64,000 nt of DNA, from the NCBI GenBank assembly GCA_002840095.1, contig PGZL01000002.1, forward strand, positions 279,872 to 343,871. The letters run 5' to 3'. The notes beneath the pieces are model-generated. The model was not told where the DNA came from. It saw only the letters and a program-made list of their open reading frames with translations, and made no database searches. The stretch is from Gammaproteobacteria bacterium HGW-Gammaproteobacteria-1 (GTDB taxonomy: Bacteria; Pseudomonadota; Gammaproteobacteria; Thiohalomonadales; Thiohalomonadaceae). A program made the translations under genes and the position numbers. Positions 1 to 64,000 of the stretch are shown piece by piece; position 1 is the first letter of the stretch; each line of letters opens with the position of its first letter.

Positions 1-385
1 CGGCGGTACCGACCGGGACGGTGGATTTGTCCACTACCACGTTGTAGTCAGCGGTCATGTATTGGCCCAACTCGCGGGCTACGGCCAGCACATACTGCAG
101 ATCGGCCGAACCGTCTTCGCCCGGCGGCGTGCCGACGGCAATGAAGAATACATTGGCGCTCCGGGCGGCCTCTTGCAGCGAAGTGGTGAAATGGAGGCGT
201 CCTTCGCGCACATTCTCGGCGACCATCTCGTCGAGGCCCGGCTCATAGATCGGCAGGACTCCCTGTTTGAGGTTTTCGATCTTCCGCTGGTCGATGTCGA
301 CACAGGTGACCTCATGCCCCATTTCTGCGAAGCAGGTTCCGGTGACCAAACCGACGTATCCGGTTCCGATGACGGCAATCTTCAT
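1..385 (-). CDS. ugd: UDP-glucose 6-dehydrogenase, N-terminal part (runs off window)
   Basis: Only the first 128 codons are inside the window. The protein opens [16 protein letters not shown], the GxGxxG NAD-binding loop of UDP-glucose/GDP-mannose dehydrogenases, followed by [15 protein letters not shown] and [11 protein letters not shown], and then [10 protein letters not shown] and DKSTVPVGT, all typical of UDP-glucose 6-dehydrogenase. The family oxidises UDP-glucose to UDP-glucuronate in the cytosol with two NAD+, for surface polysaccharides or LPS modification. It reads away from a run of LPS-core genes on the same strand, with 24 bases between it and the glycosyltransferase upstream, which fits an envelope operon. 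A GDP-mannose or UDP-ManNAc dehydrogenase is possible because the substrate-binding half is missing. Confidence 0.88.
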
Positions 386-409
386 GGTGTCTGTTCCTTG
401 GCTGAAAAC

Positions 410-1477
410 TTAAGTCGGGTGGTGCGGCGCCGACAATGGGCGCTGTTGCAGGTAGTTGAGTATCCGCTCGGCATAGCTTTCCACCTCGGCAACCTCAGGA
501 ACTCCGCCGTCGGGCCGGAAGGCGATGGCGTGTTCCTGGTTGCGGGGAAAATAGCCGAAGGGTTGTGCGCCGCAATTGGGCAGGCCGCGGTACTGCGCGT
601 AAAAGAACACGCCGACCGTGGGGCGCTCCAGGGCAATGGAGAGATTGCGGATGCCGGTGTCGTTGGCAATCACCAGTGAAGCGCCTGCGAGCAGGCGTGG
701 TGTGTCGTTATCACCCTGCTGGTGGATGACGTTGTCACGTGGCGACAATTGCGCGGCAATGGTGCGGCAGCGTTCCTGTTCCCACGGGGCCAGTCCGGCC
801 AGCAGGATGTGCTCGTAGGCGGGCCAACGCCGGCTCATCGAGTCGATCAACTGCGCATAGCGCTCACCCGGCCAGCACTTGTAGTCGGCCGATGCCGTGG
901 GAAAATAGACGATGTAGGGTTTTTGCCGCGACAGCGGTGCAACGGTCTGGCCGTAGCGCAATGGCCAGTCGTAATTAAAGCCGAGGATGTGGGCCTGCTC
1001 CAGAAAGGTCTCGGCCTCGAAACGGTACTCTGCGCGCGGGATGGCAACGTCGTACAGCAGGCGTTCCAATCCGCGATGCCGATAGCCTATCTTCATGCGC
1101 GCCCGGTTAAGGCGGGTAATCCAGAACGAACGGCTGGAGGCCGTGATATCGAAAAGGATGTCGTGTGTTCCCAGGGAGCGAAAGCTGCGGAAGATTTCCC
1201 CTGGGCTTGCCTTGCGGTCATTGCCCTGGGCCACATGCACATGGTCGACCAGTTCCTCGGGGATTCCGGCCTGGTAGTGGCTGACCACGCTCAATGTCAG
1301 CCTGGCCTGCGGCAGTGCGTCGCGCAGCGTGCGCAACATGGGGCGGGTGAGCACCATGTCGCCCAGAGCGCCGTGTTTGATTACCGCAACGCTGCGGATC
1401 TGATCGAGCTCCAGGCTGGCTGCCTGCCGCAAAGCCCGGCGCGACACCCAGGTGTTCTTGCCTATCCAGAGTCTCAT
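410..1477 (-). CDS. Glycosyltransferase family 9 (heptosyltransferase-like)
   Basis: 355-residue protein starting MRLWIGKNTW. It shows the GT9 N-terminal pattern SVAVIKHGALGDMVLTRP, in which the GD pair belongs to the LPS heptosyltransferase signature, and a C-terminal ANDTGIRNLSIALERPTVG segment equivalent to the nucleotide-sugar binding D-T/S-G loop. Family members transfer ADP-heptose to the LPS inner core on the cytosolic membrane face. I chose the ATG at 1477 because it overlaps the stop of the upstream GT9 gene as ATGA, indicating translational coupling; a longer reading begins at 1573 but would run through the neighbour. The acceptor cannot be told from sequence. Confidence 0.88.
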   Translation of the reverse strand: MRLWIGKNTWVSRRALRQAASLELDQIRSVAVIKHGALGDMVLTRPMLRTLRDALPQARLTLSVVSHYQAGIPEELVDHVHVAQGNDRKASPGEIFRSFRSLGTHDILFDITASSRSFWITRLNRARMKIGYRHRGLERLLYDVAIPRAEYRFEAETFLEQAHILGFNYDWPLRYGQTVAPLSRQKPYIVYFPTASADYKCWPGERYAQLIDSMSRRWPAYEHILLAGLAPWEQERCRTIAAQLSPRDNVIHQQGDNDTPRLLAGASLVIANDTGIRNLSIALERPTVGVFFYAQYRGLPNCGAQPFGYFPRNQEHAIAFRPDGGVPEVAEVESYAERILNYLQQRPLSAPHHPT

Positions 1478-2535
1478 CTCGGGTCGTTTGCCAACAATCG
1501 ATCCAGTATTGCGGTTACGTCGGTAACGGCTATCAGGGACATCGCACCACGGTCGCGTACCCGCGTACCCCATGGTAATTGGCCCGGCAGTTTACCATAG
1601 TGGACCTGCACCGATTCCGGATATTTGTTCACCACCAGACCTTCACTCAGGTAGGGGCGGGCCCGGTCCGGATTGGTACAGGCATACAGCCCGATGACCG
1701 GTGTACCGACGGCAGTGGCCAGGTGGGCGGGCCCGGCGTCGGGTGCGAGCAGTGCCGCGGCGCGGGACAGCAGCGCCAGCAATTGTTTCAGATTGGTTGC
1801 ACCGATGACGTTGAGCGGGTGGTGGCGCATGAGTTGTTCGATGGCATTGCCCATCTCGCGCTCCAGGGCACTCCCGCCGCCGGTCAGCAGTACGCGCATG
1901 CCGTGCCGTTCGACGGCGTAGTCGGCGACGGCCGCATACCCTTCCGCCGTCCAGTTGCGGTGGGCCTGGCTGGAGCAGGGGCTGATGATCAGGGTGGGCT
2001 GAGCGCCGGGCAGCAGTTGTTCGGCGTAGCGGCGTGCGGCTTCCGGTATGGGGATGTCCCAGCGCAGCCGGCGCTCGGTCACGCCCAGTGCGGCGCTGAA
2101 ACCGAACAGGCTGTCGAGCACGTGTTCGCGCTGGCGCGGCGCGATCTGCGCATTGGTGAACAGCCACTGGCCGTCCTTGGCGCGGGCGCGGTCGAAGCCG
2201 AGCTTGATGGGGGCGTCGATGAACAGGCTGATGAGGCTGGCGCGCAGGGCCATCTGCATGTGCAGCAGCACGTCGAAGCGGCGGCCGCGCAGCTGTCGCC
2301 GCACATCCAGGTAGGCGCGCCATCCCCGCTTTTTGTCAAAGATGATAAAGTCGATGCCCGGGATGTCGCCCACCAGGGCGTGTTCGGTCTTGCCGATGAT
2401 CCAGGTGAGGCGCGTGTCAGGCCAGCGGGCCTGCAGCGTACGCACCACCGGCAGGGTATGGCTGATGTCGCCGATGGCGGACAGGCGCAGGATGCAAAGA
2501 CTTTCCGGCGGCGATGTGAGCGGTAGAGAAGACAT
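1474..2535 (-). CDS. Glycosyltransferase family 9 (LPS heptosyltransferase)
   Basis: 353-residue protein starting MSSLPLTSPPESLCILRLSAIGD. It has the GT9 hallmarks: N-terminal LRLSAIGDISHTLPVVRTL, the mid-protein ISPCSSQAHRNWTAEGYA motif that matches the S/K-W-P region of WaaC/WaaF, and APDAGPAHLATAVGTPVIGLY near the C-terminus. It should add a heptose or related sugar to the Kdo-lipid A core. It is coupled to the following GT9 gene by an ATGA overlap. Its ATG (2533-2535, minus strand) lies in the palindrome CATG that also holds the start codon of the divergent kdkA. A start 12 codons upstream at 2571 is possible but lacks support. Confidence 0.9.
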   Translation of the reverse strand: MSSLPLTSPPESLCILRLSAIGDISHTLPVVRTLQARWPDTRLTWIIGKTEHALVGDIPGIDFIIFDKKRGWRAYLDVRRQLRGRRFDVLLHMQMALRASLISLFIDAPIKLGFDRARAKDGQWLFTNAQIAPRQREHVLDSLFGFSAALGVTERRLRWDIPIPEAARRYAEQLLPGAQPTLIISPCSSQAHRNWTAEGYAAVADYAVERHGMRVLLTGGGSALEREMGNAIEQLMRHHPLNVIGATNLKQLLALLSRAAALLAPDAGPAHLATAVGTPVIGLYACTNPDRARPYLSEGLVVNKYPESVQVHYGKLPGQLPWGTRVRDRGAMSLIAVTDVTAILDRLLANDPR

Positions 2536-3253
2536 GCAACCTATTGAGACCCAGAACGGCGAAAGCCACATCCTATATGATGCCGAACTGCCGATCCACG
2601 CGGAGCCGGCATTGTTTGAGCCGGCCGCCTGGCGCCGCCGCGGCCAGTTTCTGGGCAGTGCGCAGGGGCGCGGCGAGACGGCCTTCGTCGGCGACGGCAG
2701 CTACGAGTACGTGCTGCGCCACTACCGGCGCGGCGGACTGCCGGGACGGCTGGTGCGCGACCGCTACCTGTGGGTCGGGCTGGAGCGCACCCGGGCCTGG
2801 CGCGAATGGCGCCTGACGGCGGAGCTGTATCGCCTGGGCTTGCCGGTGCCGCGGCCGGTGGCGGCGCGGGTGGAGCGCGAGGGACTGCTTTACAGCGCCG
2901 ACCTGATCACCGTGCGCATCCCTGAGGCCCGCTCCCTGGCGCAGGTGCTGCACGACGGTCCGCTGCCGGAGGCGCAATGGCAGGCGATAGGCGCCTGCAT
3001 CCGCCGTTTCCACGCCGCCGGCGTGGACCACGCCGACCTCAATGCCCACAACATCCTGCTGGCCGGCGAGGAAGTATTCCTCATCGATTTTGATCGCGGC
3101 CGCCTGCGTGCACCGGGACGCTGGCAGCGGCACAATCTGGCGCGGCTGCTGCGCTCCCTGCGCAAGCTCTACAACGAAAGCCTGGACATCGCCTTCACCG
3201 ATGCCGACTGGCATTTTCTGCTGGCGGGGTACGGTGACGGCAACGGCCAGTAA
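2534..3253 (+). CDS. kdkA: 3-deoxy-D-manno-octulosonic acid (Kdo) kinase
   Basis: 239-residue Kdo kinase, which phosphorylates O4 of Kdo in the LPS inner core using ATP. Visible family features are GDGSYEYVLRHYRRGGLPGRL near residue 50 (lipopolysaccharide kinase N-lobe), the catalytic loop HADLNAHNILL and the metal-binding IDFDRGR, all in eukaryotic-kinase-like order, and a late LARLLRSLRKL helix. The length matches KdkA. The ATG at 2534 sits on the same CATG as the divergent glycosyltransferase start, so neither gene has a private promoter region between the start codons. Together with waaA directly downstream on the other strand it marks a single-Kdo, phosphorylated core type as in Haemophilus and Vibrio (inference). 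Confidence 0.92.
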   Translation: MQPIETQNGESHILYDAELPIHAEPALFEPAAWRRRGQFLGSAQGRGETAFVGDGSYEYVLRHYRRGGLPGRLVRDRYLWVGLERTRAWREWRLTAELYRLGLPVPRPVAARVEREGLLYSADLITVRIPEARSLAQVLHDGPLPEAQWQAIGACIRRFHAAGVDHADLNAHNILLAGEEVFLIDFDRGRLRAPGRWQRHNLARLLRSLRKLYNESLDIAFTDADWHFLLAGYGDGNGQ

Positions 3254-3275
3254 GGCACGGAACTTCCAATCCTCG

Positions 3276-3342
3276 ACGCAGAGACGCGGAGGCGCAGAGT
3301 AAGTCCATTACCTGCTCTGCGCCTCTGCGTCCCTGCGCCGGG
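3276..3342. repeat. Palindromic repeat, CGCAGAG family (copy B1)
   Basis: Inverted arrays lie between the convergent kdkA and waaA genes. The left arm carries CGCAGAGACGCGGAGGCGCA, the right arm the reverse complement type CTCTGCGCCTCTGCGTC, around a 14-nt centre. The right arm is translated in frame as the last residues of WaaA (RRRDAEAQSR). Related copies occur near 42.3, 53.1 and 54.7 kb. Confidence 0.8.
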
Positions 3343-4618
3343 TGTCGATGTTTGTAGCCGCGGTCCCATCCTGATGGCACCACTCCTCCAGCGCCACCGC
3401 ATAGCGCGTGGCCATGTCGCGGCGCCGCTCCACCAGTTGTTGCGCCGCCGTGCCCAGCGCGGCGCGGTGTTCCGGCTGCGCCAGCAGCGCGGTGAATACC
3501 GTGCTCAACGCACGTACGTCCTCCACCTGCACGGCGCCGCCGTGTTCCAGCAGCAGCCGGCATTCGTCGGCGAAGTTGTCCATGTGGGGACCGAACACCA
3601 GGGCCTTGCCCAGGTGGGCGGCCTCCAGCACGTTCTGTCCGCCCCTGGGTACCAGTGACCCGCCCATGAACACCAGCTCCGCCCCGGCCATGAAGCCGGT
3701 CAGTTCGCCGAAGGTGTCGGCGAGGTAGACGCGGGTCTGCGCAGTGACGTCCTGGCCGCGGCTGCGCACGGCGATGTGCGGCGGCGGCAGGGCCAGGTCA
3801 CGCAGGATTTCCTGCACCCGGCGTGGGTGGCGCGGCACGATCACCAGCAGCCGGCCGCCGTGTTCCGCCTGCTGCCAGGCCTGCAGCAGCAGGGCCTCCT
3901 CGCCGTCGCGGGTGGAGGCGGCCAGCACGTAGGGGCGCGGCAGGGAAATGTTCGCGCTGGCGGCCTGGACATCGGCGCTGAATTTGATGTTGCCCACCAC
4001 CTGTACCCGTGCCGCCGCCGCACCGAGAGCAATGAAACCGGCACGGTCGGCCTCGGAGCGGGCCAGCACTGCATCGACCCGGCCCAGGGCGCAGCGGTAC
4101 TGGCGGCACAGCCAGCGCGGCGCGTTGCGGGTGCGCAGGGACAGGCGGCCGTTGACGATGATGAGCGGGATGGCGCGCGCCGCGCTGGCCGCGAACAGGT
4201 TGGGCCACAGTTCGGTTTCCATGATCAGGGCGCAGCGTGGCCGGTAGTGATCGAAAAAACGCCTTACCGCACCGCGCCAGTCCAGCGGCAGGAATACATG
4301 GGGCACGTCGGCGGGCAGGCGCCGGGCGGCGAGCGCGGCGCTGCTGGCGGTGGCGGTGGTCAGCAGCAGCGGCAGTTGCGGCTGGCGGGCGCGCAATGCG
4401 GCGATGAGGGGCAGGGCTGCGTTGAGTTCGCCCACCGAGGCGGCATGCAGCCAGACCGGTGACGGTGCTGCGGCGGTGCGGTAGAGGCCGCAGCGCTCGC
4501 GCAGGTAGCGCCAGGAGCGTTCGCGCAATGCCTGCCACAGGGTGTAGCCGAGCAGCAGCGGTGTGAGCAACCCCAGCAGCAGGCGGTAACGGGCGAGGGA
4601 GGCGTCGGCCGAAGTCAT
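3308..4618 (-). CDS. waaA: Kdo transferase (3-deoxy-D-manno-octulosonic acid transferase)
   Basis: 436-residue GT30 enzyme that transfers Kdo from CMP-Kdo to lipid IVA on the inner membrane. After an N-terminal membrane anchor (LLLGLLTPLLLGYTLW) come the family motifs WLHAASVGELNAA with the catalytic Glu, METELWPNLF, VNGRLSLR, VVGNIKF, ADTFGELTGFM and GGSLVPRGGQNVLEAA. The start at 4618 overlaps the stop of the acyltransferase upstream by one base (TGATG). The normal protein seems to end near 'EEWCHQDG'; the last dozen residues, including RRRDAEAQSR, are encoded by the palindromic repeat that follows, an acquired C-terminal tail. Confidence 0.94.
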   Translation of the reverse strand: MTSADASLARYRLLLGLLTPLLLGYTLWQALRERSWRYLRERCGLYRTAAAPSPVWLHAASVGELNAALPLIAALRARQPQLPLLLTTATASSAALAARRLPADVPHVFLPLDWRGAVRRFFDHYRPRCALIMETELWPNLFAASAARAIPLIIVNGRLSLRTRNAPRWLCRQYRCALGRVDAVLARSEADRAGFIALGAAAARVQVVGNIKFSADVQAASANISLPRPYVLAASTRDGEEALLLQAWQQAEHGGRLLVIVPRHPRRVQEILRDLALPPPHIAVRSRGQDVTAQTRVYLADTFGELTGFMAGAELVFMGGSLVPRGGQNVLEAAHLGKALVFGPHMDNFADECRLLLEHGGAVQVEDVRALSTVFTALLAQPEHRAALGTAAQQLVERRRDMATRYAVALEEWCHQDGTAATNIDTRRRDAEAQSR

Positions 4619-5541
4619 CAGCGGTACAGGTCCGGCTCGCCTTCGGGGCGGGTCTTGAAGCGGCGGTGGATCCACAGGTACTGCTCCGGCATGGCGCGCA
4701 CCTGCTGTTCCAGCACCGCGTTGACGCGGGTGGCGTCGGCCAGGTCGTCGCCGCCGGGGAAGCCCTCCAGCGCGGGCAGCAGGGCGATGCGGTAGCCCTG
4801 CGCGCCGGGCAGGCGCTCGGAAACGTAGGGCAGCACCGGCGCCCCGGTGAGCCGCGCCAGCCGCGCCGTGGTGGTGAGCGTCGCCGTGGCCACGCCGAAG
4901 AAGGGGGCGAACACCGAGCGCTCACGGCCGAAGTCCTGATCCGGGGCGTACCACACGGTCTTGCCCGCCTTGACGTTGCGCACGATGGTGCGCATGTCGG
5001 TGCTTTGCAGCAGGTCGTCGAACAGCCGGCGGCGCTGCCGCACCATGACAGCTTCGTACAGCGGATTGTGGGCGCGCTTGTAGATGGGTTGCAGGCCGTC
5101 GATGTGGAAGGCGAGGAAGCGGCCGCTGATCTCCAGGGTGGTGTAATGGCCGCCGAGCAGGATCACGCCCTTTCCCTGTGCCCGGGCGGCAGCATAGTTT
5201 TCCAGGCCCTCGATGCGGTACAGCCGGCGCAGGCGCCGCTCGCCGCCCCACCAGGACAGCGCGTTTTCGAACACCGAAATGGCGGCGGCACGGAAAGTGG
5301 CGCGCACCAGTTTCTCCCGTGCCGTCTCATCCAGTTCGGGAAAGCACAGGCGCAGGTTGGTGCGGGCGATGTGGCGGCGTTTGGGGATGAGCCGGTACAT
5401 CAGGCGGCCGAGGCCGCCGCCCAGCAGCAGCAGGGCCGGATAGGGCAGCAGCGCGCACAGGCGCAGCAGGCCCAGCCCCAACCACATGGGCCAGTGGCGG
5501 GGGGCGAGGAAGGGGCGGAGGGATGGTGTGTCGTCGCTCAT
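4618..5541 (-). CDS. lpxL: Lipid A biosynthesis lauroyl/myristoyl acyltransferase (LpxL/HtrB family)
   Basis: 307-residue inner-membrane acyltransferase that adds a secondary acyl chain to Kdo2-lipid IVA. It has a single N-terminal hydrophobic segment (residues about 20-50), the catalytic HX4E box in GGHYTTLE, and APDQDFGRERSVFAPFFG, the conserved second block of the LPLAT family, ending with a YLWIHRRFKTRP signature close to the C-terminus. It is the first gene of the waaA pair and is translationally coupled to waaA. Nothing in the sequence fixes the acyl chain length, and LpxM or LpxP type specificity cannot be excluded. Confidence 0.9.
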   Translation of the reverse strand: MSDDTPSLRPFLAPRHWPMWLGLGLLRLCALLPYPALLLLGGGLGRLMYRLIPKRRHIARTNLRLCFPELDETAREKLVRATFRAAAISVFENALSWWGGERRLRRLYRIEGLENYAAARAQGKGVILLGGHYTTLEISGRFLAFHIDGLQPIYKRAHNPLYEAVMVRQRRRLFDDLLQSTDMRTIVRNVKAGKTVWYAPDQDFGRERSVFAPFFGVATATLTTTARLARLTGAPVLPYVSERLPGAQGYRIALLPALEGFPGGDDLADATRVNAVLEQQVRAMPEQYLWIHRRFKTRPEGEPDLYR

Positions 5542-5580
5542 GATGGCAGCCGGCGGGCATTATGCCACGGCGGGCCGCCC

Positions 5581-6114
5581 TCAGAACGCGGGCGGACGGG
5601 CGCCGCGCCGTTCGGCCATTTTCTGGCCCAGGGCCTTGAGTTCCCCGCTGCCGAGAATATGCCGCGCCATTTCCAGCAGTTCCTCGTTCTCGCGGGCGAT
5701 ATGGCTGCGATAGATGGCGGCGAAATCGGCCACCAGCGCGGTGAAGGCGTCGAGATCGGTGATCTGCGCGGGACGGGCCAGCTGCGGCTCCAACTGCCGC
5801 CACAGGGTCTCCATCTGCGCGTGGTCCTGGCGCAGGCGGTGCACCAGATCGGCCAGTTTCAGCGACTGGCGTGCCAGGCGCGGAAACAGATCCTGCTCCT
5901 CGTCCTGGTGGTGGTGTTGGCCGGCGGTACTGAAGTAGTGGTGAATCTTGCCGGCGGCGCTGCGCGCCTCGGCGTCGACGCCCTGGGCGCGCAGGTGTTC
6001 CACCAGCCGTTCCAGGGTGGCGCAGTGTTGCAGGATGCGTTCGTGGCAGGCGCGCAGCAGCCCGATGGGGTCGTTGAAATCAGGGGCGGCTTCGGGAAAG
6101 GGGGACAGGCTCAT
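5581..6114 (-). CDS. Hemerythrin HHE cation-binding domain protein
   Basis: 177-residue cytosolic protein with the five histidines and two acids expected of a di-iron hemerythrin fold: CHERILQH, HHYFSTAGQHHHQDEEQD, RQDHAQMETLW and SHIARENEEL in four helices. Such proteins bind O2 or NO or take part in iron-centre repair (as YtfE does), but YtfE's N-terminal ScdA domain is absent here. I used the ATG at 6114; the longer reading to 6240 would be translated from the palindromic repeat next door. It is convergent with nothing and stands alone, 40 bases downstream of lpxL's start region on the same strand. Confidence 0.85.
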   Translation of the reverse strand: MSLSPFPEAAPDFNDPIGLLRACHERILQHCATLERLVEHLRAQGVDAEARSAAGKIHHYFSTAGQHHHQDEEQDLFPRLARQSLKLADLVHRLRQDHAQMETLWRQLEPQLARPAQITDLDAFTALVADFAAIYRSHIARENEELLEMARHILGSGELKALGQKMAERRGARPPAF

Positions 6115-6149
6115 GGTGGTTGGGAATCTTAGCGCAGGGATGTCGAACA

Positions 6150-6279
6150 GAGATACAAGATACAAGTTACAAGATACAAGGGAATGAACTCGCTGCGCTC
6201 GTGCTGATTTTGAATTCAAGCAACCGTGCGCACAGCGCACACCTCCTCTTGTATCTTTCTTCTTTGCTCTTGTATCTGG
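6150..6279. repeat. Palindromic repeat, ATACAAG family (copy A1)
   Basis: The left end carries four heptamers of the ATACAAG/TTACAAG type and the right end the complementary CTTGTAT units. Between them is a core with GAACTCGCTGCGCTCGTG and CCGTGCGCACAGCGCAC. The core recurs near 19.8 kb (inverted), 40.8 kb and in part at 45.7 kb, so this is a dispersed element and not a chance hairpin. It fills the gap between the isochorismatase stop and the hemerythrin start. Confidence 0.85.
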
Positions 6280-6280
6280 C

Positions 6281-6853
6281 TTATTTAATCAGTGCGGTAA
6301 TGGCCTTGAACTGGGGGTGAGCAGCGTCGCGCAGCCATTCGAACAGCACCGATTCCGTATTGGTGACGGTGGCGCCGGCCTGGCGCAGGCGCGCCAGGGC
6401 GTTGTGCCGGTTGGCGTCGTCGCGCGAACTGACCGCATCCTCCACCACAAAGACCTGATAACCGCGGCCGAGCAGTTCCATGGCCGTTTGCAGCACGCAG
6501 ACATGGGCTTCCATGCCGCTGAGGATGACCTGATGGCGGCCCGGATGGGCATCGAGGGCGGTGTTGAAGCCGGCCGCGCCGGTGGAGGCGAAGCAGGTCT
6601 TGCACACCACGCCGAGTCCGTCGGGAAAATGCTGCGCCAGGGCGGCTTCGGTATTGCCGAGGCCCTTGGGATACTGCTCGGTGACGACCACCGGCAGCTG
6701 CAGCAGGCGCGCCGCCTGCAACAGGACGCCGGTGTTTTTCAGCACGCGCTCGCGCGCCGCCTGCGCCATGGCCGCCGCCAGCCGCGCCTGGACGTCGATG
6801 ACGACCAGCTGGCTGGTTGCGGCGGCGCAGAGCAGGGAGGCCGCCTGCGGCAT
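6281..6853 (-). CDS. Isochorismatase-family cysteine hydrolase
   Basis: 190-residue cytosolic hydrolase of the YcaC/isochorismatase fold. The catalytic triad is visible as Asp20 (VVIDVQ), Lys85 (VCKTCFAS) and Cys119 (GMEAHVCVLQTA), with the cis-peptide-containing GMEAHVC loop typical of the family. The substrate is unknown; relatives act on amides such as nicotinamide or carbamates. The ATG at 6853 overlaps the tolC stop (TGATG), with a GTG one codon earlier as an alternative. It therefore closes a pcm-tolC-isochorismatase unit. The stop lies at the edge of the ATACAAG repeat. Confidence 0.88.
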   Translation of the reverse strand: MPQAASLLCAAATSQLVVIDVQARLAAAMAQAARERVLKNTGVLLQAARLLQLPVVVTEQYPKGLGNTEAALAQHFPDGLGVVCKTCFASTGAAGFNTALDAHPGRHQVILSGMEAHVCVLQTAMELLGRGYQVFVVEDAVSSRDDANRHNALARLRQAGATVTNTESVLFEWLRDAAHPQFKAITALIK

Positions 6854-8166
6854 CACTTCAGCCAGGTGTTGATGTGATCCACGTCGGCCTCGGCCAGGAT
6901 CCCGGCGGCCTGCTTCAGGCGCAGGGTCGACAGGGCGTAGTCGTAGCGGGCCCGGGCATAGTCGCGCTGGGTGCGGAACAGCTCGCGCTGCGAATTGAGC
7001 ACTTCCACGGCGGTGCGGGTACCCACGTCGAAGCCGGCCTGGGTCGCTTCCAGGGCGGTCCTGGCGGACGACACCGCCTGGCGCCGGGCCTGCACCGTGC
7101 TGATGCCGGCGGTGACGCCGAGATAGGCGTCGCGGGTCTGGCGCACGGTGGAACGGCGGGTCTGCTCCATGCCTTCCTGGGCCTGGGTGTAGAGATGGGT
7201 CGCCTCACGGGTGCTGGCGCTCACGCCGCCGCCGGCGTAGAGCGGTACGTTGAGCTGCAGGCCGATGATGTTGCTGTTGCTTTCGCTGGCGGACACGGTG
7301 GCCGACTTGGTGGTGTCGGACCAGTTGTGGCTGGCGACGATGTCCAGGGTCGGATAGTGGCCGGCCTGGCGGCGGTTCATCTCCTCGCGCGCGACCTGGG
7401 TGGCGGCTTCGGCGGCGAGCAGTTGCAGGTTCTGTTGCAGTGCCGTTTCCACCCACTGATCGATGCTGGCCGGGTCGGGGCTTTGCAGCGGAATCTCGCC
7501 GGCCAGCGGGGTGATCGCGGCATGGTCGCGGCCGGTGATCTCGCGCAGCACTTCGCGGGCGTTTTGCAGCTGGTTCTGCGCCACGATCTCCTGCGCCACG
7601 GCGGCGTCGTAGCCGGCCTGGGCCTCGTGCACGTCGGTGATGGCGGACAGGCCGACCTCGAAGCGCTGCTGGGTCTGGCGCAACTGCTGGGCGATGGCGG
7701 TCTTTTCCGCCTGGGCGAAGCGCAGGTTGTCCTCGGCGGCGAGCAGATTGAAGTAGGTTTCGGCCACACGGACGATCAGGCCCTGGCGGGCGCTGCCGTA
7801 CTGGGCATCGGCCTGGGCGATGCCGGCGTCGGCCTGGCGCAGCTGCACATAGTAGTCGTGGTGATAGACCGCCTGGCGCAGGCTCAGGGCGTAGCTGGAG
7901 GTGTTGTAATCCTTGTCCAGGGCTACGGGCTTCTTGATCTCGACCTGGTTCCACTGTGTCTGCGCCGAGAAACTCACATTGGGCAGCAGCGCGGCACGGC
8001 TCTGCGGGCGCGCCTCGAGGGCGGCGCGGTGGCCGGCTTCGGCGGCGCGCAACTGCGGGTCGCTCTCCTGGGCCAGGCGATAGACGTCGCGCAGGTCTTC
8101 GGCCTGGGCGGCGGCGGTGCCGAGCGCCAGGGCCAGGGCGAGCATTCGTGCTACGGAGTTGGACAT
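6853..8166 (-). CDS. tolC: TolC-family outer membrane efflux protein
   Basis: 437-residue outer-membrane channel with a signal peptide ending near residue 22 (TAAAQA-ED). Two repeats of the OEP domain are visible, with LRDVYRLAQESDPQLRAAEA at the start and long alpha-helical hairpins containing YFNLLAAEDNLRFAQAEK and AYLGVTAGISTVQARRQAV, plus the GFDVGTRTAVEVLNSQREL turn found in E. coli TolC. It would link inner-membrane pumps or type I secretion to the outside. It follows pcm on the same strand by 66 bases, an arrangement common in gammaproteobacteria. No pump or adaptor gene is adjacent. Confidence 0.93.
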   Translation of the reverse strand: MSNSVARMLALALALGTAAAQAEDLRDVYRLAQESDPQLRAAEAGHRAALEARPQSRAALLPNVSFSAQTQWNQVEIKKPVALDKDYNTSSYALSLRQAVYHHDYYVQLRQADAGIAQADAQYGSARQGLIVRVAETYFNLLAAEDNLRFAQAEKTAIAQQLRQTQQRFEVGLSAITDVHEAQAGYDAAVAQEIVAQNQLQNAREVLREITGRDHAAITPLAGEIPLQSPDPASIDQWVETALQQNLQLLAAEAATQVAREEMNRRQAGHYPTLDIVASHNWSDTTKSATVSASESNSNIIGLQLNVPLYAGGGVSASTREATHLYTQAQEGMEQTRRSTVRQTRDAYLGVTAGISTVQARRQAVSSARTALEATQAGFDVGTRTAVEVLNSQRELFRTQRDYARARYDYALSTLRLKQAAGILAEADVDHINTWLK

Positions 8167-8232
8167 GGTATCCCTCGCAATGGGGTATATAAGAAAACGC
8201 TAATAATGAGGTTCCGCCCGCGGCGGATCAAG

Positions 8233-8895
8233 TCAAAGTACGAAATGCCGCGCCTGCGGCGCATTCTGCAACGGCGGCAGCACGGTTTCGAACAGGCTTT
8301 CGTGCGACCATTCGTTTTCGCCCAGACGGGCGATCAGCAGCGCCTCCATGGCCGGCGCCTCGCCTACCACCACGAACAGGCGTCCGCCCACGTTGAGGCC
8401 CTGCTGCAAGTCCGGCGTCAGCATGGGCACCGAGCCGGTGACGGCAATGACATCATAGCTGCCGTGGCGCGGCCAGCCGGCGGCGGCGTCGCCTTCGTCC
8501 AGGGTGACGTTGCCCAGACCGCGGGCGGCCAGGGCGCGTTCCGCCGCCTGCTTCAGCTGCGGCACGATTTCCACGCTGTAGACATGGCGCGCCAGCTGCG
8601 CCAGCAGGGCGGTGACGTAGCCGCTGCCGGTGCCGATTTCCAGGACGCTTTCATCCGGTTCCACCGCCAGCGCCTGCAGCATGCGCGCCTCCAGCCGCGG
8701 CGGCATCATCATCTGCCCATGTCCCAGGGGGATCTCCATGTCGGTAAAGGCCAGGTTGCGGTATTGGGGCGGCACGAAGTCTTCGCGCGGCGTGCGCATG
8801 ATGAGGTCGAGCACCTGATCGTCCATCACCTCCCAGGGGCGGATCTGCTGCACGATCATGTTGTGACGGGCCTGTTCCAGATTCATGTCGACCAT
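8233..8895 (-). CDS. pcm: Protein-L-isoaspartate O-methyltransferase
   Basis: 220-residue class I SAM methyltransferase. The PCMT signature is complete: RPWEVMD at the N-terminus, PREDFVPPQYRNLAFTD, MMMPPRLEARMLQ, then motif I VLEIGTGSGYVTALLA and the post-motif YSVEIV. It repairs isoaspartyl residues in aged proteins, or may belong to the divergent pcm group that sits beside tolC in gammaproteobacteria. The start codon is ATG at 8895. A palindromic operator-like site lies about 40 bases upstream. Confidence 0.9.
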   Translation of the reverse strand: MVDMNLEQARHNMIVQQIRPWEVMDDQVLDLIMRTPREDFVPPQYRNLAFTDMEIPLGHGQMMMPPRLEARMLQALAVEPDESVLEIGTGSGYVTALLAQLARHVYSVEIVPQLKQAAERALAARGLGNVTLDEGDAAAGWPRHGSYDVIAVTGSVPMLTPDLQQGLNVGGRLFVVVGEAPAMEALLIARLGENEWSHESLFETVLPPLQNAPQARHFVL

Positions 8896-8932
8896 ACTGA
8901 CTCCTTCGCGTGGTGTAATTCCTGGATTTCGA

Positions 8933-8948
8933 CTGACCGATTGGTCAG
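8933..8948. promoter_or_regulatory. Operator-like palindrome upstream of pcm-tolC
   Basis: The sequence CTGACCGATTGGTCAG has 6-bp inverted arms around GATT. ACCNATNGGT-type sites are typical of TetR-family repressors that control efflux genes. It lies between the divergent pcm and thiC genes, 38 bases ahead of the pcm start. No tetR gene is present in the neighbourhood, so the regulator would be encoded elsewhere. Confidence 0.55.
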
Positions 8949-9045
8949 CCGAAGGTTACGCCTTTCACCTGTGGCGGACAAGCGGAGCGAGTGCTGAAAA
9001 CATTAAGTTTTATAGCGAATATATTAAGGAAGGCAAAGACTTACC

Positions 9046-9074
9046 TTGCAACTGGGACACCGATCCGATATTTT
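9046..9074 (+). promoter_or_regulatory. Sigma-70-type promoter for thiC
   Basis: TTGCAA (9046-9051), a 17-base spacer and TATTTT (9069-9074) form a good housekeeping promoter. The predicted start near 9081 coincides with the 5' edge of the TPP riboswitch, which supports both calls. Confidence 0.65.
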
Positions 9075-9082
9075 TAGCCCTT

Positions 9083-9161
9083 ACTGCTAGGGGTGCCCGA
9101 CTGCCGGGCTGAGACAGACCCTTGGAACCTGATCCGGGTCGTGCCGGCGTAGGGAAGCGGT
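9083..9161 (+). promoter_or_regulatory. TPP riboswitch (THI element)
   Basis: The conserved THI-box blocks appear in order: TAGGGGTGCCCG, GGGCTGAGACAGACCC, TTGGAACCTGATCCGGGT and TGCCGGCGTAGGGAAG. The terminal helix can form between ACTGCT (9083) and AGCGGT (to 9161). It binds thiamin pyrophosphate and in proteobacteria usually masks translation start or triggers termination. It sits 53 bases before the thiC ATG. The short spacing without an obvious T-run suggests translational control. Confidence 0.95.
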
Positions 9162-9181
9162 GCGCCTGCGCTCCTTCCTGA

Positions 9182-11071
<1,890 letters not shown>

Positions 11072-11169
11072 CGCCGCCGCCCCGGCTGCGGTTGCGCGGG
11101 CAACCGTTGCCGGGGGGCTTGAACTACAGGGCGGGATTGGCGCGCCGCCGTGCCGGCGCGGCTTGAATC

Positions 11170-11571
11170 TTATTCGCTGTCGTCTTCGTCGTCGCCGCCG
11201 GCGTCATCGACGAAGGCTTCTTCTTCGTAGTCGTCGCCGCCGAAATCGGTGGCCATGGCGGCGGTTTTGGCGGCGGCGGCGGGACGGCCCTTCTCGGGGA
11301 CGCTGGCGACCTTGGCGCCGCGCGGGGTGAAGCCGTTGCGTGCCTTGCGGTAGGCGTTCTTCAACTCCCCTTCCAGTTCCTGCTCCTTGCCCTTCAGTTC
11401 GCGCAACTTGGGTTCGACGATGGCGCGCTTGTATTCGATGATCTCGCCGCGCTGCAGGTTGAAGAGGTAGACGGTGGTGGGGTCGCCGGTGTTGAGGCGG
11501 TTGTCCATGGCCACGGCGGAGCTGCGCTCGCCGGCTTCGAGGTAGCCGTACCACAGGGTGTTGTCGGACAT
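11170..11571 (-). CDS. Conserved hypothetical protein with acidic tail
   Basis: 133 residues beginning MSDNTLWYGYLEAGERSS. The first half (LNTGDPTTVYLFNLQRGEIIEYKR) looks globular; a helical charged stretch follows (EPKLRELKGKEQELEGEL), and the C-terminal 30 residues are very acidic (DDYEEEAFVDDAGGDDEDD). No catalytic motif is visible and I do not recognise a function. It is transcribed toward thiC's 3' end, with GC-rich hairpin sequence in the roughly 100-base convergent gap. The codon pattern is like its neighbours. Confidence 0.7.
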   Translation of the reverse strand: MSDNTLWYGYLEAGERSSAVAMDNRLNTGDPTTVYLFNLQRGEIIEYKRAIVEPKLRELKGKEQELEGELKNAYRKARNGFTPRGAKVASVPEKGRPAAAAKTAAMATDFGGDDYEEEAFVDDAGGDDEDDSE

Positions 11572-11659
11572 TTGGTCTCTCGCGCTGGGTTCGAAATGTG
11601 AATGTCGCGCATTTTCGGCAAAGCCGCGGCGCTGTCAATAGGCTGGGGGGCCGGCAGCG

Positions 11660-12328
11660 CTATTTTTCGAACACCAGCCCGTCCGGCACGGCGCCCAGCT
11701 CGATCAGCGCCGCCGTGATGGAATTGACGAAGGGCGGCGGGCCGCAGACGTAGAAATGCCGGCTGAAGTCGTCGATCTGGCGGCGCAGGAAGTCGATGTC
11801 GATGCGGCCGCCGCCGCGGCAGTTGCAGTCGGTTTCGCGGGTGCACAGCAGCAGACAGCGTTCCCCCAGGTAGTGGTGCAGTTCCTGGCCGCAAATGATG
11901 TCGGCGGGGGTCTTGTTGCTGAAAATCAGGCTGTGCCCTTCCAGCTTACCCTCGGCCGCGAGCATACGCAGGATGGCCATGAACGGGGTGATGCCGGCGC
12001 CGGCGGCGATGAATGTGCCCGGCCCCTGGTAGTGGATGGCGCCGAAGGGCTCCGACATCAGCACCCTGGCGCCCGGCTTGAGGGCGTGCAGTTTTTCGGT
12101 CACGCCGTGGTGCTCCGGGTACCCCTTGATGGTGAATTCCAGCACCCCGTCCCCGGCCAGGGAGGTGGGGGTGAAGGGATGGCCCTGGCTGCGCCATTGC
12201 GGTTCGTCGATGGCCAGCTCCACGCCCTGGCCGGGGACGAAGTCGAAGCCGTCCGGACGCGTGAAGATGAAGCGCTTGACGTCGTGGGTGACGAACTCGC
12301 TCAGCAGCAGGGTGACCGTGTGCTCCAT
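11660..12328 (-). CDS. FAD/NAD(P)-binding ferredoxin reductase-like oxidoreductase
   Basis: 222-residue flavoprotein reductase of the ferredoxin-NADP+ reductase superfamily. It has the FAD-binding PGQGVELAIDE and HPFTPTS segments in place of the usual RxYS, the nucleotide-binding GAGITPFMAILR, and the C-terminal YVCGPPPFVNSI signature. There is no fused iron-sulfur or globin domain, though C-x-C (TDCNCRGG) lies at about residue 168. It may pass electrons from NAD(P)H to a separate partner. It is followed closely by no same-strand gene and preceded 8 bases away by a small membrane protein gene, likely an operon. Confidence 0.85.
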   Translation of the reverse strand: MEHTVTLLLSEFVTHDVKRFIFTRPDGFDFVPGQGVELAIDEPQWRSQGHPFTPTSLAGDGVLEFTIKGYPEHHGVTEKLHALKPGARVLMSEPFGAIHYQGPGTFIAAGAGITPFMAILRMLAAEGKLEGHSLIFSNKTPADIICGQELHHYLGERCLLLCTRETDCNCRGGGRIDIDFLRRQIDDFSRHFYVCGPPPFVNSITAALIELGAVPDGLVFEK

Positions 12329-12336
12329 GGTCCGGC

Positions 12337-12846
12337 CTATAGCCCGAAGGCACCCATGGTCCAGCTGGCGCCGCCCGGTACCGCTTCCGGATAGCGGCGG
12401 TGGATGTAATCCTCCACCTTTTTGACCCCGGCGGACGGCACGTCCACCATCACCAGCACCTCGCCGTGCGCCAGGGCGTCGCGGAACTCATCCAGGTGGA
12501 CGTGGGGGATGCGGTAGGTGAACAGGAAACCGGCGACGAAGGTTGTGCCCATGACCACCAGGGCCGCCAGGGCCCAGCCGGCCGACTCCATGACGATGGC
12601 GGCAATCAGCACCAGCAGGGCCACGCCGAACAGCAGCAGGTTGCCGTTCCACAGCAGCGATTCGATGCGTGCGGCGGAGTCGTGCTGCTGCCGCCCGGTG
12701 GGATGGGGCAGGCGGGACATGCGGCCCTCGCGCTGGGCGATGGCGTGGATATGGCGGGCGTCGACGCCGGTACCGTCCAGCAGGGTGTCCACCGCATGAC
12801 GGGCGTGCACCGCGTCGGGAAACAGGAAATAGAGACGTCTGTTCAT
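12337..12846 (-). CDS. Two-TM membrane protein, function unknown
   Basis: 169-residue protein starting MNRRLYFLFPDAVHARHAVD after a GGGAGG ribosome site. The N-terminal 60 residues look like a ferredoxin-fold regulatory segment (VDTLLDGTGVDARHIHAIAQ). Two transmembrane helices follow at about residues 72-90 and 93-113 (LLLFGVALLVLIAAIVM and ALAALVVMGTTFVAGFL), then a soluble tail with HVHLDEFRDALAHGEVLVMVDV. This layout resembles proteins that sense or bind small ligands at the inner membrane, but no named family is certain. It is 8 bases upstream of the oxidoreductase gene on the same strand. Confidence 0.75.
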   Translation of the reverse strand: MNRRLYFLFPDAVHARHAVDTLLDGTGVDARHIHAIAQREGRMSRLPHPTGRQQHDSAARIESLLWNGNLLLFGVALLVLIAAIVMESAGWALAALVVMGTTFVAGFLFTYRIPHVHLDEFRDALAHGEVLVMVDVPSAGVKKVEDYIHRRYPEAVPGGASWTMGAFGL

Positions 12847-13002
12847 GGCAGCCTCCCGGCGCGCGTGGCGCCCTTGGGCCAAGGGATACCTAAGCTATAG
12901 GAATGTCGAGAGGAATAGTCAAGTTTGTGCGGTGCTAGAATGCCGGCGCCAACGACAGGCCTGTCCCGCACCGCGGGAAAGGTGGAGAGAGAGGATTTTT
13001 TG

Positions 13003-13713
13003 ATGAGTGGTGCGGCCGGTATGCGACTGGATCGCTATGTCAGCCAGGCGGCGGGACTGTCGCGGGCGGCCGTGCGCACGCTGCTGCGGCGCGGCGCGGT
13101 CAGCGTCGACGGTATCGTGGTCAAGTCGGCCGACCTGCATGTGCCGGCCGGCGGCCGGGTCGAGCTGGAAGGGGCGGTGCTCGCCCTGCCGGGACTGCGC
13201 TATTTCATGCTCAACAAGCCGCTGGACGTGGTGTGTTCCACCAGTGACGGCGGCCACCTCACCGTGCTGGGCCTGCTGGACGAGCCGCGGCGCGAACTGC
13301 TGCACCCGGTGGGGCGCCTGGACCGCGACACCACCGGCCTGGTGCTGCTCACCGACGACGGCCAGTGGTCGCACGGCATTACCGCCCCGCGCCGCCACCG
13401 CGACAAGGTCTATTGCGCCACCCTGGCCGAAGCCCTGGCGGCGTCGGCGGTGGAGCGCTTCGCCGCCGGCCTGATGCTCAAGGGCGAGGACAGGGCGACG
13501 CTGCCGGCGCGGCTGGAGATCCTTGCACCCACCGTGGCGCGCGTCACGGTGCAGGAGGGGCGCTATCACCAGGTCAAGCGCATGTTCGCCGCCCTGGGCA
13601 ACCACGTGACCGCCCTGCACCGCGAGGCCATCGGCGGCGTCGTCCTCGACCCGGCGCTGGCGCCGGGAGAATACCGCGCCCTGCGCGAGGATGAAGTGGA
13701 GGCGCTGCGATGA
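13003..13713 (+). CDS. rsuA: 16S rRNA pseudouridine synthase (RsuA/RluB family)
   Basis: 236-residue enzyme with an N-terminal S4 RNA-binding domain (RLDRYVSQAAGLSRAAVRTL) and the RsuA catalytic motif GRLDRDTTGLVLLTDDG, whose Asp attacks the target uridine. The C-terminal GRYHQVKRMFAALGNHV block matches RsuA, which makes pseudouridine 516 in 16S rRNA; a related 23S target is possible. I started at 13003 behind GGAGAGAGAGGA; a second ATG lies at 13021. Its stop overlaps the next start as ATGA, coupling it to the RsmC-like methyltransferase, an rRNA-modification pair. Confidence 0.9.
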   Translation: MSGAAGMRLDRYVSQAAGLSRAAVRTLLRRGAVSVDGIVVKSADLHVPAGGRVELEGAVLALPGLRYFMLNKPLDVVCSTSDGGHLTVLGLLDEPRRELLHPVGRLDRDTTGLVLLTDDGQWSHGITAPRRHRDKVYCATLAEALAASAVERFAAGLMLKGEDRATLPARLEILAPTVARVTVQEGRYHQVKRMFAALGNHVTALHREAIGGVVLDPALAPGEYRALREDEVEALR

Positions 13714-14735
13714 GCCAGGACGGTGCGCTGGCCCTGCTGTTTCCCCTGGTCCATGCCCAGCGGGCGCCGGCGCTGTGGGTGCTGGGCGAGCACGGCGGCG
13801 GCGCCGGCATGCCGCTGCCCAACACGGCGGTGGCGGTGCTGTCCAACCGCGTCGACGTCAGCGACGGGATGCGTGCGGCGGGCTGGGCGGCCCGGTTTTC
13901 CGACTTCGATTTCGCCCCCTGGCCCGCCGCCAGCCTGGACGCCGTGTTTTTTCGCCTGGCCAAGGAAAAGCCGGTGGTCCACCACGTCATCAATGCCGCC
14001 GCCGAGCTGCTGGCCCCCGGTGGCAGGCTGCTGCTGTCCGGCGCCAAGCAGCAGGGCATCAAGACCTACGCCCGCAATGCGGCGGCGCGGCTGGGCGGTA
14101 CGCTCGAACTCAAAAAGCTGGGCCACCAGTATCTGGCGGTGGTGCAGCGCGGTGCGGCCGTCGGCGCGGCGCTGGAGGAGCGCGATTACTCCCGGCTGCG
14201 TCCCGCGATAGAAGACGGTTCCCTGCACTATCTCACCAAGCCGGGGCTGTACGGCTGGGACCAGGTGGACGCGGGCAGCGCCCTGCTGGTGGCGCATCTG
14301 CCGTCGTGCACGCCGGCCCGTGTCTGCGACCTCGGCTGCGGCTACGGTTACCTGTCGGTGCAGGCCTGGCTGAAGCTGCGGCCGCAACAGGTGGTGGCCT
14401 GCGACAACAATGCCGCCGCGGTACTGGCCTGCCGTGCCAATTTTGCCGCCCACGGTATCGCGGGCGAGGTGCTGGCCGCCGACTGTGGCGACGGTATCGG
14501 GGACGCGTTCGATCTGGTGCTGTGCAATCCGCCCTTCCACCAGGGCTTCGGTGTCGAGCACGATCTGACGGAGCGCTTCGTGGCCGCGGCGCGCCGCCTC
14601 ACCGCCAGGGGCGGCCAGGCGGTGTTCGTAACCAATGCCTTCCTGCCCATCGAGAAGGTGGCGCGACGGCATTATGCCCGCGTCGTCACCCTGGCCGACG
14701 ACGGCCGCTTCCGGGTGACGCAACTGCTGCCGTGA
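13710..14735 (+). CDS. rsmC: 16S rRNA guanine-N2 methyltransferase, RsmC/RlmG family
   Basis: 341-residue protein with the duplicated methyltransferase architecture of RsmC: a SAM-less N-terminal domain (residues 1-170, including AKEKPVVHHVINAAAELLAPGG) and an active C-terminal Rossmann domain with motif I VCDLGCGYGYLS and the NPPF catalytic tetrapeptide (LVLCNPPFHQGFG), used for exocyclic amine methylation of guanine. RsmC acts on G1207 of 16S rRNA; RlmG is the alternative. It overlaps the pseudouridine synthase by four bases. A perfect 22-bp palindrome follows 16 bases after the stop and may end the transcript. Confidence 0.9.
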   Translation: MSQDGALALLFPLVHAQRAPALWVLGEHGGGAGMPLPNTAVAVLSNRVDVSDGMRAAGWAARFSDFDFAPWPAASLDAVFFRLAKEKPVVHHVINAAAELLAPGGRLLLSGAKQQGIKTYARNAAARLGGTLELKKLGHQYLAVVQRGAAVGAALEERDYSRLRPAIEDGSLHYLTKPGLYGWDQVDAGSALLVAHLPSCTPARVCDLGCGYGYLSVQAWLKLRPQQVVACDNNAAAVLACRANFAAHGIAGEVLAADCGDGIGDAFDLVLCNPPFHQGFGVEHDLTERFVAAARRLTARGGQAVFVTNAFLPIEKVARRHYARVVTLADDGRFRVTQLLP

Positions 14736-14751
14736 TGCCACCACACGGTGG

Positions 14752-14824
14752 GTAGGAGCGAATCGTATTCGCGACCTTTCGGGCACCGCCCGAACGCCGC
14801 TTCGCGAATACGATTCGCTCCTAC
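14752..14824. repeat. REP-like perfect palindrome (22-bp arms)
   Basis: GTAGGAGCGAATCGTATTCG opens the left arm and its exact complement closes the element at 14803-14824; between them is a second hairpin, TTCGGGC-ACC-GCCCGAA. The arm resembles the GTGGGAGC...-type REP sequences of gammaproteobacteria, and a related GTGGGAGCCCGATTTATCGG occurs inside the repeat at 36.9 kb. It lies between the convergent rsmC and csp genes. Confidence 0.8.
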
Positions 14825-14841
14825 AGTATTTTTATACCCCC

Positions 14842-14877
14842 GAAAACGAAGAACCCCGCCAGGGGCGGGGTTCTTCG
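14842..14877 (-). terminator. Rho-independent terminator of the cold-shock gene
   Basis: Thirteen-base arms CGAAGAACCCCGC / GCGGGGTTCTTCG enclose CAGGG. On the minus strand the stem is followed by GTTTTCG, and the site lies 25 bases after the cold-shock stop codon. Confidence 0.75.
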
Positions 14878-14901
14878 GTCAGAACGTGAAACGGTTCTGG
14901 C

Positions 14902-15105
14902 TTACTGGGCGACGACGTTGCTCGCCTGCGGACCCTTGGGGCCGTTCTGCAGGTCGAAGGAGACCTTCTGGCCTTCGGCCAGGGTCTTGAAGCCGGAGCC
15001 AGAGATGGCGGAGAAGTGGACGAACACGTCCGCGCCGCCGTTATCCTGGGTGATGAAGCCGAAACCCTTGGACTCGTTGAACCATTTCACAGTGCCGGTA
15101 GCCAT
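14902..15105 (-). CDS. Cold-shock domain protein (CspA family)
   Basis: 67-residue single cold-shock domain, the normal size. The protein has both nucleic-acid binding motifs, GFGFI (RNP1, in [12 protein letters not shown]) and VFVHFSAI (RNP2), on a KWFNESKG start. It is an RNA/ssDNA chaperone of the cytosol; no cold-induction can be deduced from the coding part. It has a leader of about 118 nt from a well-formed promoter, as is usual for csp genes, and its own terminator. Confidence 0.96.
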
Positions 15106-15585
15106 TACTCTTTACCTCAAAAACAATTAATTAGGGTGGTGCGTGCAGGTCATGAAATGAGGGTGTTCGGGAGGTATCACAGAGGAGAACGACCTAAACT
15201 ACCACTGCCACAATCTGCAGCTGCGCAGCACTATACCCCCTTCTTTCCGCGAACGGCAAGAAATTCTTGAGGCAACTTCATGGAAACATTGGGGAAGGTG
15301 GGGCGAGTGTGTTAGCCTGTCGCGACAGTTTGCGCGGGGCCCATTATTCTTCATGTCCGCGCACTCCTTCGGGGCGAAGTCTGCCCCGCCCACTGCCGTC
15401 ATGGCTGTTGCGGCAGGTGCCCGCATAGGTTCCACCGCTAACCATTTGATTATAAAGACAGGGGCTCTGGTGCTTAGCGGCCGGAGCGCTCCCGCCGTGA
15501 CGTTCCCTCTGTCCCGGATTTTTCGCGGACTACAGCCGCTCGCCGAGCCGTGGCCCGTGTGCACCACTTAACCTGGAGGCTACCC
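15106..15585. other. 480-base gene-free stretch between csp and RRM genes
   Basis: It holds the csp leader and promoter on the left and the upstream region of the divergent RRM gene on the right. At 15317-15328 there is a perfect 12-bp palindrome, CTGTCGCGACAG, of unknown role. TATAAA at about 15451 could serve as a -10 for the RRM gene. No convincing open frame is present. Confidence 0.5.
15230..15259 (-). promoter_or_regulatory. Sigma-70-type promoter of the cold-shock gene
   Basis: On the minus strand TTGCCG (15259-15254), an 18-base spacer and TATAGT (15235-15230) make a strong promoter. Initiation near 15223 would give an untranslated leader of about 118 nt before the csp ATG. Confidence 0.6.
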
Positions 15586-15861
15586 ATGAAAACGATGTTT
15601 GTCGGCAATCTCGCCCCGGAAACCCGTGAGGACGACGTGCGCGAACTGTTCTCCCAGTTCGGCACGGTGCGCGGTATCAAGATTGCTATGGATGTGTTCA
15701 GCGGCAACTGCCGCGGCTTCGCCCTGGTCGACATGGAAGGACACGAAACCCGCGCCGCCATCGCCGGCCTGAACGGCACCCAGTACAAGGGCAAGGCGCT
15801 CAAGGTGACCGAAGAGCAGCCCAAGACCAAGGGTCGCGGCGGCAAGGGCGGCCGCCGCTGA
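15586..15861 (+). CDS. RRM-type RNA-binding protein
   Basis: 91-residue protein made of one RNA recognition motif followed by a short basic glycine tail (KTKGRGGKGGRR). RNP2 is MFVGNLA at residue 4, and RNP1 is CRGFALVDM at about residue 44, where the phenylalanine is one of the expected base-stacking aromatics. The size and layout match the small RRM proteins of cyanobacteria and proteobacteria, which bind RNA and are often cold-responsive. It is divergent from the cold-shock gene. The ATG at 15586 follows a TGGAGG site. A terminator hairpin begins 12 bases after the stop. Confidence 0.92.
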   Translation: MKTMFVGNLAPETREDDVRELFSQFGTVRGIKIAMDVFSGNCRGFALVDMEGHETRAAIAGLNGTQYKGKALKVTEEQPKTKGRGGKGGRR

Positions 15862-15868
15862 TCCCGCC

Positions 15869-16258
15869 TCAGTCGGCGTTTCCGTCCGGAAACGCCGATG
15901 CTGTTTTTCCTTCCCCTTCCAGCACCGCCAGAAATCTTTCCCGCGCCGTTGCCAGTGCCTGATGCGCCTGGGCCATGGCCTCCGCCGTGCCGTCCGACCG
16001 TTCCAGCCAATAGAGGCTGCTGCGGTGGTAATCCTCGAATGCCCGCCCGATGGCCTGGATGTCCGGTACCTGCCGCGTGGCCGCGGGCGGCGGCGCGGCG
16101 GTGCCGTCCGCCAGGACGCTGACCGGCGTGGAGCGCGGCACCATGCGCTGGGTACCGCTTTCGGTGCTGCGCGCCAGCAGGGGATTGAGCTTTTCGAAGG
16201 TCTCCCCCTGCCACTGGAAGCGCTGTCCCGGGCGGAGCTGGTGAAATTTCATTTCCAT
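15869..16258 (-). CDS. Conserved hypothetical protein
   Basis: 129 residues beginning MEMKFHQLRPGQRFQWQGETFEKLNP, a beta-rich opening seen in small bacterial proteins of unknown role, then a proline/alanine linker (GTAAPPPAATRQVP) and a helical half (AFEDYHRSSLYWLERSDGTAEAMAQA). No catalytic residues are apparent. Its last codons lie inside the terminator hairpin of the convergent RRM gene. An ATG two codons later (16252) is an alternative start. I do not recognise the function. Confidence 0.65.
   Translation of the reverse strand: MEMKFHQLRPGQRFQWQGETFEKLNPLLARSTESGTQRMVPRSTPVSVLADGTAAPPPAATRQVPDIQAIGRAFEDYHRSSLYWLERSDGTAEAMAQAHQALATARERFLAVLEGEGKTASAFPDGNAD
15873..15908 (+). terminator. 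Rho-independent terminator of the RRM gene
   Basis: TCGGCGTTTCCG and CGGAAACGCCGA form 12-bp arms (15873-15898) followed by a T-rich tail ending in TTTTT. The hairpin overlaps the coding 3' end of the opposing hypothetical gene. Confidence 0.7.
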
Positions 16259-16325
16259 GGTGTTTTCCGTGCGGTGCGGTGAGCGGGTTGTGGCGGTATG
16301 CTGTGCCCAGTTCGGAGGATTAGGC

Positions 16326-17174
16326 ATGGACAGGATGCGAATCAAACTGGCGGTCACCCTGACCGTCCTGCTGCTGCTGGCCGTCGCGGCGAGCGGCCTG
16401 GCCGATCGGGCAGGCTACGAGTATACCGAGCGCGGCTTCAAGCGGGCACTGGTGACCTTCGCCGTGGCGCGCGGCCTGAATGCCGTGATCTCCGTCGCCC
16501 AGGGCACGGAGATCGCCCTGGAACCGGCAGGCGTAGGCGTCAATTTCACCCCCGGCCAGGTGCTCGACCCGGTCAATGATCTGGTGGAGCAGTTTTCCAC
16601 GGTGATGCTGGCCAGTGCCACCGTGCTCGGCCTGCAGCGCCTGTTGCTGGAGCTGTTCGCCTCGAACGGATACACGGCATTTCTGGGCGTGGTCTGGCTG
16701 GGCGCCCTGCTGTTGCTCTGGCTGCCGCGGGCCGCGGAGTGGCGCACCCTGCTGCTGCGTACGGCGGTGGTGCTGCTGGTGCTGCGGTTCTCCGTGCCGC
16801 TGCTGGCCCTGACCGGGGAGCTGTTTTACGACGCCTTTCTGGAGGACCGCTATGCCGCCTCGTCGCAGCGCATCGTGCAGGTCACGGTGGACATCGGGCA
16901 AATCAACGAGGGCGCGGAACAGGCGGCGCCGGCGGCGGAGGACGTCGGCCTGGTGGAGCGGGCACGGCGTCTCTACCAGTCGGCGGTGTCCGCCGTGGAC
17001 GTGGGCAACTATCTGCAACGTTACGAGCGGGCCGCCGCCAATGTGAGCGAGCAGGTGGTGAATCTGATCGTGGTGTTTCTGGTGCAGACGGTGCTGCTGC
17101 CGTTGCTGTTTCTCTGGGGGTTGTGGCACGGCCTGCGTCGTCTGTGGCGCCTGCCCGGTGGAGAGGTCCGCTAA
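16326..17174 (+). CDS. Inner-membrane protein of unknown function
   Basis: 282-residue protein. Residues 6-24 form a first hydrophobic helix (LAVTLTVLLLLAVAASGLA), followed by a roughly 90-residue domain (YTERGFKRALVTFAVARGLNA), two hydrophobic hairpins at about 120-162 (LGVVWLGALLLLWLP and TLLLRTAVVLLVLRFSVPLL) and a last helix near 250-272 (VVFLVQTVLLPLLFLWGL). A soluble segment between them (INEGAEQAAPAAEDVGLVERA) is probably periplasmic. The pattern is that of a conserved unknown membrane protein of gammaproteobacteria. The ATG at 16326 follows GGAGGAT. Confidence 0.7.
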   Translation: MDRMRIKLAVTLTVLLLLAVAASGLADRAGYEYTERGFKRALVTFAVARGLNAVISVAQGTEIALEPAGVGVNFTPGQVLDPVNDLVEQFSTVMLASATVLGLQRLLLELFASNGYTAFLGVVWLGALLLLWLPRAAEWRTLLLRTAVVLLVLRFSVPLLALTGELFYDAFLEDRYAASSQRIVQVTVDIGQINEGAEQAAPAAEDVGLVERARRLYQSAVSAVDVGNYLQRYERAAANVSEQVVNLIVVFLVQTVLLPLLFLWGLWHGLRRLWRLPGGEVR

Positions 17175-17213
17175 CCCCCTTCCAGGCCGGGTGTATGTCA
17201 AATTTGGCATTGT

Positions 17214-17323
17214 GTCATGGGGCGTATGACGAATGTGGCGGTAAGATGCCGCCGCCCGGTCCCCAGACTCCTCCTGCCGTGTCGGCGCTTCTTCCGTAAG
17301 AACAACATGTTATGTGTGTTCTT
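17214..17323. promoter_or_regulatory. Candidate activator sites upstream of the small-RNA promoter
   Basis: Two inverted repeats lie in the gene-free region: GTCAT-N7-ATGAC at 17214-17230 and AAGAACAACAT...ATGTGTGTTCTT with matching outer arms AAGAAC/GTTCTT at 17298-17323. They are centred about 145 and 56 bases ahead of the inferred start, positions that could serve an enhancer-binding protein. This is inference from symmetry and spacing alone. Confidence 0.35.
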
Positions 17324-17340
17324 GGCGGTCACCCCGAAGT

Positions 17341-17356
17341 TGGTACGGTGTGTGCA
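17341..17356 (+). promoter_or_regulatory. Sigma-54-type (-24/-12) promoter
   Basis: TGGTACGGTGTGTGCA matches the RpoN consensus TGGCACG-N4-TTGCA at all but two positions, with the invariant GG (17342-17343) and GC (17354-17355) separated by exactly 10 bases. The predicted start is about 17367. No sigma-70 -35 element stands at a proper distance from the neighbouring TATAAC. Confidence 0.55.
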
Positions 17357-17366
17357 ATATATAACA

Positions 17367-17473
17367 TCGTAATGACTCCTCCAGGGGATGACAGGCGTGT
17401 GGTGGGACCTCCTGTGGTTTTAGTTATGTCATCCCCTATTTTCTAAGCCCAGGGCCTCCTGGGCTTTTTTTTT
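17367..17473 (+). ncRNA. Candidate small RNA with three anti-Shine-Dalgarno motifs
   Basis: A non-coding transcript of about 105 nt is predicted. It has a single-stranded ACTCCTCC near the 5' end, an 11-bp stem AGGGGATGACA / TGTCATCCCCT (17383-17393 with 17427-17437) whose interior carries ACCTCCTG, and an intrinsic terminator AGCCCAGG-GCCT-CCTGGGCT followed by nine T (17446-17473) whose loop again exposes CCTCC. Repeated CCUCC motifs are characteristic of trans-acting RNAs that block ribosome binding sites. It sits in a 510-base gene-free stretch upstream of recQ behind a sigma-54-like promoter. No known family is recognised. Confidence 0.6.
17446..17473 (+). terminator. Strong intrinsic terminator
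   Basis: Eight-bp arms AGCCCAGG/CCTGGGCT with a 4-nt loop, followed by TTTTTTTTT. It ends the putative small RNA and insulates recQ, which starts 210 bases further on. Between 17474 and 17684 I see no gene. Confidence 0.85.
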
Positions 17474-17684
17474 GTCCACGCGAATGTCGCGAACTCTCGC
17501 CAGGCACGCCAAGACGGAAGGAAACATGGTTTTCTTGACGCCCTTGCGGCCTGGCGGGAGAAACCATGGGACGGTCTGAGGTTTGGGGCTGGCGTAGGCC
17601 TCGGGTGGTCGCGGGCGGCACCAGCCTATGTTCCGGTGGTAACATCTGCGCTCTGTGTTTTCCATCCGTAACCCTGTGAGAGGC

Positions 17685-19802
<2,118 letters not shown>

Positions 19803-19817
<15 letters not shown>

Positions 19818-19939
19818 ATACAAGAGTAAAGAGACAAGATACAAGGGAAGACGTGCTCTGCGCGTACCGCTGTTTCCATTTTAAGCAGCACTCGCGCAGC
19901 GAGTTCACTCCCTTGTATCTTTCCTCTTGTATCTTTTAT
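19803..19939. repeat. Palindromic repeat, ATACAAG family (copy A2, inverted)
   Basis: It has heptamer arrays at both ends and a core that matches copy A1 in reverse complement, reading GTGAACTCGCTGCGCGAGTG on the minus strand. It begins inside the last codons of recQ and ends close to the stop of the convergent DUF5619 gene. Confidence 0.85.
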
Positions 19940-19944
19940 CTGCC

Positions 19945-20367
19945 TTATCCTTCGTGCAGCCCGCCGTAGCCTTCATTGCTTTCCAGCGGGAAGCAGGCCT
20001 CGTTGCGCGGATTCTTGGGGTCGCGCAGGTGCTCGGCCAGGCAGAGAAACTCATGGCCCTGGCTGTCGCGCAGTGCGACGTAGGGGCTGTTCTCCAGGGT
20101 TTCGTAGCGCGAGCTGTCGGCGAAGATGAAGTCATAGTCGCCGTTGACGCTGACGGCGAAATCGCCGCCGTGGGACTCGCCGTAGTCCTGCCACCGGCTC
20201 TGGACGTCGGCCCCTTCGATGACCGGCGACATGCGCCCTTCCGGCCCGTCGTGCCAGGCGACGAGGGTGGGGTCGGATTCCAGCTGCCGGGCCACGGAAC
20301 GGGCGATGGCATTGGCTATCTGATAATCGACCGGTAGCCCGCGGATGGTAAGTTCGATGTGTTTCAT
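19945..20367 (-). CDS. DUF5619 / AF1514-like protein (longer paralogue)
   Basis: 140-residue cytosolic protein starting MKHIELTIRGLPVDYQIANAIARSV. It contains the small alpha/beta core seen in AF1514-like proteins: a helix followed by LVAWHDGPEGRMSP, then a strand pair with DFAVSVNGDYDFIFA. A C-terminal addition of about 45 residues (HEFLCLAEHLRDPKNPR) is not in the shorter paralogue across the gap. No catalytic residue is known for the family; the function is unknown. The two paralogues are divergent and share a 113-base upstream region. Confidence 0.75.
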   Translation of the reverse strand: MKHIELTIRGLPVDYQIANAIARSVARQLESDPTLVAWHDGPEGRMSPVIEGADVQSRWQDYGESHGGDFAVSVNGDYDFIFADSSRYETLENSPYVALRDSQGHEFLCLAEHLRDPKNPRNEACFPLESNEGYGGLHEG

Positions 20368-20480
20368 GACAGCGTCCTCCGTAAGCAGAGGTGGGTGGGG
20401 CGTTAATACTTTAGTGATTCGCTCTGGATATAACTAAGCATAGCTGTCGACACCGGCAAGTCAAAGACGGGGAAAGGCGA

Positions 20481-20765
20481 GTGGAGTGGATACGGATAAC
20501 GGCGGGAGAAGAGGTGGCGGACTTCGCCCAGGCCAAGCGCCTGGCCGACGCCGTTGCGGCGGAACGGGTGGAGGAGCCGCTGCTGCTATCGTGGTTTGAT
20601 CGGGGGCGCGGCGTGGAATCGCCCGCAGGGGTCAGCGAATGCCACCGCGGCTGCGATACGCCGGGATACGTGGACTATGCGGCCGCCCGTGGCGGTGCGC
20701 TGGTGGTGGACATAGGGCAGGGTGCCTACGTGTTCTGCTATCGTCCACTGGGTGAATTTGCCTGA
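20481..20765 (+). CDS. DUF5619 / AF1514-like protein (short paralogue)
   Basis: 94-residue protein. FAQAKRLADAVAAERVEEPLLLSWFDRGRGVESP aligns with the helix-strand unit of the divergent paralogue, and GYVDYAAARGGALVVDIGQG is the second half of the fold. Two cysteines (SECHRGCD) after the aligned strand are typical of this subgroup and could bind metal. It is followed 9 bases later by a methyltransferase gene on the same strand, so probably co-transcribed. I do not know its function. Confidence 0.78.
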   Translation: MEWIRITAGEEVADFAQAKRLADAVAAERVEEPLLLSWFDRGRGVESPAGVSECHRGCDTPGYVDYAAARGGALVVDIGQGAYVFCYRPLGEFA

Positions 20766-20774
20766 GGGCGGTCG

Positions 20775-21467
20775 ATGCGGCGCTTGTTCCAAAACCTGTT
20801 CCGGATGCTCTGGCTGCTGGCGGCGCTGACCGCGCTGGCGGAGGCGCAGGCGGAGGAGAGCGTCGCCCCCGGCATCAACCGCCATTACCTCAGCCCGGAC
20901 TTCGAGCAGTGGCGTGACACCTTCGAGCAGCCGGGACGCGAAGTGTATGCGCGGCGTGTGGAGATCGTCGCCGCCAGCGGGGTGCGCCCCGGCATGGCGG
21001 TGGCCGACATAGGCGCCGGCAGCGGCCTGTTCACCCTGCTGTTCGCCCGCGAGGTGGGGGCCGCAGGGCGGGTGTATGCGGTGGACATCGCACCCGAATT
21101 CCTCGCCGGCATCGCGGCGCGGGCGGAGGCGGAAGGGCTGGATAACGTCGTCACGGTGCCGGGCGATCAGCGCTCGGCCCGCCTGGCGCCGGACTCCGTC
21201 GACCTGGCCTTCGTCTGCGATACCTACCACCACTTTGAGCAGCCGCAGGCCATGCTGGCCTCGCTGCGGCAGGCGCTGCGCCCCGGCGGTCGCCTGATCG
21301 TCATCGATTTCCGCCGCGAGGCGGGCGTCAGCTCCTCCTGGGTGATGGGTCACGTGCGCGCCGGCGAGGCACAGGTGGTGGCGGAGATCACCGCCGCCGG
21401 GTTCGAACCGGGCGCAGGACCGGATATGCTGCGCAGCAACTATTTCCTGATTTTCACCAAGCGTTAG
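20775..21467 (+). CDS. SAM-dependent methyltransferase with N-terminal signal sequence
   Basis: 230-residue class I methyltransferase. Motif I is VADIGAGSGLFTLLFA (residues about 76-91), followed by YAVDIAPEFL (motif II acidic residue) and FVCDTYHHFEQP (motif IV region), as in the UbiE/Methyltransf_11 group. Unusually, the first 26 residues form a signal-peptide-like segment (RMLWLLAALTALAEAQA-EES). An exported methyltransferase would lack SAM in the periplasm, so the segment may act as a membrane anchor, or the protein may be misassigned at its start. It lies between a DUF5619 gene and a PilB-like ATPase, 9 bases apart from each, so likely one operon. Confidence 0.85.
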   Translation: MRRLFQNLFRMLWLLAALTALAEAQAEESVAPGINRHYLSPDFEQWRDTFEQPGREVYARRVEIVAASGVRPGMAVADIGAGSGLFTLLFAREVGAAGRVYAVDIAPEFLAGIAARAEAEGLDNVVTVPGDQRSARLAPDSVDLAFVCDTYHHFEQPQAMLASLRQALRPGGRLIVIDFRREAGVSSSWVMGHVRAGEAQVVAEITAAGFEPGAGPDMLRSNYFLIFTKR

Positions 21468-21476
21468 CGAGCAGAC

Positions 21477-23258
21477 ATGGCAAAGAGCGTACTGCACGAT
21501 CAGCCCCTGCAATTGGGGCGCGTCCTGGATCAGTTGGTGGCCGACGGGCTGCTGGATGCCGAGCGCGGCAACACTCTGAAGGCGGTGGCGCCGGCCATGG
21601 CGCGGCAGCAGCATCCGCTGATTACCATCGCCCAGCACAAGTGGCCCGACGCCCGCGCACCGCAACGGGTGCTGGACCTGCCCCTGCTGACCGAGTGGCT
21701 GGCGGGCAAGTCCGGGCTGGATTCCGCCCGCATCGATCCGCTCAAGGTGGACGTGCCGGCGATTACGGCGGTGATGTCCTATGCCTACGCGCGCCGCTTC
21801 AATATCCTTGCCCTGGAAGTGCGGCCCGACGAGGTGGTCGTCGCCACCGCCGAACCGGCGGTGCGCGAGTGGGAGCGCGAACTGACGCGTATCCTGGGCA
21901 AGCGCATCGTCCGCGTGCTGGTCGACCCGGAGCAGATCAGCCGCTACCTGATCGAGTTCTACACCCTGTCCCATTCGGTGCGCGCCGCCAGCGACGACAA
22001 CCGCCAGGGCGAGCGTTCCGGCGTGCAGAACCTGGAACAGCTGATGGAACTGGGCCGCGCCGGCAAGCTGGAGGCGGATGATCAGCACATCGTCAGCATC
22101 GTCGACTGGCTGCTGCAGTACGCCTATGCCCAGCGCGCCAGCGACATCCACATCGAACCGCGCCGCGAGCAGACCAACATCCGCTTCCGCATCGACGGTG
22201 TGATGCACATGGTGTATCAGATCCCGGTTTCGGTGGCGACGGCGGTGACCTCGCGCATCAAGATCCTCGGCCGCATGGACGTGTCGGAGAAGCGCCGGCC
22301 GCAGGACGGCCGCCTCAAGACGCGCAGCGCGCAGGGCAATGAAGTGGAGCTGCGCCTTTCCACCATGCCCACGGCCTTCGGCGAAAAACTGGTGATGCGC
22401 ATCTTCGATCCGGACGTGCTGGTGAAGGACTATCAGGCGCTGGGATTCAGCAGCAGCGAAACCCAGCTGTGGACGCGGCTGATCAACGAACCGACGGGCA
22501 TCATCCTGGTCACCGGCCCCACCGGTTCGGGCAAGACCACCACGCTCTACACCACGCTCAAGGAACTGGCCACCCCCGAGGTGAACATCTGCACCATCGA
22601 GGACCCCGTCGAACTGGTGGAGCCCAGCTTCAACCAGATGCAGGTACAGCACAACATCGGCCTCGACTTCGCCAGCGGCGTGCGCACCCTGCTGCGCCAG
22701 GACCCGGACATCATCATGGTGGGCGAGATCCGCGATCGGGAAACGGCGGAGATGGCGGTGCAGGCGGCCCTTACCGGCCACCTGGTGTTTTCCACCTTGC
22801 ATACCAACGACGCGTCCTCCGCCATCACCCGCCTGCTGGAGATCGGCGTGCCGCCCTATCTGATCAAGGCCACCGTGCTCGGCGTGCTCGGCCAGCGCCT
22901 GGTGCGTACGCTGTGTCCCCACTGCAAGGAAACGGCGCCGCTGGACGATGATCTGTGGCAGTCGCTGGTGGCGCCGTGGAAGGTCAACCGGCCGGCCGGC
23001 GTCAGCCGTCCGGTAGGTTGCCTGGAATGTCGCCAGACCGGCTACCGCGGTCGCGTCGGCGTGTATGAAATGCTGGAAATGACGCCCGCCCTCAAGGCGC
23101 TGGTCACCGCCGACTGTGATATCGCCCGGTTGCGGCGCCAGGCCATCAGTGACGGCATGCGCCCCCTGCGCCTGAACGGCGCACAAAAGGTGGCCAACGG
23201 CGTCACCACCATCGAAGAGGTGCTCAAGGTCGCACCGCCGGAGACACTGGAGACCTAA
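21477..23258 (+). CDS. GspE/PilB-family secretion ATPase
   Basis: 593-residue hexameric traffic ATPase for type II secretion or type IV pilus assembly. It has an N-terminal MshEN-like domain (residues 1-150, LGRVLDQLVADGLL), then Walker A GPTGSGKTTTLY (347-358), Asp box ICTIEDPVEL, Walker B IIMVGEIRDRETAE and His box (HLVFSTLHTNDA). Near the C-terminus two cysteine pairs (LCPHCKE and GCLECRQTG) form the zinc motif of the GspE type. No other pilus or secretion gene lies nearby, so it is an orphan copy. It is followed by a small 4-cysteine protein and a cyclic-di-GMP cyclase, which suggests regulated pilus or surface behaviour. Confidence 0.93.
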   Translation: MAKSVLHDQPLQLGRVLDQLVADGLLDAERGNTLKAVAPAMARQQHPLITIAQHKWPDARAPQRVLDLPLLTEWLAGKSGLDSARIDPLKVDVPAITAVMSYAYARRFNILALEVRPDEVVVATAEPAVREWERELTRILGKRIVRVLVDPEQISRYLIEFYTLSHSVRAASDDNRQGERSGVQNLEQLMELGRAGKLEADDQHIVSIVDWLLQYAYAQRASDIHIEPRREQTNIRFRIDGVMHMVYQIPVSVATAVTSRIKILGRMDVSEKRRPQDGRLKTRSAQGNEVELRLSTMPTAFGEKLVMRIFDPDVLVKDYQALGFSSSETQLWTRLINEPTGIILVTGPTGSGKTTTLYTTLKELATPEVNICTIEDPVELVEPSFNQMQVQHNIGLDFASGVRTLLRQDPDIIMVGEIRDRETAEMAVQAALTGHLVFSTLHTNDASSAITRLLEIGVPPYLIKATVLGVLGQRLVRTLCPHCKETAPLDDDLWQSLVAPWKVNRPAGVSRPVGCLECRQTGYRGRVGVYEMLEMTPALKALVTADCDIARLRRQAISDGMRPLRLNGAQKVANGVTTIEEVLKVAPPETLET

Positions 23259-23301
23259 ACTCTATACCAACGTGCCGCCACACGGCGGCAGGTGGAGACG
23301 G

Positions 23302-23478
23302 ATGATGAGCGGTTGGGGTTGTCCACACGAATCGAACGGCGTGTGCCTGCGGGTGAGGGAACTGCCCTGCGATCCGGGCATGAAGGGCTGCGTCCTGTTC
23401 GGGCGCTTCAACTTCAGCAAGGAAGAGAAAAACCGGCCGGAAACGGCACGCCGGGAGCGCGGCAAGAGCAGGACATGA
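23302..23478 (+). CDS. Small four-cysteine protein
   Basis: 58-residue protein starting MMSGWGCPHESNGVCLRVRELPCDPGMKGCVLFG. Four cysteines are spaced C-x7-C-x7-C-x6-C, a plausible zinc or iron-sulfur site, followed by a basic, charged tail (EEKNRPETARRERGKSR). The sequence is compact and cysteine-spaced as in real short proteins, and a ribosome site (GGTGGAGA) precedes it. It ends in an ATGA overlap with an upstream ATG of the diguanylate cyclase frame. I do not recognise the family. It lies 43 bases behind the PilB-like ATPase. Confidence 0.68.
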   Translation: MMSGWGCPHESNGVCLRVRELPCDPGMKGCVLFGRFNFSKEEKNRPETARRERGKSRT

Positions 23479-23492
23479 AGGAGGCCCGCCCC

Positions 23493-24473
23493 ATGCGCCA
23501 GGTCCACATAGGCGGACGTCCGTTGCTGGAGTTCCGCGACAAGGAGCTGTTGCCGACGCTGCAGCTGTTTGCCGGCGTCGCCGTCGATGCGGTGGAAGGC
23601 TACACCGACACCATGGGCGAGCTGGATCTGGCGGTGGGCGAGGTTCTGCTCGAACCCAATCGCACCAACCAGTATCTCTATCTGATCATTTCCGGCCAGT
23701 TGCAGGTACACCTGCAGGCCGTCGATGCGACGCCGCTGGTCACCCTGGAGCCGGGCGAGTGCGTCGGCGAGCTGTCCATCATCGACAACCGCGTCACCTC
23801 CGCCTACGTGGTGGCGGCGGTGCCGACGCGGCTGCTGGTGATCGATCAGGAAACCCTGTGGCGCCTGATCAACAACGCGCCGGGTGTGGCCCGCAACCTG
23901 CTGCATGTACTCGCCAAGCGCCTGCGCTCCGACGATCACCTCATCGTCGGCGCCATCGAAGCGAAGCGTATGTGGGAGCAGCATGCCATGGTCGACGCCC
24001 TGACCGGCCTACACAACCGCCGCTGGCTGCAGAATACGCTGGACCGCCTGATGGAGCGGGCGCGCCGCGACGGCGAGGCCCTGTCGCTGCTGATGGCCGA
24101 TCTCGATCACTTCAAGGGCTTCAACGACCGTTTCGGCCACCTGGCCGGCGACAGGTTGCTCACCGCCACGGCCCACGCCCTGCAAGCCAGCCTGCGTCCC
24201 AACGATACGGCCGCCCGTTTCGGCGGCGAGGAGTTCGTGATCGTGCTGCCCACCACGGCGCTGGAGGAGGCGCTGGAGATCGCCGAACGCCTGCGCACGG
24301 CGGTGGGCGGCGTCACGGTGGACGACGATGACGGCACGGCTCTGCCGCCGGTGACGGTGTCCGTGGGCGTGGCCGAGATGCACGGCGACATGGACAGCGC
24401 CTTCCTGCTCAACGCGGCGGACGCCGCCCTCTACCGGGCCAAGGCTCAGGGGCGCAATCGGGTGGCCACCTAG
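23493..24473 (+). CDS. Cyclic-nucleotide-binding diguanylate cyclase
   Basis: 326-residue protein. Residues about 10-150 form a Crp-like cNMP-binding domain (EPNRTNQYLYLIISGQLQVH, GECVGELSIIDNRVTSAYV) with a helical linker. The C-terminal half is a GGDEF domain with the active-site variant FGGEEFVIVL, MADLDHFKGFNDRFGHLAGD for metal and substrate binding, and DALTGLHNRRWL at its start. It should make c-di-GMP under control of a ligand bound by the N-terminal domain. I used 23493 because AAGGAGG precedes it at 9 bases; the ATG at 23475, which overlaps the small upstream gene as ATGA, is also possible. Confidence 0.9.
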   Translation: MRQVHIGGRPLLEFRDKELLPTLQLFAGVAVDAVEGYTDTMGELDLAVGEVLLEPNRTNQYLYLIISGQLQVHLQAVDATPLVTLEPGECVGELSIIDNRVTSAYVVAAVPTRLLVIDQETLWRLINNAPGVARNLLHVLAKRLRSDDHLIVGAIEAKRMWEQHAMVDALTGLHNRRWLQNTLDRLMERARRDGEALSLLMADLDHFKGFNDRFGHLAGDRLLTATAHALQASLRPNDTAARFGGEEFVIVLPTTALEEALEIAERLRTAVGGVTVDDDDGTALPPVTVSVGVAEMHGDMDSAFLLNAADAALYRAKAQGRNRVAT

Positions 24474-24491
24474 CGGTACATCGCCGGGCTT

Positions 24492-25268
24492 CTAACCGCC
24501 GTCGCGCTCGCTATAGGTGTTGTAGAACTGCCGGGCGGTGCGGCCGCTGCGGGCGCCACCGCGGCTTTGCGCAAAGCGCAGCGCCTCGGCATGCAGCCCG
24601 GCGCGATCGCCGGCATAGTCGGGAAAGTAGCTGTCGACCAGGGCCAGGTAGTCTTCCTGGTTGGAGGGGTAGAACGAGAGCCAGAGGCCGAAGCGATCGG
24701 ACAGGGAGATTTTTTCCTCGACGGCGTCGGCATAGTGCAGCTCGCCTTCCACCAGGCCGCTGGCGCGGTTGTCCTCCATGTATTCCGGCACCAGGTGACG
24801 GCGGTTGGAGGTGGCGTAGATGAGCACGTTGTCCGGCGGCAGTTCGACCGAGCCCTCCAGCACCGTCTTCAGCGCCTTGTAGTTGCGCTCCCCCGCCTCG
24901 AACGACAGGTCGTCGCAAAAAATCACAAAGCGCTGCGGCTGCTCGCCGATGGCGTCGACGATCTCCGGCAGGTACAGCAGGTCGGCCCGATCCACCTCGA
25001 CCAGGCGCAGGCCACGTGCCGCGTATTCGTTGAGCAGGGCCTTGAGCAGCGAGGACTTGCCGGTGCCGCGCGCGCCCCACAGGAGGGCATGGTTGGCGGG
25101 CAGGCCGGCGAGAAAGCGTTCGGTGTTGCGCACCAGTTCCGCCTTTTGCCGCTCGATGCCGACCAGCTGGTGCAGGCGGATGGGATCGAGCCGGCGCACC
25201 GGGCGCAGGGCCTGCAGGTGATGGCGCCAGAGCGCGGCGTAGGTGCTGTTCCAATCGACCGGGTTCAT
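24492..25268 (-). CDS. DUF815-type ATP-binding protein
   Basis: 258-residue AAA-like ATPase. Walker A is ALLWGARGTGKSSLLKALL (residues about 61-79), Walker B VIFCDDLSFEAG, and sensor 1 VLIYATSNRRHLVPEYM. The protein matches the DUF815 family; its cellular partner is not established. It converges on the cyclase gene and lies on the same strand as glutaredoxin and DUF1622 genes, 14 bases downstream of grx. The stop is the last feature before the 18-base convergent gap. Confidence 0.88.
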   Translation of the reverse strand: MNPVDWNSTYAALWRHHLQALRPVRRLDPIRLHQLVGIERQKAELVRNTERFLAGLPANHALLWGARGTGKSSLLKALLNEYAARGLRLVEVDRADLLYLPEIVDAIGEQPQRFVIFCDDLSFEAGERNYKALKTVLEGSVELPPDNVLIYATSNRRHLVPEYMEDNRASGLVEGELHYADAVEEKISLSDRFGLWLSFYPSNQEDYLALVDSYFPDYAGDRAGLHAEALRFAQSRGGARSGRTARQFYNTYSERDGG

Positions 25269-25282
25269 CGCGGCGCTCCGCC

Positions 25283-25540
25283 CTACTCGGGCATCAGTTC
25301 GTCCAGTTCACCTTCCATGTGCATCTCGGTCAGCTCGTTGAAGCCGCCGATCCAGCGCTCGTCGAGGGTGATCTGCGGCACGGTGCGGGCGCCGTTGGTG
25401 ACGCGGGAGAATTCCTGCAACAGGCCGCGGTCGAGATCTATGCGCGCCTCGTCGTAGGCGATGCCCCACTTGCTGAGCAGGGTCTTGGTCTTGTCGCAGA
25501 TGGGGCAGGTGCCGGTGCTGTATATCTTGATGCGTGCCAT
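25283..25540 (-). CDS. Glutaredoxin (GrxC type)
   Basis: 85-residue dithiol glutaredoxin with the active site CPIC at residues 12-15 (STGTCPICDKTK), where most have CPYC. The TVPQITLDERWIGGFNEL block carries the cis-proline and the GG glutathione-binding loop. It reduces disulfides and mixed glutathione disulfides in the cytosol. The ATG at 25540 begins MARIKIYSTG; a much longer frame exists but is antisense-driven. It is 26 bases upstream of nothing else on its strand and 14 bases before the DUF815 ATPase. Confidence 0.94.
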   Translation of the reverse strand: MARIKIYSTGTCPICDKTKTLLSKWGIAYDEARIDLDRGLLQEFSRVTNGARTVPQITLDERWIGGFNELTEMHMEGELDELMPE

Positions 25541-25566
25541 GGTGACTCCGGTTGGGATTCGGGAAT

Positions 25567-25977
25567 TCAGTTGCCCTGTTCGCCGCGCAGCCCGCTCTGT
25601 GCTTCGCGGATTTCGTGTTGCAGGAAGAAATTGAGCGCGGTACGGATCACCGCGATGGCGCCCAGTTTGCCGATTTGATCCCAGCTGGGGGCGATGGCGG
25701 TGGACAGGATGTCGGCGCCCAGCTGGAACTCCAGCGCCAGGCTCAGGTAGCGGGCGAAGGTCAGGCGTACGGCGGTGTAGTCCGCCTGCCGACTCGACAA
25801 CAGCGCCCTGCCGAAGCCGTGCACCGCGAAGACGATGCCGAGGGCGATGACCAGGGCGCCGGTGGTTTCGACGATGAGGCGCAGCCATTCCACGCCGTTG
25901 ACGATGCTCGCCTCCAGCGCGCCGGGGTGGGGGCTGGGCAACCAGGCCTGGACTGTCTGTAGTTCGCTCATTGCCAT
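25567..25977 (-). CDS. DUF1622 membrane protein
   Basis: 136-residue inner-membrane protein. Three hydrophobic segments at about residues 34-56, 75-95 and 100-118 include WLRLIVETTGALVIALGIV, FARYLSLALEFQLGADIL and LGAIAVIRTALNFFLQHEI, the DUF1622 pattern. The family is small, widespread and of unknown function. The start ATG at 25977 (MAMSELQ) follows GGAG at seven bases; a GTG at 25980 is adjacent. Three same-strand genes (DUF1622, grx, DUF815) probably form one transcript. Confidence 0.88.
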   Translation of the reverse strand: MAMSELQTVQAWLPSPHPGALEASIVNGVEWLRLIVETTGALVIALGIVFAVHGFGRALLSSRQADYTAVRLTFARYLSLALEFQLGADILSTAIAPSWDQIGKLGAIAVIRTALNFFLQHEIREAQSGLRGEQGN

Positions 25978-26059
25978 CACGCTCCTTCGGGACTTGCAAC
26001 TATCCTAGCAGCCGCCGGCTGGGTTATAACAGATACACAACGAGGCGGAGGGCGGCGGC

Positions 26060-27607
26060 ATGGATTGGGACTGGGGCGCGATGGCGGAATATGCCGGACA
26101 CGAGGGCCTGGGCTATCTGTTGCCGGCAGTGATCGTGATGGCCCTGGTGTTGCTGCGGGCCGTGCCCGGGGCGCGCCGTTCCCTCTTCAACACCGCGCTG
26201 CTGTTTGTCGCCAGCCTCGCCGGCCTGGTATTCAGTGCGCTGCTGCTGGCCGGAGGTTATGCCACGGCGGCGGCATCATCGCGCGAACTGTTCCTGCTGG
26301 TCGAAGGCATGGCGGTGATTCACCTGACCGGCCTGCTGCTGTTCCGCTGGCTGTTGCCCTTGGCGCGTCTGGTGCCGCCGCGCATCCTCGAGGACATGGC
26401 GGTGATCGCCGGCTATGTGGTGTGGGGGCTGGTGCGGTTGCGCTATGCCGGGCTCGACCTGTCCGGCATCGTCGCCACCTCGGCGGTGATCACCGCGGTG
26501 ATCGCCTTTTCCATGCAGGACACCCTGGGCAATATCCTCGGCGGCATCGCGCTGCAACTGGACGATTCGCTGCAGGTGGGCGACTGGATCAAGGTGGACG
26601 ACGTCACCGGGCGCGTGGTCGATATCCGCTGGCGCTCCACTGCGGTGGAAACCCGCAACTGGGAGACCGTGGTCATCCCCAACAGCCAGCTGATGAAGGG
26701 CAAGTTCACGGTGCTGGGACGGCGCCAGGGGCAGCCGGAGCAGTGGCGGCGGTGGGTCTGGTTCAACGTCGCCTACGGCGTGCCGCCGGCGCGCGTCATC
26801 GACGTGGTGGAACGCGCCCTGAACAAGGCGGACATCCCGCGCGTGGCGCGCAGCCCGGCACCCAACTGCGTGATGATGGATTTCGCCGAGAGCGCCGCGC
26901 GTTTCGCCGTGCGCTACTGGCTCACCGACCTGGCCGTGGACGACCCCACCGACTCCGCCGTGCGCCTGCACGTATATGCCGCGCTGCAAAGGGCCGGGAT
27001 TGCGCCGTCGGTGCCGGAGCACTACGTACATGTGGAAAAGGAAGGCATCAAGCACGACGAGTTGCGGCGCAGCCGCGAGATCCAGAAACGGCTGGAATTT
27101 CTGCACCAGGTGGACCTGTTCCGGCCGCTGACCGGCGACGAACTGCAACTGGTGGCCGAGCGGCTCAAGTACACGCCCTTCGTGCGCGGCGACGTGATGA
27201 CCCAGCAGGGCGCGGTGGCGCACTGGTTGTACATCGTCACCGAGGGCGAGGCGGAGGTGGTGCTGGAGGCGGACGGCCGCCGCCGGCCGCTGGGGATGAT
27301 TGACGCGACGCACGGGCCGGGCTTTTTCGGTGAAATGGGCCTGATGACCGGCGAGCCGCGCACGGCGACGGTCATCGCCCACAGCGACGTGGAGTGCTAC
27401 CGCCTGGACAAGGTCTCGTTCGAAAGCATCATCCAGTCGCGCCCGGCCATCGCCGAGGGCATCTCCCACGTCATCGCCGGGCGGCGCGGCGGCCTGGACA
27501 GCGCGCGCCAGGCCCTGGATGCGCAGGCGCACCTGCCGCCGGCAGCGCAGCGCGAATCGGAAATGCTGCGCAAGATCCGCCGCTTCTTCTGCCTCGATAC
27601 CGCCTAG
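26060..27607 (+). CDS. Mechanosensitive channel (MscS family) with C-terminal cyclic-nucleotide-binding domain
   Basis: 515-residue protein with several N-terminal helices up to about residue 130, then the MscS core: YAGLDLSGIVATSAVITAVIAFSMQDTLGNILGG (pore-lining helix) and VGDWIKVDDVTGRVVDI (beta domain). Residues about 355-480 form a Crp-like cNMP-binding domain (FVRGDVMTQQGAVAHWLYIV, GEMGLMTGEPRTATV). Such bCNG channels gate with cyclic nucleotides and often respond poorly to tension. It is divergent from the DUF1622 operon. The lengths of both parts are normal for the fused family. Confidence 0.93.
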   Translation: MDWDWGAMAEYAGHEGLGYLLPAVIVMALVLLRAVPGARRSLFNTALLFVASLAGLVFSALLLAGGYATAAASSRELFLLVEGMAVIHLTGLLLFRWLLPLARLVPPRILEDMAVIAGYVVWGLVRLRYAGLDLSGIVATSAVITAVIAFSMQDTLGNILGGIALQLDDSLQVGDWIKVDDVTGRVVDIRWRSTAVETRNWETVVIPNSQLMKGKFTVLGRRQGQPEQWRRWVWFNVAYGVPPARVIDVVERALNKADIPRVARSPAPNCVMMDFAESAARFAVRYWLTDLAVDDPTDSAVRLHVYAALQRAGIAPSVPEHYVHVEKEGIKHDELRRSREIQKRLEFLHQVDLFRPLTGDELQLVAERLKYTPFVRGDVMTQQGAVAHWLYIVTEGEAEVVLEADGRRRPLGMIDATHGPGFFGEMGLMTGEPRTATVIAHSDVECYRLDKVSFESIIQSRPAIAEGISHVIAGRRGGLDSARQALDAQAHLPPAAQRESEMLRKIRRFFCLDTA

Positions 27608-27877
27608 GGCTGCTTGACAAGCGACACCGGATGCCGGGAAAACCACACCATAAACTTCCGCCGCAGGATGCCTAGCGCCTTTCCGCGTGCCCGGCAAGAG
27701 GGTGTTTTCTCAACATCATGAATTACAAGTGAAAAAATATATATCCTGAATTTTGCCGTAATTCGATGGCCCCGCTCCCCGACTTCTCTGACAATGCGCG
27801 CGGCCTGAGCTGTACGCAGGCTACCCCCAAGAACGATGCACCCTTTCATTGCTCTGTAATCGAGGTAGACGAAGAAT

Positions 27878-28102
27878 ATGCGTAACGTTGCCATCACCCT
27901 GGCTGCGATCCTGGCCCTGACTGTTTACGGTTGCGGCAAAAAAGAAGAAGCCGCGCAGGCTCCCGCGGCTCCGGCCGTTCAGCAGGCCGCTCCCGCTGAA
28001 CAGGCTCCGGCCACCACCGCCATGGAACAGGCGCCGGCCACTGCCACGGAACAGGCCGCGGCTCCCGCCGAGCAGGCTCCGGCTGCCGCCGAAACCAAGT
28101 AA
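27878..28102 (+). CDS. Small lipoprotein with Ala/Pro/Glu/Gln repeats
   Basis: 74-residue precursor. The signal II peptide ends at a lipobox LTVYGC, giving a mature N-terminal Cys19, after which the chain is almost entirely low complexity: KKEEAAQAPAAPAVQQ and repeated PAEQAPA-type units that recur with a period of about 10. It should be an outer- or inner-membrane-anchored flexible tether, but the function is unknown. It is preceded by an AT-rich region containing GAATTAC/GTAATTC (27720-27764) and followed by an intrinsic terminator, so it is monocistronic. Confidence 0.8.
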   Translation: MRNVAITLAAILALTVYGCGKKEEAAQAPAAPAVQQAAPAEQAPATTAMEQAPATATEQAAAPAEQAPAAAETK

Positions 28103-28120
28103 GGCGCAGGTGCTGTACTG

Positions 28121-28148
28121 AAAAAGCCGGCCTCAGGGTCGGCTTTTT
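28121..28148 (+). terminator. Intrinsic terminator after the small lipoprotein
   Basis: AAAAAGCCGGCC-TCAG-GGTCGGCTTTTT forms a stem with a T-run, 18 bases after the lipoprotein stop. Confidence 0.85.
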
Positions 28149-28196
28149 CTTTTTCCGCCGCCTACAATGAGCAGACAAGAGGAGCGGGAAGGCGTA

Positions 28197-28523
28197 ATGG
28201 ACGTACATAATCTGTTTGGCAACATCCCGGCACAGTTGCCGGACGAAATATTCGAAACCCTGGTGCAGGCGCGCTCGACGCGGCTGGAGCGCATCGTCTC
28301 CCACGGCCAGGCATCCCCCGACGATTTCTGGTATGAACAATCCGAGCACGAGTGGGTATTGCTGCTGACCGGCAGCGCCGGGCTGCGCATCGAAGGCGAG
28401 AATGACGTCCTGGTGCTGCGCCCGGGCGATTATGTGAATATCCGCGCCGGTACCCGTCACCGCGTGGAGTGGACCACGACGCAGCAGCCCACGGTCTGGT
28501 TGGCGCTGCATTATCAGGACTGA
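28197..28523 (+). CDS. Cupin domain protein
   Basis: 108-residue single-cupin protein starting MDVHNLFGNIPAQLPDE, followed by the cupin strands EHEWVLLLTGSAGLRIEG (motif 1 with only one His) and LRPGDYVNIRAGTRHRVEW (motif 2 G-D-Y-V-x-I-x-A-G-T-x-H). The reduced first motif suggests loss of the full metal set. The function is unknown; relatives are often annotated as anti-sigma or sugar-isomerase-like cupins. GGAAGG precedes the start by 7 bases. It lies 18 bases before the NYN gene on the same strand. Confidence 0.82.
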   Translation: MDVHNLFGNIPAQLPDEIFETLVQARSTRLERIVSHGQASPDDFWYEQSEHEWVLLLTGSAGLRIEGENDVLVLRPGDYVNIRAGTRHRVEWTTTQQPTVWLALHYQD

Positions 28524-28540
28524 CACTAAGGAGCGGTCGC

Positions 28541-29362
28541 ATGGCGAATATCAACAGCACCCAGAGCATGGCCCTGTTCTGCGATTTCGAAAACGTCGCC
28601 CTGGGCGTGCGCGATGCGAAGTACGATCGGTTCGACATCGGCAAGGTGCTGGAGAAGCTGCTGCTCAAGGGCAGCATCGTGGTGAAGAAGGCCTATTGCG
28701 ACTGGGACCGCTACAAGGAGTTCAAGGCGCCCATGCACGAGGCGTCGTTCGAGCTGATCGAAATTCCCCACGTGCGCCAGTCCGGCAAGAACTCCGCCGA
28801 CATCCGCATGGTGGTGGATGCCCTCGACCTCTGTTACACCAAGTCCCACGTCGACACCTTCGTCATCATCAGCGGCGATTCGGATTTCTCGCCCCTGGTG
28901 TCCAAGCTGCGTGAGAACAACAAGGTGGTCATCGGCGTCGGCGTGAAGAAGTCCACCTCCGATCTGCTGATCGCCAATTGCGACGAGTTTATTTTCTACG
29001 ACGACCTGGTGCGCGAGCAGGAAAAGAAAAAGACCCGCAGCCGCAAGAAGGCTGCCACAAAAAAAACCTCCGAGACCAAGGGCGCGGCGCGTGACGAGGA
29101 AGACAAGGCGCAGGAGGCCTTCGACCTGGTGACCGAAACGGTGGAGGCCCTGTTCGCCGAACGCGGCGAGGAGGAGACCATTTGGGGATCGATGGTCAAG
29201 CAGGCGCTGAAGCGGCGCAAGCCCGGCTTCAACGAGTCCTACTACGGTTTTCGTTCCTTCAGCAAACTGCTGGAGGAAATGGCGGCGCGGCAGTTGCTGC
29301 AGATGGAGCGGGACGAAAAGTCAGGCGGCTATATCGTGCGCAACATCAGTCACGAGGAATGA
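28541..29362 (+). CDS. NYN domain ribonuclease-like protein with LOTUS/OST-HTH domain
   Basis: 273-residue protein. N-terminal NYN (PIN-like) nuclease fold: MALFCDFENVALG (metal Asp), KKAYCDWDRY, SADIRMVVDALDL, FVIISGDSDFSPLVSKL (second acidic patch). After a basic linker (KKKTRSRKKAATKKTSETKG) the C-terminal 80 residues form an OST-HTH/LOTUS domain (AFDLVTETVEALFAERG, ESYYGFRSFSKLLEEM) thought to bind RNA. This is the LabA/DUF88 architecture. It is probably an RNA-processing or RNA-decay factor; no substrate is known. RBS AAGGAG is 7 bases before the ATG. Confidence 0.92.
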   Translation: MANINSTQSMALFCDFENVALGVRDAKYDRFDIGKVLEKLLLKGSIVVKKAYCDWDRYKEFKAPMHEASFELIEIPHVRQSGKNSADIRMVVDALDLCYTKSHVDTFVIISGDSDFSPLVSKLRENNKVVIGVGVKKSTSDLLIANCDEFIFYDDLVREQEKKKTRSRKKAATKKTSETKGAARDEEDKAQEAFDLVTETVEALFAERGEEETIWGSMVKQALKRRKPGFNESYYGFRSFSKLLEEMAARQLLQMERDEKSGGYIVRNISHEE

Positions 29363-29438
29363 ACGGCCAGCGGTCCCCGTTTCCACGCGGCCGGGGCGAA
29401 GGGGGAGGGCGGGCGGCTCGTCGCCGCCCGCCTGATGC

Positions 29439-29750
29439 TTACTTGCCCATGCGGTCCTGGTCCTTGTCACGCTCCATATCGCGGTCCTGATCCTTGTCAC
29501 GGTCCTGGTCACGGGTCATGTCGCCGCCCATGGCATCGTCGTCTTTGCCTTTGGCCTTGGCTTTCTTCTTGTCCTTCTCCGCCTCCATCCCGTGGTAGCG
29601 TTCCTGGTCGCGATCCTGCTCCTTCATCATCTTGCCGTCGCCGCCGGACGCACTCATGGCGGCTCCATCGCCCATGCCTCCTCCCGCGGCGCCGGCAGTG
29701 CCGGCGGCCAGGGCGAGTAGGGCGATTGCGAGTAGGGATATACGTTTCAT
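29439..29750 (-). CDS. Exported highly charged low-complexity protein
   Basis: 103-residue precursor with a signal peptide to about residue 22 (LLAIALLALAAGTAGA). After a glycine/methionine linker (GGGMGDGAAMSASGGDGKMM) the mature chain is a charged repeat: EKDKKKAKAKGKDD, then RDQDRDKDQDRDMERDKDQD, in which RDQD-type units alternate. It may be a disordered periplasmic ion-binding or buffering protein; no family is recognised. It is convergent with the NYN gene, with a GC hairpin between them (29406-29433). An overlapping longer frame upstream is not likely translated. Confidence 0.7.
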   Translation of the reverse strand: MKRISLLAIALLALAAGTAGAAGGGMGDGAAMSASGGDGKMMKEQDRDQERYHGMEAEKDKKKAKAKGKDDDAMGGDMTRDQDRDKDQDRDMERDKDQDRMGK

Positions 29751-30044
29751 TTGACACACTCCTTGTTGACGAACAGCCGGTAACCGGCTGGGAAAGTATA
29801 GTTCGCGGCGTTGCCCGCGGCTGGGCAGGGAGGGATAGCGGCCGGGGATGGTTTCGCCGCGCGGCGTCGCTACAATAGGACCATGGCGCTCCCTTCCGGC
29901 CCGAGCCGTGCTGGGCACTCCGCCTAAAGTTTGCGTGGACTCGGGCAACGACATGGCTACAATAGGCGCCGCCGGCGGTACGGGATGATCCGGAGGCGAA
30001 ACCATGCTGCAGGGATGTACGTACCAACTCCAGTGGTGTCTGTT

Positions 30045-30704
30045 ATGGCGATGATGGTGTTGAAAACTCACGATGGCAACGAGGTCGAGACCTATGTGAC
30101 CGGTCCCGACAGTGCGCGCCACGCCGTGCTGATCATTCACGACTGGTGGGGGGTGCTGAAGTACAACCAGCAATGGGCGGATCGCCTGGCGGCGCTGGGC
30201 TACAAGGCAATGGTCATCGACCTGTACGACGGCGAAAAGGCCAGCAATGCCGAGCAGGCCGGGGAGCTGATGCGCAACCTGGATCAGGACAGCGCCGACA
30301 ACAAGCTGCTGGCGGCGCTGGAGTACCTGAAGGACGGCGGCCGCAAGGTCACCACCCTGGGCTGGTCGCTGGGCGGCCGGCAGGCCCTGCTGGCGGCGCT
30401 GCTCGATCCGGAGGTGGTCAATTCCGCCGTGCTGTTCTATTGCCGCATGGTGACCGACGTCGAGGCGTTGCGCGAATTGGGTGGCCCGGTGCTGGCCATC
30501 TATGCGCAGCAGGAGCGCACCTGGCCGGACAAGATGGAAAGTTTCAACAAGGCCATGCTTGCCGCGGGCAAGGCGGTGGAGACCCATACCTTCGATGCGG
30601 GCCACGGTTTCGCCAATCCCGGCAGCGAGCGCTACAGCGAGGCCTTTTCCAACCAGTCCTGGGAGTTGGTGAAGGACTTCATGCTGCGCGTCGCGCCGCT
30701 TTGA
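30045..30704 (+). CDS. Dienelactone hydrolase-family alpha/beta hydrolase
   Basis: 219-residue hydrolase starting MAMMVLKTHDGNEVETYV. It has the DLH fold with HAVLIIHDWWGVLKYNQQWA, the nucleophile elbow GWSLGGRQALLAA in which Ser replaces the Cys of classic dienelactone hydrolase, and the catalytic His in HTFDAGHGFANPGSERYSE. The substrate is unknown. Several ATGs compete: 30015 (MYVPTPVV), 30045 and 30054; I prefer 30045 by homology of the first strand. It is monocistronic. Confidence 0.88.
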   Translation: MAMMVLKTHDGNEVETYVTGPDSARHAVLIIHDWWGVLKYNQQWADRLAALGYKAMVIDLYDGEKASNAEQAGELMRNLDQDSADNKLLAALEYLKDGGRKVTTLGWSLGGRQALLAALLDPEVVNSAVLFYCRMVTDVEALRELGGPVLAIYAQQERTWPDKMESFNKAMLAAGKAVETHTFDAGHGFANPGSERYSEAFSNQSWELVKDFMLRVAPL

Positions 30705-30852
30705 CCCGCACTGCGCCTCGGCCTCCCGCACGGCGGCAAAGTCCCTTGTGATATCAATCCCATTACGCGATCATCAGGCGTATCTCCGGGACACCTCCAC
30801 CCCCGCTGCCGCCGGCAGTTGTGCGGACGTGCCATGAACCATTGTTGGAACC

Positions 30853-31224
30853 ATGCAGGAAAGACGCGCCAGCCCCCGCATCAAGATACGTCACAAGGTC
30901 GGCGTTACGCTCTCCAGCGGTGAGGTGCTGTACGTCTGGACCTTTGACATGTCCCTCGGCGGCATGCAGTTGCTCAGCGAATACAACGCCGATGCGGGCG
31001 ATACGCTCAGGGTGTTCTTCAGCGTCATCGACGCCGAGACCGACGAGTTCGTGCGGATCTCGGCCCAGGTGCGGGTAGCCCACACGGTGTATGACGGCAG
31101 CGCGCGCTGCTTCCGCGTCGGTGTCGAGTTCACCGGCTTCGAAGGCGACGGCCGGTCGGTCTATAACCGCTATCTCGATTCCCGCATCTACTCCCGTTTC
31201 GGCCAGCATCTGATCGTGAACTGA
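30853..31224 (+). CDS. PilZ domain protein (c-di-GMP receptor)
   Basis: 123-residue single PilZ domain. The RxxxR motif is RRASPRIKIR at the N-terminus, and DMSLGGMQL supplies the D/NxSxxG turn, both of which hold the c-di-GMP dimer. C-terminal strands FRVGVEFTGFEGDGRSVYNRYL match YcgR-like single domains. It should respond to c-di-GMP made by cyclases such as the one at 23.5 kb. A second ATG is absent, so the start is firm. It is convergent with mutH. Confidence 0.92.
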   Translation: MQERRASPRIKIRHKVGVTLSSGEVLYVWTFDMSLGGMQLLSEYNADAGDTLRVFFSVIDAETDEFVRISAQVRVAHTVYDGSARCFRVGVEFTGFEGDGRSVYNRYLDSRIYSRFGQHLIVN

Positions 31225-31241
31225 GCGGTGCGCCCGCGGCT

Positions 31242-31919
31242 TTACCCCGGCAGCACGAAGTGGCGCCGCAGGATGGCGGCGGTGAAGGCGGCACGCAGGT
31301 AGTAGCCGCGCGGGTTGGTGAGCACGCGCTCGCCGTCCGGCCCCACGGCATGGCGCAGGGCGCGGCTGTCGGCGGCCTTGGGGCGGATTTGCAGCACTTC
31401 GCCGTGGCGGGCGCTGATCTGTTCCAGTTCGCCGAGCAGGATGCGTTCGGTCAGCTCCTCCCAGTCGCGGCGCAGCAGCGCCTCCTCCCCGGCCGAGGGA
31501 CTCCACAGCAGGGCGCTGCCGATGCGCCGCTCGGCCACGGCGATGGTTTTCTCCGCCTGCACCGGCACCCACAGTACACAGGCCAGCTTGCGCCGCAGCC
31601 AGCTGTTCTCCCAGTCCTCCGCGATGGCTTCCAGCGGCACGGTACAGACGTAGGTGGATTCGCGCGGCAGGCCGCGCCTATCCACCGGCAGGGTCTTGAG
31701 TTCCACGCCTATGGCCTCAAAGTCAGGGGCAGCGAGCGAGGCGGCGGTGGCGCCGAGGGCGCGTTCGATGAGCTGGCCGACCCAGCCCTTGTGACGGCGG
31801 AAATCGGCGGGCACGGGCTCACCCAGTTCGCGCGCCAGATCGCCCAGGGACAACCCGGCCAGGCGGCGCGCGCGTTGCAGCAGTTCGGCTTGATCACGAG
31901 GCGGGGAAACCGGTTTCAT
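31242..31919 (-). CDS. mutH: DNA mismatch repair endonuclease MutH
   Basis: 225-residue type II restriction-fold nuclease that nicks the unmethylated strand at hemimethylated GATC sites during mismatch repair. The catalytic residues are Asp66, Glu73 and Lys75 in APDFEAIGVELKTLP, together with KGWVGQLIERALG and AEDWENSWLRRKLACVLWVP that contact DNA and MutL. The length equals that of E. coli MutH. MutH implies Dam methylation, and phylogenetically restricts the genome to a limited group of gammaproteobacteria. It stands alone on its strand, divergent from a nitroreductase. Confidence 0.95.
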   Translation of the reverse strand: MKPVSPPRDQAELLQRARRLAGLSLGDLARELGEPVPADFRRHKGWVGQLIERALGATAASLAAPDFEAIGVELKTLPVDRRGLPRESTYVCTVPLEAIAEDWENSWLRRKLACVLWVPVQAEKTIAVAERRIGSALLWSPSAGEEALLRRDWEELTERILLGELEQISARHGEVLQIRPKAADSRALRHAVGPDGERVLTNPRGYYLRAAFTAAILRRHFVLPG

Positions 31920-32032
31920 CGGCGCGAGTATGCGCAGCCGCGCCCCTCGTGTCGAGCCGGCGCAATCGCTACACTCGCAGGCATTCTTGTTCGCGGCCGC
32001 GCCGGCGGCCGCCCCGACAGAAGGAACGGATC

Positions 32033-32623
32033 ATGAATCAAGCCCTGGACGACGCGGCCCTGGACACGCTGTTTCGCGATGCACGCAGTTTCAGCCACTG
32101 GCAGGAGCGCCCGGTGAGCGAGGCACAGCTGCGCCAGCTGTACGAGTTGATGAAGTGGGGACCGACCGCCGCCAACGCCTGCCCGGCACGCATCGTCTTC
32201 GTGCAGAGCGCGGCGGCCAAGGCACGGCTCAAGCCCTGCCTGGCCGAGGGCAATGTGGACAAATCCATGTCGGCGCCGGCAGTGGCCATCGTCGGCATGG
32301 ATCTGGAGTTCTACGAAAAGCTGCCGCGGTTGTTTCCCCACACCGACGCCCGCTCCTGGTATGTCGGCAAGCCCGAGAAAATCACCACCAGCGTCACCCT
32401 CAACACCGCCTTGCAGGGCGGCTATTTCATCCTGGCCGCGCGCAGCCTGGGCCTGGATTGCGGCCCCATGTCCGGCTTCGATCATGGGGCTTTGGACGCC
32501 GAGTTCTTCCCCGACGGCAAGGTGAAGTCGCTGTTCATCTGCGCCCTGGGCTACGGCGATCGCAGCAAGCTGTATCCGCGCGGGCCGCGGCTGGAGTTTG
32601 ACGAGGTGTGCAGGATTGAGTGA
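32033..32623 (+). CDS. Malonic semialdehyde reductase-like nitroreductase (RutE/HadB family)
   Basis: 196-residue FMN-dependent nitroreductase. SFSHWQERPVSEAQLRQLYELMKWGPTAANACPAR is the family N-terminus with Arg-Ser FMN contacts, and the C-terminal block LGLDCGPMSGFDHGALDAEFF and KVKSLFICALGYGD is characteristic of the RutE group, which reduces malonic semialdehyde or toxic aldehydes with NADPH. No rut operon accompanies it, so the cellular role may differ. The ATG at 32033 follows AGAAGGA. The long GAAACTC tandem array begins right after its stop. Confidence 0.9.
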   Translation: MNQALDDAALDTLFRDARSFSHWQERPVSEAQLRQLYELMKWGPTAANACPARIVFVQSAAAKARLKPCLAEGNVDKSMSAPAVAIVGMDLEFYEKLPRLFPHTDARSWYVGKPEKITTSVTLNTALQGGYFILAARSLGLDCGPMSGFDHGALDAEFFPDGKVKSLFICALGYGDRSKLYPRGPRLEFDEVCRIE

Positions 32624-32631
32624 TTAACAAC

Positions 32632-32793
32632 AGTTTCGAGTTTCGGGTTTGAAGTTTCGAAAGGCCACGACACAATCTTGTCGAAACTCGAAACTCGAAA
32701 CTCGAAACTCGAAACTCGAAACTCGAAACTCGAAACTCGAAACTCGAAACTCGAAACTCGAAACTTCGAAACTCGAAACTCGAAACTCGAAAC
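32632..32793. repeat. TCGAAAC tandem heptamer array with inverted left arm (copy C1)
   Basis: Left arm in the opposite orientation: GTTTCGAGTTTCGGGTTTGA (32632 on). After about 20 unrelated bases comes a perfect direct array of 12 TCGAAAC units (32681-32764), one extra T, and 4 more (32766-32793). The array ends at the stop codon of the CDF transporter. Copies of the unit recur at 38.9 and 47.2 kb. Sixteen exact units make it a likely variable-number locus. Confidence 0.92.
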
Positions 32794-33695
32794 TAGTCTT
32801 TCTTTTTATAAGGCATCTGCCGCAACACGTGCTGTGCCGTGAGTTCCGGCTGCAGGGTGACGTGGTCGATGCCGTAGCGTTCAAGCAGCAGCCGCTCCAG
32901 TTGCGGCAGCAGCTGTTCCCAGTCGCTCAGCCGATGCAGCACGACGTGGGCGGAGAGGGCGATGCGGCCCGAGCCCAGGGTCCAGATGTGCAGGTCGTGT
33001 ACCGAGCGTATCTGTTCGACCGCCGCCATGGCCCGGCCGACGTCCGCCAGTTCCATGTGCAGCGGTACCCCTTCCATCATCACGTGCAGCGCCTCGCGCA
33101 GGATATTGAGGGTGGAGTAGAGGATCAGCACGCAGATCACCAGGGCCAGCAGCGGATCGATGGGCGTCCAGCCGGTGAGCCAGATCACCGCGCCGGCCGC
33201 CAGCGCCGCCACTGAACCGAGCAGATCGCCCATCACATGCAGCAGCGCGGCGCGCACGTTGAGCGTCGCCTCGCCGTGGGTCAGCACCCAGGCCACGCTG
33301 CCGTTGATGAGCAGGCCGATGGCCGCCGTGACCATCACCGCCACGCCCTGCACCGGCGCCGGCGTCTGCAGCCGCTCCAGCGCCTCCCCGGCGATGAACG
33401 CCACCACCCCCAGCATCACCAGTGCGTTGAGCAGTGCCGCCAGCACCTCGATACGCCCCAGGCCGTAGGAATGGCGCGGCGAAGGCGGTTGCAGGGCCAG
33501 CCGCGCGGCCAGCGCGGCGATGCCCAGGGCGCTGGCGTCGGTAACCATGTGGCCGGCGTCGCCCAGCAGGGCCAGGGAACCGGACCACAGGCCCACGCCG
33601 GCTTCCACCGCCGCATAGCCCAGGGTCAGCAGCAGCGCGAAGCCGAGCGCGTGACGGTGCGGGTGAGCGTGATGATGATGGACGTGGTCATGCAT
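32793..33695 (-). CDS. Cation diffusion facilitator (Zn/Co/Cd efflux)
   Basis: 300-residue six-TM proton antiporter of the CDF family. The His-rich N-terminus (HDHVHHHHAHPHRH) and two HxxxD metal sites (GDAGHMVTDASALG in TM2 and HVMGDLLGSVAAL in TM5), plus HDLHIWTLGSG in the cytosolic metal-binding domain, are all present. It exports zinc, cobalt or cadmium from the cytosol. The stop codon TAG lies at the edge of the GAAACTC array, so a repeat expansion could extend or shift the C-terminus (PYKKKD). It is monocistronic. Confidence 0.93.
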   Translation of the reverse strand: MHDHVHHHHAHPHRHALGFALLLTLGYAAVEAGVGLWSGSLALLGDAGHMVTDASALGIAALAARLALQPPSPRHSYGLGRIEVLAALLNALVMLGVVAFIAGEALERLQTPAPVQGVAVMVTAAIGLLINGSVAWVLTHGEATLNVRAALLHVMGDLLGSVAALAAGAVIWLTGWTPIDPLLALVICVLILYSTLNILREALHVMMEGVPLHMELADVGRAMAAVEQIRSVHDLHIWTLGSGRIALSAHVVLHRLSDWEQLLPQLERLLLERYGIDHVTLQPELTAQHVLRQMPYKKKD

Positions 33696-33754
33696 AACGG
33701 TCAGTGTACCCGCAATGCATCAGACCTGGCAGGCGCGGCAGTGGGGGGCGATAT

Positions 33755-34099
33755 CTATCCCACCACCTGACCACGATAGATGCGCCGCACGTCCGCCGGT
33801 CTGACCTCGGTCGCAGGCGCCGGGGCATGGACCGGCGCGCCGCGGTAGAGCAGGGAGGCCGTTTCGGCCGGCGCCGGTTCCGCCGCCGCGGTGGCCAGCG
33901 CCTCCAGTTCCCGGCCCATCTGCCGCAACAATGTACTGCGCGCGCGATCGGCGAAGGCCAGCAATTCCTCAAGGGAATTGTCGTCGCTGAGCAGGACGGT
34001 GACGCCGAATTCCTCGCGCACCAGGCGCCGCATCATCAGCATCAGGCGGACGCGTTCGCGGGACAGTTCGTTGTTCAGTACCGGACGTGTGGTATTCAT
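33755..34099 (-). CDS. Hypothetical protein, helical N-terminus
   Basis: 114 residues starting MNTTRPVLNNELSRERVRLM after GGAGAG. The first 60 residues are helical and basic (MLMMRRLVREEFGVTVLLSDD), followed by a middle segment SLEELLAFADRARSTLLRQMGRELE and a proline/alanine-rich tail (AEPAPAETASLLYRGAPVHAPAPA). No domain is recognised. It sits between the CDF gene and wrbA, with all three on the same strand, but spacing does not prove an operon. A longer frame to 34240 is unlikely because it would run through wrbA's 3' flank. Confidence 0.6.
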   Translation of the reverse strand: MNTTRPVLNNELSRERVRLMLMMRRLVREEFGVTVLLSDDNSLEELLAFADRARSTLLRQMGRELEALATAAAEPAPAETASLLYRGAPVHAPAPATEVRPADVRRIYRGQVVG

Positions 34100-34239
34100 C
34101 GGTGCTCTCCATCGGGGGGCGATGGCGGATACCGAGCAAAAGCCGGGCCAGCCGCAGGTCCGCGGTTTTACCGGCAACGTTGCGGGATACGTGGGCGATA
34201 ACGGGGCGCGCGCGGGCCGCGCCGCCCCTGCGTGGTGCA

Positions 34240-34851
34240 TCAGCCGCTGAGTTTGGCTGCGATGGTGGCGACGTGGCGCCCCTGAAAGCGCGCGCCGGCC
34301 AGTTCGTTGTCGCTGGGCAGGCGTTCGCCCTTGCCCCCTGCGATGGTGGACGCGCCGTAGGGCGAGCAGCCGGTGATTTCATCCATGCTCATTTGCCCCT
34401 GAAAACTGTAGGGCAGGCCGACGATCACCATGCCCTGGTGCAGCAGCGTGGTGTGAAAGCTGAGAATGGTCGATTCCTGGCCGCCGTGCTGGGTGGCGCT
34501 GGCGGTGAACACGCTGCCCACCTTGCCGATGAGGGCGCCGCTGACCCACAGCTGCCCGGTGGCGTCGAGAAACTGCCGCATCTGGCCGCACATGTTGCCG
34601 AAGCGGGTGGGTGTGCCGAAGATTACCGCGTCCGCCTGGCCCAGTTCCTCCATGGTGCAGATGGGCACCGACGCCTGTTTCTCCTGCGCCAGGGTGGCGC
34701 CCATCTTTTCCAGCACCTCGCCGGGCAGCGTTTCCGGGACCCGGCGCAACACTGCCTCGGCCCCCGCCACCTCGCGCACCCCTGCGGCCACCGCCTCGGC
34801 GAGGCGCTGGACATGGCCGTACATGGAGTAGTAGACGATAAGGACTTTCAT
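34240..34851 (-). CDS. wrbA: NAD(P)H:quinone oxidoreductase WrbA
   Basis: 203-residue flavodoxin-like tetrameric quinone reductase. The phosphate loop [15 protein letters not shown], the FMN-binding [21 protein letters not shown] and the WrbA-specific LPYSFQGQM followed by ASTIAGG are present. It keeps quinones fully reduced, limiting redox cycling. Placed downstream of moaC and a small membrane protein on the same strand. The length is standard. Confidence 0.95.
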
Positions 34852-34961
34852 GACCCACCTCCCGGTGAACGCAGTCCATGCGGACGGAACGGATACCGGA
34901 AGGGTTTAGTACAGAAACGGAACAGCCGCCATGGGGTGGGCGGTGGCGGCCGCGGGCGTCG

Positions 34962-35150
34962 CTATTTCGACGACGGCCCCTGTCCCTGCAGGATCAGATA
35001 CACGCCGAGGCCGACCACGGCCGCCCACAGCACCATGGCCAGCACGCCGAAGGTTTCCCACATGGAGCCCATGAACAGCAGCATGATCATGGCCAGGGCG
35101 AGGATGCCGTTGCCGAGCCAGAAGCCGGGGCCGAATTCTTTTTCGTTCAT
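34962..35150 (-). CDS. Small two-TM membrane protein
   Basis: 62 residues: a short soluble start (MNEKEFGPGF), a first helix WLGNGILALAMIMLLFMG, a second AMVLWAAVVGLGVYLILQG and a polar end. No family is recognised. It lies 15 bases downstream of moaC and 110 upstream of wrbA on the same strand, so it may be co-transcribed with moaC. Short but has a clean start and hydrophobic pattern. Confidence 0.65.
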   Translation of the reverse strand: MNEKEFGPGFWLGNGILALAMIMLLFMGSMWETFGVLAMVLWAAVVGLGVYLILQGQGPSSK

Positions 35151-35165
35151 TGCGTTTCCCTATAC

Positions 35166-35654
35166 TCAGGTGGAGACGTCGTCGCGGCGCCAGTGGCCGG
35201 ATTTGCCGCCCTTTTTTTCCAGCAGGCGCACGGCCTCTATGGTCATGCCGCGGTCCACCGCCTTGCACATGTCATAGACCGTGAGCAGCGCTACCTGCAC
35301 CGCGGTCAACGCCTCCATTTCGACGCCGGTCTGGCCGGCGGTTTCGCAGGTGGCGCGGCAGTGCACGGCGTTGCGTGCCTCATCCAGATCGAACTCGATG
35401 TCGACGTGGGTGAGGGCGATGGGGTGGCACAGCGGGATCAGTTCGGCGGTTTTTTTTGCCCCCATGATGCCGGCGATGCGGGCCACGCCGAGCACGTCGC
35501 CCTTTTTGGCGCTGCCCTGCCGGACCAGCGCCAGCGTGGCCGGCTCCATGGTGATGCGCCCTTCGGCCACGGCGACGCGGGCGGTGACGGACTTGGCGCC
35601 GACGTCGACCATGTGGGCGGCCCCGGCGGGGTTGAAATGGGTCAGTTCGCTCAT
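35166..35654 (-). CDS. moaC: Cyclic pyranopterin monophosphate synthase MoaC
   Basis: 162-residue enzyme that turns the MoaA product into cPMP in molybdenum cofactor synthesis. Signature segments are [34 protein letters not shown] with the substrate-contact His, [20 protein letters not shown] and [10 protein letters not shown] with its catalytic Lys and Asp. The start MSELTHFN at 35654 is preferred over 35726. It is divergent from moaD-moaE, so the cluster is split around a 92-base control region. Confidence 0.96.
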
Positions 35655-35746
35655 GATGCCATGCCTACTGGGGGCGATTGGTTCGTCAGGGCAACCATGA
35701 TAGGCTCTGGACAGATAGCGGCGCAAATGAACGGGGACAAAGAACC

Positions 35747-35980
35747 ATGACGGTCGCGGTGAAATTCTTTGCCAGCCTGAAAGAGCAATTGGGGTGCGAC
35801 GGCGCCACGGTGGAAATCGGCGAGGTGGCGACGGCGGCCGATGTCTGGTTGCAGGCCTCGGGCGGCAAGGCCATGCCGGGCAACGTACTGGTGGCGATCA
35901 ACATGGAGTATTCGGGCCAGAACGCCACCGTGCACGACGGTGACGAGGTGGCCTTTTTTCCGCCGGTGACCGGAGGCTGA
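35747..35980 (+). CDS. moaD: Molybdopterin synthase small subunit MoaD
   Basis: 77-residue ubiquitin-like sulfur carrier, ending in the GG (PPVTGG) that is adenylated and thiocarboxylated. It opens [19 protein letters not shown] and has the usual beta-grasp pattern with [11 protein letters not shown]. MoaE follows one base after its stop, so the pair is co-translated. Confidence 0.94.
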
Positions 35981-35981
35981 A

Positions 35982-36422
35982 GTGAAGATCGAGGTGCGCG
36001 CCGCGGCGCTGGACCCCTGGCGTGAGGTGGCGGACTACGAACAGGCGCAAACTGCGCTGCACGGCGCGGCGGGGGCTGCCGCGGTATTCGTGGGCAGCAT
36101 GCGCGATCTCAACGAAGGCGATGCGATCAGCGCCATGACCCTGGAACACTATCCGGGGATGACCGAAAAACACCTGGCAAAGATTTGTACTGCCGCAGCC
36201 GATCGCTGGGACCTGCTCGACACCCTGGTGGTGCACCGCGTCGGCGAACTCCACCCGGCCGATCCCATCGTGCTGGTGGCGGTCTGGTCGGCGCACCGCA
36301 AGGATGCCTTCGAGGCCTGCCGCCACATCATGGAAGACCTCAAGTCCAACGCCCCGTTCTGGAAAAAAGAACAGTTGCAGTCCGGCCACCGCTGGGTGGA
36401 AAAGAACACCGCCGGCTACTGA
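35982..36422 (+). CDS. moaE: Molybdopterin synthase catalytic subunit MoaE
   Basis: 146-residue large subunit that inserts two sulfurs into precursor Z to give molybdopterin. The family motif VHRVGELHPADPIVLVAVWS and AHRKDAFEACRHIMEDLK contain the catalytic Lys, and the C-terminal KSNAPFWKKEQ is the MoaD-binding part. GTG is used as start, just one base after the moaD stop. A DksA-like gene follows 64 bases later. Confidence 0.95.
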   Translation: MKIEVRAAALDPWREVADYEQAQTALHGAAGAAAVFVGSMRDLNEGDAISAMTLEHYPGMTEKHLAKICTAAADRWDLLDTLVVHRVGELHPADPIVLVAVWSAHRKDAFEACRHIMEDLKSNAPFWKKEQLQSGHRWVEKNTAGY

Positions 36423-36486
36423 ACCTCCGGGCGCCCGCCCATTGCCGGCCTATCCCGGCCAAAAACACCGTCCACAAAGGAACATC

Positions 36487-36882
36487 ATGTCCACTCTGAA
36501 CGACGCACAACTGAACAGCCTCCGGCAGCTGCTGAGCTCCGAGCGCACGCGCCTGCGCGGCGAGATCCGCGAGCATCTGCTGACCACCGATCGGGAACAG
36601 TACAGCGAACTGGCAGGTCAGGTGCACGACGCAGGCGAGGAGTCGGTGGCCGACCTGCTCACCGACGTCAACGTGGCGGTCATGGGCCGCCTGATCATCG
36701 AACTGCGCGAGGCGGAAGCGGCGCTGGAACGCATCAGTACCGGCGGCTACGGCCGCTGCGAGGATTGCGGCATCGACATCCCCTACGCCCGCCTGCAGGC
36801 CTACCCGGCGGCGCGGCGCTGCATCGAACACCAGGCCCTGCACGAGAAAACCTATGCCGACGAAGGCAAGCCTTCGTTGTAA
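36487..36882 (+). CDS. TraR/DksA-type zinc-finger protein
   Basis: 131-residue protein of the DksA/TraR superfamily, which can bind RNA polymerase's secondary channel. Residues 1-90 form a helical coiled coil (LNSLRQLLSSERTRLRGEI) with DVNVAVMGRLIIELREAE; the zinc motif is CEDCGIDIPYARLQAYPAARRCIEHQ, in which the fourth ligand is probably His rather than Cys. DksA's tip acids are not clearly recognisable. The ATG at 36487 is 7 bases after AAAGGA. Its end adjoins the repeat at 36.9 kb. Confidence 0.85.
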   Translation: MSTLNDAQLNSLRQLLSSERTRLRGEIREHLLTTDREQYSELAGQVHDAGEESVADLLTDVNVAVMGRLIIELREAEAALERISTGGYGRCEDCGIDIPYARLQAYPAARRCIEHQALHEKTYADEGKPSL

Positions 36883-36892
36883 GGCGCAAGAC

Positions 36893-37072
36893 GTTAAACG
36901 CAAAGACGCAAAGAACGCAAAGGTCGCAAAGAGTTCTTGTGGGAGCCCGATTTATCGGGCGATAGCGGTGCTCGGAGAGGAACGTCGGGTGGATGTGCTG
37001 CGTTTACCCGCCTACACCGTTGGGGTTCGTCTTCTTTGCGCTCTTTGCGGACTTTGCGTCTTTGCGTTGAAG
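36893..37072. repeat. Palindromic repeat, ACGCAAAG family with internal REP (copy D1)
   Basis: Left arm AAACGCAAAGACGCAAAGAA and further CGCAAAG units, right arm CTTTGCGCTCTTTGCG, CTTTGCGTCTTTGCG in complementary orientation. The centre carries GTGGGAGCCCGATTTATCGG, a REP-type hairpin related to the palindrome at 14.75 kb. It separates the DksA-like gene from the convergent phosphoesterase, which has its stop in the right flank. Confidence 0.8.
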
Positions 37073-37083
37073 GCTTTTGACTT

Positions 37084-37605
37084 TTACTTCTTCCCGCCCG
37101 GCACGTCGCGGATTTCAAACTCCATCGTTTCCAGATCGCCGAAGATGTAGCTGGCGCGCGGGCCGACGCCGGCCACGGTGCCGGGATTGAGCAGCAGGGT
37201 GCTGCCGCCCTTGATGGTGTCGATGGTCTTGATGGCAGGGCGGTGATCGTGGCCGCAGCAGACGATGTCCCAGTCGCCGGTGACGGCGAGGGCATGGGCA
37301 TAGTGGGGATAGTGCACCAGGAATATGCGTTTGCCGCCCTGTTCCAGGCCGGCGTCCTGGCCGTGATAGAAGATCACGCTGTCGGGCTCCTGCGCCAGCA
37401 TGAACATGGCGTAGGTGTCGCCCATGTTGTTGCCGTGGATCACGTGTACCGGCAGGCCGAACTGCTGCAAGGGCCGCAGCGCGGTGGGTGCCACCACATC
37501 GCCGCAGTGCCATACCGCCTGGGCACCCAGCTCCTTGGCCTCGCCCACGGCGGCGGTGAGCAGGGAACGGTTGTCGTGACTGTCGGATACGAGGCAGATT
37601 TTCAT
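37084..37605 (-). CDS. Metallophosphoesterase (YfcE/MJ0936 type)
   Basis: 173-residue calcineurin-like phosphodiesterase. Metal-binding motifs in order: CLVSDSHDNRS (DxH), WHCGDVV (GD), VIHGNNMGD (GNN) and VCCGHDHRPA (GHxH). It hydrolyses phosphomono- or diesters in the cytosol. The stop lies at the edge of the ACGCAAAG repeat and the start at the edge of the ATACAAG-type repeat A5, so the gene is boxed in by two elements. Confidence 0.92.
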   Translation of the reverse strand: MKICLVSDSHDNRSLLTAAVGEAKELGAQAVWHCGDVVAPTALRPLQQFGLPVHVIHGNNMGDTYAMFMLAQEPDSVIFYHGQDAGLEQGGKRIFLVHYPHYAHALAVTGDWDIVCCGHDHRPAIKTIDTIKGGSTLLLNPGTVAGVGPRASYIFGDLETMEFEIRDVPGGKK

Positions 37606-37612
37606 AACGGCA

Positions 37613-37711
37613 AGTTACAAGTGGCAAGTGACAAGTAGCAAGTTACAAGTTGGCTGCGGCGCCTGGCAAGCTGCTTTTTACTTGTCACTTGCAACTTGTC
37701 ACTTGTAACTG
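37613..37711. repeat. Palindromic repeat, TTACAAG family (copy A5, variant core)
   Basis: Left array GGCAAGTTACAAGTGGCAAG and so on; right array CTTGTCACTTGCAACTTG, CTTGTAAC. The arms are complementary heptamer arrays of the TTACAAG/GACAAGT type, but the core (GGCTGCGGCGCC) is unlike copies A1-A4. It sits between the phosphoesterase and cardiolipin synthase. Confidence 0.75.
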
Positions 37712-37726
37712 CCCCCGCGGCGCGCC

Positions 37727-38908
37727 CTACGGGCGGCGCTGGCTCAGCCGCTCCAGCCACAGTTCGATGATGCCCCAGAACCGCTCCAGGGCGCGCCGGT
37801 ACCAGGCGCGTCGGCGCCAGGCGCCGGGCAGGACTTCGAGGCTTTGGGTGAAGTCGGCTTCGAACAGGGCGGCGACCTGTTCGGCCAGGCCATGGTCCTC
37901 GACCTCCTGATTGGCCTCCAGATTCCAGCTGAAATTCCAGCGGTCGACGTTGCTGGAACCGATGGAAAGCCAAGTGTCGCACAGCAGGATCTTGGCGTGC
38001 AGGAAACGGGGCTGGTATTCGAAGATGCGCACCCCGGCGGCCAGCAGCCTGGTGTAATAGCGCCGGGCGGCGTGGCGCACGCCGGGATGATCGGTGTGCG
38101 GTCCCGGCAGCAGCAGGCGCACGTCGCAGCCCTGGCGCGCCGCCTGGTACAGGGCGCGGCGTATCTTCCACGACGGAATGAAGTAGGCGCTGGCGATCCA
38201 GATGCGCCGCTCGGCGCCGCGCAGGCGGGTGAGCAGCGAGCGTTTGATCTCCATGCGGATCGGTTCGTTGAGGGTGACGCGACCGGCGCTATGGCCGGGC
38301 GCGTGCGAGGGGTAGGGCGCGGGGCCTTGCGGCTGGCCTGGCGTTGCCGGGGCAGGGAGCATGTCGTGTTCGTTGCCCCGGGTGATGCCCCACACCTGGG
38401 CAAAACTCTGCTGCCAGTCGGCAACGCAGGGACCGCGCACGGCGAGCATCACGTCGTGCCAGTGCAGCGGCAGGGTGGGGGAGAAGTCGTCGGTGATGCC
38501 GGCGCCGCCGGTATAGGCGATGTCGCCGTCCACCAGCAGCAGCTTGCGATGGTCGCGCCACAGGTTGCGGCGCAGCTTGCCGTAATGCAGCGGATTGTAG
38601 AAAGTGAGCCGGACGCCGGCATCGAGCAGGCGGCGGCGATCACTGTTGTTCAGCTCGCGCGCGCCGAAGTCATCCAGCAGCAGGTAGACCTGCACGCCGC
38701 GCGTGGCGGCGGCGGCGAAGGCCGCGATGAACTCATCGGCGATGGCACCGGACTTGAACAGGTACATCTCCAGCAGCACATAGTGCCGCGCCGCCTTGAT
38801 GGAGGTCAGCATCGCCGGAAAGAAATGCCCGCCGTCGACCAGCAGTTCGAAGCGGTTGCCGCTGCGCCAGGGAAAGCGTTTGCGGTTGCGGGGGAGCGGG
38901 GCCTGCAT
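37727..38908 (-). CDS. clsB: Cardiolipin synthase-like phospholipase D (ClsB family)
   Basis: 393-residue PLD-superfamily enzyme with two HKD motifs: H120-K122-D127 in WRDHRKLLLVDGD and H304-K306-D311 in FLHAKILLCDTW. The second is followed by SIGSSNVDRWNF, as in bacterial cardiolipin synthases. No N-terminal TM helices, which fits ClsB rather than ClsA. It condenses phosphatidylglycerol molecules, or PG and PE, into cardiolipin. The ATG at 38908 begins MQAPLPRN. Confidence 0.9.
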   Translation of the reverse strand: MQAPLPRNRKRFPWRSGNRFELLVDGGHFFPAMLTSIKAARHYVLLEMYLFKSGAIADEFIAAFAAAATRGVQVYLLLDDFGARELNNSDRRRLLDAGVRLTFYNPLHYGKLRRNLWRDHRKLLLVDGDIAYTGGAGITDDFSPTLPLHWHDVMLAVRGPCVADWQQSFAQVWGITRGNEHDMLPAPATPGQPQGPAPYPSHAPGHSAGRVTLNEPIRMEIKRSLLTRLRGAERRIWIASAYFIPSWKIRRALYQAARQGCDVRLLLPGPHTDHPGVRHAARRYYTRLLAAGVRIFEYQPRFLHAKILLCDTWLSIGSSNVDRWNFSWNLEANQEVEDHGLAEQVAALFEADFTQSLEVLPGAWRRRAWYRRALERFWGIIELWLERLSQRRP

Positions 38909-38922
38909 GGCGTCTGACTATA

Positions 38923-38957
38923 GTTTCGAGTGTCGAGTGTCGAGTGTCGAGTTTCGC
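38923..38957. repeat. GTTTCGA/GTGTCGA heptamer array (copy C2)
   Basis: Five units GTTTCGA, GTGTCGA, GTGTCGA, GTGTCGA, GTTTCGC lie in direct tandem between clsB and rnd. The unit is the complement of the TCGAAAC array at 32.7 kb; no opposing arm is seen. Confidence 0.75.
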
Positions 38958-38983
38958 AAGACCGGCGGCGGCGCCCTGCCGCA

Positions 38984-40156
38984 TCAACCGGTGGCAGCCC
39001 CGGTATTTTCCACTGCTTCGAGGCGGTCCTGCCGCACGCGCAGCTGCAATTCGCCCCGCAGCAGACGCTCCAGGTCGTGGCCGATGAGCTGGGCGCGCCA
39101 GCCGTGGCGCAGTGCCGCCGTCTCGTCGCCGCTGAGCAGGCGCTCCACCTCGCGCCGTGGCGCCAGCGTCGGGACGCTCACCTGGTGCTCTATGGCACGC
39201 AGGCGCACCAGGGCCATCATGGCGTCGGCCACCGCTTCCTGTTCCGGTGCCAGGCGCAGCACCGGCTCCAGTTGCGGCCACGCAGTCGCCGGCTGCTGGC
39301 GGCCCTGCCTGATCAAGTCGAGCAGCAGCCGGCCATGGCGCTCCACCGTGCCCTTTTCCAGGCCGCGGATGCGGGCCAGCTTGTCGACGCTGTCCGGCAT
39401 CAGCTTGGCCATGTCGAACATCACTTCGTCTTTCAGCACCCAGCGCCGCGGCCGGTCGGAATCCTGCGCCGTTTGTTCGCGCCAGGCGGCAATCTGCTGC
39501 AGTACCGCCAACTGCACGCCCTTGAGGAAATTCACCCCCTTGATGCGGCGCCAGGCTTCCAGCGGCGGGCTGTCGTAGGTGCGCGGATCGGACAGGGCGG
39601 CGAAGTCGTCGGCCAGCCAGGGCAGGCGACCGTTCTGTTCCAGCGCCGCGCGCTGGCTCAAATAGACCTTGACCAGGTAGCGCACGTCGTCGGCGGCGTA
39701 GTCCAACTGTTCCGGCGTCAGCGGACGCAGGCTCCAGTCGGCGCGGCTGTGCGCCTTTTCCAGTTCCACGCCGAGGGTTTCCTTGACCAGGGCGCCGTAG
39801 CCTATCTGATCGCCGTGGCCGAGCAGGGTGGCGGCGAGCTGGGTGTCGAACACCGGCGTCGGCGGCGTGCCGCGCATGACGTGAAAGATTTCCAGGTCCT
39901 GCCGTGCCGCGTGCAGCACCTTGAGGATGCTCGGGTCGTACAGCAGGTCCAGCAGCGGGCCGAGGTCGTCGATACCGAAGGGGTCGATGCAGACGGCGCT
40001 GTCCTCGTCCGCGGTGGCGATCTGGATCAGGCACAGTTGTGGGTAATAGCTCTTCTCCCGCATGAACTCGGTGTCGAGGGCGAACCAGCTGTGTTTGCGC
40101 AGTTGGGCGCAATAGGCGGCGAGGTCGGCGTGATTGTCGATGTAGGGTACGGACAT
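38984..40156 (-). CDS. rnd: Ribonuclease D
   Basis: 390-residue 3'-5' exoribonuclease that trims tRNA and other small RNAs. DEDD motifs are visible as DTEFMRE (Exo I), LHAARQDLEIF and DTQLAATLLG (Exo II), and YAADDVRYLVKVY (Exo III). A C-terminal HRDC domain follows (EQTAQDSDRPRRWVLKDE, MPDSVDKLARIRGLE). The start ATG at 40156 precedes MSVPYIDNHADL; the longer frame to 40801 is an unrelated upstream extension. Confidence 0.95.
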   Translation of the reverse strand: MSVPYIDNHADLAAYCAQLRKHSWFALDTEFMREKSYYPQLCLIQIATADEDSAVCIDPFGIDDLGPLLDLLYDPSILKVLHAARQDLEIFHVMRGTPPTPVFDTQLAATLLGHGDQIGYGALVKETLGVELEKAHSRADWSLRPLTPEQLDYAADDVRYLVKVYLSQRAALEQNGRLPWLADDFAALSDPRTYDSPPLEAWRRIKGVNFLKGVQLAVLQQIAAWREQTAQDSDRPRRWVLKDEVMFDMAKLMPDSVDKLARIRGLEKGTVERHGRLLLDLIRQGRQQPATAWPQLEPVLRLAPEQEAVADAMMALVRLRAIEHQVSVPTLAPRREVERLLSGDETAALRHGWRAQLIGHDLERLLRGELQLRVRQDRLEAVENTGAATG

Positions 40157-40237
40157 GGCGGCGGCTGATCCTGAATGAACAGTGGCAAGTATACGGTGAA
40201 AAGGTTGCATTGCTGCCGTATCGGCGCGAAAGGTATC

Positions 40238-40774
40238 ATGGGCGACGCCGTTGCGGCACCGGACGCTCATGCAATGAATCGACTGCTCAAGATTTTTATG
40301 GATATCTGCCTGCTGCGTGCCGGGCCCCAGCATCTGCCGGCATCGCGCTTTCTGCTCACGCTGACCCTGGTGATGCATGCGGCGCTGGGGGTGGTGTTCG
40401 CCCTGTTCACGCTGCCGCTGCCGCAGGCCCTGGTGGCGGCGGCGATAGGCACGGCATTGCTGGTCGGTGTGGTGCAGGCCCTGTTGCTGGTGCACGGCAA
40501 AGCCGAGCGTGTGCAGCAGACGGCGACGGCGCTGGCGGGTAGCGAAATACTGCTCGGCCTGCTGGCGCTGCTGCCGACGGCCTGGTTCTATACGGTGGAG
40601 AGCAACGATGCCCGCGTGCTGCCGTCCCTGCTTTCCCTGCTGGCCATCGTCTGGAGCGTGGTGGTGACGGTGCACATATTCCGCGCCGCCCTGCAGGTCA
40701 GCCAGGGCATGGCCCTGCTGTTTGCCCTGGGATACACCATCATGGCCTATAGCGTGCTGGGGCTGGTGGTCTGA
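40238..40774 (+). CDS. Multi-pass membrane protein, unknown
   Basis: 178-residue hydrophobic protein with four predicted helices (FLLTLTLVMHAALGVVFALF, ALVAAAIGTALLVGVVQALL, ALAGSEILLGLLALLPTAW and MALLFALGYTIMAYSVLGL). The middle loop ERVQQTATALAGS resembles Yip1-like proteins but I cannot confirm a family. The ATG at 40238 has GAAAGG just before it; an ATG at 40274 is the more conservative start. It is divergent from rnd. Confidence 0.68.
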   Translation: MGDAVAAPDAHAMNRLLKIFMDICLLRAGPQHLPASRFLLTLTLVMHAALGVVFALFTLPLPQALVAAAIGTALLVGVVQALLLVHGKAERVQQTATALAGSEILLGLLALLPTAWFYTVESNDARVLPSLLSLLAIVWSVVVTVHIFRAALQVSQGMALLFALGYTIMAYSVLGLVV

Positions 40775-40779
40775 AACAG

Positions 40780-40906
40780 AGAGACAAGATACAAGTGACA
40801 AGATGCAAGGGAATGAACTCGCTGCGCTGGTGCTGTTATGAGTTCAAACCACCGTGCGCGCAGTGCACTCCTTCCCTTGTATCTTTTCTCTTTCCTCTTG
40901 TATCCG
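40780..40906. repeat. Palindromic repeat, ATACAAG family (copy A3)
   Basis: Heptamer arrays of ACAAGAT and ACAAGTG at left and CTTGTAT units at right. The core GAATGAACTCGCTGCGCTGG and CCGTGCGCGCAGTGCAC is closest to copy A1. It fills the gap before mpl; mpl's start codon lies 19 bases after its end. Confidence 0.85.
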
Positions 40907-40925
40907 GTTAAAGCAAGGCGAAGTT

Positions 40926-42317
40926 ATGCACGTACACATACTCGGTATCTGCGGCACCTTCATGGGCGGCATCGCGCTGCTGGCGCGGGCGGCCGGGCAT
41001 TCGGTGTCGGGACAGGATGCCGGGGTGTACCCGCCCATGAGCGAGCAGCTCGCCGCCGCGGGCATCACCCTGACCGAGGGCTATGCGCCGGAGGGGATCC
41101 CCGCCCACACCGACATGGTGGTGATCGGCAATGCCCTGTCGCGCGGCAACCCGGCGGTGGAGCACGTGCTGAACCGCAACATCCCCTATACCTCCGGGCC
41201 GCAATGGCTGGCGGAACACGTGCTGCACGAGAAATGGGTGCTCGCCGTCGCCGGCACCCACGGCAAGACCACCACCGCGTCCATGCTGGCCTGGATACTG
41301 GAATACGCCGGCATGGCACCGGGTTTTCTCATCGGCGGCGTGCCGCACAATTTCGGCCTGTCGGCCCGCGCCGGCGAGACGCCGTTCTTCGTGGTGGAGG
41401 CCGACGAGTACGACACCGCTTTCTTCGACAAGCGCTCCAAGTTCGTCCATTACCGGCCGCGCACGGCCATCCTCAACAATCTCGAATTTGACCACGCCGA
41501 CATCTTTCCCGACCTCGCCGCCATCGAGCGGCAGTTCCATCACCTGGTGCGTACCGTGCCGGGCGAGGGGCTGATCCTGGCGCCGGCGCAGGATGCCGCC
41601 CTGGAGCGGGTGCTGAAGATGGGCTGCTGGACGCCGGTGGAGGCATTCGGGGGCGGCCAGGGCTGGAGCGCAGGTTTGCAGGCCGCCGACGGCAGCCGCT
41701 TCGAGGTGTTCTGGAACGGCGTTTCCCAAGGGGCGGTGCACTGGGGGCTGCTGGGGCAGCACAACGTCAACAACGCCCTCGCCGCCATCGGCGCGGCGCG
41801 CCACGCCGGGGTGCCCGCCGCCCAGGCCTGCGCCGCCCTGGGGGAATTCCGCAGCGTGCGGCGCCGGCTGGAACTGCGCGGCGTCGCCGGCGGGGTGGCG
41901 GTGTACGACGATTTCGCCCACCATCCCACGGCCATCGAAACCACCCTGGCCGGCCTGCGCCGCCGCGTCGGCAGCGCCCGCATCCTGGCGGTGCTGGAGC
42001 CGCGCTCCAACACCATGCGCCTCGGCGTGCACCGCGACACCCTGGCGCCGTCCCTGGCCGCGGCGGACCTGGTCCTTCTCTACCACCCCGCCGATCTGGG
42101 TTGGGATCTGGCGGCCGCAGCCGCATCTCTGGGAGAGCGGGGCGTCGTCTACGCTGATATAGATGCCATCGTCGCCGCCGTCCGCGCCGCTGCCCGCCCC
42201 GGCGATCACGTATTGGTGATGAGCAACGGCGGCTTCGGCGGCATCCACGCCAAGCTGCTGGCAGCCTTGGAACAATCAACACCTGCCGCAGAGGCGCAGA
42301 GGCGCAGAGAATGTTAA
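40926..42317 (+). CDS. mpl: Murein peptide ligase Mpl
   Basis: 463-residue Mur-ligase relative that joins recycled L-Ala-D-Glu-meso-DAP tripeptide to UDP-MurNAc. It has the N-terminal HVHILGICGTFMGGIALLAR, the ATP loop AVAGTHGKTTTASML, EADEYDTAFFDKRSKF and the C-terminal DFAHHPTAIETT and EPRSNTMRLGVH found in Mpl. Cytosolic, peptidoglycan recycling. The last nine residues (AEAQRRREC) come from a CGCAGAG repeat, so the natural C-terminus has been extended. ATG at 40926 (MHVHILG) follows a repeat element. Confidence 0.95.
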   Translation: MHVHILGICGTFMGGIALLARAAGHSVSGQDAGVYPPMSEQLAAAGITLTEGYAPEGIPAHTDMVVIGNALSRGNPAVEHVLNRNIPYTSGPQWLAEHVLHEKWVLAVAGTHGKTTTASMLAWILEYAGMAPGFLIGGVPHNFGLSARAGETPFFVVEADEYDTAFFDKRSKFVHYRPRTAILNNLEFDHADIFPDLAAIERQFHHLVRTVPGEGLILAPAQDAALERVLKMGCWTPVEAFGGGQGWSAGLQAADGSRFEVFWNGVSQGAVHWGLLGQHNVNNALAAIGAARHAGVPAAQACAALGEFRSVRRRLELRGVAGGVAVYDDFAHHPTAIETTLAGLRRRVGSARILAVLEPRSNTMRLGVHRDTLAPSLAAADLVLLYHPADLGWDLAAAAASLGERGVVYADIDAIVAAVRAAARPGDHVLVMSNGGFGGIHAKLLAALEQSTPAAEAQRRREC

Positions 42318-42415
42318 TAACGGTTAAATATCGCGCGAGCGTTCCGTCGGTCAACCCGCAGCCATTCGAGACCACGGGTGTGAGCGAATCGTTTATCTCT
42401 GCGTCTCTGCGCCTG
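42287..42415. repeat. Palindromic repeat, CGCAGAG family (copy B2)
   Basis: Left arm CGCAGAGGCGCAGAGGCGCA, right arm TCTCTGCGTCTCTGCGCC, separated by about 80 bases that hold no gene. The left arm encodes the C-terminus of Mpl. Confidence 0.8.
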
Positions 42416-42442
42416 GGAAATATGTTCCGGACATTTCCAACC

Positions 42443-42460
42443 GACTACATCCATGTAGTC
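42443..42460. promoter_or_regulatory. Palindrome upstream of ubiX
   Basis: GACTACAT-CC-ATGTAGTC has 8-bp arms around two bases, located 27 bases ahead of the ubiX start. It could be an operator or a small hairpin in the leader; no regulator is suggested. Confidence 0.4.
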
Positions 42461-42486
42461 GTCTGCGACATGGGGTTTTGGATCCG

Positions 42487-43092
42487 ATGAGCCGCGACGC
42501 CATCAGTCTGGCCATGACCGGTGCCTCCGGCGCGCCCTACGGCCTGCGGCTGTTGCAGTGCCTCATCGAGGCGGGACAGCAGGTGTATCTGATGGTGTCG
42601 AGTCCGGCGCAGGTGGTGCTGGCGACGGAAACCGATTTGAAGGTGCCGGGACGGCCGGAGGAGATGCAGGCCTTCTTCAGCGGCATGTTCAAGGCCGCGC
42701 CGGGACAGCTGCAGGTCTTCGGCAAGGACCAGTGGCTGGCGCCGGTGGCCAGCGGTTCCAGTGCGCCGCGGGCGATGGTGGTGTGCCCCTGCTCCACCGG
42801 TACCCTGTCGGCCATCGCCACCGGGGCCAGCAACAACCTCATCGAACGCGCCGCCGACGTCATGCTCAAGGAGCGGCGCCAGCTCATCGTGGTGCCGCGC
42901 GAAATGCCGCTGTCGGCCATCCACCTGGAACACATGCTCACCCTGGCCCGCCTCGGCGTCACCATCATGCCGGCCAGCCCCGGCTTCTATCACCGGCCCG
43001 GGCAGGTGTCCGATTTGGTTGACTTCGTGGTGGCGCGCATACTCGACCATCTGCAACTGCCGCAGGAGCTGGCCCCGCGCTGGGGCGACTAG
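42487..43092 (+). CDS. ubiX: Flavin prenyltransferase UbiX
   Basis: 201-residue UbiX/Pad1 enzyme, which makes the prenylated FMN cofactor of the UbiD decarboxylase for ubiquinone synthesis. [17 protein letters not shown] is the FMN phosphate loop, [33 protein letters not shown] is the hallmark block, and [16 protein letters not shown] contains the conserved Glu. The ATG at 42487 is preferred over an upstream TTG. A Lon-type protein follows 6 bases later. Confidence 0.96.
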
Positions 43093-43098
43093 GAGCGG

Positions 43099-43695
43099 AT
43101 GATGAGCAGGCTGAACCTACCCTTGTTTCCCCTGCATACTGTACTGTTCCCCGGCGGCGTCCTGGCGCTGCGCGTGTTCGAGGCGCGCTACCTGGACATG
43201 GTGAGCGACTGCATGCGCCGGGGCAGCGGCTTCGGCATTTGCCTCATCCGCGACGGCAAGGAGGTGGGGGCGGCTGCCAGCACCTACGAGGTCGGCACCC
43301 TGGTGCACATCAGCTGGTTCGACCGCCGCGACGACGGCCTGCTCGGCATCACCGTCAACGGCGAACAGCGCTTCCGCATCCTCTCCAGCGCCGTGCAGCC
43401 GGACCAGCTCGTCCGCGCCGAGGTGGAACTGCTGGCGGTGGAGCCCGTCTGCGCCGTGCCGGACGACTGCCTGCCCCTGGTCCGGGTGCTGCAGGGCATC
43501 CTCGAGCAGCTCGATTTCCCCTATGCCAAACTGCAACCCCGCTACGACGACGCCGGCTGGCTCGGCGCCCGCCTCACCGAATTCCTGCCCCTCAAGCTGG
43601 AGCTGAAGCAATACCTGCTGCAAATGGACGAACCGCTGGCGCGGCTGGAGCGGCTGCGGGCGATCGTCGAGAGCGGCGACTACACCGCAAGCTGA
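43099..43695 (+). CDS. LON substrate-binding domain protein
   Basis: 198-residue protein with only the LON N-terminal (LON_substr_bdg) domain, without the ATPase or protease parts. LPLFPLHTVLFPGGVLALRVFEARYLDM and GFGICLIRDGKEVGA match the fold, as does the VNGEQRFRI block. The function is unknown; likely a substrate adapter or regulator. The ATGs at 43099 and 43102 both follow TAGGAG. It is in an operon with ubiX and convergent with the DedA-PAP2 gene. Confidence 0.9.
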   Translation: MMSRLNLPLFPLHTVLFPGGVLALRVFEARYLDMVSDCMRRGSGFGICLIRDGKEVGAAASTYEVGTLVHISWFDRRDDGLLGITVNGEQRFRILSSAVQPDQLVRAEVELLAVEPVCAVPDDCLPLVRVLQGILEQLDFPYAKLQPRYDDAGWLGARLTEFLPLKLELKQYLLQMDEPLARLERLRAIVESGDYTAS

Positions 43696-43716
43696 CGGTC
43701 GTCGGGCAGGCCGCCG

Positions 43717-45675
43717 TCATCGCCGCCGCAACAGCACCACCTCCCTGCCGTCGCCCCGCCGCCGTTCATCCACCGTCCACCCCACTGCTTCCAGATCACC
43801 CCGCAGCGAGTCCAGCGGCGCAACGAAATCCTCCAGCGTGCGCGGCACGGTGAAGGTGCCCAGCACGCGCTGCGCCTCCAGCCAGGCGGCGTTGCCGATC
43901 CACAGCGGAGTACCGCCCGGCCGCAGGCGTCGGCCGCTGGGCCACAGGCGCAGCACGCGCAGGCGCCGGCCGTCGGCCTCGGGTTTGATCAGCAGCAGTT
44001 GCTGGTGCTGTCCTTCGTGTACCTGCGGCAGTACCGGCAGTTCCGCCGCAGCGGCGGCGAGGTTGAGCCATTGCAGCCAGCTCACTGCGTCGAGGGTGAC
44101 CGGCTGCCGCCAGCCGCGGGTCTCCAGCGCCTGTTGCAGCGCCGGCAGCCCGCCGGCGTATTGCAGCGTGATCGGCTGGTTGCGGCGGTGGCGCACGTCG
44201 CCGCGTTCGGCAGGCAGGGCGGCCCAGTCCTGTTGCAGCCATTGCGCGGCGTCGAGATCGACCACCGCCGGTAAGGCCACGCGGCGGCTCAGCTCGGTGT
44301 TGTACTGGTAGGTCCAGTGCCATACGCCCGCCGCCAGTATGCTCACCAGGGCCACGCCCAGCAGCGGCCGTGCCGCCGGCCGGCCCGACGGATGGCGCAG
44401 CCAGGCGATGCCGAGCAGGGTCGACCACAGCAGGCCCAGGGACAGCCCGATCACCACCTCCGACAGGGGCTGGGTATCCAGATAGAGCTGGGCGAAGCCG
44501 AGCAGGCTGAGCAGCAGGGCGGTGCTGCCGTAGGCCAGCCAGCGCCAGCGCTCGCGCACCTCACGGCCCAGGAGCACCGCCAGGAAGCCGTACAGCACGG
44601 CGGCGAACAGCATGGGCTGGGCCGCCGTTCCCGCGGCCGGCGGCAGCAGCCGCAGCAGGCTGAACAGGGCGGCGAAGAGCAGGGCCGCCAGCCAGTGGCC
44701 CGCCGCCTGCCAGTGGCGGCGCCAGATCAGCCACAGCAGCACGGTGGCGAACAGCGGCAGTAGCGTGGTGGCGGCGCCGAAGGCGGCGAGGGACAGCAGC
44801 AGCCGATCGGCCCAGGGAGTGTGCCAGGCCTGCAACAGCTGTCGCACCGCCAGGTCCAGATCGGGCAGGGCGCTGCCGCCCAGCGCCTGCAGGGCCCACA
44901 GCAGGGTGGCGCCGGCCAACAGCAGCAGCAGGCCGAGCAGGGTCAGGCCGCGGGCCTCGGGGTGGGCCGGGTCGAGCAGGGCGGCGGGGAGATGGCCCAG
45001 GCGCGGGTGGCGCCCGGCCCAGTCCAGGCCGTAGCGCAGCAGGCGGTGGGCATGGCGGTGATAGAGGTTGAACAGGCGGCGCGTCAGCCACAGCACCAGG
45101 ATCAGCAGCAGCAGCAGGGTGCCGAGCAGCATGGCCAGCCGCGTCGCCACCTCGGCGGCCAGACCCAGGGAGGCGGCAAACACCATGCCGGGCAGCACGT
45201 ATACCGGTGCCCACAGCAGGCCGGAAACCACGTTGACGGCGACAAAGCGTCGCGGCGGCATGTCGAGCATGCCGGCCACCACCGGGATCACCGGCCGGAT
45301 CGGGCCGATGAAGCGGCCGAGCAGGACGCTCTTGCCGCCGTGGCGGTGGAAGAAATCCACCGAGCGCGCCAGCAGCTCCGGATGGCGGCGCAGTGGCCAC
45401 ATCACGCGGATGCGCTGGTGGAAGTGACGCCCCAGCCAGAAACTGACCCCGTCGCCGGCGATGGCGCCCGCCGCCGCCCAGGCCAGGGTCGGCCACAGCG
45501 GCAGCACCCCCGCGCCCACCAGGGCGCCGACGCCGAACATCAGCACCGCGCCGGGCAGGAACAGCCCCACCAGCGCCAGCGATTCGCCGAAGGCGACGCA
45601 CATGATCGCCACGCCGGCCCAGGCCGGGTTGGCGCGTATCCAGTGCAGCAGTATGTCGAGCAGGCCGAAGTCCAT
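43717..45675 (-). CDS. DedA / PAP2-like / LssY_C three-domain membrane protein
   Basis: 652-residue inner-membrane fusion. Residues 1-200 are a DedA (VTT) domain with ESLALVGLFLPGAVLMFGVG, GDGVSFWLGRHF and HGGKSVLLGRFIGPIRPVIPVVAG. Residues about 240-430 have the hydrophobic layout of a PAP2 lipid phosphatase, but the catalytic residues are gone: the PSGH site is GTAAQPM and the third site reads AQLYLDTQPLSEV where SRxYLGxHxxxDV is expected. Residues about 455-652 resemble the LssY C-terminal domain. DedA members are lipid scramblases or flippases, so this may bind lipids without hydrolysing them. Monocistronic. Confidence 0.88.
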   Translation of the reverse strand: MDFGLLDILLHWIRANPAWAGVAIMCVAFGESLALVGLFLPGAVLMFGVGALVGAGVLPLWPTLAWAAAGAIAGDGVSFWLGRHFHQRIRVMWPLRRHPELLARSVDFFHRHGGKSVLLGRFIGPIRPVIPVVAGMLDMPPRRFVAVNVVSGLLWAPVYVLPGMVFAASLGLAAEVATRLAMLLGTLLLLLILVLWLTRRLFNLYHRHAHRLLRYGLDWAGRHPRLGHLPAALLDPAHPEARGLTLLGLLLLLAGATLLWALQALGGSALPDLDLAVRQLLQAWHTPWADRLLLSLAAFGAATTLLPLFATVLLWLIWRRHWQAAGHWLAALLFAALFSLLRLLPPAAGTAAQPMLFAAVLYGFLAVLLGREVRERWRWLAYGSTALLLSLLGFAQLYLDTQPLSEVVIGLSLGLLWSTLLGIAWLRHPSGRPAARPLLGVALVSILAAGVWHWTYQYNTELSRRVALPAVVDLDAAQWLQQDWAALPAERGDVRHRRNQPITLQYAGGLPALQQALETRGWRQPVTLDAVSWLQWLNLAAAAAELPVLPQVHEGQHQQLLLIKPEADGRRLRVLRLWPSGRRLRPGGTPLWIGNAAWLEAQRVLGTFTVPRTLEDFVAPLDSLRGDLEAVGWTVDERRRGDGREVVLLRRR

Positions 45676-45730
45676 CGAATTATTCTATCGGGTTGCGGGG
45701 CGCAGGAGCGGAAGGCACACTGCCGGAACA

Positions 45731-45840
45731 GAGATACAAGTGACAAGTTGCAAGATACAAGGGGACGAACTCGCTACGCTCGTGCCGTCTGCAATTTGAG
45801 TCTGCTCCCTGCATCAACACCCAAATAACAAGACAAGAGG
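45731..45840. repeat. Palindromic repeat, ATACAAG family (copy A4, degraded)
   Basis: Left array GAGATACAAGTGACAAGTTG and the start of the core, GACGAACTCGCTACGCTCGT, match copies A1 and A3, but the right half is diverged. Its right end, AACAAGACAAGAGG, provides the GAGGAG that serves as the metY ribosome site. Confidence 0.7.
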
Positions 45841-45849
45841 AGTCACTGC

Positions 45850-47127
45850 GTGAAACTGGAAACCATCGCCATCCACGGCGGCTATTCCCCGGAACCGACC
45901 ACCAAGGCGGTGGCGGTGCCCATTTATCAGACCACCTCCTATGCCTTCGACGACACCCAGCACGGTGCCGACCTGTTCGACCTGAAGGTGCCGGGCAACA
46001 TCTACACCCGTATCATGAATCCCACCACCGCCGTGCTGGAGCAGCGCGTGGCGGCAATGGAAGGCGGCGTGGCGGGACTGGCGGTGGCCTCGGGCATGGC
46101 GGCCATCACCTATACCGTGCAGACCCTGTGCGAGGTGGGCGACAACATTGTGGCGACCACGCGCCTGTACGGCGGCACCTACAACCTGTTCGCCCACACC
46201 CTGCCGCGCATGGGGATCGAGGTGCGTTTCGCCGCCCACGACGACATCGACGCCCTGGCCGCGCTCATCGACGACAGGACCAAGATGGTGTACTGCGAGT
46301 CCATCGGCAACCCTGCCGCCAATGTGGTGGATCTCGGCCGCCTGGCTGAGGCGGCCCACGCCAGGGGCGTGCCGCTGGTAGTGGACAACACCGTGCCCTC
46401 GCCCTATCTGTGCCGCCCCATCGAGCACGGCGCCGACATCGTGGTCCATGCCCTGACCAAGTACATGGGCGGCCACGGCAATTCCATCGCCGGCATCATC
46501 ATCGATTCGGGCAAGTTCGACTGGAAGGCCAACGCCGGGCGCTTCCCCATGCTCAACACCCCGGACCCGTCCTATCACGGCGTGGTTTACACCGATGCCT
46601 TCGGACCCGCCGCCTTCATCGGCCGGGCCCGTGTGGTGCCGCTGCGCAACATGGGCGCGGCCCTGTCGCCGTTCAACGCCTTTCTCATCCTGCAGGGCAT
46701 CGAGACCCTGGCCCTGCGCATGGAGCGCCACGGCGCCAACGCTCTCAGGGTGGCGCGGATGCTGAAGCAACACCCGCAGGTGCGCTGGGTCAACTATCCG
46801 GGCCTGCCCGATTCCCCCGACTACCCGCTGGTGCAGAAGTACATGCGCGGCGGCAACGCCTCCGGCATCCTGTCCTTCGGCATCGACGGCGGGCGCGAGG
46901 CGGGCGCGCGGTTCATCGATGCCCTCCAGCTCATCGTGCGCCTGGTGAACATCGGCGACGCCAAGTCCCTGGCCTGCCATCCGGCCACCACCACCCACCG
47001 CCAGCTCAACGACGACGAGTTGAAGGCGGCCGGCGTGTCGGCGGACATGGTGCGCCTGTCCATCGGCATCGAGCACATCGACGACATCATCGCCGACATC
47101 GAGCAGGCGCTGGCGGCGGCCAAATAA
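45850..47127 (+). CDS. metY: O-acetylhomoserine sulfhydrylase (PLP, Cys/Met metabolism)
   Basis: 425-residue PLP enzyme of the Cys/Met metabolism family, joining O-acetylhomoserine with sulfide to give homocysteine. IYQTTSYAFDDTQHGADLF, the PLP phosphate motif AVASGMAAITYTVQ and the Schiff-base Lys in VHALTKYMGGHGNSIAG are diagnostic of the O-acetylhomoserine group. GTG at 45850 is the start, with GAGGAG 8 bases before it coming from the adjacent repeat. A terminator follows two bases after the stop. Confidence 0.93.
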   Translation: MKLETIAIHGGYSPEPTTKAVAVPIYQTTSYAFDDTQHGADLFDLKVPGNIYTRIMNPTTAVLEQRVAAMEGGVAGLAVASGMAAITYTVQTLCEVGDNIVATTRLYGGTYNLFAHTLPRMGIEVRFAAHDDIDALAALIDDRTKMVYCESIGNPAANVVDLGRLAEAAHARGVPLVVDNTVPSPYLCRPIEHGADIVVHALTKYMGGHGNSIAGIIIDSGKFDWKANAGRFPMLNTPDPSYHGVVYTDAFGPAAFIGRARVVPLRNMGAALSPFNAFLILQGIETLALRMERHGANALRVARMLKQHPQVRWVNYPGLPDSPDYPLVQKYMRGGNASGILSFGIDGGREAGARFIDALQLIVRLVNIGDAKSLACHPATTTHRQLNDDELKAAGVSADMVRLSIGIEHIDDIIADIEQALAAAK

Positions 47128-47153
47128 AAAACGCCGCGCGGGCGCGGCGTTTT
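47126..47153 (+). terminator. Intrinsic terminator after metY
   Basis: ACGCCGCGC / GCGCGGCGT arms with a two-base loop, AAAAA on the left and TTTT on the right, so it can work in both directions. The next element, a heptamer palindrome, begins three bases later. Confidence 0.85.
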
Positions 47154-47154
47154 C

Positions 47155-47205
47155 AGTTACGAGTTTCGGGGCGCTTCGAAACCTGAAACTCGTAACTCGA
47201 AACTT
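47155..47205. repeat. Palindromic repeat, GAAACTC family (copy C3)
   Basis: AGTTACGAGTTTC (47155-47167) and its exact complement GAAACTCGTAACT (47185-47197) form 13-bp arms, followed by one more TCGAAAC unit. It stands between metY and the convergent DUF2934 gene. Confidence 0.8.
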
Positions 47206-47209
47206 GGAT

Positions 47210-47551
47210 TTATCCAGTCAGTTTCCCCAGCATTACGTCGATTTCGCGTTCCGCGGCACACCAGTCCTCTGCCTCGGCGCCGCCGCCGAAACCGCGGTGC
47301 AGGGCGCGGTAATACGCCGCCTCCCGGATCATGTGCAGGCGCGATTCCTCGTTGATGTTTGCCGGCGCGGCCTTTTTGGCACGCGGTGCGCTGTTTTTCG
47401 GAGCAGCGGCTTTGGGGACGGAGGCCTTCGGGGCTGCGGCCTTCGGCGCGGCCTTTTTGGCGGGGGTGGTTTTGGGGGCGGCCTTGGGTTTTGCATCCTT
47501 GCCGGCGGTGGTTTTCTTGCTGGTGGTGGTTGATTTTTTGTTTTCTGCCAT
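47210..47551 (-). CDS. DUF2934 protein with lysine/alanine/proline-rich N-terminal tail
   Basis: 113-residue basic protein. The first 67 residues are a histone H1-like low-complexity tail (MAENKKSTTTSKKTTAGKD, AAPKTTPAKKAAPKAAAPKA) made mainly of Lys, Ala and Pro. The C-terminal 40 residues (ESRLHMIREAAYYRALHRG, EDWCAAEREIDVML) are a DUF2934 domain. The tail should bind DNA or RNA nonspecifically. The role of DUF2934 is unknown. The ATG at 47551 is inside a longer frame that starts at 47593. Confidence 0.85.
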   Translation of the reverse strand: MAENKKSTTTSKKTTAGKDAKPKAAPKTTPAKKAAPKAAAPKASVPKAAAPKNSAPRAKKAAPANINEESRLHMIREAAYYRALHRGFGGGAEAEDWCAAEREIDVMLGKLTG

Positions 47552-47896
47552 GATGTGCTCCCTGACCGATGCTGGCGCGTAATGAATCTTCACTGAGGAT
47601 AGTCTACGCCGGTTATTGTGCTACGGATCGGTGAAACTTCAATGACAAAGTTATCCCACCGGCCCGCTGCGTAATGGCGGCGTGGGGCGCCGGGTGTGAA
47701 CCGATGCACGCCTTTCGTCACAGGCAGGGTGCATAGTGTCCCGTGGGATGCGGACTGGGATAAAATCAGTGGCTGCGGAATCCCAGGTAACCAGGCGGCG
47801 GAAAGGGCCGGATGTGCCGTGTTACCGTATCGACAACAACAACCAAGCAGGGGGCCGCGCGGCGGAAGCCGGACGTGGCAAAGCAAGGAGAATGGT
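47552..47896. other. 345-base gene-free stretch upstream of the rhodanese gene
   Basis: It holds the presumed upstream region of the DUF2934 gene and the leader of the rhodanese gene. TAAAAT at about 47761 is a possible -10 for the latter, with no clear -35. AAGGAG (47885) is the ribosome site. I see no RNA gene or repeat. Confidence 0.45.
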
Positions 47897-48739
47897 ATGA
47901 AATTTATGCTGAGTGGATTGACCGGACGCAACTGGGCGGCTTTGTGGCTGGCACTGGCTGTGCTTGCGGGTGGGTCGGCGTGGGCCGCGGACGACATGCC
48001 GGGACGTACCCGCTTTCCGACGGTGAAATGGGTGGAGCTGGAGCAGCTCAAGGCCATGCATCCCAACGTCATCGTCGTCGACGCCCGTTCGCGCTATGAA
48101 TACGACACGCTGCATATCAAGGGCGCCACCAACGTGGTGTACGGGGACGGCGGCTTTATCGACGAGATCAAGGCGCTGCGGGCCGGCTCCAGCCACCCCA
48201 TCGTGTTTTACTGCAACGGCCGCACCTGCATGAAATCCTACGAGGCCACCCTCGACGCGCAGAATGCCGGGGTGAGCGACGTCTTCACTTTCGATGTCGG
48301 CATCTTCGACTGGGTCAAGGCCTATCCGGACGACTCGGTGCTGTTGGGCAAATCACCGGTCGATCCCGCCAGCCTGATCGGCAAGGACAAGCTGAAGGCG
48401 CACACTCTCGGCGTGGCTGAGTTCGAGAAGCGCATCGGCGATTCGGCCATCATTCTCGACGTGCGCGACCGCTACCAGCAGGAGGGCACCACCCTGTTTC
48501 CCATGCGCCAGCACTCGGTGCCGCTGGACAATACGGCCCTCAAGCGTTACGTGGAACAGGCCCGGGCGGAGGGCAAGACCCTGCTGATTTACGATGCCAC
48601 CGGCGGCCAGGTGCGCTGGCTGCAGTACTACCTGGAGTCGGAAAACGTCGCGTCCTACTACTTCCTCAAGGGCGGCGCCAAGGCCTATTACGACGAATTG
48701 ATGAGCGAGATGGTCAGCCGCAGCGCCAAGGCCAAATAA
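47897..48739 (+). CDS. Exported tandem rhodanese-domain protein
   Basis: 280-residue periplasmic precursor with a signal peptide ending near residue 30 (LAVLAGGSAWA-AD). The first rhodanese domain has VVDARSRYEYDTLHIKGATNV and the active-site loop CNGRTC (Cys106, Cys111). The second domain starts ILDVRDRYQQEGT, but its loop reads IYDATGGQVRW with no cysteine, so it is inactive and may be structural. It might handle sulfur transfer to exported partners. Monocistronic; convergent with the sensor kinase. Confidence 0.9.
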   Translation: MKFMLSGLTGRNWAALWLALAVLAGGSAWAADDMPGRTRFPTVKWVELEQLKAMHPNVIVVDARSRYEYDTLHIKGATNVVYGDGGFIDEIKALRAGSSHPIVFYCNGRTCMKSYEATLDAQNAGVSDVFTFDVGIFDWVKAYPDDSVLLGKSPVDPASLIGKDKLKAHTLGVAEFEKRIGDSAIILDVRDRYQQEGTTLFPMRQHSVPLDNTALKRYVEQARAEGKTLLIYDATGGQVRWLQYYLESENVASYYFLKGGAKAYYDELMSEMVSRSAKAK

Positions 48740-48760
48740 TCGGCCGGTCGCCGGGGCGGT

Positions 48761-50944
48761 TCAGGCCGCGCCGGCGGCCAGCAGCTGCTGCAACAGGCTC
48801 AGCAGCTGGGTCCGGCCCAGCGGCTTGGCGACGAAGGTGGTGCAGCCGGCGGCGAGGGAGGAGCGGCGATCCTCCTCCAGCGCGCTGGCGGTGAGGGCCA
48901 CGATGGGCGCCGGCGGGCGGGCGTGTTCCGCCTCCCAGGCGCGGATGCGCCGGGTGGCGCTCCAGCCGTCCAGCTGCGGCATCTGGATGTCCATCAGCAC
49001 GGCGTCGAAGTGGTGCTGCGTGTACAGGGTCACCGCTTCCGCGCCGTCTTCGGCAAAGGTGATGCGGCAGGGCGTATCACCCAGGAACTCCTTGATGACC
49101 AGCCGGTTCATGGCCGAGTCGTCGGCCACCAGCAGGTGTGCCGGCGGCAGGTCGGTGCAGGCCGCCGGCAGGACCTCGGTCGCCGCAGCGGCGACATCGC
49201 CCTGCGGCAGGCGGACAGTGAAGCTGAAGCGGCTGCCCTGCCCCGGCTCGCTTTCCACCGCAATTCTCCCCCCCATGGCATCGATCAGACGGCGGCAGAT
49301 GGACAGCCCCAGGCCGGTGCCGCCCTGCTGCCGCGTCTGCCCGGCATCGAGCTGGCTGAACGGCGCGAACAGGCCGGCGAGCTGCTCCTGGGGGATGCCT
49401 ATGCCGGTGTCGCTGACGCTGAAGCGCAGCATGTCGGCGCCGTCCGCCTCGGCCACCGTGAGCAGGACGTCGCCGTGGTGGGTGAACTTGATGGCGTTGC
49501 CGATCAGGTTGACGAGTATCTGGCGCAGGCGCTGGGCGTCGCCGCTGCGCCACAGGGCCAGCCCGGGGGCGACCTCGACCCGCAGCAGCAGTCCTTTCGC
49601 CGCCGCCTGGGCGCCGAGCAGCCCGAGCACCTCATCCAGCAGATGCCCCAGATGGAAGACCCGATCGGCCAGTTGCAGGCCGCCGGCCTCGATGCGCGAG
49701 AAGTCCAGGATGTCGTCGAGGAGGTTGAGCAGGTGGCGACCGGCGGTCTGGAAGGTCCGGACATAACCCTGCTGGGCGCCGCTCAGCGGGCTTTGCTGCA
49801 GCAGCTCGGCCATGCCGAGGATGGCGTGCATCGGGGTGCGGATCTCGTGGCTCATGGTGGCGAGGAACTGGCTCTTGATGCGGCTGGCCCGCTCGGCGGC
49901 GTCGCGCGTCTGACGCAGCTCGTCCTCCATGGCGCTGCGTTCGGTAATGTCGCGGGCGTTGACCACCAGCGCCGCGGGTTCGCTGTCGCCGATACGGCGT
50001 GCCACGCATTGCAGCAGCCGCCATTCGCCGCTGCTGTGGCGCCAGCGGCTTTCCGCACTGACGCTGACGTTGACGCCGACGCTGCTGGCGGCCAGCAGCT
50101 GCCTCAGATTATCGCGGATGCCCGGCTGATCGTCGGGATGGATCAGATCGAAGACCGCGAGCCCCGCCAGTTGTTTGCCCGTGTAGCCGAGCAGGGTTTC
50201 GGTGGAGGGGCTGTGGAACAGCAGTTGGCCGTCCGCCGCCACCGCCACCAGCATGTCCGGCGCGTTTTCCACCAGGGAGCGGAAATGCTGTTCCCGCTCC
50301 CTGACGTCCTGCAACAGCTGGCTGTTCTCGAACTGCAGGCGGATGGTGTCGAGCATGGTGCGGTGATTGATCTCGCCCACGGTGAGGATGAACACGAAAT
50401 AGAACGCCAGCAGCCCACTGACCACCATGTGGATGGGATCGCCGATGAACAGTATGGCAAGGGCCGGCGGCAGGATGGCGGCGAGGGCAAACAGCACCAG
50501 GCTGGCCCACAGCGAGGCCTGCGAGGCCGCCACGCCGGCGGTGATGCCGCAGATCAGCAGCAGAATCACGGCACTGAGCAGCGGCTCCGCCGGGTTGTAG
50601 AACAGGACGCCGCCGACGCCCCACATGAGGCCGGCGGCGGTGGAGCCATGGACGAAGGAGCGGCTCCAGCGCGTGGCGGTGATGTCGCGGTCCCGGGCGG
50701 CCTCGTAGCGGCGGTGGCGGAGGATGTTGGCGAGGGTGACGAGGGTGATGGCGCCGAACCAGGCCAGCATGGGCTGGGGATCGAGGCGGCCCCACCACAG
50801 CAGAACCAGCAGCCCGCCAAACAGAATGTTGAGGGTGAGTATCGGTGTCGGGGCGCGGCGGTGGAACATGTCCACCAGCGCCGCGTCCACGGCGGCAGTG
50901 TGCGGCGGCGGCGTGCGCTGTAGCGTGTTGGTCGGGGTATTCAT
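48761..50944 (-). CDS. Hybrid sensor histidine kinase with PAS and receiver domains
   Basis: 727-residue inner-membrane kinase. Six N-terminal helices (residues about 35-190) form a MASE-like sensor. A PAS domain follows (HFRSLVENAPDMLVAVAADG), then HisKA with His366 (MSHEIRTPMH), HATPase_c boxes (NLIGNAIKFT, SDTGIGIP, GTGLGLSI) and a C-terminal receiver with phosphoacceptor Asp652 (LMDIQMPQLDG). No HPt or output gene is adjacent, so its phosphorelay partner lies elsewhere. The stimulus is unknown. The gene is monocistronic. Confidence 0.94.
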   Translation of the reverse strand: MNTPTNTLQRTPPPHTAAVDAALVDMFHRRAPTPILTLNILFGGLLVLLWWGRLDPQPMLAWFGAITLVTLANILRHRRYEAARDRDITATRWSRSFVHGSTAAGLMWGVGGVLFYNPAEPLLSAVILLLICGITAGVAASQASLWASLVLFALAAILPPALAILFIGDPIHMVVSGLLAFYFVFILTVGEINHRTMLDTIRLQFENSQLLQDVREREQHFRSLVENAPDMLVAVAADGQLLFHSPSTETLLGYTGKQLAGLAVFDLIHPDDQPGIRDNLRQLLAASSVGVNVSVSAESRWRHSSGEWRLLQCVARRIGDSEPAALVVNARDITERSAMEDELRQTRDAAERASRIKSQFLATMSHEIRTPMHAILGMAELLQQSPLSGAQQGYVRTFQTAGRHLLNLLDDILDFSRIEAGGLQLADRVFHLGHLLDEVLGLLGAQAAAKGLLLRVEVAPGLALWRSGDAQRLRQILVNLIGNAIKFTHHGDVLLTVAEADGADMLRFSVSDTGIGIPQEQLAGLFAPFSQLDAGQTRQQGGTGLGLSICRRLIDAMGGRIAVESEPGQGSRFSFTVRLPQGDVAAAATEVLPAACTDLPPAHLLVADDSAMNRLVIKEFLGDTPCRITFAEDGAEAVTLYTQHHFDAVLMDIQMPQLDGWSATRRIRAWEAEHARPPAPIVALTASALEEDRRSSLAAGCTTFVAKPLGRTQLLSLLQQLLAAGAA

Positions 50945-51015
50945 TCCGTTGTCATCGAGCCTGTGAGGCGGTGTTCCCTGTAAAACCCTATTCTAAGTCA
51001 GGTACTGCGGGCCTG

Positions 51016-51648
51016 TCAGTCCGCCACGTAGGGATTGCTCAGGCGTTCGCGGCCGAGCGTGGAGGTCGGGCCGTGTCCCGGCACGAAGGTCACGGCATCG
51101 CCCAGCGGGAACAGGCGCCGGCGGATGGAGGCGATGAGGGTGTCGTGATCGCCGCGCGGAAAGTCGCTGCGGCCGATGGAGCCCCGGAACAACACGTCGC
51201 CGACGAAGGCGAGCTGCGCCTCGCGCTGGTAGAACACCACGTGGCCCGGGGTGTGGCCGGGGCAGTGAATCACTTCCAGGGCCAGGGTGCCGACCATTAC
51301 GTGCTCGCCGTCGTGCAGCCAGCGATCGGGCAGAAAGGCGGCCGTCGGGGGAAAGCCGAACATCTCCGCCTGATCGGGCAGCTTTTGCAGCCAGAAGGCG
51401 TCCTCCTCCTGCGGCCCCTCCAACGGGATGCCGAGGCGATCGGCCAGGGTGCGCGCGGCACCGGCGTGATCGATATGACCGTGGGTGAGCAGCACCTTTT
51501 CCAGCGTGACGCCCGCCTGCTGCGCCGCCGCCAGCAGCCGCTCCTCGTCGCCACCCGGATCGACCAGCGCGCCGCGCAGGGTCTGTTCGTCCCAGACGAG
51601 GGAACAGTTCTGCTGAAAGGCGGTGACGGGGATGATTTGATAACGCAT
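51016..51648 (-). CDS. MBL-fold hydrolase (glyoxalase II-like)
   Basis: 210-residue metallo-beta-lactamase fold protein with LTHGHIDHAGA (HxHxDH), CPGHTPGHVVFY, FVGDVLFRGSIGRSD and VPGHGPTS, the second metal His. This matches the YcbL/GloB-like group that hydrolyses thioesters such as S-lactoylglutathione. The ATG at 51648 is preferred because the longer frame enters the repeat at 51.7 kb. It is on the same strand as hemL, separated by that repeat. Confidence 0.9.
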   Translation of the reverse strand: MRYQIIPVTAFQQNCSLVWDEQTLRGALVDPGGDEERLLAAAQQAGVTLEKVLLTHGHIDHAGAARTLADRLGIPLEGPQEEDAFWLQKLPDQAEMFGFPPTAAFLPDRWLHDGEHVMVGTLALEVIHCPGHTPGHVVFYQREAQLAFVGDVLFRGSIGRSDFPRGDHDTLIASIRRRLFPLGDAVTFVPGHGPTSTLGRERLSNPYVAD

Positions 51649-51667
51649 AAGGGAAAAAGAATCAGTC

Positions 51668-51733
51668 CGCGAATGAACGCCAATAAACGCAAATGTTGCG
51701 CATTTATTCGCGTCCATTTGCGTTCATTGGCGG
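51668..51733. repeat. Palindromic repeat, ACGCAAA family (copy D2)
   Basis: ACGCCAATAAACGCAAAT faces ATTTGCGTTCATTGGCG across a 20-base centre with further GCGAAT/ATTCGC symmetry. It lies in the gap between hemL and the MBL-fold gene. Confidence 0.7.
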
Positions 51734-51746
51734 ATAGATTTGTCTG

Positions 51747-53030
51747 CTACAACGTCGCCAACACCCTGCCCGCCGCCGCGATGGTGGCGTCGAGGTCGGC
51801 GGTGGTGTGGGCGGCGGACACGAAGCCGGCCTCGAAGGCGGACGGCGCCAGGTAGACCCCTTCCTTCAGCATGCCGTGGAAGAACAGCTTGAAGCGATCG
51901 GCATTGCACCTGGCCACCGCCTGGGCGTAGCTGGTGATCTTGGCCTCTTCGGTGAAGAACAGGCCGAACATGCCGCCGACGTGGTTCTCGCTCATGGGGA
52001 TACCGGCCCTTTTGGCTTCGGCCATGATGCCCTTGACCAGGTATTCGGTCTTCTTGCCCAGCTCGTCGTAAAAGCCGGGCTGGCTGACGATCTCCAGGGT
52101 GGTGAGGCCCGCGGCCATGGCCACCGGATTGCCCGACAGGGTGCCGGCCTGGTACACCGGGCCGAGGGGGGCGATCTTTTCCATCACCTCGCGCTTGCCG
52201 CCGAAGGCGCCCACCGGCATGCCGCCGCCGACCACCTTGCCCAGGGTGGTGAGGTCGGGCTTGATGTGGTAGTGGGCCTGGGCGCCGCCCAGGGCAACCC
52301 GGAAGCCGGTCATCACCTCGTCGAAGATCAGCACGGCGCCGTATTCGTCGCACACCGCGCGCAGGGTCTCCAGAAAACCGGGGACGGGCGGGATGCAGTT
52401 CATGTTGCCGGCCACCGGCTCGACGATGATGCAGGCGATGTGGAAGCCGTCGGTCTTGAAGACCTCGCGCACCGCGGCGGCGTCGTTGTAGGGCAGGGTG
52501 AGGGTGTGCTCGGCCAGGGAGGCGGGCACGCCGGGGCTGCTGGGCACGCCCAGGGTGAGCATGCCGGAGCCGGCCTTCACCAGCAGCGAGTCGGAGTGGC
52601 CGTGATAGCAGCCCTCGAACTTCACGATCTTGTCGCGGCCGGTGTAGCCGCGCGCCAGGCGGATGGCGGACATGGTGGCCTCGGTGCCGCTGGACACCAT
52701 GCGCACCATTTCCATCGACGGCACCAGCTGGCACAGGCGATCGGCCATTTGCGTTTCCAGCACCGTGGGCGCGCCGAAGGACAGGCCGTTGGCGGCGGTG
52801 TCCTGTACCGCCTTGATCACCGCCGGGTGCGCGTGGCCGGCGATGGCCGGGCCCCAGGAAGCGACGTAGTCGATGTACTGCATGTCGCTCTCGGACCACA
52901 GGTAGGCGCCCTGCGCCTTCTTGAAGAACAGCGGCTCGCCGCCCACGCCCTTGAAGGCGCGCACCGGGGAGTTCACGCCGCCGGGAATGTGCTGCTGGGC
53001 GGCGACAAAGAGTTCGTGCGAGTGGGGCAT
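51747..53030 (-). CDS. hemL: Glutamate-1-semialdehyde 2,1-aminomutase
   Basis: 427-residue PLP enzyme that makes 5-aminolevulinate from glutamate-1-semialdehyde in the C5 heme pathway. It has [16 protein letters not shown] at the N-terminus, the [23 protein letters not shown] cofactor block, [15 protein letters not shown] and [21 protein letters not shown] carrying the Schiff-base lysine. Located behind thiD-thiE on the same strand, as in many gammaproteobacteria. Confidence 0.97.
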
Positions 53031-53098
53031 GGCGGTACCTTTCCAAATTTAACAAAGGAAAATTCGTTCAACACAACGGGGTCAAGAACTTCAACCCT

Positions 53099-53164
53099 GT
53101 CGCAGAGACGCCGAGGCGCGGAGAACATTGAATTGAATTCTCTGCGCCTCCGCGCCCCGGCGGC
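53099..53164. repeat. Palindromic repeat, CGCAGAG family (copy B3)
   Basis: Left arm TCGCAGAGACGCCGAGGCGC, right arm CTCTGCGCCTCCGCGCC, around GAACATTGAATTGAATT. It occupies the thiE-hemL gap. Confidence 0.8.
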
Positions 53165-53179
53165 GAAATGGTTTTATCT

Positions 53180-53812
53180 TTAAACCTTGTCGAACAGCGC
53201 AGAAATACGCTGTGCGGCGGCGCGGATGTCGCTGTGGCCGAATACGTCGCTGATGACGGCCAGCAGATCGGCGCCGGCCTCGACCAGCAGCGCGCCATTG
53301 TCCGCGGTGATGCCGCCGATGGCAACCACGGGGACACGCAGCTGCGCCCTGGTCTGGCGCAGTAGCTCGGGCGTGGCGCGCACGGCGTCCGGTTTGACGC
53401 TGGAGCTGAAGAAGGCGCCGAAGGCGACGTAGTCGGCGCCGGCCTGCTGTGCTGCGAGAGCCAGTTCCAGCCGGTCATAGCAGGACACGCCGATGATGGC
53501 GTCCGTGCCCAGCGTCGCCCGTGCCTGGCCGACGTCGCCGTCGTCCCGGCCCAGGTGCACGCCGGCGGCGCCGACCGCCAGGGCCAGCTCCACGTCGTCG
53601 TTGATGATCAGCGGAACGCGCAGGGCGCGGCACAGGTGCGCCAGATCCTGCGCCTCCCACAGGCGCTTGCCGGCGTCGCCGCTCTTGTCGCGGTATTGCA
53701 GCATCACCGCGCCGCCGTCGATGGCGGCGGCCACCGCCGGGATCAGCCTGTCCTCGCCGATGAGCCCGGCGTCGGTGAGGGCATAGAGGCCGCGCGGCAC
53801 GACGGCGGTCAT
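53180..53812 (-). CDS. thiE: Thiamine-phosphate synthase ThiE
   Basis: 210-residue TIM-barrel enzyme joining HMP-PP and thiazole phosphate. It shows LQYRDKSGDAGKRL, PLIINDDVELALAVGAAGVHLG, GVSCYDRLELALAAQQAGADYVAFG and VPVVAIGGITADN, in which the diphosphate-binding residues sit. The ATG overlaps the thiD stop by one base (TAATG), coupling the two. No TPP riboswitch is visible in front of the pair. Confidence 0.95.
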   Translation of the reverse strand: MTAVVPRGLYALTDAGLIGEDRLIPAVAAAIDGGAVMLQYRDKSGDAGKRLWEAQDLAHLCRALRVPLIINDDVELALAVGAAGVHLGRDDGDVGQARATLGTDAIIGVSCYDRLELALAAQQAGADYVAFGAFFSSSVKPDAVRATPELLRQTRAQLRVPVVAIGGITADNGALLVEAGADLLAVISDVFGHSDIRAAAQRISALFDKV

Positions 53813-54615
53813 TACTCGTCCCCTTCGTTGCGCGCCCAGAACATCCGGTTGGGCAGGTGCTGGCCCATGCCGATGCGGTAACCGCTTTTCAGGGCTTCCC
53901 AGGTGTATTCCTGCGCCTCATGAATGGCGGTGAAGGGTTCCAGTCCCTGGCCGAGCAGGCCGGCGATGGCGGAGGCCAGGGTGCAGCCGGAGCCGTGATA
54001 GCTGTGCGGCAGGCGCTCCCAGGAAAAGGTTTCCAGCTTGCGCATGTTGCCGTACAGCGTGTTGTCCACGGTGGCGGTGTTTTCATGGGCCCCGGTGATC
54101 AGCACCAGCTCGCAGCCGGCGGCGAGCAGCTCCTGGCCACAGGCGTCCAGGGTGTCGGCCTCGGGCGCCAGGCGGCGCGCCTCCTGGCTGTTGGGGGTGA
54201 GTACGGTGGTGAGCGGCAGCAGCAGCTCGGTCATGGCGTCGATGAGTTCCTCGTCGGCCAGTTCGCTGCCGCCGCCGGCGCGCAGGATCGGATCGGTGAC
54301 CACGGGAATGTTGGGGTAGTCGCTCAGAATGGTGTGGATCGCCTCGACGTTCTCCACGCTGCCGAGCATGCCGAGCTTGAAGCAGGCGATGGGCATGTCC
54401 TCCAGCACGGCGCGGGCCTGCTCGATCAGCAGCAGGGCGGACACCGGCTCGAAGCGGATCACGTTGCGCGTGTCCTGCACCGTCAGCGCGGTGATCACCG
54501 GCGCCGCCTGGCCGCCCATGGAGGCGATGGCCTCGATGTCGGCCTGGATGCCGGCGCCGCCGGTGGGGTCGTTGCCGGCGAAGGTCATCACCACCGGAAT
54601 GTCGTATTGGGTCAT
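53812..54615 (-). CDS. thiD: HMP/HMP-phosphate kinase ThiD
   Basis: 267-residue ribokinase-fold kinase, phosphorylating hydroxymethylpyrimidine twice for thiamin synthesis. It has VVMTFAGNDPTGGAGIQADI, TALTVQDT, the MLGSVENVEAI segment and GSGCTLASAIAGLLGQG, the anion-hole motif. ATG at 54615 begins MTQYDIPVV; the longer frame runs through a repeat and an adjacent gene. In operon with thiE; the CGCAGAG repeat B4 separates it from the aldolase gene upstream. Confidence 0.95.
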   Translation of the reverse strand: MTQYDIPVVMTFAGNDPTGGAGIQADIEAIASMGGQAAPVITALTVQDTRNVIRFEPVSALLLIEQARAVLEDMPIACFKLGMLGSVENVEAIHTILSDYPNIPVVTDPILRAGGGSELADEELIDAMTELLLPLTTVLTPNSQEARRLAPEADTLDACGQELLAAGCELVLITGAHENTATVDNTLYGNMRKLETFSWERLPHSYHGSGCTLASAIAGLLGQGLEPFTAIHEAQEYTWEALKSGYRIGMGQHLPNRMFWARNEGDE

Positions 54616-54641
54616 GGTCTGTTCCTTAACTTCAAAGAATT

Positions 54642-54762
54642 GTCGCAGAGTCGCAGAGGCGCAGAGTTCCTGAAGGCAGAGGCGCTGAATTTCTTGTGGA
54701 GACACGCAATCGGCTGGATCCCATGGCCATAAACATCTCCGCGCCTCTGCGTCTCTGCGGCA
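54642..54762. repeat. Palindromic repeat, CGCAGAG family (copy B4)
   Basis: Left arm CGCAGAGTCGCAGAGGCGCA, right arm GCGCCTCTGCGTCTCTGCGG, separated by about 80 bases that include another GCAGAGGCG unit. It lies between the aldolase and thiD. Confidence 0.8.
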
Positions 54763-54767
54763 GATTT

Positions 54768-55334
54768 TTATGTTTGCTTCAGCGTGCCCGCCATGTGGGC
54801 GATGTGGGTGGTCTTGGCCGAGAGTTCCAGCGAGCAGGTCCATTTGTAGGCCAGGTTGAGCGTTTCGGCACAGGCGTAGACGCCGTGGCCGCGCACCACG
54901 GCGATGGGGTATTCCGCCAGCATCTTCGCCACTTTCACCGGCGCCTCGGCAACGTAGTTGCTGTAGGGGATGGTAATCACCGGCACGCGCGGGAAATAGA
55001 GCTGGCCCTCGAAGTCGGGCGGCAGGTAGTCCTGGCCGTTCATGGTCAGCGCCACGGTATGGGCGCCGTGGCTGTGAAGCACCGCGCGTGCCCTGGGGTT
55101 GCGGCGGTAGACCTCCAGATGCAGCGGTGCATCCAGCGAGGCGCGCTCGCCGCACTCGCCGTCCATATGGCAGCGCACCAGGTGTTCCGCCTCCAGCAGG
55201 TCGGCGCAGCAGCCGGTGGGCGTGACCCATACCGTGTCGCCGTCTCGCACCGAGGCATTGCCGCTGTGGGAATCGTTGATGCCGTAGTGGCGCAGCCAGC
55301 GGTAATGGCGCACCAGGTCTTCGCGCAGGTCCAT
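54768..55334 (-). CDS. Class II aldolase/adducin-family protein
   Basis: 188-residue enzyme of the L-fuculose-phosphate aldolase fold. HSGNASVRDGDTVWVTPTG is the typical N-terminal block, LDAPLHLEVYRRNP carries the catalytic Glu region, HSHGAHTVAL supplies two zinc His residues and VVRGHGVYACAETL the third. It could cleave a ketose or deoxysugar phosphate, or dehydrate methylthioribulose phosphate (MtnB); the substrate is not clear. ATG at 55334 is used. The stop lies at the left edge of the CGCAGAG repeat next to thiD. It may be the first gene of the thiD-thiE-hemL transcript. Confidence 0.85.
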   Translation of the reverse strand: MDLREDLVRHYRWLRHYGINDSHSGNASVRDGDTVWVTPTGCCADLLEAEHLVRCHMDGECGERASLDAPLHLEVYRRNPRARAVLHSHGAHTVALTMNGQDYLPPDFEGQLYFPRVPVITIPYSNYVAEAPVKVAKMLAEYPIAVVRGHGVYACAETLNLAYKWTCSLELSAKTTHIAHMAGTLKQT

Positions 55335-55444
55335 GGGCAATCCCGTTGCTTCAATCGAAGGGCGATTCTATCCCAAGGCGGGGCGGGCGGGCGCCCCTTG
55401 CACCGGGTTCGCCCCGTATCCGTGCAGTTTCGCCCCGCAAAGGC

Positions 55445-55473
55445 TTGACAAGCCGGTCTCCCGATCGTTAAAT
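55445..55473 (+). promoter_or_regulatory. Promoter of the iron-uptake operon
   Basis: TTGACA (55445-55450), 17 bases, TTAAAT (55468-55473): a near-consensus housekeeping promoter. Its -10 overlaps the Fur box, which would make it iron-repressed. Confidence 0.75.
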
Positions 55474-55489
55474 GCAAACCATTCTCATT
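55471..55489. promoter_or_regulatory. Fur box
   Basis: AATGCAAACCATTCTCATT read on the complementary strand is AATGAGAATGGTTTGCATT, close to the 19-bp Fur consensus GATAATGATAATCATTATC. It covers the -10 and the likely start site of the iron operon, the usual position for repression by Fe2+-Fur. Confidence 0.75.
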
Positions 55490-55548
55490 CGTAACACGAA
55501 TGAATGGCCGGGCTTGATGCCCATACACAACGCAGGGGGATAGATTTG

Positions 55549-56085
55549 ATGAATTACCTGAAACTCGCATCCGTAGTAGTCCTCGCCGCCCTGGCGGCAC
55601 CGGCGCTGTCCGCCGAGTATCCCATAGGCTACCCGCAGCAGCGCCACGGCATGGAGATCGCCGCGGTCTATCTTCAGCCGGTGGTCATGGAGCCGGATGG
55701 CATGATGCGCGTCCCGGCCGAGTCGGACATCCACATCGAAGCCGACATCCATGCCCTGGCCGACAATCCCAACGGCTTCGCCGAGGGCGACTGGATGCCC
55801 TACCTGGTGATCAAGTACGAAATCACCAAGAAGGGCGGCGAGACCATTCGCGGCGACATGATGCCCATGGTGGCCAGCGACGGGCCGCACTACGGTGACA
55901 ACGTCAAGCTGTCCGGCCCCGGCAAGTACACCGTCAAATACGACATCGCCGCGCCCACCGCCAACCCCATGGCCCACTTTGGCCGCCACACCGACCGCCT
56001 CACCGGCGTGCGCCCCTGGTTCAAGCCGTTCAGCGTGGAATACGAGTTCACCTACGCCGGCATCGGCAAGAAGGGGGGCTACTGA
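55549..56085 (+). CDS. ftrA: Periplasmic iron-binding protein, P19/Tp34/FtrA family
   Basis: 178-residue precursor with a signal peptide to residue 21 (VLAALAAPALSA-EYP). The mature chain matches the P19 family throughout: GYPQQRHGMEIAAVYLQPV with the metal-binding Met and Glu, ESDIHIEADIHAL with two metal-binding His, GDWMPYLVIKYEIT and VASDGPHYGDNVKL with another His. P19 binds Cu/Fe and feeds ferrous iron to the FTR1 permease. It heads the operon behind a Fur box and overlaps the porin gene by one base (TGATG). Confidence 0.93.
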   Translation: MNYLKLASVVVLAALAAPALSAEYPIGYPQQRHGMEIAAVYLQPVVMEPDGMMRVPAESDIHIEADIHALADNPNGFAEGDWMPYLVIKYEITKKGGETIRGDMMPMVASDGPHYGDNVKLSGPGKYTVKYDIAAPTANPMAHFGRHTDRLTGVRPWFKPFSVEYEFTYAGIGKKGGY

Positions 56086-57455
56086 TGAATTCCCGTCTGA
56101 AGCGAACGGTACTGGCCCTGGCCCTGGCCGCCGCCAGCGGCACAGCGGCGGCGGCCCCCAGCGTCGACGAACTGCTCAAGCGCATCGAGGAACTGGAGCG
56201 GCGCCAGCACGGCGTCGACGAGGCGCTGGAGAGCGAGCGCCTGTCGGAGAAGGAGCCCGAGCTGGTGATGCGCCTGAAGGATGTGGAGTTCCGTACCCTG
56301 AGCCTGCAAAAGCAGGCCCGTACCATCGATGCACTGGAGGGCGTGACTGCCAGCTTCGGCATGGTGATGGTGGGGCAGAACGCCAGCAAGGACACCACGG
56401 TGAGCGGCGAGGGCGAAAGCCACCTCAATTACCGCGCCGACGTGGTGGTCACCCTGCCCGGCGGCGACATCGGCCGCGCCAGCGGCAGCCTGTTCGGCCA
56501 GTTCCGCCTGGGTCAGGGTGGCGGCATGCTGGATTTGCAGGACGGCTTCACCTCGTCCAATGCCACCACCTTTCAGATCAGCGGGCCGCCGTCGGACAGC
56601 ACCGCGGTCCTGGCCCAGGCCTGGTACCAGCTCGACGTGCCCATCGGCGGCGAGGGCAGCGCCCGCGAGCCACGTGAACACCTGGAATTCAACATCGGCA
56701 AGATGGACCCCTTCCTGTTCTTCGATCAGAACAGCATCGCTGACGACGAAACCATGCGCTTCATGAACAGTGCCTTCGTCCACAACCCGCTGCTCGACGC
56801 CGGCGGCGACGTGGGCGTGGACGACTACGGCTTCACCCCCGGTGCGCGCCTGTCCTACCACAACGAAACCGGCGCGCCGGAGTGGTGGGCGGTGTCGGTG
56901 GGCGTGTTCGCCGCCGGCGAGGGCGCTGCGTTCAACGACAGCTTCAACGCCCCCTTCGTCATCGCCCAGCTGGAGACCGGTCGCAAGTTCTTCGGCGGCC
57001 TGGACGGCAACTACCGCCTCTACGGCTGGAGCAACGGCCAGGCCAGCGAGTTCAACGACGGCCTGGTGAGCGAGCACCACACCGGCTGGGGCGTGTCGGC
57101 CGATCAGCGCTTCGGCGACGCCGTCACCGTGTTCGGCCGTTACGGCGTTTCGACCGGCGGCACGGTCAAGTTCGACCGGGCCCTCACCCTGGGCGCCGAG
57201 TTCGGCGGCAGCTACTGGGAGCGGGCCGGCGATGCCGTCGGTGTGGCGGCGGGTTGGCTCAGTCCCAGTGACGAATACAAGGCGGCCAATCCGGGGCGCG
57301 ACAAGGCTGAGGAACTGGTGGAGCTGTTCTACCGCTGGCGCCTGAACGCCCAGCTGGCGGTGACGCCGGACATCCAGTGGGTGCGCAACCCGGCCGGCGA
57401 CGGCAGCGCCAAGGACCACTGGTTTGCCGGCGTGCGCGCGGCGGTGAACTTCTGA
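56085..57455 (+). CDS. Outer-membrane porin (carbohydrate-porin/OprB-like) in the iron operon
   Basis: 456-residue protein with signal peptide to residue 24 (ALALAAASGTAAAA-PS) and a 50-residue coiled coil (VDELLKRIEELERRQHGVDE) ahead of a beta-barrel. The barrel part has alternating aromatic strands (AVLAQAWYQLDVPIGG, HLEFNIGKMDPFLFFDQN, GGSYWERAGDAVGVAAGWL) and ends in F (VRAAVNF), the outer-membrane insertion signal. It lies inside the Ftr-type operon, one base overlap after ftrA, so it probably admits ferrous iron or a chelate. Such a porin is not part of the standard FtrABCD set. A GC hairpin follows. Confidence 0.82.
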   Translation: MNSRLKRTVLALALAAASGTAAAAPSVDELLKRIEELERRQHGVDEALESERLSEKEPELVMRLKDVEFRTLSLQKQARTIDALEGVTASFGMVMVGQNASKDTTVSGEGESHLNYRADVVVTLPGGDIGRASGSLFGQFRLGQGGGMLDLQDGFTSSNATTFQISGPPSDSTAVLAQAWYQLDVPIGGEGSAREPREHLEFNIGKMDPFLFFDQNSIADDETMRFMNSAFVHNPLLDAGGDVGVDDYGFTPGARLSYHNETGAPEWWAVSVGVFAAGEGAAFNDSFNAPFVIAQLETGRKFFGGLDGNYRLYGWSNGQASEFNDGLVSEHHTGWGVSADQRFGDAVTVFGRYGVSTGGTVKFDRALTLGAEFGGSYWERAGDAVGVAAGWLSPSDEYKAANPGRDKAEELVELFYRWRLNAQLAVTPDIQWVRNPAGDGSAKDHWFAGVRAAVNF

Positions 57456-57466
57456 TCGGTACCTTG

Positions 57467-57490
57467 GCGGGGCGTGCGCGCCCCGCGCTT
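57467..57490 (+). terminator. Hairpin after the porin gene, possible partial terminator
   Basis: GCGGGGCG-TGCG-CGCCCCGC is followed by GCTTTTG. With only four T it could reduce expression of the downstream operon genes rather than stop it. Confidence 0.45.
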
Positions 57491-57507
57491 TTGTGAGGAG
57501 CAAGGCC

Positions 57508-57765
57508 ATGGCTGTCGACGATATGCATACCCAGCGCCTGCTGAGCGGCGCGGTGGATCACCTGAACAAGTTCGTGCTGGCCGGCTGTTCCCGTTCCGGC
57601 GCCATCGCCTGCGTGTTGCTGGCGGCGCTGGCCGAGCGCGGCGGCGACGATGATGCGCTGGGCGGTGCCTGCCGCCGTCTGAGCGAGACCCTGGAGAGCC
57701 TGGCCGGCATGCCGGCGGGTGAACGCGGGGCGCTGGCGCCGTGGGTCGGCGTGGTTGATGGATGA
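57508..57765 (+). CDS. Small protein in the iron operon, function unknown
   Basis: 85 residues, with a CxxxxxxxC-spaced segment (LAGCSRSGAIACVLLAALAERGG) and a third Cys in GGACRRLSETLES; no signal peptide. It may be cytosolic and helical. The ATG at 57508 follows a good ribosome site (GTGAGGAG). It lies between the porin and a repeat, on the strand of the iron operon, so a role in the system is inferred from position only. I do not recognise the family. Confidence 0.6.
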   Translation: MAVDDMHTQRLLSGAVDHLNKFVLAGCSRSGAIACVLLAALAERGGDDDALGGACRRLSETLESLAGMPAGERGALAPWVGVVDG

Positions 57766-57778
57766 GGAAATCATTGAT

Positions 57779-57853
57779 CTCGCCAAGACGCAGAGCACAC
57801 CAAGAAAAGAAAAACACTTCCGGTTTCCTTGGCGCTCTTGGCGTCTTGGCGAG
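57779..57853. repeat. Palindromic repeat, CGCCAAGA family (copy E)
   Basis: CTCGCCAAGACGC (57779-57791) and its exact complement GCGTCTTGGCGAG (57841-57853) are 13-bp arms, with ACACCAAG and CTTGGCGC units inside. It is embedded in the iron operon between the small unknown gene and ftrB, 20 bases before the ftrB start. Confidence 0.8.
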
Positions 57854-57873
57854 AGTTATTGCTTGAGGATTCG

Positions 57874-58224
57874 ATGATGAAAGATTTGTTGCGGGTAACT
57901 GTGATAGGCGCATTGGCTCTATGGCTGGTGTTGGGCGGCGTGCCGGTGCAGGCCGCCGAACTGCCTACCTATGAGCTGGTGGCGCGGGACGGCCTGCTGA
58001 TCCCGGACACGCTGCGCGTGCCCGCCGGGCAGCGCTTCAAGATCGTGGTGAGAAATGAGGGTACGGATGCCATCGAGTTCGAGAGCATCGAGCTGCGCAA
58101 GGAAAAGGTGCTGGCGCCGGGGGCGAAATCCTTCGTGGTGATCGCCCCGCTCAAGCCGGGCAGCTACCGCTATTTCGACGAGTTTCATCCGGACACCGGC
58201 CAGGGCCGGATCATTGTGGAGTGA
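57874..58224 (+). CDS. ftrB: Cupredoxin-domain protein, FtrB-like
   Basis: 116-residue exported protein (signal peptide to about residue 28, LVLGGVPVQA-AE). The beta-sandwich shows the EfeO/FtrB-type cupredoxin pattern, VPAGQRFKIVVRNEGTDAIEFES and PGSYRYFDEFHPDTGQGRI, with His in the last loop but without the Cys of blue copper sites. In Bordetella FtrB is thought to oxidise Fe2+ for the permease. The ATG follows GAGGA, with a repeat just upstream. The next gene starts 5 bases later. Confidence 0.85.
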   Translation: MMKDLLRVTVIGALALWLVLGGVPVQAAELPTYELVARDGLLIPDTLRVPAGQRFKIVVRNEGTDAIEFESIELRKEKVLAPGAKSFVVIAPLKPGSYRYFDEFHPDTGQGRIIVE

Positions 58225-58229
58225 TCGCC

Positions 58230-59045
58230 ATGGGCAACGCACTGTTCATCGTCTGGCGCGAGAGCGTGGAGGCGCTGCTGGTCATCGGCATTCTGTGGGT
58301 CTGGCTCAAGGTGCAGGGTGAGCAGCGCCGCGGCCGCTGGATCCTGTCCGGCGGCGTGGCCGCCGGGTTGCTGCTGGCCGGCCTGCTGGCCGCCGCCATG
58401 ACCCTGGTGCAGGACGAGCTGGCCGGCGCGGCGCTGGAGTATTTCCAGGCCGGCATGGTGCTGGCGGCGAGCGCACTGATCACCCATATGGTGCTGTGGA
58501 TGATGCGCCACGGCCGCAATATGAAGCGGCAGCTCACCGCCGGGGCGGATGCGGCCTTCAGCCGCGGCGGCGCCCTCGGCATCGCTGTCCTGGTGGCCAT
58601 CGCCGTGGCGCGCGAGGGCGCGGAGACGGCGATCTTTCTCTACGGCCTCAGCTTCAACGGCGGCAGCGGGCTGTGGCTGGGGGCGGCGCTCGGCGTGGTC
58701 CTGGCGCTGGCTACCGCGGCGCTGCTGTCCCGCGGCCTGAGGTATTTCAGCTATGCCACCTTCTTCCGTGCCAGCAGCGTGCTGCTGCTGGTACTGGCCT
58801 GCGGCCTGCTGGTGGCGGGGGTGGAGCAGCTCATCGGCCTGGAGGCCCTGCCGGTGCTGATCGACCCGCTGTGGGACAGCGCCTTCCTGCTGGACGACGG
58901 CGCGGGCCTGGGCAATGTCCTGGCCACGTTTGCCGGTTACCGGGCACGGCCGTCGCTGTTGCTGCTGCTGGTGGTCGCGGCCTACTGGCTGTTCGTGCTG
59001 TGGCCGCGGCCGAGCCCTGTCGTGGCGGTTGCGGCCGGTGGCTGA
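58230..59045 (+). CDS. ftrC: FTR1-family high-affinity iron permease
   Basis: 271-residue integral membrane permease with seven helices. The two REXXE iron-binding motifs are at residues 10-14 (RESVE) and 128-132 (REGAE), in helices 1 and 4, as in EfeU and Ftr1. It carries Fe3+ produced from Fe2+ across the inner membrane. Start ATG 58230 follows GGAG; a GTG at 58221 is an upstream alternative. The stop overlaps the following gene's upstream region by a few bases, indicating tight coupling. Confidence 0.94.
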   Translation: MGNALFIVWRESVEALLVIGILWVWLKVQGEQRRGRWILSGGVAAGLLLAGLLAAAMTLVQDELAGAALEYFQAGMVLAASALITHMVLWMMRHGRNMKRQLTAGADAAFSRGGALGIAVLVAIAVAREGAETAIFLYGLSFNGGSGLWLGAALGVVLALATAALLSRGLRYFSYATFFRASSVLLLVLACGLLVAGVEQLIGLEALPVLIDPLWDSAFLLDDGAGLGNVLATFAGYRARPSLLLLLVVAAYWLFVLWPRPSPVVAVAAGG

Positions 59046-59058
59046 CGCGACGGCCGGC

Positions 59059-59520
59059 ATGACCGCACGCGAGCTGGACCTGTGGGCCGCGGCCATCGGT
59101 GTCCTGGCCGGGGCGGTGCTGATGACGGCCCTGATCCGCTGGGTGACTTGGCCCCGCGATCTGCTGCTGGCCCCGGTGACCGATTGCGCCCTGCACGAAT
59201 CGTCCTGCGCGGCATCCTGGCATGACGGCCGCCTGGGCCTGGCCCTGGGACCGCAGCCGCTGCACTGCCTGAGCCCGCTGGCGGTGGCGGCGCAGCTGGA
59301 TGGCGCCTTGCCTGCGGAACTGGTGGTGGATTTCCAGGGCGTGGATGTTCCCGAGGCCTTTCATCGCACGGTGCTCGCCCCAGCTGGCGGCGGCGTCTAT
59401 GTCGGCGAGGCCGTGCTGCCCCTGTGCGCCACGGGCAGCATGCAGTGGCAGGCGCGCGTCGTCGCCCGCTACGGCCGGCGCAGCGTGCGGGCCTCCTTTC
59501 CTTTTATGACCCGGGGTTGA
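59059..59520 (+). CDS. Single-pass membrane protein in the iron operon, unknown
   Basis: 153 residues starting MTARELDLWAAAIG, with a transmembrane helix at about residues 8-28 (LWAAAIGVLAGAVLMTALI), followed by a periplasmic part containing two Cys (TDCALHESSC) and a beta-rich end (QWQARVVARYGRRSVRASF). It resembles FixH-like proteins only in layout. It lies between the permease and the ferredoxin-like gene, spaced 13 and 4 bases, so it is an integral operon member of unknown function. Confidence 0.75.
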   Translation: MTARELDLWAAAIGVLAGAVLMTALIRWVTWPRDLLLAPVTDCALHESSCAASWHDGRLGLALGPQPLHCLSPLAVAAQLDGALPAELVVDFQGVDVPEAFHRTVLAPAGGGVYVGEAVLPLCATGSMQWQARVVARYGRRSVRASFPFMTRG

Positions 59521-59524
59521 TGCA

Positions 59525-60919
59525 ATGAACCATGAGACCTGCGTCCTGCCGCTGACCGCCGCGCCCCGTGCTCCCTGGCTGTCCCGCCTGGGGGAGGCGA
59601 TGGCGCGCCGGCGCCGCTGGATCCTGGGCATCCAGTGGGCCGTGGTGGTGTTCTATCTGGTACTTGTGACGGTGCCGGCGGTCATGGACCTGCCGCCGCC
59701 CGATGCGCGCCTGTTCGACGATCTGGTGCTGTTCGCCCAGTTCCTGTTCTGGGGCATCTGGTGGCCCTTCGTGATCCTGTCCATGTTCGTGCTGGGGCGG
59801 GTGTGGTGCGGGGTGTTCTGCCCGGAGGGCACCCTGAGTGAATGGGCCAGCGGCTTCGGCCTGGGGCGGCCGGTGCCGCGTTGGATGAAGTGGGGCGGCT
59901 GGCCCTTCGTCGCCTTCGTGCTCACCACCGTCTACGGCCAGTTGGTGAGCGTGTACGAATATCCCAAGGCGGCCCTGCTGGTGCTGGGCGGCTCCACCGT
60001 GGCGGCGATGGCGGTGGGGCTGATCTATGGCCGCGGCAAGCGGGTGTGGTGCCGCCACCTGTGCCCGGTGAGCGGCGTGTTCGCCCTGCTCGCGCGCCTG
60101 GCGCCGGTGCACTTCCAGGTCGATCGCGCCACCTGGGACCGGGCGCCGCAAGTTCTGCATACCCCGGTGGATTGCGCCCCGCTCATCGACATCCGGCGCA
60201 TGACCGGCACCAGCGAATGCCATATGTGCGGCCGCTGCGCCGGCCACCGCGGCGCGGTGACGCTGGCGGCGCGGTTGCCGGGACGCGAAGTTCTGGACTC
60301 CACACAGCAGACGCGGCCCTGGGAGGCGCGCCTGCTGGTGTTCGGCATGCTGGGCGTGGCCTTCGGCGCCTTCCAGTGGTCGGCCTCGCCCTGGTTCGTG
60401 GCCCTCAAGCAGCGTGCCGCCGGGTGGCTGGTGGATCGGGACAGTTTCTTCCTGTTGCAGGACGACGCGCCGTGGTGGCTGCTCACCCACTATCCCCAGG
60501 CCAACGACACCTTCAGCTGGCTGGACGGCCTGCTGCTGCTGGGCTACATCGGCGCCCAGGCGCTGCTGGTGGGCGGCTGGATCTGGGGAATGCTGCACCT
60601 GGCGGGGCGCCTGCTGCCGGGAAGCGCGCAGGACCACGCCCTGCGCCTGAGCCACGCGTTGATTCCCCTGGCCGGGATTTCGGTCTTCGTCGGTCTGTCC
60701 CTGCTCACCACCGGGCAGTTGCAGGGCGAGGGCATCATGCTGGACTGGGCAGCCTACGCGCGCATGGGCCTGCTCACGGCGGGTTTGGGCTGGAGCCTGT
60801 GGCTGGCGCGGGGCATGGCGCAGAAGCACGGCGTGCGGGGGGGATGGATCACCGTGTTCCTGGTGGCGGCCATGGTGCCCGTGCCGGTCTTGTGGGCGGT
60901 ACAGTTCTGGGTCTGGTAA
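59525..60919 (+). CDS. ftrD: Membrane 4Fe-4S polyferredoxin, FtrD/NapH-like
   Basis: 464-residue inner-membrane protein with several helices and three cysteine groups. Two are the NapH-type twin motifs, RVWCGVFCPEGTLSEW and VWCRHLCPVSGVFALL; a third is MTGTSECHMCGRCAGHRG, a 4Fe-4S ferredoxin-like cluster. In Bordetella FtrD is proposed to recycle electrons taken from iron oxidised by FtrB. It is the last gene of the operon. A sub-helix region near the C-terminus (LTTGQLQGEGIMLDWAAYARMG) completes the fold. Confidence 0.88.
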   Translation: MNHETCVLPLTAAPRAPWLSRLGEAMARRRRWILGIQWAVVVFYLVLVTVPAVMDLPPPDARLFDDLVLFAQFLFWGIWWPFVILSMFVLGRVWCGVFCPEGTLSEWASGFGLGRPVPRWMKWGGWPFVAFVLTTVYGQLVSVYEYPKAALLVLGGSTVAAMAVGLIYGRGKRVWCRHLCPVSGVFALLARLAPVHFQVDRATWDRAPQVLHTPVDCAPLIDIRRMTGTSECHMCGRCAGHRGAVTLAARLPGREVLDSTQQTRPWEARLLVFGMLGVAFGAFQWSASPWFVALKQRAAGWLVDRDSFFLLQDDAPWWLLTHYPQANDTFSWLDGLLLLGYIGAQALLVGGWIWGMLHLAGRLLPGSAQDHALRLSHALIPLAGISVFVGLSLLTTGQLQGEGIMLDWAAYARMGLLTAGLGWSLWLARGMAQKHGVRGGWITVFLVAAMVPVPVLWAVQFWVW

Positions 60920-60969
60920 GGGGCAATGGATGGGGCTTTCCCGCCCGGTCCCTTTTATTTGAGCTCTTG

Positions 60970-60983
60970 TTGATCCATGTCAA
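60970..60983 (+). promoter_or_regulatory. FNR/ANR/DNR-type box upstream of ccp
   Basis: TTGATCCATGTCAA matches TTGAT-N4-ATCAA at nine of ten conserved bases. A start near 61018 would place it at about -41.5, the activating position for an FNR/Crp-family protein. This fits an oxygen- or NO-regulated peroxidase. Confidence 0.6.
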
Positions 60984-61031
60984 CACCTCGGGCCCCATAG
61001 GACTTTCCTTATCGGCAAATCCCAACATAGA

Positions 61032-61054
61032 CTTGGTCTAACTCTTAGATCAAG
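61032..61054. promoter_or_regulatory. Inverted repeat in the ccp leader
   Basis: CTTGGTCTAA-CTC-TTAGATCAAG is a 10-bp inverted repeat with one mismatch, 36 bases ahead of the ccp start. It could be an operator or a leader hairpin. Confidence 0.35.
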
Positions 61055-61089
61055 TTTAAGTCTTCACCAAAAACAGAAGGGGTATTGCC

Positions 61090-62091
61090 ATGAAAAGGAA
61101 GTTAGTCACCGTCGCCATCTCTTCCATCGCCCTGCTGGGCGGCGCTGCGGGTGTTTACGCGGCCAGCAAGGAACCCATCGACCCGATCCGCCCGGTGCAG
61201 GCCATCAACCTGGCCCAGGTGGAACTGGGCAAGAAGCTGTATTTCGATCCGCGTCTGTCCAAGTCGGGCTTCATCTCCTGCAATTCCTGCCACAACCTGA
61301 GCATGGGCGGCACCGACAACCTGAAGACCTCCATCGGCCACAACTGGCAGCAGGGTCCTATCAACGCGCCTACGGTGCTCAATTCCAGCATGAACGTGGC
61401 CCAGTTCTGGGATGGCCGCGCGCCGGACCTCAAGGCCCAGGCCGGCGGCCCCATTGCCAATCCCGGCGAGATGGCCTTCACCCACACCCTGGCCATCGAC
61501 GTGCTGGAGTCCATCCCGCAGTACGTGATCGAGTTCAAGCAGGTGTTCGGCACCGACAAGATCACCATCGACGAAGTGACCCAGGCCATTGCCGAGTTCG
61601 AGAAGACCCTGGTGACCCCCAACTCCCGCTTCGACCAGTGGCTGCTGGGCAACAAGGATGCCCTGACCGCCAAGGAACTGGCCGGTTACAACCTGTTCAA
61701 GAACAGCGGCTGCGTCGCCTGCCACAACGGCCCGGCGGTGGGTGGTTCCTCCTTCCAGAAGATGGGCGTGGTCGAGCCGTACAAGGCCAAGAGTCCTGCC
61801 GAGGGCCTGAGCGGCGTGACCGGCAAGGATGCGGACCGCTTCAAGTTCAAGGTGCCGACCCTGCGCAACGTGGAAATGACCTACCCGTACTTCCACGACG
61901 GTGAAGCCGAGACCCTGACCGAGGCAGTGGAGATCATGGGTCGCATCCAGTTGGGCAAGAAGTTCACCAAGGAGGAGAACGCCCAGATCGTGGCCTTCCT
62001 CAAGACCCTGACCGGTGATCAGCCGGCGTTCATGATGCCGATCCTGCCGCCGTCCACCGACAAGACCCCGGCGCCGAAGCCGTTCGATTAA
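61090..62091 (+). CDS. ccp: Cytochrome c peroxidase (di-heme, CcpA/MacA family)
   Basis: 333-residue periplasmic di-heme peroxidase with signal peptide to residue 25. Two heme sites: CNSCH (64-68) and CVACH (208-212). The matching regions FISCNSCHNLSMGGTD and NLFKNSGCVACHNGPA, with HNGPAVGGSSFQ and PTLRNVEMTYPYFHDG, are typical of the bacterial CCP family, which reduces H2O2 with electrons from cytochrome c. It is monocistronic, behind an FNR-type box, and ended by a terminator. Confidence 0.96.
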   Translation: MKRKLVTVAISSIALLGGAAGVYAASKEPIDPIRPVQAINLAQVELGKKLYFDPRLSKSGFISCNSCHNLSMGGTDNLKTSIGHNWQQGPINAPTVLNSSMNVAQFWDGRAPDLKAQAGGPIANPGEMAFTHTLAIDVLESIPQYVIEFKQVFGTDKITIDEVTQAIAEFEKTLVTPNSRFDQWLLGNKDALTAKELAGYNLFKNSGCVACHNGPAVGGSSFQKMGVVEPYKAKSPAEGLSGVTGKDADRFKFKVPTLRNVEMTYPYFHDGEAETLTEAVEIMGRIQLGKKFTKEENAQIVAFLKTLTGDQPAFMMPILPPSTDKTPAPKPFD

Positions 62092-62113
62092 GTTTGCGGG
62101 AAGGATAGAAGAC

Positions 62114-62145
62114 ATCAGGCCCGGTTCGTCCGGGCCTGATTTTTT
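62114..62145 (+). terminator. Intrinsic terminator after ccp
   Basis: ATCAGGCCCGG / CCGGGCCTGAT are 11-bp arms around TTCGT, followed by TTTTTT. It lies 22 bases after the ccp stop and 11 before the convergent hemJ stop. Confidence 0.9.
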
Positions 62146-62150
62146 GGAGA

Positions 62151-62576
62151 TTAGAACGGTTTGACCACCGCCAGGAGCACCACGGCGATGAGGATCAGCA
62201 CCGGGAATTCGTTGAACCAGCGGTAGAACACGTGGCTGCGGGTGTTGCGGTCGGCGGCGAAGTCCTTGAGCAGGCGGCCGCAGTACCAGTGATAGCCGTA
62301 CAGGATGGCCACCAGGGTGAGCTTCAGGTGCAGCCAGCCCATGTGCTTGTAGGCCAGCCAGGCGTAGTCCCACAGCATCCAGGAACCGAGCAGCAACACG
62401 ACGATGGCGCTGGGGGTCATGATGCCGCGGTACAGCTTGCGCTCCATCACCTTGAAGCGTTCGATGCCCTCCTGGTCAGAGGCCATGGCGTGGTAGACGA
62501 ACAGCCGCGGCAGGTAGAACAGCGCCGCGAACCAGGTCACCACGGCGATGATGTGAAAGGCCTTTACCCACAGCAT
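62151..62576 (-). CDS. hemJ: Protoporphyrinogen oxidase HemJ
   Basis: 141-residue four-TM protein of the HemJ (UPF0093) family: MLWVKAFHIIAVVTWFAALFYLPRLFVYHA, MERKLYRGIMTPSAIVVLLLGSW, and GWLHLKLTLVAILYGYHWYCGRLLKDF with conserved His and Lys. It oxidises protoporphyrinogen IX in the inner membrane, taking part in heme synthesis along with hemL elsewhere in the window. It follows the tlpA-like gene by two bases, same strand. Confidence 0.93.
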   Translation of the reverse strand: MLWVKAFHIIAVVTWFAALFYLPRLFVYHAMASDQEGIERFKVMERKLYRGIMTPSAIVVLLLGSWMLWDYAWLAYKHMGWLHLKLTLVAILYGYHWYCGRLLKDFAADRNTRSHVFYRWFNEFPVLILIAVVLLAVVKPF

Positions 62577-62578
62577 GA

Positions 62579-63076
62579 TCAGAGCATCTCCACGATCTTG
62601 CGGCGCAGCTGCGCCGTGTCCACCTCGCCCAGCTTTTGCTGCACGATGCGGCCCTCGGGGTCGATGAGGAAGGTGGTGGGGGTGAGCTTCACGTCGCCGA
62701 AGGCGCGGGCGGCGGCGCCGTCGCTGTCCAGCGCCACGGTATAGGGCATGGCGCGCTGCCTGGCCATGAAGCGCACCTGTTCCGGCGGATCGTAGGCCAT
62801 GGCGATGGCGACGAGGTTGAAGCCCTTGGGCCCCAATTCGCGGTACAACTCGCTGAAATGGGGGATCTCGGCGACGCAGCCGGGACAGGTGGTGGCCCAG
62901 AAGGTGACCAGCAGCGGCTTGCCGCGGTACTGGTCTATATTGACCTGGCCGCCGTCGAGGGTGGCGACGGCCACCGCCGGTGCGGGCTTGAGGCCGGCGG
63001 GACTGAACCAGAGATAGCCCAGCAGGCCCAGCAGGGCCACGGCGAAGGCGGCGATGATCAGGTCTTTGCTTTTCAT
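62579..63076 (-). CDS. TlpA-like thioredoxin-fold disulfide reductase
   Basis: 165-residue periplasmic thioredoxin, anchored by one N-terminal helix (IIAAFAVALLGLLGYLWF). The active site is CPGC at residues 64-67 (FWATTCPGCVAEIP), a ResA/TlpA type, followed by the cis-proline strand KLTPTTFLIDPEGRIV. It likely reduces apocytochrome c or related targets, which fits the adjacent hemJ. The start at 63076 begins MKSKDLIIAA. Confidence 0.9.
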   Translation of the reverse strand: MKSKDLIIAAFAVALLGLLGYLWFSPAGLKPAPAVAVATLDGGQVNIDQYRGKPLLVTFWATTCPGCVAEIPHFSELYRELGPKGFNLVAIAMAYDPPEQVRFMARQRAMPYTVALDSDGAAARAFGDVKLTPTTFLIDPEGRIVQQKLGEVDTAQLRRKIVEML

Positions 63077-63279
63077 GGCGGAATCGGCTGTTCTGATGGG
63101 GGCCTGGTCGGTTCGACTCCATCCGGTGCGCTCTGTTCACGCACCCGTGGCGCTGCGACTATAGCACAGGGCCGCTGTCGGGCCGGCGGCCTCGATCGCC
63201 GTTCAGTGACCGCGGCACTTTTTCTTTCGGCCCCGTGGTCTTATCATGCCCCCCTTCATCCATGCGGACAGGACCAGTC

Positions 63280-64000
63280 ATGATCAAGGCAGGCATCGTT
63301 GGCGGCACAGGCTATACCGGCGTCGAGTTGTTGCGGCTGCTGGCCAGTCACCCGGACGTGGAGCTGAAAGTCATCACCTCGCGCTCCGATGACGGCATGC
63401 CGGTGGCCGACATGTTCCCCAACCTGCGCGGCCGCGTGGACCTGCGCTTTTCCGCCCCCGACATGGGTGCCCTGAAGTCCTGCGACGTGGTGTTTTTTGC
63501 CACCCCCAACGGCACCGCCATGCACATGGCGCGGGAACTGCTCGAGGCCGGCGTGCGCGTGATCGATTTGGCCGCGGACTTCCGCATCCCCGACATCGCC
63601 CTGTGGGAGAAGTGGTACGGCATGACCCATGCATGCCCGGACCTGGTGGCCCAGGCCGTGTACGGCCTGCCGGAAATGAACCGTGAGGCCATCAAGGGGG
63701 CGTGCCTGCTGGCCAATCCCGGCTGCTACGTCACTGCCGTCACCCTGGGCTTCCTGCCCCTGCTGGAAGCGGGCGTGGTGTCCAATGCCGGACTGGTGGC
63801 CGACGCCAAATCCGGCGTCAGCGGCGCCGGGCGCAAGGCGGAACTGGGCATTCTCTATTCCGAGGTGGAAGGCAGCTTCAAGGCCTACGCGGTCAAGGGC
63901 CATCGCCATCTGCCGGAAATCAGCCAGAACCTCAACCATGTGGCGCATTCGCCGGTGGGACTGACCTTCGTGCCGCACCTGCTGCCCATGGTGCGCGGCA
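63280..64000 (+). CDS. argC: N-acetyl-gamma-glutamyl-phosphate reductase, N-terminal part (runs off window)
   Basis: 240 codons are visible; the 3' end is outside the window. It starts [21 protein letters not shown], the NADP Rossmann loop. [10 protein letters not shown] contains the catalytic Cys, and [11 protein letters not shown] is the family-specific loop. It reduces N-acetyl-glutamyl phosphate in arginine biosynthesis. It is divergent from the tlpA-like gene, with a 203-base upstream region containing no obvious site. Confidence 0.95.

Follow-up and report, generated by a model that had tools for sequence, protein, structure and literature searches.

The window analysed here, the whole 64,000-nucleotide stretch of DNA, hosts a predicted small RNA gene in the interval between a membrane-protein gene and recQ. 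The features of this interval are collected in Table 1. The upstream gene (16257-17174, plus strand) encodes a 305-aa membrane protein that is conserved in the genus and has no Pfam match. Elsewhere in the window we observed a TPP riboswitch (9079-9172, plus strand) and a cold-shock gene preceded by its cspA-type thermoregulator 5' leader (14846-15225, minus strand).

Table 1. Coordinates of the predicted small RNA gene and its putative control elements in the window
Feature	Position	Strand	Remarks
Candidate activator palindrome 1, TGTCAAATTTGGCA	17196-17209		Kept in all four genomes
Candidate activator palindrome 2, TGACGAATGTGGCG	17227-17240		31 bp from palindrome 1; ends 99 bp before the box
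IHF-like core CAANNNNTTR	17303-17312		Same offset in four genomes, surrounding DNA diverged
Putative sigma-54 promoter box, TTGGTACGGTGTGTGCA	17340-17356	+	-24 GG 17342-17343, N10, -12 GC 17354-17355
Predicted small RNA, about 108 nt	17366-17473	+	Start placed by the box, end by the terminator
Seed AUGACUCCUCC, predicted single-stranded	17372-17382	+	Contains the first CCUCC, 17378-17382
Main hairpin	17383-17437	+	11-bp perfect stem (17383-17393/17427-17437); the second CCUCC sits in a weak hairpin inside it
Intrinsic terminator	17445-17473	+	9-bp hairpin (17445-17466), then a T run

A conserved, predicted small RNA gene with a sigma-54-type box

The first-pass annotation of this DNA had proposed a sigma-54-controlled small RNA here, and most of its elements hold up. 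The box does have the exact GG-N10-GC spacing; it differs from the consensus YTGGYRYRNNNNTTGCW at a single position and ranks second among all window positions with a simple sigma-54 matrix. By itself the box is weak proof, since matches with at most two mismatches are common in this GC-rich DNA (88 were found in the window, 55 are expected). The predicted transcript start, at about 17366, is placed from the box. No sigma-70-type promoter was found at this stretch. The intrinsic terminator is also present, and it carries a long U tail.

Comparison with related genomes lends the gene good support. The stretch from box to terminator is 92-94% identical in three of the four other genomes of the genus, always with the same membrane-protein gene on one side and recQ on the other, and its flanks have diverged; conservation begins exactly at the box and stops at the terminator. 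In the remaining genome, G004, the assembly is 84% complete and recQ sits at the end of a contig. One of the genus records is a MAG labelled Thiohalomonas denitrificans. The fraction of columns that are invariant in the four genomes is 0.95 for the box with five flanking bases and 0.90 over the first 62 nt of the RNA, as against 0.65 at fourfold sites of recQ and 0.03-0.06 in the DNA that flanks and separates the upstream sites. Both box and RNA are conserved in three other species, and the -24/-12 box is present in every relative that keeps the hairpins, a pairing whose failure the annotation had named as evidence against it. With the box, the candidate upstream activator sites and RpoN all found in this genome, the locus has the elements looked for in a sigma-54-dependent sRNA gene. 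From these comparisons, 17366-17473 is very probably a real sRNA gene that would be transcribed, and its expression is very likely to depend on sigma-54.

Could the conserved stretch encode a short protein instead, or be a leader of recQ? An open frame of 24 codons, MTPPGDDRRVVGPPVVL..., does start at ATG 17372, and recQ lies downstream in the same direction. However, this ATG has no Shine-Dalgarno sequence and is GTG in G002, and in the relatives the reading frame is shifted at the 3' end and continues across the terminator, with no synonymous drift. The missing ribosome-binding site, the GTG, the altered 3' frame and the run through the terminator make a peptide unlikely, and the RNA is cut off from recQ by a strong terminator; we consider the coding and leader readings very improbable. 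A reading of the minus strand, with a Shine-Dalgarno sequence and the peptide MxxIAHTVPT, was rejected as well: its conservation stops at the promoter, and the minus strand showed no terminator.

The sRNA appears confined to the genus. A covariance model searched against 20 family genomes (which are also the entire order sample) and 369 genomes of the class returned only terminator-like matches outside the genus. The sRNA is absent upstream of recQ in other genera, and had no match in the viral collection. The seed pattern TGACTCCTCCRGGG occurs in the family mostly in coding sequence or, on the other strand, in ribosome-binding sites. One of the terminator-like matches, in G009 (L016), proved to be a CsrB-like RNA with a GacA-type box. 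This CsrB/RsmZ-like RNA (L016:1430-1597; G009:C41, about 11850-12015) has GGA hairpin loops, GGCCAGGATGGCC and GGTATGGACTACC, is preceded by the GacA-type box TGTAGGATTTCTCCTACA and has no Rfam match at E <1. It has TGACTCCTCCAGGG in common with the 5' end of the window RNA, probably by chance.

The predicted fold of the sRNA is more stable than those of all 200 shuffled sequences (z -3.25). The four RNAs are predicted to fold alike, with a free 17-nt 5' end, a stem of 11-13 bp around a weak G-U-rich hairpin, and the terminator. The perfect 11-bp stem reported earlier is present, beginning 17 nt after the predicted start. Across the 29 pairs of the four RNAs we found no two-sided change, and in the main hairpin one G-U variant and one lost inner pair; covariation is therefore uninformative for sequences that are so nearly identical.

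Three CCTCC motifs in open or loop positions had been described. The sequence occurs 160 times per 128 kb of strand in the window, so that about 0.13 copies are expected in 108 nt, and there are indeed three, but they differ in standing. The first is conserved and predicted single-stranded: unpaired probabilities are mostly >0.8 over the seed, exceed 0.88 at its CCUCC in all four RNAs, and reach about 0.9-1.0 for the 5' UCCUCC. The second (17408-17412) is conserved too but only partly open, as within the hairpin sequence ACCUCCU the ACC is predicted to be paired and the UCCU free. The third (17455-17459), in the terminator loop, is found in this genome only and is CCACC in the three relatives.

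Paired upstream sites and a candidate activator

The two inverted repeats upstream, previously suggested to bind an activator, are confirmed, and four genomes share their arrangement as a pair. They follow the consensus TGYCAN4TGRCR, with half of the columns invariant, compared with 3-6% in adjoining sequence. Their 31-bp spacing and the 99 bp to the box are identical in all four genomes despite the divergence of the intervening bases. The five genus genomes contain no further instance of a degenerate pattern for the pair. Paired upstream sites, an IHF-like core and a -24/-12 box are typically arranged in this way at sigma-54 promoters that have an enhancer, although here the IHF-like core is weak evidence because the WAT part of the IHF consensus is missing.

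Which protein might read these sites? The genome encodes, in addition to RpoN, 14 clear enhancer-binding proteins and some weak matches. One of them, which we call the L124-type protein (G000:C31), has a PAS_4 domain, a sigma-54 AAA+ domain and a Fis HTH according to Pfam, together with the cysteine motif Cys-x10-Cys-x6-Cys (CYEVSH...C...C; spacings 11 and 7). PAS, AAA+ and Fis domains with a triple-cysteine motif are the features of a FisR-type activator. FisR has the same domain order, and the cysteine spacing presumably matches that of this sulfane-sulfur sensor. A palindrome lies just upstream of the L124-type gene in this genome.

We scanned activator loci with a site matrix built solely from the eight sites upstream of the sRNA. 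With a cut-off for pairs (score >=20) that was set after the scores were seen, paired sites were found at 9 of 13 L124-type loci across the family, at none of 12 FisR/sqr-type loci, at 1 of 318 control tiles and, within this genome, at none of 12 other activator loci. The corresponding Fisher p-values (6e-6 and 6e-14) overstate independence, because the 13 L124-type loci are related to each other. At the L124-type locus of G011 one site is identical to window 17196-17209; in this genome only one of the two L124-type palindromes is good, the other being weak. As a matrix derived from the sRNA finds pairs at L124-type loci and rarely elsewhere, the sRNA probably belongs to the regulon of this activator, and the comparison of sites makes control by it likely.

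A different enhancer-binding protein, e.g. of the NtrC or FisR type, might drive the sRNA, with the likeness to L124-type sites a coincidence; the sharing of sites is read from sequence alone, and more than one Fis-HTH protein could recognize such palindromes. We find this quite improbable given that no comparable pair was seen at any of the 12 FisR-type loci or, in this genome, the 12 other activator loci. The FisR-like paralogue L123 is 48% identical to L124 and has different DNA sites; in this genome it adjoins an sqr-like gene, and L124-type genes adjoin cyd in several genomes. The sqr-like gene and the FisR-like activator that follows it occupy L135:3980-6767 (G000:C67); upstream of them, at 3895, is a weak sigma-54-like box, GTGGCATAAATATTGCC.

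Control by the L124-type activator brings a second operon into the account. In G000, G001, G004 and G019 the L124-type gene is transcribed away from an operon of a small CydP-like ORF and cydA. The intervening DNA has a sigma-54 box, and the paired palindromes are found there also. In G000 the region (L134:6460-11049, contig C31) holds the activator with its FisR-like motif, the CydP-like ORF, cydA and cydB, with the box GTGGCATGGCCGTTGCT at 7961; the cydA and cydB identities are backed by Pfam. Cytochrome bd is apparently under sigma-54 control there, judging by this arrangement. In G002 and G003 the divergent neighbour of the L124-type gene resembles, in its N-terminus, an outer-membrane receptor gene.

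Proposed action and signal

We propose that the locus produces, from its sigma-54 promoter, a trans-acting regulatory RNA of about 108 nt. Two dimers of the L124-type protein would occupy the two palindromes on one helix face and be looped from there to the promoter. Since the paired palindromes and a sigma-54 box also occur at the cyd operon, the sRNA and cytochrome bd may share their induction, with sulfide or sulfane sulfur a plausible trigger. Repression would then come about as the free 5' ACUCCUCC, and perhaps also the UCCU of the hairpin loop, pairs with Shine-Dalgarno regions of mRNAs; an RNA chaperone may take part. Conservation, box, paired sites and the site architecture common to the cyd-side regulator are the sequence-based parts of this account; transcription, binding, the signal, the chaperone, repression and targets are those that we infer. 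Taken as a whole, a sigma-54 sRNA with an L124-type activator that represses by Shine-Dalgarno pairing is favoured, with some reserve.

Repression in trans is plausible because ACUCCUCC is conserved and predicted to be single-stranded. Furthermore, UGACUCCUCC is complementary to GGAGGAGUCA, a strong Shine-Dalgarno sequence with its spacer. Target leads were sought as exact GGAGGAGTC matches at most 10 nt from an ATG, using pattern matches and the reading of single stretches. Three partly conserved genes came out. One, in G000 and G001, encodes a PAS-type chemoreceptor, where 11 bases would pair and the pairing extends into the start codon; the others encode a DsrE-like lipoprotein (G001 and G003) and an HbpS-like protein (G001-G003). 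Several other exact matches are inside genes, and no target site is conserved in all four genomes, so that these three are leads only. On balance we think it probable that the sRNA represses by Shine-Dalgarno pairing, with putative mRNA targets.

The same sigma-54 sRNA of the same regulon could serve mainly as a protein decoy, or titrate ribosomes or Shine-Dalgarno sequences in general through its anti-Shine-Dalgarno motifs. The CCUCC motifs mimic the 3' end of 16S rRNA, and the similarly built RF02278 RNAs were discovered through their toxicity when cloned in E. coli (PMC4603805). Yet only one CCUCC is fully open, and the conserved 5' end extends beyond this core (AUGACUCCUCC), as it would for a specific seed, which leaves decoy or titration an unlikely main function. 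A decoy for CsrA of the CsrB/RsmZ type was rejected, as both GGA sequences of the sRNA are in predicted stems and not in loops.

Returning to repression by pairing, what might induce the RNA? In other bacteria sulfide induces cytochrome bd, an oxidase that is itself refractory to sulfide (PMC7315123; see also PMC4815019). This response, together with the FisR-like cysteine motif, makes a sulfur signal plausible, and we tentatively suggest that the sRNA may be sulfur-responsive; oxygen or NO are alternative signals. More speculatively still, a persulfide-sensing activator might switch on both cytochrome bd and the anti-Shine-Dalgarno RNA via the same paired sites, the RNA silencing competing respiratory, chemotaxis or sulfur-handling genes while the cell respires in the presence of sulfide. 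The literature searched contained no sigma-54-driven sRNA that responds to sulfide or sulfane sulfur. To our knowledge none has been described.

Comparison with known small RNAs

Only a small number of sRNAs are known to depend on sigma-54, and these have revealed the regulatory circuits in which their activators work. The present sRNA comes with a named candidate activator and defined putative sites, and an operon for a sulfide-resistant oxidase is likely to be co-regulated with it; the named relative of this lineage belongs to Thiohalomonadales. The resulting prediction is concrete: such cells might link a change of terminal oxidase to post-transcriptional repression.

The sigma-54-dependent sRNAs Qrr, GlmY, CrcZ and NrsZ are characterized by a -24/-12 box and upstream activator sites, and the window gene resembles these, and NfiS, in that arrangement. 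The expression of NfiS is rpoN-dependent (PMC6606865). The likeness does not extend to sequence, where no Rfam match relates the window RNA to any of them, and the candidate activator here is a different one.

In build the sRNA resembles the Betaproteobacteria toxic small RNA (RF02278), which also has a free 5' UCCUCC, a hairpin loop of CCUCC type and then a terminator. However, it scores 23.6 bits with that model against a gathering threshold of 50, mostly through the terminator, and differs in size and sequence. Alpha-r14/NfeR1 (RF02344) is similar in its redundant anti-Shine-Dalgarno motifs and in its link to an enhancer-binding protein (NtrC for NfeR1). The NfeR1 motifs silence specific mRNAs, but they differ in that CCUCCUCCC is present in every one of the three NfeR1 hairpins, and NfeR1 itself is under NtrC repression and shows no sigma-54 signature (PMC10746234); the window sRNA has two hairpins and no CCUCCUCCC, and scores 13.0 bits against a gathering threshold of 58.8. 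The earlier impression that no known family could be recognized is borne out, with no Rfam match at the gathering or at a permissive threshold. The sRNA is a new family, and its regulator partner is unusual.
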